Virus record (IMG/VR): IMGVR_UViG_3300007559_000026
Span: 1 to 22,360 of that record
Length of the DNA: 22,360 nt
Source of the DNA: a virus
Strand: one strand, 5' to 3'
In this document: positions 1 to 22,360 of the stretch, one piece after another
How the letters are laid out: the number at the start of each line of letters is the position of its first letter
Position numbering within the stretch: the first letter of the stretch is position 1
The notes under the pieces: model-generated
What the model was told of the DNA's origin: nothing
The model's database searches: none
What the model saw: only the letters and a program-made list of their open reading frames with translations
Translations under genes and position numbers: made by a program

Positions 1-214
1 CTGTTTGCCACAGATGTGCATAATCTGGCTGATCAATTACTATTGAGTCTGATAAAAAGCTAAAATCTGGATTTTCGTGTCTATGTCCGTAATCTCCGGA
101 AAGTAAAACTACTAGTTTACCTTTTTGATTTACTTTTTTTAATGACCAGTGTAGTAACTTTATCTGCCATGCTTGGTATTCACACCGACTAGTTCCAACA
201 ACAATATAGTCCAT
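1..214 (-). CDS. Partial glycosyltransferase-like protein (hydroxyproline/serine O-glycosyltransferase type), 3' end beyond window
   Basis: An open frame starts with ATG at 212-214 and runs without a stop to the window edge, giving the first 71 residues. Its start lies three bases after the stop of the prolyl hydroxylase gene, so the two are probably co-transcribed. The visible part begins with a short beta-strand-like stretch (IVVGTS), then C11, Y13 and the pair W16-Q17, then a helix-like LLHWSLKKV segment, and an LLSGD stretch at 37-41. This order (Thr/Ser, Cys, Tyr-x-x-Trp-Gln, helix, LLS) resembles the start of the catalytic domain of plant and algal hydroxyproline O-arabinosyltransferases and peptidyl-serine galactosyltransferases. 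The match is from memory and rests on one third or less of a protein. The pairing with a prolyl hydroxylase supports it. It could instead be another sugar- or nucleotide-related enzyme. Confidence 0.6.
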   Translation of the reverse strand, partial: MDYIVVGTSRCEYQAWQIKLLHWSLKKVNQKGKLVVLLSGDYGHRHENPDFSFLSDSIVIDQPDYAHLWQT

Positions 215-217
215 TTA

Positions 218-1468
218 TTAAGGTACAAATTTATAATCTGCTAATGTATAATGTAAGAAGAAGTTTCTAAAGTATTCACCTTCGAAAGGTTCAATTCGGC
301 CATGCTTATTAGTAGCAGACTCATATAAAATCATTTCTCCTACATCTGCATAAACTTTATGCCATCTTCCTAAATGGTCTTGTATATCTATAGGCCAATC
401 TCTATCTACTTCTTTATCTACTATAACAATAGAAGAAATATGATGAGTAGTAAATGTATCTGTATGAGGTACTAAGATAGAACCTCTTTTATATGACCTA
501 ATTCCATAAATCCACTTAGGGATTAATTTTTCTTTATGTCCTATAAATTCTTCGTGGAGTGGTTGCAATTCTTCTGAGATAATCTCTCTTATACGAGTAA
601 AAGCATCCATACTAAATATTTCAACTGGAGCATTACCTTGGTTGTCATGTATGAAATTTGTAATACCGTCCCAGTTTTCGTCTTTAACAGTGTGTTTTAG
701 TAAGCTATATGCTTCATTTATAAGTTGAAAGGTTTTTTCAGGTACTTTAACTACCTTGAACCCTAATTCCGTTAACTTTGGCAAATCTTCTTTTTTAGAA
801 AATGTTTTTTCTACTAGTTTTACCGGTAATGCCATTTCTAAGTATTCTTTCGCTAATTTAGCGTCTTCCGCACTATTAAATACATTTTCTCTAAACCACT
901 TAGTTATAATAACCTTTTTACCTTTTATAATAGGTAGTCCTGCGTGAAGTGCTGCTGGATTTTCACTTCCTGTACCGTCTGAGTTCTTCCAAACTACTGC
1001 TGTACCTTTTACTGGGGTAATAGTTTTCTGTAGTACTGAAAAATCAGTCTCCCCTCCTTCTTCGACATTATTTAAGTATACCATAAATGTCCAAGTTCTT
1101 TGGCCACTTGATAAACAGTGGTTATGGTATGCGTCTTTGCCAAAAGCGTCCTGGTGGTGCCTGAATTCTTGACCTACTTCGTAAATCTGTCCTTGAGTTG
1201 GTTCTGAGTAAGAGGCTTCTATTCCTAACTCTGTATACATCTTCTGGTTTACTTGACTTACAACCGGTTCAGTGTCGAGTAGAACTGCTGTAGAACTAGT
1301 ACGACCTTCGTTGTAAATAATAGACTGTGCTCCGGTACCGGCTACGCTTGATCGAGTACTTCCAGTCTCTGTTAACCTTACAATATGGTCACATTCTTCG
1401 TTAGTTAAAAACTGCGGTATAGTAAACATTTCCAATCCATGGCTGTTCTCTATGTATATTCTTTCCAT
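218..1468 (-). CDS. Double 2-oxoglutarate/Fe(II) oxygenase: prolyl 4-hydroxylase domain fused to a second dioxygenase domain
   Basis: This 416-residue protein carries two dioxygenase domains. The first (about 12-195) is a clear prolyl 4-hydroxylase: RTSS at 56-59, the iron-binding H105-x-D107, distal histidine H175 in LHAGLP, and the 2-oxoglutarate lysine K185, ten residues after H175 as usual in this family. It should hydroxylate prolines in proteins or peptides using O2 and 2-oxoglutarate. The second domain (about 240-410) has its own H335-T-D337, a WPIDI strand at 358-362, and a distal KHGR (H389), with arginine (R391 or R401) as a candidate 2-oxoglutarate ligand. It looks like a catalytically competent dioxygenase of unknown substrate. 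The two domains are joined by a mostly helical linker. There is no signal peptide. The gene follows nrdA by 14 bases and precedes a glycosyltransferase-like gene by 3. The P4H call is strong; the substrate is unknown. Confidence 0.92.
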   Translation of the reverse strand: MERIYIENSHGLEMFTIPQFLTNEECDHIVRLTETGSTRSSVAGTGAQSIIYNEGRTSSTAVLLDTEPVVSQVNQKMYTELGIEASYSEPTQGQIYEVGQEFRHHQDAFGKDAYHNHCLSSGQRTWTFMVYLNNVEEGGETDFSVLQKTITPVKGTAVVWKNSDGTGSENPAALHAGLPIIKGKKVIITKWFRENVFNSAEDAKLAKEYLEMALPVKLVEKTFSKKEDLPKLTELGFKVVKVPEKTFQLINEAYSLLKHTVKDENWDGITNFIHDNQGNAPVEIFSMDAFTRIREIISEELQPLHEEFIGHKEKLIPKWIYGIRSYKRGSILVPHTDTFTTHHISSIVIVDKEVDRDWPIDIQDHLGRWHKVYADVGEMILYESATNKHGRIEPFEGEYFRNFFLHYTLADYKFVP

Positions 1469-1482
1469 ATAATCTATTTTTT

Positions 1483-3198
1483 TTATCCGTCACAAGCTAC
1501 ACAGTCTTCTGTTGTTCTACTCCCAATATCTCCGTTAATTACAGAATCTGTTCTTAAATAATATAAGGTTTTTACTCCTAACTTCCAAGCCGTCTGGTGA
1601 ACTAAATTAATAAATTTAGGACTGTCTGTTGGATCAAAAGCTAAGTTTAAAGATTGAGTCTGATCAATATACTGTTGACGTAGTGCTGCTTGCTCTACTA
1701 ATTGTAACTGATTAATCTCAGCAAACGTTAAGAAGATTGTTTTATCCTCTGCAGGCATTACATCTTCTGGTAAATTTGCAATAGAACCTCTATCTTTCAT
1801 AATTTGGTCCCATACTTCTTCTGTATTATGACCTCTTTCTAATAAATAGTTTTCTAGTTCAGGATTTTTACGAATAAAAGTTCCCTTCCCTGAATTAAAT
1901 GTATAAATGTTTGCCGGTAATGGTTCAATACCTGCCGATACTCCTCCTGATATAGTTGAATTAGATACTGTTGGTGCAATCGCTAGTAAGTGCGTATTTC
2001 TCACTCCCGTTCCTTTACACCAAACTGGTTCTCCGTATTCATCTGCTAACTTTCTAGAAGCAGCTTCGGCTTGTGATTTAATTTGAGAAAAAATCTGATG
2101 TGTTAAGCTATTTGCTGCAATACCGATAAAAGGAATTTTCTTTTGCTGTAGTAGTGTATGCCATCCTAGCACTCCCAGTCCAATTGCTCTGCCTTTTTTA
2201 GCAGAACGGTGAGCTCTAATTAAAGATTCTTTCCCATTAGTCTTAATTAAAAATTCTTCCATTACTCCGTCTAAGAAGTAAATTGCTGTTTCAATTAAGT
2301 CTGTATTTTTCCATTCATCCCACTTCGTTAAATTAACTGAACTTAAACAGCATATAAAACTATGTTCTTCATCTGTATGTAGAGTGATTTCCGAACATAT
2401 ATTCGTCATAGTCACTTCTAAGTTATTTTTAATATAAGCAGGAGGGTTAGCGTTATTTACATTATCTTTAAACATAATATAAGGCTCTCCAGTCTCTACC
2501 CTGGCCTTTAGTATTTCTACCCAGACCTCCATTGCCTCAGCGTCTCTACGCTCGATCTTTTGCATAAAGTTATCATCCACTACCACGCATTGGTGTAGGT
2601 TAAGACACTGTCTATTCGGATCTCCTTTTGGTCGTCTAATTTGTAGGAATTCCTTAATATCTGGATGATTAATATCTAAATTTACGGAAGCGGCTCCTCT
2701 ACGTACCGCACCTTGGTTAGTTGCAATAATAGTAGAGTCGTATATTTTAGCCCAGGGTATAACTCCTTCTGATTGACCTAAATCTCCATTCCCGATCTTA
2801 GATCCTCTTCCTCTAATTTTAGAAAGACCAATACCTACTCCACCTCCTAGTGAAGTTAATCTCATCAACTCGGCATTCGTTAGCCCAATTCCTCTAATAG
2901 AGTCCGGTGTATCAATACCAAAGCATGAAATAGGTAAGCCTTTATCTGTACCTGTGTTAGATAAAACCGGTGAAGCTAAATTTAACCAACCTTTCCACAT
3001 GTACTTAAAAAACTTTGCTGCTAAATCTGGTCGGTCTAATCTTGCTGCTACTGTATCTGAAACTCTCTTAAATGCTTTACGAGGATTTTCACCCGGTAAG
3101 AGATAACCTTTAGAAATTGTTGATAGAGAAATTTCATTCATCCATTCAGGATAATCTTTTCCTGCTTCCCAAGCGGAAGTATCTACTTGTAATGCCAT
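1483..3198 (-). CDS. nrdA: Ribonucleoside-diphosphate reductase, large (alpha) subunit, class I
   Basis: The 571-residue protein is the catalytic subunit that reduces ribonucleotides to deoxyribonucleotides for phage replication. Visible landmarks are the first redox cysteine C92 (PISCFG), the active-site set N266-x-C268-x-E270, the partner cysteine at C283 or C284 (CCLSSVNL), the APTVSNSTISGGVSAGIEP substrate loop at 408-426, the radical-transfer pair Y546-Y547, and the C-terminal CVAC pair C566/C569 that is recharged by thioredoxin or glutaredoxin. There is no N-terminal ATP-cone: the protein starts close to the catalytic barrel, so dATP feedback inhibition through that domain is unlikely. 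It is shorter than the E. coli enzyme (about 760 residues) for that reason. It lies 21 bases after nrdB, its radical-generating partner. Confidence 0.96.
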   Translation of the reverse strand: MALQVDTSAWEAGKDYPEWMNEISLSTISKGYLLPGENPRKAFKRVSDTVAARLDRPDLAAKFFKYMWKGWLNLASPVLSNTGTDKGLPISCFGIDTPDSIRGIGLTNAELMRLTSLGGGVGIGLSKIRGRGSKIGNGDLGQSEGVIPWAKIYDSTIIATNQGAVRRGAASVNLDINHPDIKEFLQIRRPKGDPNRQCLNLHQCVVVDDNFMQKIERRDAEAMEVWVEILKARVETGEPYIMFKDNVNNANPPAYIKNNLEVTMTNICSEITLHTDEEHSFICCLSSVNLTKWDEWKNTDLIETAIYFLDGVMEEFLIKTNGKESLIRAHRSAKKGRAIGLGVLGWHTLLQQKKIPFIGIAANSLTHQIFSQIKSQAEAASRKLADEYGEPVWCKGTGVRNTHLLAIAPTVSNSTISGGVSAGIEPLPANIYTFNSGKGTFIRKNPELENYLLERGHNTEEVWDQIMKDRGSIANLPEDVMPAEDKTIFLTFAEINQLQLVEQAALRQQYIDQTQSLNLAFDPTDSPKFINLVHQTAWKLGVKTLYYLRTDSVINGDIGSRTTEDCVACDG

Positions 3199-3219
3199 AA
3201 TATACTCTAGTTAATTTTA

Positions 3220-4197
3220 TTAAAATACTTTTGACCAATCCATATGCCCTTTAGAGTAATTTGTTACTCTACTTGCAAAAAAGTCTGTGTGTTGTTTACC
3301 TGCAATTACTGCATCAAACCATTTCATAGTCTTTAATGCTCCTGTATCAATTTGATCAGAAGGAATTAGAGGTTTCAAACCTAAATCTCCCATCTTAGTA
3401 TTAACTCTATGCTTTATAAAGTTTTTTAGATCTTCTTTAGATAGGTTTTCTAAATCTCCTAATTCAAAAACCTTATCAATAAAATCAAACTCTAACTTAA
3501 TAGCTAAGTGAGCTGCTGTTTCAATTTCGCTTTGTAATTTTTCTGTGTTAATCTCTGGGTATTCAGAAAGTAGTTGTCTAAATAACCAACAACCAGCCTC
3601 AGAGTGTAAAGATTCATCTCGTACAGACCATTCAACAATCTGGCCAATACCTTTTAATTTATTTCTCATTTTAAATGATAATAGTATTGCGAATGAAGAA
3701 AATAAATTAACGCCTTCAGTAAATGCTGAAAATATAGCTAATGATTTAGCTCTTTCATGCCAGTCTGGTTCTCCATTATGACTATCTCTGACATTCATTA
3801 AAGATTCAATCTTAGCTTTTGTAGATTCGTCTTCTAGAAATTCTGCAAAGTTATCTAAACCTAGCTGCTCATTAAGTAGAGAGTAAGCTTCAGCATGGAT
3901 CGTTTCGAAAGATCCAAAAGTTACTCCCATCATAATAATCTCCGGCTTTCTAAACCAACTAGTTACCAGTCCAGTCCAGTAATCATTTACTACTGTTTCT
4001 GTTTGAGCGAATCCTTTTAGTATTCCACCGACTACATTTTTCTCATGGTCTTTAAGATTAGATTTCCAATCTGTTACGTCCTGAGCCATTGGAACTTCTG
4101 TATGAAGCCAATGTGCTTGCTGTTGTTTTAACCAATATTCATACGCTTGAGGGTATTCAAACGGCTTATAAACAACTCTTTCATCTCTTAGTCCCAT
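3220..4197 (-). CDS. nrdB: Ribonucleoside-diphosphate reductase, small (beta) subunit, class I
   Basis: The 325-residue protein is the metal-cofactor subunit that makes the radical used by NrdA. The six metal ligands can be placed by eye at E67 (FAQTETVV), E98 and H101 (FETIH), E161 (FTEGVNLF), E195 and H198 (DESLH). Y105 sits four residues after H101, the position of the E. coli tyrosyl radical Y122, so a tyrosyl-radical enzyme is expected. The first ligand looks like glutamate where E. coli NrdB has aspartate D84. The gene is the first after the hairpin terminator at 4227-4264, with an A/T-rich leader and no Shine-Dalgarno sequence (AAAAATACACTATG), so it probably begins its own transcription unit with nrdA and the oxygenase gene. 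Confidence 0.96.
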   Translation of the reverse strand: MGLRDERVVYKPFEYPQAYEYWLKQQQAHWLHTEVPMAQDVTDWKSNLKDHEKNVVGGILKGFAQTETVVNDYWTGLVTSWFRKPEIIMMGVTFGSFETIHAEAYSLLNEQLGLDNFAEFLEDESTKAKIESLMNVRDSHNGEPDWHERAKSLAIFSAFTEGVNLFSSFAILLSFKMRNKLKGIGQIVEWSVRDESLHSEAGCWLFRQLLSEYPEINTEKLQSEIETAAHLAIKLEFDFIDKVFELGDLENLSKEDLKNFIKHRVNTKMGDLGLKPLIPSDQIDTGALKTMKWFDAVIAGKQHTDFFASRVTNYSKGHMDWSKVF

Positions 4198-4226
4198 AGT
4201 GTATTTTTAATGTTTTAAATAATAAA

Positions 4227-4264
4227 ATCCCCGAGATTCTAAGCATTAATTTGCTTTCGGGGAT
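4227..4264 (-). terminator. Rho-independent terminator between helicase gene and nrdB
   Basis: Perfect 8-base arms ATCCCCGA (4227-4234) and TCGGGGAT (4257-4264) enclose a smaller inner stem (AAGCA/TGCTT at 4241-4255). On the minus strand the closing arm runs into TTTTATTATTT. It sits in the 97-base gap after the helicase stop codon and marks the end of the replication block. No other long gap occurs nearby. Confidence 0.8.
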
Positions 4265-4294
4265 GTAGAAATAAATAGCTTCTACTACTATTTG

Positions 4295-5632
4295 TTATTG
4301 ATTTTGCTCGAAAAATTTCTTAGCAATTTCAAAATGAGTACCTTGCGGACTACTATTTTCATCGTCTATGTTTGCCTTTCCTTCAATTACAATATGACCG
4401 TTATTAGTATCCATCTTAACATTATATGTCATGCCGTCTTGTCCGTATCTATTCTTCATAACGTGTAGACGGCCAGTACCTAAAACTTTATCTTCTTTTT
4501 GTCTTGATAACGATAAACATATATCAGCTACCATCATCTTATCGTAAGAACCTGCTGCTTTATCTCCTTCGATTACGTTATCTTTAGCCCCCATACGGTT
4601 AACCTGAGATGGTGTTAGTATCGGTATTTTTAATTCTTTAGCTAAGCTTTTAGTAGCAATAAATACATCATCAATTTCATCTTTACGTTCTGAGTATTTA
4701 CCTCTAGATGGTGCTTTTAAATAATCTACATAATCAATAATAATCAAGTCCGGTTTATGACCCATATCAATACACTTCTGTACGTGGCTCTTAATGTTAT
4801 TTACTGTCGCTGCTTTAGGAGCATATTCTTTTACTATCAGTCTACCTTTCAAGTTATTAATTTGCGTCTCTACTTCTTTTCTATGTCTATTAACCTCGTC
4901 AATAGAGTAACCTGTAAAGTAGCAGTCGAATCGCTTACCTACATACTCTTCCCCTAATTCCAAGGTATAATAATTAACTTTAAAGCCTAGTTTTACAGCA
5001 TGTGCTGCTGCGGCTACCATCGTCCAAGATTTACCACCACCTGGGTTACCAAATACGATAATCAAGTCTCCTGGTCCCCATCCTCCTTGTATAGTTTCGT
5101 TTAATAATGGCCATGGAGTAGGTATAGTAGGTCTATAGTCCGTTCTATATCGAGACTCAACATCCTTATCGTACTCATGTCCAATATTTTTATCCATCGC
5201 GGCTTTCATAGCCTTTTCAATCAGGTTACGTATACCTTCAAAATCACTTTGCTTTAATAAGTCTGCAGAAGACAAAATAGCTGCTTTCATTTCTTGATTT
5301 TTACAAAACGTAGTAAATTCTTCTTCTACGTAATCCAAATCATCTTGAGAAGCGGCATAAGAATTTCTTAACTCTTCTTTTACTGCTACCTGTAGTACTT
5401 CGTTTTCAATCTTTTGAAGTTCTACCTTTAGAACGTCCATCGTAACAGTAGTGTGGTACTTATCAAAGTATTTTAGAATCTGACCTATAATCCATTTATG
5501 TGTATCTGAATCAAAGTACTCTTCTCTTAATACGTCTCTTACTGTCAGTAAGTAGCCTTTATCTGTTAGTAAGGCGCCTATTACTTTAATCTGGAAGGGT
5601 TTTCCATATTGCGTTAACTTTTGCAATGTCAT
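4295..5632 (-). CDS. 41: Replicative DNA helicase, T4 gp41 / DnaB family
   Basis: The 445-residue protein is a hexameric RecA-fold helicase that should unwind DNA at the phage fork. An N-terminal helical domain (about 1-150) precedes the motor. Walker A is GNPGGGKS at 195-202 and Walker B ends at D300 (LIIIDYVDYL). The following TPSQVNR stretch and MKNRYGQDG near 400 match the H4 and arginine-finger regions of DnaB-type helicases. The length is close to T4 gp41 (475 residues). It begins five bases after the end of the 5' nuclease gene and is the last gene before the terminator at 4227-4264. No DnaG-type primase is in this window. The start is preceded by AAGTTAT with no Shine-Dalgarno sequence. 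Confidence 0.92.
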   Translation of the reverse strand: MTLQKLTQYGKPFQIKVIGALLTDKGYLLTVRDVLREEYFDSDTHKWIIGQILKYFDKYHTTVTMDVLKVELQKIENEVLQVAVKEELRNSYAASQDDLDYVEEEFTTFCKNQEMKAAILSSADLLKQSDFEGIRNLIEKAMKAAMDKNIGHEYDKDVESRYRTDYRPTIPTPWPLLNETIQGGWGPGDLIIVFGNPGGGKSWTMVAAAAHAVKLGFKVNYYTLELGEEYVGKRFDCYFTGYSIDEVNRHRKEVETQINNLKGRLIVKEYAPKAATVNNIKSHVQKCIDMGHKPDLIIIDYVDYLKAPSRGKYSERKDEIDDVFIATKSLAKELKIPILTPSQVNRMGAKDNVIEGDKAAGSYDKMMVADICLSLSRQKEDKVLGTGRLHVMKNRYGQDGMTYNVKMDTNNGHIVIEGKANIDDENSSPQGTHFEIAKKFFEQNQ

Positions 5633-5637
5633 ATAAC

Positions 5638-6660
5638 TTATTGTTTAAAAACCGTTAATGTTCTAAAATTCTCTAACCATCCTTCTGTGTTCTTGGTAAT
5701 GCCTTCGATTTTATCTATATCTAATAGATGTAGAAAGGCTCCTGTTTGTAGAGGTGGTACAGCTTCTTTTAATACATTTAATGTATGAAGAATTTCTTTA
5801 TCATCCAACTGTCCTTCATGTAAATTCATCAATTGGTAATTTGTTTTTACCCGATCCCAGTTGTGAATTATTTTAGCAAAAATAGACTTACCGTCTAGGT
5901 TCTGCTCACATACCGTATAGATATCTTCTAACTCGTAATTTGGATTTGTATTTAGTCCTGGGAATTCTTTGATTAAGGTCTTTAAACCTAATCCTTTAAC
6001 TCCGGCAAGGTTATCAGAGTTGTCACCTAATAATGCTTTTACAATATTATAGTTCTGAGGTAGTACTTCTAACTCTTCAATAATATTATCTTTTGTAAAA
6101 AGTGTTTTCTTTATAGGGGAGTATACTGAAATACATCCGTCTATTAATTGTAAGAAATCTTTATCAGAAGAAACAATAGTAACTTGTTTACCGGATGCTG
6201 ATGCTCCTAATGCTAAGTCTGCTATGATATCATCTGCCTCTAACTTCTCCATCGTTAAACTATGTAGAGGTAAACATTCAAGATAGTCTTTTAATCTATC
6301 TAACTGTGCAGATAGCGATTCATACTCTTCTTGCTTATTCTCATACATACCCCAGTTGGTGATTCTCGTATGCTGTCTTTGTGCTTTATAATTAGGATCT
6401 ATATTCTTTCTATTAGTAGAAGAACCTTTTCCATCAAATACACAAATAACTCTTGTAGGGTCGATTGTTCTTACTAGGAATCCTAGCGATCTTAAGAAGC
6501 CTACAAGACCACCGATATGGTGGCCTTGAGGGTTCATTGCTCTTAGGGTTGAGAAGCTACGAATAAATGTATTCATAGAATCTATAATCAATAAATGATC
6601 ATTTAACTCTCTAGGAGGGGACTCTTTAAGATTCTTTAAAATTTTACTATAGTCTGCCAT
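5638..6660 (-). CDS. 5'-3' exonuclease / flap endonuclease (T4 RNase H type)
   Basis: This 340-residue protein belongs to the FEN/PIN nuclease family, as do T4 RNase H and the 5' nuclease of DNA polymerase I, and should remove RNA primers and flaps from lagging-strand fragments. Acidic metal ligands are visible at D27 (LLIIDSMN), D76 (VFDGKGSS), E141/D143/D144 (EADDIIADLA), D166/D168 (SSDKDFLQL) and D213/D216 (GDNSDNLAGV), followed by the helix-hairpin-helix stretch GVKGLGLKT at 220-228. The ATG overlaps the uvsX stop codon (TAATG), implying coupled translation. Because the polymerase in this window has no 5' nuclease domain, this separate protein fills that job. The C-terminal 90 residues are less recognisable. 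Confidence 0.9.
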   Translation of the reverse strand: MADYSKILKNLKESPPRELNDHLLIIDSMNTFIRSFSTLRAMNPQGHHIGGLVGFLRSLGFLVRTIDPTRVICVFDGKGSSTNRKNIDPNYKAQRQHTRITNWGMYENKQEEYESLSAQLDRLKDYLECLPLHSLTMEKLEADDIIADLALGASASGKQVTIVSSDKDFLQLIDGCISVYSPIKKTLFTKDNIIEELEVLPQNYNIVKALLGDNSDNLAGVKGLGLKTLIKEFPGLNTNPNYELEDIYTVCEQNLDGKSIFAKIIHNWDRVKTNYQLMNLHEGQLDDKEILHTLNVLKEAVPPLQTGAFLHLLDIDKIEGITKNTEGWLENFRTLTVFKQ

Positions 6661-7733
6661 TAATCGTCTAGTAAGTTTGGTGAGATGTAATCTTCTTCCA
6701 TATCACCTTCTTCAACTAGACTAAAGTCAATAGATCCTAAAAGTTTTAACCAATGTTCTTTATGTTGGTCTTTATACTTATCGATTGCCTTCTTATCGTC
6801 GGCAATAAAACCGTGAGGGGTCATTACAATTCTTCCTCTTGTTTGAACTCCTTCAATATGGTTCTTTTCAATTTGTATGTTTGTTCTCTTAGCAAATTCT
6901 ACTTGAAGGCCGCTTTTTATGGCTTTAATTTTAGACGTACCTGGGTTAGTAATATTACCAAAAGTAACTACTAATGTCGCATCGTACCACATCGACATCC
7001 CGCCTTTATTTTGCAACTTAGGTTGAGACATCGGTGAGTCAGGTTTTTGAGTCCATACTTTGTTAATAGCTACTAACGTATTAGTGTACGGATTTCCTTC
7101 TTTTCGAGATAACAAGATCTTCTGATTCAAGTTATTTCCAAATTGAGTAGACATTGCTCCTGCATTCCATTCGTTATTATTCTTATTAGAACGTACTGAA
7201 AGATCACAAGGTACAGAGCCTACAGAATCCCAGAAGAAACATAAGTCGTGAGGTAGGTTTCCTTTAGCCTGTTCGTCTAAAAGATCTGCTATATAAGATG
7301 CTACATCTTCAATAGTATTTAACGTACCTCTATCTGAGTAAAGGAAGAAGCCTTCGTAGTCTGTTATTTCTCCAGTTGCTTCATTTACAACTTCCTCAAA
7401 CTGTAGTCCCATCTCTTTGGCATGTTGCCAAGACCATTTCATCTCCGTGATAATTAATACCGGTAAAATTCCTAACTTCTGAGCTGATACTGCTGCTTCT
7501 AATAGTGCCGTAGTCTTACCCGTATCACTATGACCTCTTAATAAGGTAATATGACCTGTCGGTATACCTGGCATAGAAGTAATATCTTGGTAGGCTTTTG
7601 ATAAAGGTATCCACCCTTGCTCTTTAAACTTTACCGAGGCATTTGCAAATCCCTTCTTCTTTTTGAAATTACCTAAATTAAATCCACTCTTTACTATAGC
7701 AGATGCTTTTTCTGCTGTTGCGCTTTTTGCCAT
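6660..7733 (-). CDS. uvsX: UvsX/RecA-type recombinase
   Basis: The 357-residue protein is a strand-exchange ATPase of the RecA/UvsX family, acting in recombination-dependent replication and repair on gp32-coated ssDNA. Walker A is G67-HSDTGK-T74 and Walker B ends in D169 (LCFFWDS). A lysine-rich N-terminus (KKKK at 24-27) and an acidic C-terminus (EEGDMEEDY) are typical features. T4 UvsX is slightly longer (about 390 residues). The RecA-type site for LexA cleavage is not a concern in phage proteins of this kind. The gene sits between gp32 and the 5' nuclease, an arrangement that keeps the DNA-handling proteins in one transcription unit. It could be called RecA-like, but the phage context favours UvsX. 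Confidence 0.9.
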   Translation of the reverse strand: MAKSATAEKASAIVKSGFNLGNFKKKKGFANASVKFKEQGWIPLSKAYQDITSMPGIPTGHITLLRGHSDTGKTTALLEAAVSAQKLGILPVLIITEMKWSWQHAKEMGLQFEEVVNEATGEITDYEGFFLYSDRGTLNTIEDVASYIADLLDEQAKGNLPHDLCFFWDSVGSVPCDLSVRSNKNNNEWNAGAMSTQFGNNLNQKILLSRKEGNPYTNTLVAINKVWTQKPDSPMSQPKLQNKGGMSMWYDATLVVTFGNITNPGTSKIKAIKSGLQVEFAKRTNIQIEKNHIEGVQTRGRIVMTPHGFIADDKKAIDKYKDQHKEHWLKLLGSIDFSLVEEGDMEEDYISPNLLDD

Positions 7734-7738
7734 TTATT

Positions 7739-8548
7739 TTATTCGTTAAAAAGGTCATCAAATTTACTTACCGCGTCTTTAACTCCTGGTGTTGAAGTCT
7801 CTAAAGAAAAGTCGGTTGAATGACTTCCTAGAGTCTCAGTTAAGGAATTAGATGCCTGAGGTGCAGGTGCTGAAGGAGTTTCGTCCTCTGCTGAACCTGG
7901 TGTTAAGTAATTTTGTAACTGCTTTTTAATGAACTCATAATCGTATTGAGTATGAATCTCAACAGGGTGTGGTTGGTTCTTTAACCATAAATCAACTTGC
8001 GCTGCATTATCTGATAGCGGAGTTTGTTTAGGTCTAATACGAACCGATGTGGTTGGGTACGGGTTACCTGGAGCAACTTCTACTACTAGGTCCCATCCAT
8101 TCATTACGTCTGTGTAATCTCCTACTTCTTCGTCTTGAGCTAACGCTAATAACGCTTTGTAGATTGTTACACCAAATCCCCATAAACGAACACCTTTATC
8201 TTCTTCACCTTTTACAATTACTGGTGCGAAAATACGTGTCTTGGGGTTAAGTTTACCGGCTAATGTCCAGTTATCCTTATCTGAAGTCTTCTTTAATTCC
8301 TTAATGAACTCTTCAATAGGATCTTGTTTTCCAAAATTAGATAAAGCGGCCATCGGGTACTTACCAATTCCATAGTGAAACTTCACTTCCTTAAACGGAA
8401 GATTAGGATCATACATAGAAGGTACAATACGAATGGTGCTTTTACCGTTTTCGGGTTTCCAGAAAGTAGCTGAATAGTCTACCTTCTCTCTTTCTTGTCC
8501 GCCGTTATTTAACGCAGACAGCTTTGCTTTGATTGCATCTAGATTCAT
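7739..8548 (-). CDS. 32: Single-stranded DNA-binding protein, T4 gp32 type
   Basis: This 269-residue protein resembles T4 gp32 in layout: a short N-terminal cooperativity segment (1-20), an OB-fold core rich in aromatics and basic residues (about 25-205), a linker rich in Pro, Ala and Ser (215-255) and an acidic tip ending FDDLFNE. It would coat ssDNA and recruit UvsX, helicase and polymerase. T4 gp32 binds zinc through one histidine and three cysteines, whereas this protein has no cysteine at all; a short NFGKQDP loop near 71-77 stands where the cysteine cluster is expected. The gene lies six bases ahead of uvsX. Its 47-base leader is A/T-rich with a small hairpin at its upstream end. Confidence 0.88.
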   Translation of the reverse strand: MNLDAIKAKLSALNNGGQEREKVDYSATFWKPENGKSTIRIVPSMYDPNLPFKEVKFHYGIGKYPMAALSNFGKQDPIEEFIKELKKTSDKDNWTLAGKLNPKTRIFAPVIVKGEEDKGVRLWGFGVTIYKALLALAQDEEVGDYTDVMNGWDLVVEVAPGNPYPTTSVRIRPKQTPLSDNAAQVDLWLKNQPHPVEIHTQYDYEFIKKQLQNYLTPGSAEDETPSAPAPQASNSLTETLGSHSTDFSLETSTPGVKDAVSKFDDLFNE

Positions 8549-8579
8549 AATATAACTTTAATTGTTTATAACTTATTTA

Positions 8580-8596
8580 AGATACTAAATATATCT
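8580..8596 (-). promoter_or_regulatory. Small hairpin in the A/T-rich leader of the gp32 gene
   Basis: Arms AGATA (8580-8584) and TATCT (8592-8596) flank a 7-base loop at the upstream end of the gap ahead of gp32, touching the stop codon of the preceding gene. T4 gp32 represses its own translation by binding an unstructured A/U-rich leader next to a folded RNA, so a similar role is possible. The stem is only 5 pairs of mostly A-T, so it may be chance. Confidence 0.2.
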
Positions 8597-9063
8597 CAAT
8601 TCTCCAACTCTACGATCTTAAATAATTTGGTATTTACTCTTTTTAATTCCGGACCCTTCGTTAATAGAATACAGTTTTTGTAGTCCGTCCAGTTAATTTT
8701 AAAAGTAGTATCTAATACTCCGTTATTAAGTTCCTTAATTAGTGTGTTGAGAGCGTTAATCGTATACAGGGTATTTGCTTCTTTCTTTCGATGTACTAAA
8801 ATAGTATTATCGATAAAATTAGAAACATTACCAAAATCTACATTATAGGTGCAGATATACTCGTCTTGACTTTTAGAATACAAAACGAATATTTTATTAT
8901 AGATAATTCTATATTTTTGTACTATATTTTCTAATGTCGCCTCTAGTTCCTCTCCTGTAGAGAAGGTGCAAAACAGCTTATTACTCATATCCTCAGTTAA
9001 ATATATTTGATCGATATCGTAATCGAATCGATGTTGAGACATAACATTTTCCATTGTGTACAT
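8596..9063 (-). CDS. Hypothetical protein in the replication module, between polymerase and gp32
   Basis: I do not recognise this 155-residue protein. It is acidic to neutral, rich in Asn, Thr, Ile and Leu, and looks soluble, with no signal peptide or membrane segment. The C-terminal half (about 95-150, containing NTLYTINALN and a TDYKNCILLT stretch) looks the more structured. The start is doubtful: the first ATG (9061-9063) overlaps the promoter-like octamer at 9063-9070, so translation more probably begins at Met4 (9052-9054) or Met8 (9040-9042). In T4 the small regulators and loaders gp33 and gp59 lie next to gene 32, so a replication- or transcription-linked role is possible, but nothing in the sequence shows it. 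It is 17 bases downstream of the polymerase gene's end. Confidence 0.85.
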   Translation of the reverse strand: MYTMENVMSQHRFDYDIDQIYLTEDMSNKLFCTFSTGEELEATLENIVQKYRIIYNKIFVLYSKSQDEYICTYNVDFGNVSNFIDNTILVHRKKEANTLYTINALNTLIKELNNGVLDTTFKINWTDYKNCILLTKGPELKRVNTKLFKIVELEN

Positions 9064-9070
9064 ATAAATA
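9063..9070 (-). promoter_or_regulatory. TATTTATA octamer overlapping the first ATG of the 155-residue gene
   Basis: The coding strand reads AATATTTATATGTACACAATG between the polymerase stop and the 155-residue gene. The last base of the octamer is the A of the first ATG, which argues that translation begins further in. It is the only copy of the octamer in the replication module. Confidence 0.4.
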
Positions 9071-9080
9071 TTAAAAGGTT

Positions 9081-10403
9081 TTACAAAACCAGGTTTTCAG
9101 ATGTTTTTATTTTAACTGGGTATTTTTTATTTTCACTTAGTATCAAAGCTAATTCATTTATTATATGTTCTCCATCTTCTTTAGCATAATCAAATAATAT
9201 TGCGTCGTAAGTATAGAGAGCTATTTTTGTTTTCTTATTTCTAAGATACTTTAGCACTTCTTTTAAGATAAGAACATTTCTTGCAGTTTCCAACGATTGC
9301 ATGATATAATTCATAAGTTTCTGCGGATGCATTTCCTTAAGGTGCTTATTAAAAGGTTTGTTACTTATAGGAGTTCTTACTACCCCCTTAGAGAACTCAT
9401 CCCATAACCGGTCTATGTACTTAGTTAGTTTCACAAATATCTCTAAGTTCTTATATCCATCTGGTATTCTCCCGTATATAGCCTGAAAGTTAATTTGTTT
9501 TGCTTGAGCGTATTCTTCTTCTGTTAAGTCTTCTTTACCGAAGTAGTATTTACCTAAGGCTTTGTGGGCTGATTCACCTTCTATTTTAAAGTCGATTTGT
9601 TCTGATAATAGTCTTAAATGGTACCCGTCAAAGTCAAATTCAACAAAACAATCGTGCTGTGGTATAATAGCTTTTCTAAACTCTTCTCCTTTAGGTATAG
9701 CTGCGAAGTTTACACTATTAAAAGCGTTAGTAGGTCTTGACGTACTATTGTAAAGGTTGTAATACGTGTATGTAATATTATCCTTTATATTATACTTAGG
9801 TGTATTTGGTTTAAATAAGTCTATAAAAGGTTGGTATACTACTCGAAGTCCGTGTTGTTCTAGTAAGTAAAATACCTTAACAGCAACATCGTTATAGAAC
9901 TTAAAGGTATCTTCTTTAGGTTCTTCTATATACTTTTCTATTGCATCAAATACCCTTTCACTTTGTTCGTGTAATTTAGATAAAGGTATTATCTGATTAA
10001 TATTATCAAAGTCTTTAAATTTGTTATAGAACCAGTTTATTGTTGATATTTTACTTGGAAGTTCTATTTTATCGTAGTACCAGAATGCTCTCCATAAGTT
10101 TATATCTATTACATCTACAAGTGGAAAGTGGTAAAGCAGGTTTTTCTTATCTAATACATAAATCCTTTTGTATGCTTTTAAGAGGTCAAAAGCTTCTTCC
10201 TTACTAACATTTAAACCTTCATCATGGTTTATAGGTATAATGTAACCTCCTGAGTCATCTAGGGGTCTTATGTAGATTGCTACGGTTGTTGTAAATTTAG
10301 GATGGAAGTAATCATTAGATGAAATTACATCTACGTAGACATCAATATCCGGGTAACTACGGAGCCTATCAAGCTGCTGTTTATTTTCTACTATATAAAA
10401 CAT
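9081..10403 (-). CDS. Miniature family A DNA polymerase with degenerate exonuclease domain
   Basis: The 440-residue protein has the palm and fingers of DNA polymerase I. By eye alignment, motif A is D257-F-D-G-Y-H262-L-R264, motif B is K302-xxx-F306-xxx-Y310-G, Q369 matches Klenow Q849, and motif C is Y399-D400-A401, so both catalytic aspartates (705 and 882 in Klenow) remain. Unusual points: Klenow E710 is replaced by H262, R754 by Y298, and the HDE of motif C by YDA. The stretch between GLRVV (185-189) and the STSRPT region (220-225), which holds the thumb in Klenow, is only about 30 residues. The N-terminal 165 residues look like a 3'-5' exonuclease remnant, with D25 kept but its partner glutamate lost (DVI for DxE). 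There is no 5' nuclease domain; that is the separate gene at 5638-6660. A shorter or split polymerase is known from Rhodothermus phage RM378. Confidence 0.82.
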   Translation of the reverse strand: MFYIVENKQQLDRLRSYPDIDVYVDVISSNDYFHPKFTTTVAIYIRPLDDSGGYIIPINHDEGLNVSKEEAFDLLKAYKRIYVLDKKNLLYHFPLVDVIDINLWRAFWYYDKIELPSKISTINWFYNKFKDFDNINQIIPLSKLHEQSERVFDAIEKYIEEPKEDTFKFYNDVAVKVFYLLEQHGLRVVYQPFIDLFKPNTPKYNIKDNITYTYYNLYNSTSRPTNAFNSVNFAAIPKGEEFRKAIIPQHDCFVEFDFDGYHLRLLSEQIDFKIEGESAHKALGKYYFGKEDLTEEEYAQAKQINFQAIYGRIPDGYKNLEIFVKLTKYIDRLWDEFSKGVVRTPISNKPFNKHLKEMHPQKLMNYIMQSLETARNVLILKEVLKYLRNKKTKIALYTYDAILFDYAKEDGEHIINELALILSENKKYPVKIKTSENLVL

Positions 10404-10452
10404 TTCTTATAACCTTTTACTTAATATACGAACTAATCTGTTAAGATCAAAC

Positions 10453-11610
10453 TTAACATTGCTTAATGTCGTAAAGTTTTCCTTCCCTATCAATCTTTGC
10501 AGTATAGTCACCGTATCCCTCTACACGAATAGTGTAGTAGAGTTCGTAAGATTCTGGTGATTGTATCTTTGGGTTTAGGTTTGGTATTCTCCTAATTGGT
10601 AAGTATTTGTTTCCCTTAACAGCGTTTTTAGTTCTGTAGTAGTAAATGTCTTTCTTAGGATTTCCTTCCTCATCTAATAAAGGACCTTCTTGGTTGTAAA
10701 TCTTCATACTAATCGCATTAAACGAACCACATGATCTTTCAGCACTAGGGTTACCGACTTGTGCTTGATACCATGTTAGGGATTTAGCATATGCTGATGT
10801 TGAATCGGCACTTTGTGATCCTTCAGTTGCTGCAGTTTCTCCTGCGGTTACTTCTGATTGAGGCAATTCAGGAAGAGGGGGTAATTGTTCTTCTTCAAAT
10901 ACTTTTTTAGTTACAGAAGATACGACGTTAGCACCATTTTTTTCAATAGTTGTAACTTCATTCTTTTCTTTCTTCAATAGTTTAAATTTAGAAGAATCTT
11001 CTATAACAAATTGTTTTAAATCAGAAAGAAATTCTGTCATACCTGGTATAACTTCCTCCGCTTGTGATACAACGTCTCTATTCCTAGCTACTGCTCCGGG
11101 GTATGTATATCCATTAACCTTCTCATCTTCGGAGGGTCCTAAGAGGTTCCACTCTAACTTAGTTCTTCTATAGTATCCTTTATCTGCTATACTTTTATAT
11201 GTCTCTGATGTTATTTCTTTTATTTCTCCGTTTCTTACATCTTGTAGAAAGTACCTTCTAAAAGTTCCTTGTATGTAGTCATCTTCTACCGGTTTAGCAT
11301 AGTAAAACTGCTCTGTTGATTTATTTTTTAAACCAGGGGGTACCATACTGTACGCAGGATTCGAACCTACGTTTTCAAACAACTTAATAGCTTTGGAGAA
11401 ATTTCCAGTTTTTAAATCTTCAAAAGCCATCTTATATTTTCCACCCCAAGATGTTACGACTGCTACAGTATCTTGCACAGGTTGGTTTAGTATATCAACG
11501 TACTTAGAGTATTCGTTCATTGCTTCTCCTGTACCGGGATTCTGTCCAATAGCTTCTATTATATACTGAGAACCTGGTACGTAGCCTGTTATATCGCTTA
11601 AGCTTGCCAT
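10453..11610 (-). CDS. Hypothetical protein downstream of the baseplate hub, probably structural
   Basis: I do not recognise this 385-residue protein. The N-terminal 60 residues look helical and Gly/Pro-punctuated; the middle (about 100-190) is charged. A low-complexity linker rich in Glu, Pro, Thr and Ser follows (about 235-275, including EEEQLPPLPELPQ). The last 80 residues look beta-rich, with many Tyr and an IRVEGYGDYTAKIDREGKL stretch, and the chain ends in cysteine. Two cysteines are present (one near 295, one at the end). It starts two bases after the hub stop codon, so it is co-translated with baseplate genes, and it is the last gene before the replication module. A baseplate accessory or hub-spike role is the simplest guess from position only. 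Confidence 0.85.
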   Translation of the reverse strand: MASLSDITGYVPGSQYIIEAIGQNPGTGEAMNEYSKYVDILNQPVQDTVAVVTSWGGKYKMAFEDLKTGNFSKAIKLFENVGSNPAYSMVPPGLKNKSTEQFYYAKPVEDDYIQGTFRRYFLQDVRNGEIKEITSETYKSIADKGYYRRTKLEWNLLGPSEDEKVNGYTYPGAVARNRDVVSQAEEVIPGMTEFLSDLKQFVIEDSSKFKLLKKEKNEVTTIEKNGANVVSSVTKKVFEEEQLPPLPELPQSEVTAGETAATEGSQSADSTSAYAKSLTWYQAQVGNPSAERSCGSFNAISMKIYNQEGPLLDEEGNPKKDIYYYRTKNAVKGNKYLPIRRIPNLNPKIQSPESYELYYTIRVEGYGDYTAKIDREGKLYDIKQC

Positions 11611-11611
11611 T

Positions 11612-14600
11612 TTATAGTGTTATATCTTTATCTTTTAATAATGTATAAGCGAAGGTGTTCCTCTTAGTCTTTTTCTGACTTTTTCCAACTAATTCCATTA
11701 GTCTTCTATGTTGAGATGCGTCAGCAAATACTTGACATCCTGCAGACCAGTTGTCAACAGTCTTAGTTGCAGCATCACCGTACTCACCTGAGTTATGTAG
11801 CTGCATACCGCCTCCATCTTCAAAAAGACCTGCAGTTGTTCCATGTGTTCCTCTAGGAGTAACTGCTAAATCAATCCAGTTATCTTTATATTCTTTATCT
11901 CTATATGATGTTTGACCTTTTAATGAAACTAACGCAGGATGGGGGCTTTTACTGTGTGAACTATGTTTACCTGTTGTGTATTGGTTTAAAAATTGTTTTT
12001 CAAACAAAGTTCCCGTTCCATTTGCGTTCCATGAATTCTTTCCGCTTTTTGCATCTTTTGCTTTTTGAGCTTTAAATTTTTCATTCTCACCTAAAGTCCA
12101 TCCTGCTCCAGGTACTGTAGTAGCAGGGTAGCTTTCTGCAAACTGTTGTCCATTTTCAACCCAAGCTACAATTACTATATCTTTAAATTTATTAGTAATC
12201 GGATGTAACACTCCTCTACCTGTAGGATTAGAAGGAATCTGTCCTGAAGTATTTCTTACTCCTACTATATTTAATTCTAACTCACCCGCAAACCAAGTAT
12301 ACCCTTTTTTCTGAACAGCTGCCATTACGTTAGCGTATTTAACGTTTTTACCTAAAGCAGTTTGATTTTGGAGCTTATCTGTTCCACCTTCTGTAGATGG
12401 TGATCCATCTTCGTTTGCAGGAGGTTGTTCTTGTTTAACAACAGAACCTGCTGTTGCAGAACCAGCACCAGATAATAGTGTAGAAGATCCTCCTGATAGT
12501 TTTGTAAGGTTGTACATTAAGGCACCTACTTCAGTTGTCCATCCATTATCCCCTACCGTATGGTCTACTTTTATAACTATGAATCCAATAGAGCCGTTAC
12601 CGTAGACCTGTGGGAGTATTTTAGATGTATTCTCAGATAGCTTAAAAGTTTCTCCTATTTTAAAACCACCGATTCCATGTAATTTAAAAGATAACTCTAC
12701 CGGTATAGTACCCGGTGGTGGTATATTTTCTGCTTGGCATGTAGCGAGAGCAAATTTTGACTGATAGGTCTGGTGTCCGGATAAAAGTCCTTTAAATAAA
12801 TCTGGGTCATATTGTTGATCTGTAAACAACTCTGTTCCGTTAAATTTTTCAAATGCTTCTACCACTCTATCTCTCCACTCCCCAAAAGTTTTTAAATCTT
12901 CTTTAGCTTTTGCCTCTGCAGCGGCTGCTGCTGCTGCTTTATCTTTTGCTGCTTGTTGGAGTTCTTGTGGTGTTTGAGGACCAGGGTCTTCTTTAATAGG
13001 GAAAACACGATCATAATGTCCTCTATTCCATAGAAGCATTTCCTTAACGTCTTGTTTAGTGCCGGTACCGGATGCTTGGGCAGCAATAGAAATTTGGCTT
13101 GCTAATTTATTAGTTATCTTTGACTCTGTTTTAAAGTCATAAGCAAAAGAACCTAAACCGACTAAGTCTAACTCTGTTACTTGATCTTTTTCACTTGCTG
13201 GTGGTATTTTACATTTTCTATCTACAATCGACCATTCGTTTAGTTCTTCGTCGTAATCTAAATCTAATTCATTAATACCGCCTAATGCTTCATTTACTCC
13301 TCCTAGTATTGCTTTAAAGATATCTAATAACCCTGGTTCATTTTCTGATTCTTGATCACTATCGTATATTTCATCTAATTTTTCATAAAGGTACATATTA
13401 GATACACATATACTCAATACATCATCAGAAGGAAGATTAGCTCCACTGCCTGCAAAGTAGGTTGTTAGTTTTTGATGTAACAATTTTTCAGCAGGTTTTG
13501 ATTCAAATAACCCATTAGTAGCGGCTACGTTATTTGGTAAGACGCAAACAAACGGATTAATACTACCGTGTTGCTTATGTGTAAAATACTTATTTTTTTG
13601 TTTTGTATTTATGGTAAATGATCTCTGTCCTTTTCCTTCATGCATAATACTCGCTGAGTTTATCACACTACAGACTGTACGTAGAGACATGTAAATGAAT
13701 ACCGTATTTTTATCAAAAAAGCTATCAGGTTGTTTAATATCAAATCCAGGAGCACACCATACCTCTAATTCACTTGGGGTCAATACTCCCGCAAAACCAG
13801 GTGTGGAATTTTTTAGAGCGTCTACACACGCGTCTCCGGCGAACTCTCCTTCTTGGCTGTTTAGTTCTAACCTTTTACTAAAGTAGTGTAATGGGCTTTT
13901 TCTTTCTGATTTATCAAGGTTTCCTTTTTGTAAAGCTTCAACATCTTTTTCTGTAAAGCCCGGATCGAAAGAAGATTTAATAGACTCTATAACTTCACCT
14001 TTTGAAATTAAGTATACGGTTGTATCATAAGAGCCGTCTGCATTAAACGACCAACTAAAGTTTTTACATATCGCAAGCATACCGTCGTAATTGTACCCGG
14101 AGGCTTCTCGGCATTTTGTTATTGCGTCTTGTATAGATTTATAGGTAGCTCCTGAAGAAAGAAATGCTTCTTTAGCAGCAGTCTGTTTTACTGTTAGGGT
14201 CGAACCTTCCTCTTTACTGTAAACTGAATGTCCCCACTCTAATAAAAAACTAAAACCGGGTCGGCAATATAAGTCATAAATTATATTGAAATCATCTCTA
14301 TTAAAAGCTTTTATAGTAACCTCTACATCTCGTAAAGCACCAAAAGTACCTTTTGTTTTAATCTGCACTCCGGTAATTCCTGGTCTAGGTGTAAACCCTC
14401 TACCGTCTTCGCTTTTTGCATGATAACCCTTAGGTGTATTGGGGTAATCATCTTTAAAAGCTAAACCACCGTCGAGATGCCAAGGACTTGTTAAATCGGT
14501 AGGGTAGCCGCTACCTTCTACACTAGAATATAGGCTGATAAAAGCACTATTGCCGTGCAGTAAAGAATTACCTCCTTCTCCGAAATTTTTGGATTTTAAA

Positions 14601-14668
14601 AGTGCACTTCTAACTTTAAATTGTGCGTCTACTTTTTTACTTATACTTTGTCCTAAAAACTGTCCCAT
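11612..14668 (-). CDS. Baseplate hub protein with C-terminal YkuD-like (L,D-transpeptidase-type) domain
   Basis: This 1018-residue protein sits where T4-like phages place their baseplate hub genes. The N-terminal half (about 95-450) looks beta-rich, with VEVTIKAF and FNIIYDLYCRPGFSFLLEWG (132-146 region) typical of hub/tail-tube-like domains. An alanine/lysine-rich helix at 570-592 links to a second beta-rich segment (600-725), then a Pro/Ser/Glu linker (740-768). The last 250 residues form a separate domain with NIVGVRN (800-806), ATTVPGAGW (849-857), LHNSGEYG with H958, and NWSAGCQVF with C978. The H...SxGC pattern matches YkuD-type cysteine enzymes that act on peptidoglycan stem peptides. 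T4 hub protein gp5 carries a lysozyme for the same purpose of opening the wall. The ATG overlaps the gp53 stop (TAATG). The hub role rests on position and size; the C-terminal domain call rests on the motif. Confidence 0.75.
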   Translation of the reverse strand: MGQFLGQSISKKVDAQFKVRSALLKSKNFGEGGNSLLHGNSAFISLYSSVEGSGYPTDLTSPWHLDGGLAFKDDYPNTPKGYHAKSEDGRGFTPRPGITGVQIKTKGTFGALRDVEVTIKAFNRDDFNIIYDLYCRPGFSFLLEWGHSVYSKEEGSTLTVKQTAAKEAFLSSGATYKSIQDAITKCREASGYNYDGMLAICKNFSWSFNADGSYDTTVYLISKGEVIESIKSSFDPGFTEKDVEALQKGNLDKSERKSPLHYFSKRLELNSQEGEFAGDACVDALKNSTPGFAGVLTPSELEVWCAPGFDIKQPDSFFDKNTVFIYMSLRTVCSVINSASIMHEGKGQRSFTINTKQKNKYFTHKQHGSINPFVCVLPNNVAATNGLFESKPAEKLLHQKLTTYFAGSGANLPSDDVLSICVSNMYLYEKLDEIYDSDQESENEPGLLDIFKAILGGVNEALGGINELDLDYDEELNEWSIVDRKCKIPPASEKDQVTELDLVGLGSFAYDFKTESKITNKLASQISIAAQASGTGTKQDVKEMLLWNRGHYDRVFPIKEDPGPQTPQELQQAAKDKAAAAAAAEAKAKEDLKTFGEWRDRVVEAFEKFNGTELFTDQQYDPDLFKGLLSGHQTYQSKFALATCQAENIPPPGTIPVELSFKLHGIGGFKIGETFKLSENTSKILPQVYGNGSIGFIVIKVDHTVGDNGWTTEVGALMYNLTKLSGGSSTLLSGAGSATAGSVVKQEQPPANEDGSPSTEGGTDKLQNQTALGKNVKYANVMAAVQKKGYTWFAGELELNIVGVRNTSGQIPSNPTGRGVLHPITNKFKDIVIVAWVENGQQFAESYPATTVPGAGWTLGENEKFKAQKAKDAKSGKNSWNANGTGTLFEKQFLNQYTTGKHSSHSKSPHPALVSLKGQTSYRDKEYKDNWIDLAVTPRGTHGTTAGLFEDGGGMQLHNSGEYGDAATKTVDNWSAGCQVFADASQHRRLMELVGKSQKKTKRNTFAYTLLKDKDITL

Positions 14669-14970
14669 TATCTTTCTCTATTTACCTTCTGAAATGACAA
14701 AATGATAGAATCTTTATCATGAGGTATTCTAAGCTGTACTCCGGGTGTTGGTATTAGGTTGTACCTACTATATGTGTTTGCACTCGCAATAATCCACCAT
14801 AGTGAAGAATCCTTATAGTACTGTAAAGCTAGAGTGTCATAACGGTCTCCGCCTGTAGTTATAACATAAAAATCATCCTCATGTTCTGGAATATCAGGGT
14901 AGATGGGGTTTCGTTTGTAACGTACTCCATCAATTGTTTTATATTCCTGTATAAGGTCGTATCTATTCAT
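14668..14970 (-). CDS. 53: Baseplate wedge protein, T4 gp53-like
   Basis: This 100-residue protein has a LysM-like core: YVITTGGDRYDTLALQYYKD (35-54), followed by LWWIIASAN (57-65), a hydrophobic QLRIPHD turn (79-85) and a basic tail. The pattern, in which a repeated unit 'imposes' a size on the stack of tail parts, is that of T4 gp53 and related LysM-bearing baseplate proteins in many contractile tails. T4 gp53 is longer (about 196 residues), so this is a reduced version. It lies between the 594-residue candidate tube-initiator and the hub, with its stop overlapping the hub ATG, consistent with baseplate assembly. Confidence 0.8.
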   Translation of the reverse strand: MNRYDLIQEYKTIDGVRYKRNPIYPDIPEHEDDFYVITTGGDRYDTLALQYYKDSSLWWIIASANTYSRYNLIPTPGVQLRIPHDKDSIILSFQKVNRER

Positions 14971-14988
14971 TATCTTAATTTACGAAAT

Positions 14989-16773
14989 TTATCGCTTAAA
15001 TCCAAAATATTCTTTACCTTCAGTAGCATATGTTGGTGTAAAGTCATGTATTACTGTCATATCTAAATTAACACTAAGTACATGGGGTACTTCACTTACG
15101 TCAGGACCTAATTCATAATTTATTTCCCAAGGAGTTGCGAGATCCCAAGTCATACCTACGCTATTCATAAGGACTGGTTGATTGTAAAAATACGTTCCTA
15201 TGTTAACTCTAACATAACTTCCTCTCATAAATGTACCCGAAGTATCATATGTGGGTGCAGTTGATGATGCTAACTTATTTAGTTTTTTATAATATGCTTC
15301 TAATTCTTTATAACTTCCGCCGGCTACTTTAAACCCTACAGAAGCTTTTCTTTCAAATCCTCCATAATTGTAAAAAGACTCTCCTCTACCTACATATTTT
15401 TGCCCATTCCACGTAGCATTAAAGTTATCATTTAAGCTATCTAAGAAAGCCCAGAAATGTAACGTAGGTGCTCCTGATCCAAAATTATCGGGTGTAATAA
15501 TAGTAAATGTGAATGGGATCATTTCCTCATTCCTTGATATAGCTGTACCAGCTTTTTCTTTTTCTTGACGTGCTGTATCTTTAGCAGCAATACTCTTTGT
15601 AGTGTAATCTGTTGCGCCTCCGGATCCTCTTTGTCTATAATCTCTAAGTATTGCAGGATTAGCTACTGAGTTTGCTCCTCCAATATTCTTACCGTAGTTA
15701 AAATTAGGATTAGCTACTGCTTTTGGGGCATCTTTTCCTTGTTTAACTTCTCCGCCTGGCTGTAAGTACGGTTCTAATTTATTCTCTTTTGAAGTAGCAC
15801 CGACCTTAGGAGTTTTATTTCCTACTTCCCCCTGTTGTGGGTTTAATTTATTTTTAGATTTCTGGAATGGATCTTTACTATCTCTAGTTCGAGCAGCTGT
15901 AATATCATACTTTGCTGCTTCATCTGTCTTTAAGTCCGCTAGAGGTGTTTGAAATTTTTCAATTACATCACCTGGTGAATCGTTTTCTAGTCTAGTAGGT
16001 ATATTTGCATCTATGCTTGTCCCTTCTAGTCCTTTTAGTAATAACCTACCATCCTGTTTCAGATAGGTAGTATCAATGTTTACTTTTAACTCTTGATCAA
16101 TCCTATCTAAACCTTCATTTGGGGTTCTATACCCATCTAAACCAGTATTATCTGTTATTACTTTCCCGTTCTCTCTTGCAAGTAGGCCGCCATCTTGTTT
16201 AATGTAGCTTTGTGCAATATCAATAGGGCGAGCATCTTTAAACTCAATCTCATCAGTAAACTGAGTATCTATCATAGGTCTGTAACCTTCTTCACCTCTA
16301 TGGTCAAGAATTACATTCTTGCCGTTTAAGACACTTTTTGCTCCGTTTACTCCTCCAGTACCTGCTGTAGTCTTTAAAAACCTATCTAACCATGTACTTC
16401 TTTGTCCGCCTTGCTTTAAGTATTCATTTCCTCCAAAGCCAATAACAAAGTGGGTACCCGTTCCATTAACAGGTACTTGTGCTAAAGTACTCCCGATGAC
16501 TTTTGCGGTATTGCCTAATGTATTGAGTAACTTTCTCCCAAAGCCTTTCTTTTCATTGAAAGCAAAGTTTAACTCTGCTTGATGTAAAGTCCACTTTAAT
16601 CCAGGAGTATCTACAAGTAGTTTACTTATTCGTCTAAGATCATCTACTCGTGCAGTTACTTCATTACCTAGTACATTATACCGAGGTGGATTGTTTATAT
16701 CTTTTTCGATATAAGGTCCTGCATCTCCGTACTTTAAGCTCTTAAGATTGGTCTGAAGAGGTAGTAAAGGCAT
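14989..16773 (-). CDS. Putative baseplate/tail-tube-initiator protein (gp48/gp54-like by position)
   Basis: The 594-residue protein has three parts. The N-terminal 150 residues are helical with Gly-rich turns (GTGTHFVIGFGG at 104-115). The middle (150-400) is hydrophilic and probably disordered, with a short internal repeat: YIKQDGGLL at 190-198 and YLKQDGRLL at 237-245. The C-terminal 190 residues (starting near IPFTFTIITPD) are beta-rich and aromatic, with YVGRGESFYNYGGFERKASV, and repeated alternating hydrophobic strands, resembling a tail-tube-type fold. This would fit the proteins T4 uses to cap the baseplate and start the tube (gp48, gp54), but I base that on shape and position only. 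It begins two bases after the end of the 68-residue gene. Confidence 0.7.
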   Translation of the reverse strand: MPLLPLQTNLKSLKYGDAGPYIEKDINNPPRYNVLGNEVTARVDDLRRISKLLVDTPGLKWTLHQAELNFAFNEKKGFGRKLLNTLGNTAKVIGSTLAQVPVNGTGTHFVIGFGGNEYLKQGGQRSTWLDRFLKTTAGTGGVNGAKSVLNGKNVILDHRGEEGYRPMIDTQFTDEIEFKDARPIDIAQSYIKQDGGLLARENGKVITDNTGLDGYRTPNEGLDRIDQELKVNIDTTYLKQDGRLLLKGLEGTSIDANIPTRLENDSPGDVIEKFQTPLADLKTDEAAKYDITAARTRDSKDPFQKSKNKLNPQQGEVGNKTPKVGATSKENKLEPYLQPGGEVKQGKDAPKAVANPNFNYGKNIGGANSVANPAILRDYRQRGSGGATDYTTKSIAAKDTARQEKEKAGTAISRNEEMIPFTFTIITPDNFGSGAPTLHFWAFLDSLNDNFNATWNGQKYVGRGESFYNYGGFERKASVGFKVAGGSYKELEAYYKKLNKLASSTAPTYDTSGTFMRGSYVRVNIGTYFYNQPVLMNSVGMTWDLATPWEINYELGPDVSEVPHVLSVNLDMTVIHDFTPTYATEGKEYFGFKR

Positions 16774-16775
16774 AC

Positions 16776-16982
16776 TTAAACTGGAGGATTATCTAAATAC
16801 TTAGAAGGTGTAGCACCGTTTAGGTCTAAACCTGATGTCGCTTTAGTAAACTCTGGTACGTTGTTAATAGAAGAGGTTTTATGTTGAGTAGATTTTCCTG
16901 TAGCACCTACTGGTACTTTTGGAGTCTTACCCTTCAATCCTAATCTAGAATTTGGAGTCTGATTGTCTAAAATTCCTTTCAT
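16776..16982 (-). CDS. Small hydrophilic protein between tape measure and baseplate genes
   Basis: The 68-residue protein is rich in Lys, Gly, Pro, Ser, Thr and Asn and has few hydrophobic residues, so it is probably disordered on its own. I do not recognise it. Its start is supported by an A-rich leader (AAAAACAATG) typical of this genome and by the promoter-like octamer TATTTATA 23 bases upstream. Its stop lies two bases before the ATG of the 594-residue gene, implying coupled expression; it may bind that protein during baseplate assembly, but this is an inference from order only. Confidence 0.7.
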   Translation of the reverse strand: MKGILDNQTPNSRLGLKGKTPKVPVGATGKSTQHKTSSINNVPEFTKATSGLDLNGATPSKYLDNPPV

Positions 16983-17005
16983 TGTTTTTAATTTATTAGT
17001 TCGTT

Positions 17006-17013
17006 TATAAATA
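17006..17013 (-). promoter_or_regulatory. TATTTATA octamer upstream of the 68-residue gene
   Basis: The coding strand reads CTATTTATAAACG in the 39-base gap after the tape measure stop, ending 23 bases before the ATG. It is one of five exact copies seen in the window. A late-promoter element is the likely meaning. Confidence 0.45.
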
Positions 17014-17021
17014 GTTTGTTA

Positions 17022-20000
17022 TTATGTATTGGTTGCTGATTGTTGTAGAGAGTTATTTACTCTTCTACTATCCATATTAATATTTTTACCTTGTTTAACT
17101 GCAATTATCAATTCATCGATTTTTGCAATTAACTTATCATTACTTTCTGATTTTCCTCCTTCAGATTCTCCACCACCGGTAATACCTGATACAAAATCTC
17201 CTATTGCTCCTACGGCTGCTATTGCAGGTGCTGCAAAAGCTGCTGTTTTAATAAGTGATTGCATCTCCTCTAACTTTTCAGTCTCTAGTGTAGCTAAAGC
17301 AGCTCCGATGCCTCCTAATGCTGCGGCTATCATTGTTAATGAACCTGCTACTGATTGTAACGGTCCTGCCATGGCTGTTAAGTTCTGTAGATCTTCTATA
17401 ATTCCTCCACCTGTAAATAATGAAGTAAGTCCTGACATTAAACTTCCACCTGCTAAAGCAGCAGCAAAGAATGCTAATCCTCCAGCAGCTGCCATTAAAC
17501 CTATTCCAGCCATAATTAAACCAGGTCCCATTACAGCTAACATTGAAAGTTTATCTACTACTCCTTGTATATCTGCTCCAGCCATTATACCAAATGCTGC
17601 TGCGGCAGGTATTAAAGCTAAACCTAATACTGCTAATGCAGCGGCTCCAGCCATTATAAATGGAGCTACAAGTCCTAGCCCTGCTGTAGCTAATGCTAAT
17701 AAAGGTAACGCAATTGAGAATGCAATTATTGAACCTGTATCTACTCCTTTTAGTAAACTGAAAGCATATGCAGCTGGTATTAATGCTAGTGCTAATATCC
17801 CTATTGCGAATGCTCCAGCTATTACCATCGGTCCTGTCATTCCCATAAGGGCGGCAGCTGCTCCTAAAGCTATTAAACTTCCTGTCATAGCCATTATCGA
17901 CATTGGATCTACTGATCCTAAAAGGCTAAAAGCGTAAGCCGCTGGTATTAAAGCTAATGCTAATATACCTAAAGCTAGAGCTCCCATTATTATCTGTCCT
18001 CCTAAATTACCCATTAAAGCGGCGGCAATACCTAAAGCTATTAAACTCCCTGATAAAGCTAACACTGACATTGGATCTACACCTGCCATAAGGCTAAATG
18101 CGTATGCTGCCGGTATCAAGGCAACCCCAGCTATACCCATTGCAATAGCTCCTTTAATTGCGTCATTTCCTAACTTACCTACTAATGCTAACGATGCTCC
18201 AAAGATTCCTATAGATGTAGCAAATGCTAACATAGAAACCGGATCAACACCGTCCACCATTTTGAGAGCTAATGCAAATGAACCGCCTAAAGCTAGACCG
18301 GCAATTCCTATAGCTAATGCACCTTTTACTACATCACCAAATTGTTTACCAATTGATGCTAATCCATCACCTAATGATTTTAAAAATCCTCCCGGTCCTT
18401 CTCCTTCTGCACCTTTAGTCTTACCGGCTAAATCTCCTGTTTGAGCTGCAGCTTTACCTGTCATACCATTTTTTGCTTTACCAGCTACGTCTGCGGCTTT
18501 ATCCGCCCCTGGTGCTTTAGCGAATCTACCTTTTGCATCTCTAAACCTACCTGCAGCGTCTTTTGTTACGTCTGCACCTTTATCTTTTACCGTGTCAGCT
18601 AATTTACCTGCTCCTGACATTCCTCCTTTAAAAGCGTCTTTAATCCCTGATCCCCAGCTCTTAACTGAGTCCATCATTCCACTAAAAGAGAATTTCATTC
18701 CTTTTAATGAGTCCATGAACTTCATAGCTCCTGATGTTGCGGACCCAAAGAAACTTGCTATCTTACCTGCAGCCATTACAGCTACAATACCTATAATTAA
18801 AGGTTTTATAATACCTAATGTATCTAAAAACTTAACAGCATATCCTACAATACCTCCTAGTATTTGAATAGCGGGGGCTATAATACCGACAATATCTCCT
18901 ATTATACTTAAAAGAGGTGCAAATGCTTGTGCAAGTTTATCAACAGATTTTTGAAGCTGTTCTTGTATTTCTGCTCTTTTCATATCTTCAGCTCTAACTC
19001 CAGCGGCTGCTTCAGCCTGCTCTTCTGTCATTCCTGCTTCAATTGCTTTCTGATATGCTATCTTTCCTAATTCATCTCTAGTCATACCTAATGCAGCGGC
19101 ATAAGACTCTTGTTGAATACGGTTCATTTTACCGAATTCGTTAATATCTGCTGCATTTTTAAATAACTCATTTCCTAATCCAGCTAAGTCGTTATTTAAA
19201 GCTAACTCTCTAGCTTTGTTTAGGTTTAAATCTTTTCCTATTAATAACTCAGTTTCCATTTCTTTTGAAATAGAATCTTCAAAATCTAAAAGGGAACTTG
19301 CTATTTTATCTATCTGCCCTAACTCCATTCCAAGTCTACGGGCTGCAGATGCGGCTTTGGCAAGAGCGGCAGGATTTCCTCCTAAAGAGGCTTTAATACC
19401 GTCTGATGCTTTTGCTACATCTTTTAAGACTTGATTTTGATTAACTGCAGATCTATTTGCTTTATTAAAGGCACTTGTCTGATCTACTATACTATCGACT
19501 GTTTTATCGATATCGCCGCTAGTAGTCTGGGCCATTATTGCAAGACCTCCTGCTTCGTCAGCAGCAAGTCCCATTGTATTTTTTAATTCAGCTGCTCCTG
19601 CTATAACTTGAGGTGAGAATATGTTTTGAGCACTCATACCAGTCTGCTTTGTAAGCTCAGCTATTGTCTGTAGGTAGTCTACCGAAGTAGCATATCTAAA
19701 GTTTGCTCCTGCTATTGCATCTGAATTCTGACCTGTTAATCGTTGTACTTCTGTGCTTGCTTTATCTACTTTAAAGAAAGCGTCTACTATCTTCAATATT
19801 ATAGATAAAGGATCTAATAATGCTGCTCCAAAACCTTTTGCTAGAGGCCCTAAGCCTGACATTAATACTGATAATTTACCGCCTTTTTGTGCTCCGGATT
19901 GAATTGCTGTAGCAGTATCCTTCATCCTATCTTTAGCTTCTTTAACAGCATCGCCGAATCTTCCACCGCTGATTCCTAACTTCCCCATCAACCCTTCCAT

Positions 20001-20699
20001 TCCACCTATAACCGCGCCTCCAACTCCTAAGAGTTTATTAACTTCTTTTTGCTTTTCTTTTACTTCTTCTATCTTTCCTGCAATACTACTAATTGCACTT
20101 CCTTGATCTATGTAGTTAGATAAAGCTGCTTTTTGTTCTGCGGTAAGGTTCTCCGCCATGTTAACCATGTCTAGTGCAAGATCTAAGTTACCTCCCATAA
20201 GGTTCCCTACTCCGCCTAATTCCTCTATAAACTCTTGAATCTGCTTTACATTATTTTGAGCAGCTTCTGATAAATCCTCTCCGTTAAGTAGCCTTTGCGA
20301 TTCATCATCAAGTATCTTTTTATTATCTTTTAGTCTTTGAGCTAAGTCGTCTAACTGTTTTACAGATAGATCCCTTATACCCTGTTCTTCCATTTTAAGT
20401 TCTTCTGCAATAGAGGTTATTTTTTTCATAGAGCCTCTAATCTTCTGCAATGCCCCTGGCTGGTTTTTAAATTCCGAAGAGATTGCTCTTACTTGATCAT
20501 AAAGACTTGTTGCAGTATTATCAATTTCACCGAATTGGGATTGTACCCCTCTCAGTTCATTGCGCAAACTTTGCATATTTTGTACAGCATCAGCTGGCGT
20601 TAAGGTTAACGGTTGCTGATTCATTCTAGCTCTCAAGGTATTAATCTCTTGTAAGAGTCTTCTTGCTTCTTCTAACTGTGTATTATCGTTTGCGGCCAT
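17022..20699 (-). CDS. Tail tape measure protein
   Basis: This is the longest protein of the window (1225 residues) and sits between tail assembly and baseplate genes, as tape measures do. Residues 1-225 are charged, coiled-coil-like helices (many Glu, Gln, Lys). A globular alpha-helical region follows (about 310-590). A hydrophobic stretch at 595-650 could cross a membrane. Residues 685-765 are rich in Lys, Ala, Gly and Asp and look flexible. Residues 788-1067 are five in-phase 56-residue hydrophobic repeats, described separately. The C-terminus is a Gly/Ser linker and a short amphipathic helix. If fully helical, 1225 residues at 0.15 nm each would set an upper tail length near 180 nm. T4 gp29 is only about 590 residues. 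The start follows TCCAGTAAATG, with no clear Shine-Dalgarno sequence. Confidence 0.92.
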   Translation of the reverse strand: MAANDNTQLEEARRLLQEINTLRARMNQQPLTLTPADAVQNMQSLRNELRGVQSQFGEIDNTATSLYDQVRAISSEFKNQPGALQKIRGSMKKITSIAEELKMEEQGIRDLSVKQLDDLAQRLKDNKKILDDESQRLLNGEDLSEAAQNNVKQIQEFIEELGGVGNLMGGNLDLALDMVNMAENLTAEQKAALSNYIDQGSAISSIAGKIEEVKEKQKEVNKLLGVGGAVIGGMEGLMGKLGISGGRFGDAVKEAKDRMKDTATAIQSGAQKGGKLSVLMSGLGPLAKGFGAALLDPLSIILKIVDAFFKVDKASTEVQRLTGQNSDAIAGANFRYATSVDYLQTIAELTKQTGMSAQNIFSPQVIAGAAELKNTMGLAADEAGGLAIMAQTTSGDIDKTVDSIVDQTSAFNKANRSAVNQNQVLKDVAKASDGIKASLGGNPAALAKAASAARRLGMELGQIDKIASSLLDFEDSISKEMETELLIGKDLNLNKARELALNNDLAGLGNELFKNAADINEFGKMNRIQQESYAAALGMTRDELGKIAYQKAIEAGMTEEQAEAAAGVRAEDMKRAEIQEQLQKSVDKLAQAFAPLLSIIGDIVGIIAPAIQILGGIVGYAVKFLDTLGIIKPLIIGIVAVMAAGKIASFFGSATSGAMKFMDSLKGMKFSFSGMMDSVKSWGSGIKDAFKGGMSGAGKLADTVKDKGADVTKDAAGRFRDAKGRFAKAPGADKAADVAGKAKNGMTGKAAAQTGDLAGKTKGAEGEGPGGFLKSLGDGLASIGKQFGDVVKGALAIGIAGLALGGSFALALKMVDGVDPVSMLAFATSIGIFGASLALVGKLGNDAIKGAIAMGIAGVALIPAAYAFSLMAGVDPMSVLALSGSLIALGIAAALMGNLGGQIIMGALALGILALALIPAAYAFSLLGSVDPMSIMAMTGSLIALGAAAALMGMTGPMVIAGAFAIGILALALIPAAYAFSLLKGVDTGSIIAFSIALPLLALATAGLGLVAPFIMAGAAALAVLGLALIPAAAAFGIMAGADIQGVVDKLSMLAVMGPGLIMAGIGLMAAAGGLAFFAAALAGGSLMSGLTSLFTGGGIIEDLQNLTAMAGPLQSVAGSLTMIAAALGGIGAALATLETEKLEEMQSLIKTAAFAAPAIAAVGAIGDFVSGITGGGESEGGKSESNDKLIAKIDELIIAVKQGKNINMDSRRVNNSLQQSATNT
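17499..18338 (-). repeat. Five tandem 56-residue (168-base) repeats inside the tape measure gene
   Basis: Units cover residues 788-843, 844-899, 900-955, 956-1011 and 1012-1067 of the tape measure, each exactly 56 residues. A shared core runs: small residue plus hydrophobic helix (GALAIGIA), then in units 2-5 ALIPAA(Y/A)AF, a G(V/A)D turn, and a second hydrophobic helix. Units 2 and 3 are the most alike; units 1 and 5 have diverged most. The pattern suggests two helices per unit, hydrophobic enough to insert in a membrane. Confidence 0.85.
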
Positions 20700-20720
20700 T
20701 TACTGGATGTACTTATATCA

Positions 20721-20728
20721 TATAAATA
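20721..20728 (-). promoter_or_regulatory. TATTTATA octamer upstream of the tape measure gene
   Basis: The coding strand reads CTATTTATATGATATAAG, ending 21 bases before the tape measure ATG and just after a hairpin at 20735-20753. It is one of the five copies of this octamer and shares the extended form TATTTATATGA with the copy at 21749. Confidence 0.5.
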
Positions 20729-20734
20729 GGTAAA

Positions 20735-20753
20735 GCTCGCTTTATGGGCGAGC
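20735..20753 (-). terminator. Hairpin at the end of the gp26 downstream frame
   Basis: Perfect 6-base G/C-rich arms GCTCGC (20735-20740) and GCGAGC (20748-20753) flank a 7-base loop that contains the TAA stop of the downstream frame (20742-20744). The minus-strand tail after the stem is only TTTACC, so termination would be weak; RNA processing or partial attenuation ahead of the tape measure gene is also possible. Confidence 0.45.
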
Positions 20754-21008
20754 CTTAGTACTATAAGAAGGTTTTCTTACTGAAGGTCCTCTAGGAGCTG
20801 ATTTGCTTGGTGCTTTGCTCTTAGACTTATTCATAGCCTCTTGTTCTTTTTCAAAGTATTCACTTAGTTTCTGATAGGTAAAATTACGTAGCCATATAGG
20901 CATTGCATATACAGTATCATGATCGTATCCACCTTTTCCGTGAAATACTATTTCGTGTATCTGATTAAAAATCTGTACCCTATATGTTGGCGTCAGGCCA
21001 AAGAAAGC
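20742..21008 (-). CDS. Out-of-frame 3' extension of the gp26-like gene, possible +1 frameshift product
   Basis: An 88-codon open frame begins right after an in-frame TAA (21009-21011), overlaps the last 29 bases of the gp26-like gene in the +1 frame, and ends at TAA 20742-20744. Its reading looks like real protein: a YRVQIFNQIHEIVFHGKGGY stretch, then DTVYAMPIWLRNF, then a charged helix and a Lys/Ser/Pro tail. The first ATG in frame is about 30 codons in, past the first of these stretches, so normal initiation would lose it. A +1 slip at TTT CTT T (CTT at 21001-21003 re-pairing with TTT) would join residue L240 of the gp26-like protein to this frame, giving about 325 residues. A non-ATG start such as CTG in the overlap, or a separate short gp51-like protein, are alternatives. 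Confidence 0.65.
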   Translation of the reverse strand, partial: AFFGLTPTYRVQIFNQIHEIVFHGKGGYDHDTVYAMPIWLRNFTYQKLSEYFEKEQEAMNKSKSKAPSKSAPRGPSVRKPSYSTKARP

Positions 21009-21720
21009 TTACTCCAATCGGAATGTCAACCCCTCCTTCTGGTCCATTTTCTGGATAAAATTTCAAATCTACATCTGGTTGGAACTCTGAGATATATTTT
21101 CTAAATGCACGGGAATCTCTTGCTAAAAAATGATTATCTACGAAATCTCTAATACTCTTTGTATCGGTAGCTCCGTTAACAGAAAGAATCATGTGCTTTA
21201 ATCTAGTAGATAAGTCTGGGGAAGACTCTTTTTGTATCTTTTTAAGACCTTTTATCTCTTGTTGAATCTTCTGCTCATCACCGTGAGTGAGTAACTTAAA
21301 GGTAATCTTGTTACCTGTAGATGGTAATTCAAAAGCAAATTCATTTACCCTATCTTGAAATAAGCTTTCATCGAAAACTTTATTTTCAATTAAGGATAAG
21401 TCTACTATTTCAGTCTGTCCTTGATAGTTAAATTCGTAGTCTTTACCGTACCCTAGTACTCTTGCTGCAATTAAGATAGCATTCTTGTCTCCTACTAAAA
21501 GATCATCATAGTTAAACTTGGTTACAATCAAAGACTGTAATAACTTGTCAATTACAACTCCTCTTTCGATAAAGCCTTGGTTAGTAAGAATGTCTTCTTC
21601 TTTAGCTGTCATGTACTTCATTTCTACTGTACCTGATGCTAGGGGATGCTCTTCCGGATATAGTAATCCTTTCGAAGGCAAGTCTACAATTTCTGTAGGG
21701 AATTTTTGTGTTTGATCCAT
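20980..21720 (-). CDS. 26: Baseplate/tail assembly protein, T4 gp26-like
   Basis: The 246-residue protein matches the family of T4-type baseplate proteins related to gp26. It opens with VDLPSKGLLYPEEHPLASG (12-30), followed by EEDIL (41-45), a hydrophobic helix KLLQSLIVTKFNYDDLLVGDK (59-79) and ILIAARVLGYG (82-92), and it ends in SFLWPDANI. Such proteins act in baseplate hub assembly or as tail chaperones and may be made in both short and extended forms. It lies between the tail tube and tape measure genes, the place where most long-tailed phages encode frameshifted tail assembly chaperones. An upstream terminator (21789-21808) and the TATTTATA octamer at 21749-21756 suggest that it begins its own transcript. 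The 28-base leader after the octamer is A/T only apart from a CG and contains no Shine-Dalgarno sequence. Confidence 0.82.
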   Translation of the reverse strand: MDQTQKFPTEIVDLPSKGLLYPEEHPLASGTVEMKYMTAKEEDILTNQGFIERGVVIDKLLQSLIVTKFNYDDLLVGDKNAILIAARVLGYGKDYEFNYQGQTEIVDLSLIENKVFDESLFQDRVNEFAFELPSTGNKITFKLLTHGDEQKIQQEIKGLKKIQKESSPDLSTRLKHMILSVNGATDTKSIRDFVDNHFLARDSRAFRKYISEFQPDVDLKFYPENGPEGGVDIPIGVSFLWPDANI

Positions 21721-21739
21721 AAATTTTATTTTAAATAAC

Positions 21740-21769
21740 GTTATTTCATATAAATATATGAAAAATAAC
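21740..21769 (-). promoter_or_regulatory. Imperfect inverted repeat with TATTTATA in the leader of the gp26-like gene
   Basis: GTTATTTCATATA (21740-21752) is mirrored by TATATGAAAAATAAC (21755-21769) with a two-base bulge and a two-base centre. The octamer TATTTATA (21749-21756, coding strand) lies at the centre. It could be an operator, an A/T-rich hairpin in the leader, or a promoter with dyad symmetry. Confidence 0.45.
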
Positions 21770-21788
21770 TTTTATAAACAACAAAAAA

Positions 21789-21808
21789 CCCGGAAATATT
21801 TCTCCGGG
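21789..21808 (-). terminator. Rho-independent terminator after the tail tube gene
   Basis: Perfect arms CCCGGA (21789-21794) and TCCGGG (21803-21808) flank an 8-base loop; on the minus strand the stem is followed directly by six Ts (21783-21788). It starts 26 bases after the tail tube stop codon, as expected for ending an abundant structural transcript. The plus strand also has a T-run after the stem, so it may work in both directions. Confidence 0.88.
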
Positions 21809-21834
21809 CTCTTTTTATATATATTACAGGCAGA

Positions 21835-22320
21835 TTAGTAGTTAAGTACGCAGTAGTCCATCGCTACAGTGATTGTTAATTCAACACCATCGCTAGTTGA
21901 CCAGTCCAAAGAACCTTGGGCCATGTTTACGATGAATGCTCCTTTAACGATCCACTCTGATACGATATCACCTACTGGTCCTAAAAGATTCAAAGTTAAA
22001 TCTTTCTTGTAGAAATCTGAATAACCAGCTCTACCGGTTACTGACTCGTAAGATTGACGTGCCCAATCCATTACTGCTTGTGCACCTGATGGGTTAATTG
22101 GATCGTATAATGTCATATCCATGTTTTCCCAGTTTCTCTTTCCACGAATCTTTCTATAAGAGTTGATGTGATCTAATTTGATCTCCTCATCTGTGAAAGA
22201 TGGAGCAGTTACTGCTTTAACCATGAATGATGGTATAGCGTCACTGTATAGGATGAATCTATTCTGTACCTTCGGTTCGAAGGCTCTGAACATAATTTCG
22301 TTAGAATCTAATACTGCCAT
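21835..22320 (-). CDS. 19: Tail tube protein, T4 gp19-like
   Basis: The 161-residue protein matches gp19-family tube proteins in size (T4 gp19 is 163 residues) and pattern: FRAFEPKVQNRFILY near the start, FMVKAVTAPSF (32-42), then YRKIRGKRNWENMDMTLYDPI (51-71), an AVMDWARQSYE helix, and closing strands LTLNLLGPVGDIVSEWIVKGAFI and VELTITVAMDYCVLNY. Stacked hexamers of it form the inner tube through which DNA passes. It is placed just ahead of its own strong terminator and directly after the octamer at 22337-22344, so it is likely expressed at high level by itself. The sheath gene, usually just upstream, would lie beyond the window. Confidence 0.92.
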   Translation of the reverse strand: MAVLDSNEIMFRAFEPKVQNRFILYSDAIPSFMVKAVTAPSFTDEEIKLDHINSYRKIRGKRNWENMDMTLYDPINPSGAQAVMDWARQSYESVTGRAGYSDFYKKDLTLNLLGPVGDIVSEWIVKGAFIVNMAQGSLDWSTSDGVELTITVAMDYCVLNY

Positions 22321-22336
22321 TTTATTATCTGTTTTA

Positions 22337-22344
22337 TATAAATA
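22337..22344 (-). promoter_or_regulatory. TATTTATA octamer upstream of the tail tube gene
   Basis: The coding strand reads GATATTTATATAAAACAG, ending 16 bases before the tail tube ATG. Together with the terminator at 21789-21808 it brackets the tail tube gene as a single-gene unit. Confidence 0.5.
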
Positions 22345-22360
22345 TCAATTATTTTAATTA

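Follow-up and report, generated by a model that had tools for sequence, protein, structure and literature searches.

A phage operon predicted to hydroxylate and glycosylate proline-rich repeat proteins in a group of aquatic bacteriophages

From their gene content, certain aquatic bacteriophages seem to have their own machinery for proline hydroxylation and sugar-chain synthesis, akin to that of plants and slime moulds. An operon begins at the end of the window (the whole stretch of 22,360 bases analysed here), and its enzymes probably put hydroxyl, sugar and carbamoyl groups on mucin-like proteins that the phage itself encodes. This reading draws on gene order, gene families, catalytic residues, conservation and the co-occurrence with repeat proteins, that is, on sequence and prediction from metagenomic contigs, to which the window itself contributes the hydroxylase and 71 codons of the transferase. 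Hydroxyproline-linked glycans occur in plants, algae and some protists, and we found no prior report of hydroxyproline glycosylation in bacteriophages in the open-access literature (subscription journals were outside the scope of the search). If the reading is true, this chemistry, familiar from eukaryotes, would reach as far as bacterial viruses, and one phage operon would unite a hydroxylase, transferases, an epimerase that makes a donor, enzymes that decorate the sugars, and candidate substrates.

The sequence-only reading had described a prolyl 4-hydroxylase (P4H) followed three bases later by a transferase gene, and both open reading frames are present as described. They lie on the minus strand downstream of ribonucleotide reductase genes and are separated by positions 215-217. 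Because the window is 99.9% identical over its whole extent to positions 24115-1756 of G004, a 33-kb contig from practically the same phage, G004 supplies the missing part of the cut transferase gene, which has 917 codons there and in eleven further distinct full-length proteins. Families of the G004 operon genes were assigned on G004 or on sister contigs, and the features are as follows.

Window 218-1468, minus strand: two-domain 2OG-Fe(II) oxygenase, 416 aa, with a predicted prolyl 4-hydroxylase at the N terminus and a second oxygenase-like domain after it
Window 833-1468, minus strand: predicted P4H domain, residues 1-212, with H105-x-D107, H175 and K185
Window 221-793, minus strand: second 2OG-oxygenase-like domain, residues 226-416, with H335-x-D337 and H389-G-R391
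Window 2-214, minus strand: transferase start, 71 aa, open at the window end (first 71 of 917 residues)
G004 23902-26655: complete transferase, 917 aa, with HPAT-like (hydroxyproline-O-arabinosyltransferase-like, 1-290), O-FucT (protein O-fucosyltransferase, 298-587) and GT60 (about 634-900) domains
G004 26657-28201, outside the window: first NodU-type carbamoyltransferase
G004 28203-29027, outside the window: PF03407 transferase
G004 29030-29935, outside the window: second GT60, a separate gene (PF11397 1.4e-45, 157 bits against a cut-off of 21)
G004 29932-31503, outside the window: second NodU-type carbamoyltransferase
G004 31508-32479, outside the window: GDP-mannose-3,5-epimerase
G004 32517-33183, outside the window: first 222 codons of a protein with proline-rich relatives

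The 416-aa oxygenase matches PF13640 (2OG-FeII_Oxy_3; 2.7e-16), the PHROGs families phrog_61 (8.6e-26) and phrog_2954 (1.4e-17) and, in a profile search, solved prolyl 4-hydroxylases (7e-41). Residues 17-197 match solved P4Hs of Bacillus (5iax, 1.6e-24), human (C-P4H alpha2, 8.7e-19) and Chlamydomonas (3e-18). The AlphaFold model shows confident domains (pLDDT 86.8) whose mutual arrangement is uncertain (pTM 0.50), and its best Foldseek match is 3gze, an algal P4H with a (Ser-Pro)5 peptide (E 4e-17, TM 0.80 of target). The DSBH fold, the HxD...H iron ligands and a Lys at +10 from the distal His are all found, and H105, D107, H175 and K185 are the same in all of 21 relatives, the most distant at 38% identity; by analogy with known P4Hs, these would be the expected Fe(II) and 2-oxoglutarate ligands. 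Both sequence and model point to the N-terminal domain as a predicted prolyl 4-hydroxylase. A second domain of the hydroxylase, 2OG-oxygenase-like and spanning residues about 226-416, had escaped the sequence-only reading. Its H335-x-D337 and H389-G-R391 are invariant in the 21 relatives, and its homologues form stand-alone genes of 176-203 aa, with HxD and distal His kept, in cassettes that lack the P4H domain. Four PHROG families named ferrochelatase or DNA endonuclease (phrog_2954, phrog_3531, phrog_2297 and phrog_274) also match 2OG-oxygenase domains here and are probably misnamed.

The 71-residue transferase fragment alone gave nothing of use in Pfam and PHROGs searches and no tblastn match among cultured phages, and an Rfam search of the window returned none. 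In these 71 residues the sequence-only reading had pointed to the order Cys, Tyr-x-x-Trp-Gln, helix and Leu-Leu-Ser of plant and algal HPATs and serine galactosyltransferases. It is present (C11, Y13-x-x-W16-Q17, the helix and L37-L38-S39), and among 23 relatives Y13, Q14 and Q17 are invariant and W16 and L37 nearly so, but the Cys is not conserved. The signature is more than chance, because PF23452 (HPAT) matches 20 of the 23 relatives of the N-terminal domain at E up to 10 (best 2.6e-13), two of them, L113 and L115, at 36 bits and thus above the curated cut-off of 23.9; the near-identical copy in the window's species reaches 18.2 bits, below that cut-off. By these profile matches the N-terminal domain is predicted to be HPAT-related. 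A search for HPAT in 395 Bacteroidota genomes gave no match, even in G019, which has a known relative, and this negative therefore carries no information.

The full-length protein agrees with the earlier proposal of a glycosyltransferase. Its N-terminal domain is modelled as a GT-A fold (pLDDT 87, pTM 0.87), and the best PDB matches are GT6/GT8 enzymes, for example LgtC and glycogenin; no HPAT was seen among the PDB matches, so that the fold is likened to GT6/GT8 and not to a solved HPAT. The DxD-type metal-binding motif of this domain, D106-P-D108, is invariant in the 23 relatives, and catalytic residues are thus kept in both the transferase and the hydroxylase. The O-FucT domain follows (PF10250 E 3e-25, 90 bits against a cut-off of 31.5), with a match to POFUT2 (3e-4) and with the HxRRxDF motif as H480-I-R-R-N-D-F, invariant among relatives except I481. 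The GT60 domain completes the chain (PF11397 E 2e-37, 130 bits against a cut-off of 21).

Scanning IMG/VR yielded 57 loci, comprising relatives down to 37-39% identity and a 26% group with only the O-FucT domain. A 2OG oxygenase is present at 58 of 60 loci with an O-FucT-type transferase, within 150 bases at 47 of them, in line with the expectation that the pair is conserved in relatives. The two genes are kept together at 38-64% identity across lineages, often overlapping or abutting, and every lineage with sufficient flank, except L129, has a 2OG oxygenase in its cassette. The PF13640 P4H domain is missing from L097, L102, L104, L112 and L120; these five lineages have in its place a small 2OG oxygenase of the second-domain type, in which HxD and the distal His are kept. 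In the 64% identical lineage L088-L093, oxygenase and transferase are kept and a proline-rich gene is not in view. Other cassette neighbours include a double FkbM-type methyltransferase (L111 6272-7477) and a DUF5672 protein (L088 12749-13441). In L128, a contig that binning assigned to an uncultured Bacteroidetes cell, regions 1917-2396 and 8715-14599 together encode an oxygenase, a 1532-aa transferase and, 6 kb from these two, a protein of 159 aa that has (SPTV)n repeats and, by eye, a twin-arginine-like signal; this is possibly a cellular version of the hydroxylation/glycosylation system.

The gene order of the operon is common to G001, G002, G003 and G004, with the PF03407 gene in some only; PF03407 is the Pfam family of the plant Hyp-arabinoside extenders. 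The NodU-type carbamoyltransferases carry the domains Carbam_trans_N (PF16861, 3.5e-62) and Carbam_trans_C (PF02543, 1.2e-17). The epimerase matches Arabidopsis GDP-mannose-3,5-epimerase (2c59) over its full length at 1e-97, and the next family, UDP-glucuronate decarboxylase, follows at 1.9e-26. Since the plant epimerase makes GDP-L-galactose, a close analogue of GDP-L-fucose, it is plausible that the phage enzyme provides a donor for the O-FucT domain. A third NodU-type carbamoyltransferase lies away from the operon in G001 (L048 11949-13628), and in the jumbo Xanthomonas phage XacN1 (AP018399.1 219791-223508, L045) a GT60 gene directly precedes a carbamoyltransferase gene, which gives the pair another genomic context.

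The operon ends with long proline-rich proteins of APTAAPVTPSPT-type repeats that resemble plant arabinogalactan proteins (AGPs). They stand directly after the epimerase in G001 (966, 257 and 251 aa), in G002 (875, 257 and 247 aa, with one 71-aa gene between) and in G003, and the start of one is seen in G004; example repeats from G001 and G002 are APTAAPVTPSPTAEPTAAPVTPAPVTPAP. Proline makes up 27-30% of the repeat cores, and 88-95% of the core prolines are preceded by Ala, Ser, Thr or Val. Pro-Pro is nearly absent overall (0 observed in the largest repeat protein against 46 expected by shuffling), an avoidance that may reflect translation rather than glycosylation. In sequence, such clustered, non-contiguous prolines after Ala, Ser, Thr or Val match the plant arabinogalactan-protein pattern. 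A PHROGs search found no match for the repeat proteins in the window's clade, and no collagen-like Gly-X-Y substrates were flagged among the listed genes of G001.

Across several divergent lineages of phage, the repeat genes are concentrated around the cassette. In G001 and G002 the only AGP-like genes are those directly after the epimerase. Across loci, AGP-like genes number 13 among the 124 genes that lie no more than 8 kb from the cassette, against 2 of 863 elsewhere (P = 9e-11, Fisher's exact test), and with one genome per lineage the counts are 8 of 79 and 2 of 360 (P = 3e-5). Similarly, 10 of 18 distant lineages have an AGP-like gene in the fetched locus, compared with 16 of 80 control loci (P = 0.006), where the controls were picked for such repeats, among the matches listed, by an unspecific DNA-pattern reverse scan; at those 16 loci proline/threonine-rich repeat proteins are present with no cassette in view. 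The four clearest repeat loci of that scan have a cassette in none of their short flanks, and 8 of the 18 distant lineages, including L088-L093, show no repeat gene above threshold in the fetched flank, some loci being short. An Ala/Ser/Thr-rich repeat protein is seen in L088 (4505-5938), fully visible in L043/L111, and is a possible alternative substrate in the L088-L093 lineage.

The target had been guessed to be a tail fibre, the capsid or a host protein, and the adjoining proline/threonine-rich repeat proteins narrow this choice. L120 has the repeats within a virion structural protein (phrog_14478, 2e-114), whose gene lies 20 bases upstream of the oxygenase, in the order structural repeat protein, oxygenase, O-FucT, carbamoyltransferase. 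Judged by gene context, this protein is the best evidence that virion proteins may be the targets. In L115 and L116 the P4H itself adjoins repeat proteins. The cyanophage S-SCSM1, cultured on Synechococcus, encodes a 2603-aa, presumably structural protein with a long (RP)n stretch (23462-31273), a possible hydroxylation target.

The pathway first suggested, with a hydroxylase and a glycosyltransferase in one operon, gains support from the GT-A, O-FucT and GT60 domains, the kept motifs and the conserved oxygenase-transferase pair, and none of the three refuting outcomes named with it was seen. In the proposed pathway, the P4H domain would hydroxylate prolines in the [A/S/T/V]-Pro repeats of the proteins encoded at the operon end, and the second 2OG domain would perform a further hydroxylation. 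The three-domain transferase and the second GT60 would attach and extend sugars on hydroxyproline, perhaps also on Thr/Ser: the HPAT-like domain may add the first or a branch sugar, GT60 alpha-GlcNAc, and the O-FucT domain L-fucose or L-galactose, the latter from GDP-L-galactose made by the phage GDP-mannose-3,5-epimerase. The NodU-type carbamoyltransferases would carbamoylate the sugars, and virion appendages would thereby gain a rigid brush of dense glycans, which may serve in attachment, as a shield or as a spacer. The substrates, the hydroxylated residue, the order of steps, the sugars, the virion location in the window's clade and the benefit are what we infer here. That phages own a complete hydroxyproline-O-glycosylation pathway, which puts carbamoylated branched glycans on mucin- or arabinogalactan-like virion proteins, could be the case, and we advance it tentatively.

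The nearest rival is a mucin-type glycosylation in which Thr/Ser of the repeats would receive the sugars and hydroxylation would have a side role, the oxygenases acting on a sugar, on Lys, or on Pro only for stiffness. The repeats are equally rich in Thr/Ser and in Pro, Ser/Thr are the acceptors of PF10250 enzymes such as POFUT2, and transferase and repeats are kept in the lineages without a P4H domain. The Trypanosoma GT60 enzyme of polypeptide GlcNAc-transferase type acts on Thr. Membership of this enzyme in GT60 (PMC6939170) also speaks for Thr/Ser as acceptors. However, the HPAT-like domain and the fixed P4H neighbourhood point to hydroxyproline, and the near-constant presence of some 2OG oxygenase in the cassette, L129 being the single exception among sufficiently flanked lineages, likewise speaks against it; we regard the mucin-type explanation as unlikely.

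Three further explanations fit less well. The genes might alter polysaccharides on the host surface, for instance to keep competing phages out, with the hydroxylase acting elsewhere. S-SCSM1 has a cluster with O-FucT, 2OG oxygenases, a carbamoyltransferase, GDP-sugar enzymes and many transferases, which its authors read as cell-wall genes (PMC9602691). Nevertheless, O-FucT, HPAT and GT60 are protein glycosyltransferase families, prolyl hydroxylases are not known to take part in polysaccharide synthesis, and the cassette is tightly linked to proline-rich proteins, so that polysaccharide remodelling seems improbable. The hydroxylase could also modify a host protein such as EF-Tu, which bacterial P4Hs bind or modify (PDB 5v7y, 4iw3), for translation tuning or oxygen sensing, with the transferase in a separate function; the persistence of the often overlapping or abutting pair across lineages and the repeat proteins beside the P4H in L115 and L116 make this quite improbable. 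Finally, the oxygenase, glycosyltransferase and carbamoyltransferase might build a modified DNA base, as known phages carry TET-type oxygenases and carbamoyltransferases that act on modified cytosines; we set this aside as barely credible, since no Tet_JBP domain matched in 11 records, the oxygenase is of P4H type, the transferase families act on proteins, and base modification could be served separately by the 7-deazaguanine-type genes of G001 and G002. The latter, homologues of FolE, QueE, QueD and QueC (G001, L048 7717-8427, 10236-11018, 11030-11491 and 17017-17856; also visible in G002), are probably a 7-deazaguanine pathway for DNA base modification apart from the operon.

Hydroxyproline glycosylation of phage repeat proteins, as preferred here, can be compared with several known systems. 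To our knowledge, the prolyl hydroxylase of chlorovirus PBCV-1 stands alone, with no linked hydroxyproline transferases. Plants glycosylate hydroxyproline with P4H, HPAT/GT95 and the related GT96 (PMC8012813). The plant pathway for hydroxyproline-rich glycoproteins (P4H; HPAT/GT95 and SGT/GT96; GT77 extension; arabinogalactan proteins and extensins) has an HPAT domain, to which that of the phage operon is predicted to be related; the P4H fold is shared too, the best structural match being the algal 3gze with its Ser-Pro peptide, as are the optional PF03407 transferase and the non-contiguous [A/S/T/V]-Pro repeat substrates. In contrast to the plant pathway, the phage enzymes are soluble and fused, O-FucT and GT60 are in the same chain, carbamoyltransferases are present and there is no secretory pathway. 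In Toxoplasma and Dictyostelium, Skp1 is hydroxylated by PhyA and then modified by the GT60 enzyme Gnt1 (PMC6939170); this system (PhyA, Gnt1/GT60, PgtA) resembles the predicted phage pathway in cytoplasmic prolyl hydroxylation before GT60 and in a multi-domain transferase, whereas it serves a single site and oxygen sensing and the phage has dense repeats and HPAT-like and O-FucT domains.

Among viruses, the closest precedent is mimivirus L230, by which lysines of viral collagen peptides are hydroxylated and glucosylated (PMC9614988). Virus-encoded hydroxylation and glycosylation of a viral repeat protein, there the collagen-like L71, would be common to both, but the mimivirus case concerns lysine, collagen and a eukaryotic virus, and the predicted one proline, AGP-like repeats and bacteriophages. 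The PBCV-1 enzyme vCPH (5c5t) is, like the phage enzyme, a viral prolyl 4-hydroxylase, with 28-30% identity to the oxygenase in structural alignment. S-SCSM1 shares with the window's operon a 2OG oxygenase, an O-FucT and a second 2OG oxygenase in a row (the last with about 35% identity to the second domain of the window's oxygenase), followed by carbamoyltransferase and GDP-sugar genes; it differs in having split genes, in that no HPAT or GT60 was found, and in that its RPRP-type repeats are in an unlinked large protein. The phage operon also bears on the origin of the HPAT- and GT60-type enzymes, which may have spread by gene transfers in which the phage pathway had a part.

Two minor observations concern reading frames. 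Frame breaks occur within the 917-aa gene in three contigs (L015/L041, L014/L026 and L017/L039), possibly as assembly errors or real decay. A 302-aa open frame on the plus strand (17029-17937), antisense to a 1225-aa gene (window 17022-20699), is interpreted as a shadow ORF arising from the Ala/Gly-rich coding strand.

Follow-up and report, generated by a model that had tools for sequence, protein, structure and literature searches.

An open reading frame at positions 9081 to 10403 of the window (the whole 22,360-nucleotide stretch of viral DNA analysed here, IMG/VR record IMGVR_UViG_3300007559_000026) encodes a protein that belongs to divPolA1, a side branch of the family A DNA polymerases specific to phages. 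We estimate a probability of about 55% that divPolA1 is a DNA-synthesis enzyme of the replication and recombination module, working on short stretches of DNA together with a single-strand DNA binding protein (SSB) and with X155, a 155-amino-acid protein encoded beside it. Family A polymerases are the textbook hands of enzymology, built of palm, fingers and thumb. divPolA1 serves as a natural test of the thumb's purpose, in that it is widespread, keeps its catalytic residues, is under helicase-like selection and has dropped both thumb and proofreading. The gene and its parts are located in the window as follows:

9081..10403, minus strand: predicted divPolA1, a 440-amino-acid thumbless, exonuclease-dead family A polymerase (open reading frame with an ATG start; homology to immuto gp001)
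10044..10403, minus strand: exonuclease-like remnant, residues 1-120, with the ExoI DxE lost (alignments; strands and helices in the AF2 model)
9735..9852, minus strand: predicted site of the missing thumb, residues ~185-223 (profile alignment and residue counts; low model confidence at 213-237)
9603..9651, minus strand: motif A, residues ~252-267, FVEFDFDGYHLRLLSE, with the catalytic D257 and with H262 replacing E710 (each in 144/144 members with a letter at the column)
9471..9519, minus strand: motif B (O helix), residues ~296-311, EEYAQAKQINFQAIYG, with K302, F306 and Y310 (invariant, 145/145)
9186..9216, minus strand: motif C, residues ~397-406, YTYDAILFDY, with Y399 and the catalytic D400 (invariant, 145/145)

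divPolA1 was described from sequence in 2024 from 14 phages, including Flavobacterium phage immuto, as a group with a truncated thumb, an inactivated exonuclease, retained palm residues and replication genes downstream; the same genomes encode a regular polymerase as well, belonging to family A, B or C (Virol J 2024;21:200, PMC11348598). No experimental work on divPolA1 was found in the literature searched. The window protein is 57.6% identical to immuto gp001, its closest cultured relative, over residues 1-440 (E 1e-156). It has the truncated thumb, the replaced 3'-5' exonuclease residues and the palm catalytic residues of the group, and the conserved replication genes lie downstream in the window and in its relatives; every testable feature agrees with divPolA1 of immuto and relatives, and no difference was found. 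Our analysis adds more than 500 IMG/VR relatives, residue statistics over 145 sequences (with invariant E710-to-H and H881-to-Y replacements) and the linkage to X155, a protein left undiscussed in the text of the 2024 paper (PMC11348598).

The original prediction, of a miniature family A polymerase with motifs A, B and C of palm and fingers, agrees with what database and fold searches returned for this minus-strand, 440-residue frame. The Pfam family DNA_pol_A (PF00476) matches residues 231-316 with an E of 1.1e-7, just below its curated cut-off, and Klenow structures are weak sequence matches (E 0.0036-0.0042). Pol I/Klenow is the top-ranked fold for the whole AF2 model, with a Foldseek E of 2.7e-14 to E. 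coli Pol I and a VIA Z of 18.7 over 271 residues (rmsd 4.0). The model has a mean pLDDT of 69.9 and a pTM of 0.53, and it is poor at residues 107-138, 162-171 and 213-237; because of this middling quality the thumb argument was built on alignment and residue counts, and whole-chain superpositions (rmsd ~15) were excluded from it. Global hhalign comparison of the divPolA1 family with the full-size PolA family gave an E of 0.43 and the local one was badly placed in the N-part, and a HMMER profile alignment was used in their place. The miniature, thumbless and exonuclease-dead traits are common to 145 distinct full-length sequences, and at least 581 relatives occur among the 600 candidate stretches listed in IMG/VR. 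Compared with four relatives, the gene has a dN/dS of 0.03-0.07, as low as UvsX, FEN and DnaB alongside. The divPolA1 gene is under strong purifying selection and functionally constrained; hundreds of relatives together with such ratios far exceed what a chance origin of the pattern could yield.

The interval from G185 to R223 of the window protein is a gap of 37 residues. Measured from the conserved G (of E..NG or E..HG) to the R668 equivalent, the same interval is 37 residues in 107 of the 145 members and 19-39 over all 145. Klenow has 123 residues here and T7 has 197, and the full-size PolA of divPolA1-carrying phages has 213-221. A family profile of 15 members fits E. coli Pol I as two collinear pieces, ~520-560 and ~638-795. 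The alignment skips Pol I residues ~561-637 (~77 residues), which are the thumb helices by the domain borders of Klenow, and no segment of thumb size is inserted elsewhere in the divPolA1 sequence. As judged from these alignments, the thumb helices are lost in divPolA1, in line with the predicted reduction to about 30 residues from more than 100 in Klenow. The proposed structural comparison with Klenow succeeded as to the overall fold, with Pol I ranking first, but around the thumb site the model is too uncertain to show alone whether another segment acts as a thumb.

The claim that an exonuclease remnant persists in the N-part with its DxE gone was likewise confirmed by alignment. The column aligned with E357, the ExoI glutamate, is I or V wherever a member has a residue there, and H34, H60 and E62 are conserved in most members instead of the DxE; ExoII and ExoIII were assessed by eye, from the alignment only. 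The N-part retains its fold-like form, with its proofreading centre lost.

Motif A reads VEFDFDGYHLRL, in which D257 corresponds to Klenow D705 and H262 stands at the position of E710. Motif B reads YAQAKQINFQAIYG, with K302, F306 and Y310 equivalent to K758, F762 and Y766 and with Y298 at the position of R754; in motif C (YTYDA) D400 is D882, and HDE is here YDA. Over the 145 members the equivalents of D705, D882, K758, F762, Y766, R668, R682, N845 and Q849 show little or no variation, every member has Tyr for H881, and residue 401, the E883 equivalent, is A or S. The synthesis centre, with its residues for nucleotidyl transfer and for holding the primer end and incoming nucleotide, is kept. 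E710 and E883 matter in Klenow, so with E710 changed to H and E883 to A or S the activity of divPolA1 may be weak or altered. All three substitutions that had been singled out from the window sequence are real, with different reach: E710 to H262 is a true family signature; R754 to Y298 holds for the window protein but marks no family, the position being variable (Y 114, E 15, Q 6 and R 2 of 145); and HDE to YDA is present, its H881-to-Y part invariant, but HDE itself is not universal, since even the companion full-size PolA carries HDQ.

These same changes (E710, R754, HDE) could be read as the marks of a former polymerase that is now a structural DNA-binding subunit. Essentially all 145 members retain both aspartates and the equivalents of K758, F762, Y766, R668, N845 and Q849, however, and an enzyme that had lost its activity should have shed some of these, which makes this reading highly improbable.

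A second reading concerns the choice of sugar. E710 is the steric gate residue, and an invariant His (144/144) in place of the Glu of family A DNA polymerases might signal ribonucleotide incorporation or priming; RNA polymerase activity has been raised for the thumb-lacking divPolA2 (PMC11348598). We consider altered sugar choice decidedly unlikely, as F762 and Y766 are those of DNA polymerases. His is also bulky and does not open the steric gate as Gly would. Moreover, a separate DnaG-like primase is annotated in immuto and was found in the five largest other records (G004, G005, G013, Microcystis phage Mel-JY01 and LR756508), so that the priming gap that divPolA1 might fill is absent; in partial contigs no DnaG-like primase was found. 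Replacement of the primase by divPolA1, considered as a separate candidate, is weakened by the same six primases.

Compared with known enzymes, divPolA1 shares the palm and fingers order of Klenow and bacterial DNA polymerase I, its best fold match. It differs from Klenow in the ~77 missing thumb residues, the dead exonuclease centre and the replacement of E710, H881 and E883, and from Pol I in having no fused 5'-nuclease domain, a FEN gene lying three genes downstream instead. divPolA2 of barbaviruses is likewise a second family A polymerase without thumb or exonuclease beside a regular one, but its description gives it a globular N-terminal domain that is unrelated and a gene context that varies, whereas divPolA1 has an N-part resembling an exonuclease and its context is fixed (PMC11348598). 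TV-Pol, which occurs in mobile elements and viruses, is likewise a small polymerase resembling family A (Biol Direct 2008, PMC2579912), and its description includes a thumb module of two helices and fusions to a D5 helicase (PMC2579912). Both the two thumb helices and the D5 helicase link are absent in divPolA1, whose nearby helicase is of the DnaB type, and identity with TV-Pol was rejected on these two grounds.

Downstream of the polymerase, the window carries the following genes:

8596..9063, minus strand: X155, the 155-amino-acid partner, 17 bp downstream of divPolA1 (linkage, AF2 and dN/dS)
7739..8548, minus strand: gp32-like single-strand DNA binding protein (PF08804, E 2.9e-12)
6660..7733, minus strand: UvsX/RecA-like recombinase (phrog_97, E 5e-13; PF00154 weak)
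5638..6660, minus strand: FEN-type 5'-3' exonuclease (PF02739, E 2.5e-33)
4295..5632, minus strand: DnaB/gp41-type replicative helicase (phrog_19, E 1.8e-76)

The order of tail genes, divPolA1, X155, SSB, UvsX, FEN and DnaB is fixed and is held across clades at 27-40% identity, and the module from SSB to DnaB stands beside divPolA1 in nearly every locus. Such recombination and flap-processing neighbours would suit a polymerase of translesion synthesis or repair that acts on damaged DNA or on DNA ends, as would dead proofreading and a reduced grip, which are typical of bypass polymerases. Against this, a lesion-specific insert of the Pol theta/nu kind is not visible in divPolA1, and the role suggested by a fixed order and helicase-level purifying selection across hundreds of phages is a core one, not one under stress; we consider a repair specialist quite unlikely.

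The linkage of X155 to divPolA1 is strict. X155 usually lies -64 to +26 bp from divPolA1, though in a minority of loci, most of them from the marine clade, it is 0.8-2.1 kb downstream, and it is on the same strand in all 160 divPolA1 loci (some of them overlapping extracts) where both are detectable. In divPolA1 loci lacking X155 the sequence stops short of its expected place or part-way through it, and in three loci the contig end cuts X155. In the reverse search, divPolA1 was present in 69 of 70 newly fetched X155 loci, the remaining locus being truncated 415 bp upstream, and all six phage records with either gene have both, X155 having been searched even to an E of 10. X155 is thus never seen apart from divPolA1 except at contig ends. 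It is better conserved than divPolA1, at 97% identity to its counterpart in the related locus L018 versus 89% for divPolA1, and its dN/dS is 0.02-0.06.

The AF2 model of X155 is confident (mean pLDDT 82.7). No match was found among PDB sequences at E up to 10 or, for the window copy, in PHROG at E up to 0.01; the fold has no recognisable match among solved structures (best Foldseek PDB E 0.083; best VIA Z 6.7), and the sole strong match to a viral model is an uncharacterised phage protein. X155 weakly resembles the origin-binding domain of the SV40 T antigen (Z 5.8 over 97 residues, rmsd 4.2), but this is within noise and was rejected. With no recognisable fold match, any role for X155 is guessed from its linkage; the strictness of that linkage makes it a concrete candidate for whatever replaces the thumb. 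We tentatively raise, as a possibility to which we give a low probability, that divPolA1 and X155 are obligate subunits of one polymerase, X155 supplying the grip on DNA as a thumb or clamp in trans. X155 also holds an invariant HR.K ... LYTIN.LN stretch, and its relatives are known only within the divPolA1-X155 gene pair.

The window record is a 22-kb fragment, too short to reach a second polymerase gene, and the companion is known from relatives. In cultured phage immuto, a 777-amino-acid family A polymerase with a PF01612 exonuclease domain and a polymerase domain lies 37 kb from divPolA1, beside GroEL. Within the window's own clade, a family A polymerase of ~780 amino acids is present in all six contigs of at least 78 kb that were checked, including a 101-kb contig whose divPolA1 is 89% identical to that of the window. 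The exonuclease motifs DTE, N..SFD and YA..D are present in seven aligned copies of full-size PolA, as is a full, long thumb. The companion is of family B in five records (marine clade, Mel-JY01, a 484-kb uncultured phage and two more contigs), and no family C polymerase (PF07733) was found in the five records searched. The large records examined pair divPolA1 with a full-size, exonuclease-bearing family A polymerase or with one of family B.

On this evidence divPolA1 is probably not the main replicase of the phage, since a second, full-size polymerase accompanies it in the large records of relatives. The original prediction had left two branches, a main replicase relying on other proteins for grip and fidelity, or a specialised polymerase; the second fares better, and the first was not supported, given a full-size PolA in immuto and in all six clade contigs. 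The second polymerase that it proposed to look for elsewhere in the genome was found in relatives, but in the window's clade this is a family A enzyme and not a gp43. That divPolA1 might nevertheless be the main replicase, with thumb and proofreading replaced by other replisome proteins and the regular polymerase as an accessory, draws on its place in the SSB, UvsX, FEN and DnaB module in nearly every locus and on the location of the regular polymerase elsewhere (beside GroEL in immuto), where it can be of family A or B. The 2024 authors also considered the context of divPolA1 more replication-like than that of the regular polymerases, whose function they found less obvious on context grounds (PMC11348598). 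We consider this arrangement unlikely: a companion was found in every large record examined, the aligned full-size copies having exonuclease motifs and a thumb, in one locus (L040) the full PolA lies within the same cluster, downstream of DnaB, and a 160-kb genome copied without thumb or proofreading would be unusual.

We therefore favour a specialised DNA-synthesis enzyme of the module, a reading supported by the catalytic residues invariant over 145 members, the low dN/dS, the fixed gene order, the X155 linkage, the full-size companion and the DnaG-like primase. We infer its activity, partner binding and biological role as follows. divPolA1 would be an active DNA polymerase of low processivity and without proofreading, synthesising short stretches at primer ends presented inside the SSB-UvsX-FEN-DnaB module. 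Its tasks might include the extension of recombination joints, or gap filling once FEN has removed primers. Grip would come from X155, SSB or other module proteins instead of a thumb, and bulk copying would be left to the regular polymerase. Against this division, the replication-like context described in 2024 would also fit a larger share in replication for divPolA1. Genomes with two family A polymerases open this division of labour to study in a cultured phage (Immutovirus).

Several other observations were made in the window and its relatives. In the marine clade (L056, 11052-12779; also L074 and L066), an open reading frame of 575-628 amino acids without a Pfam match lies between divPolA1 and X155. 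The window tail protein at 11612-14668 (1018 amino acids, no Pfam match) ends in NWSAGCQVF, which resembles an L,D-transpeptidase-type or peptidase motif. At 218-1468, a single open reading frame combines two halves, one a 2OG-Fe(II) oxygenase and the other matching phage families labelled ferrochelatase; the latter is probably a second, mislabelled oxygenase-like domain. Near the full-size PolA of immuto (NC_055915.1, locus L081, ~18.6-37 kb), annotations for QueC, QueD, QueE, QueF, FolE and DpdA suggest 7-deazaguanine modification of DNA.
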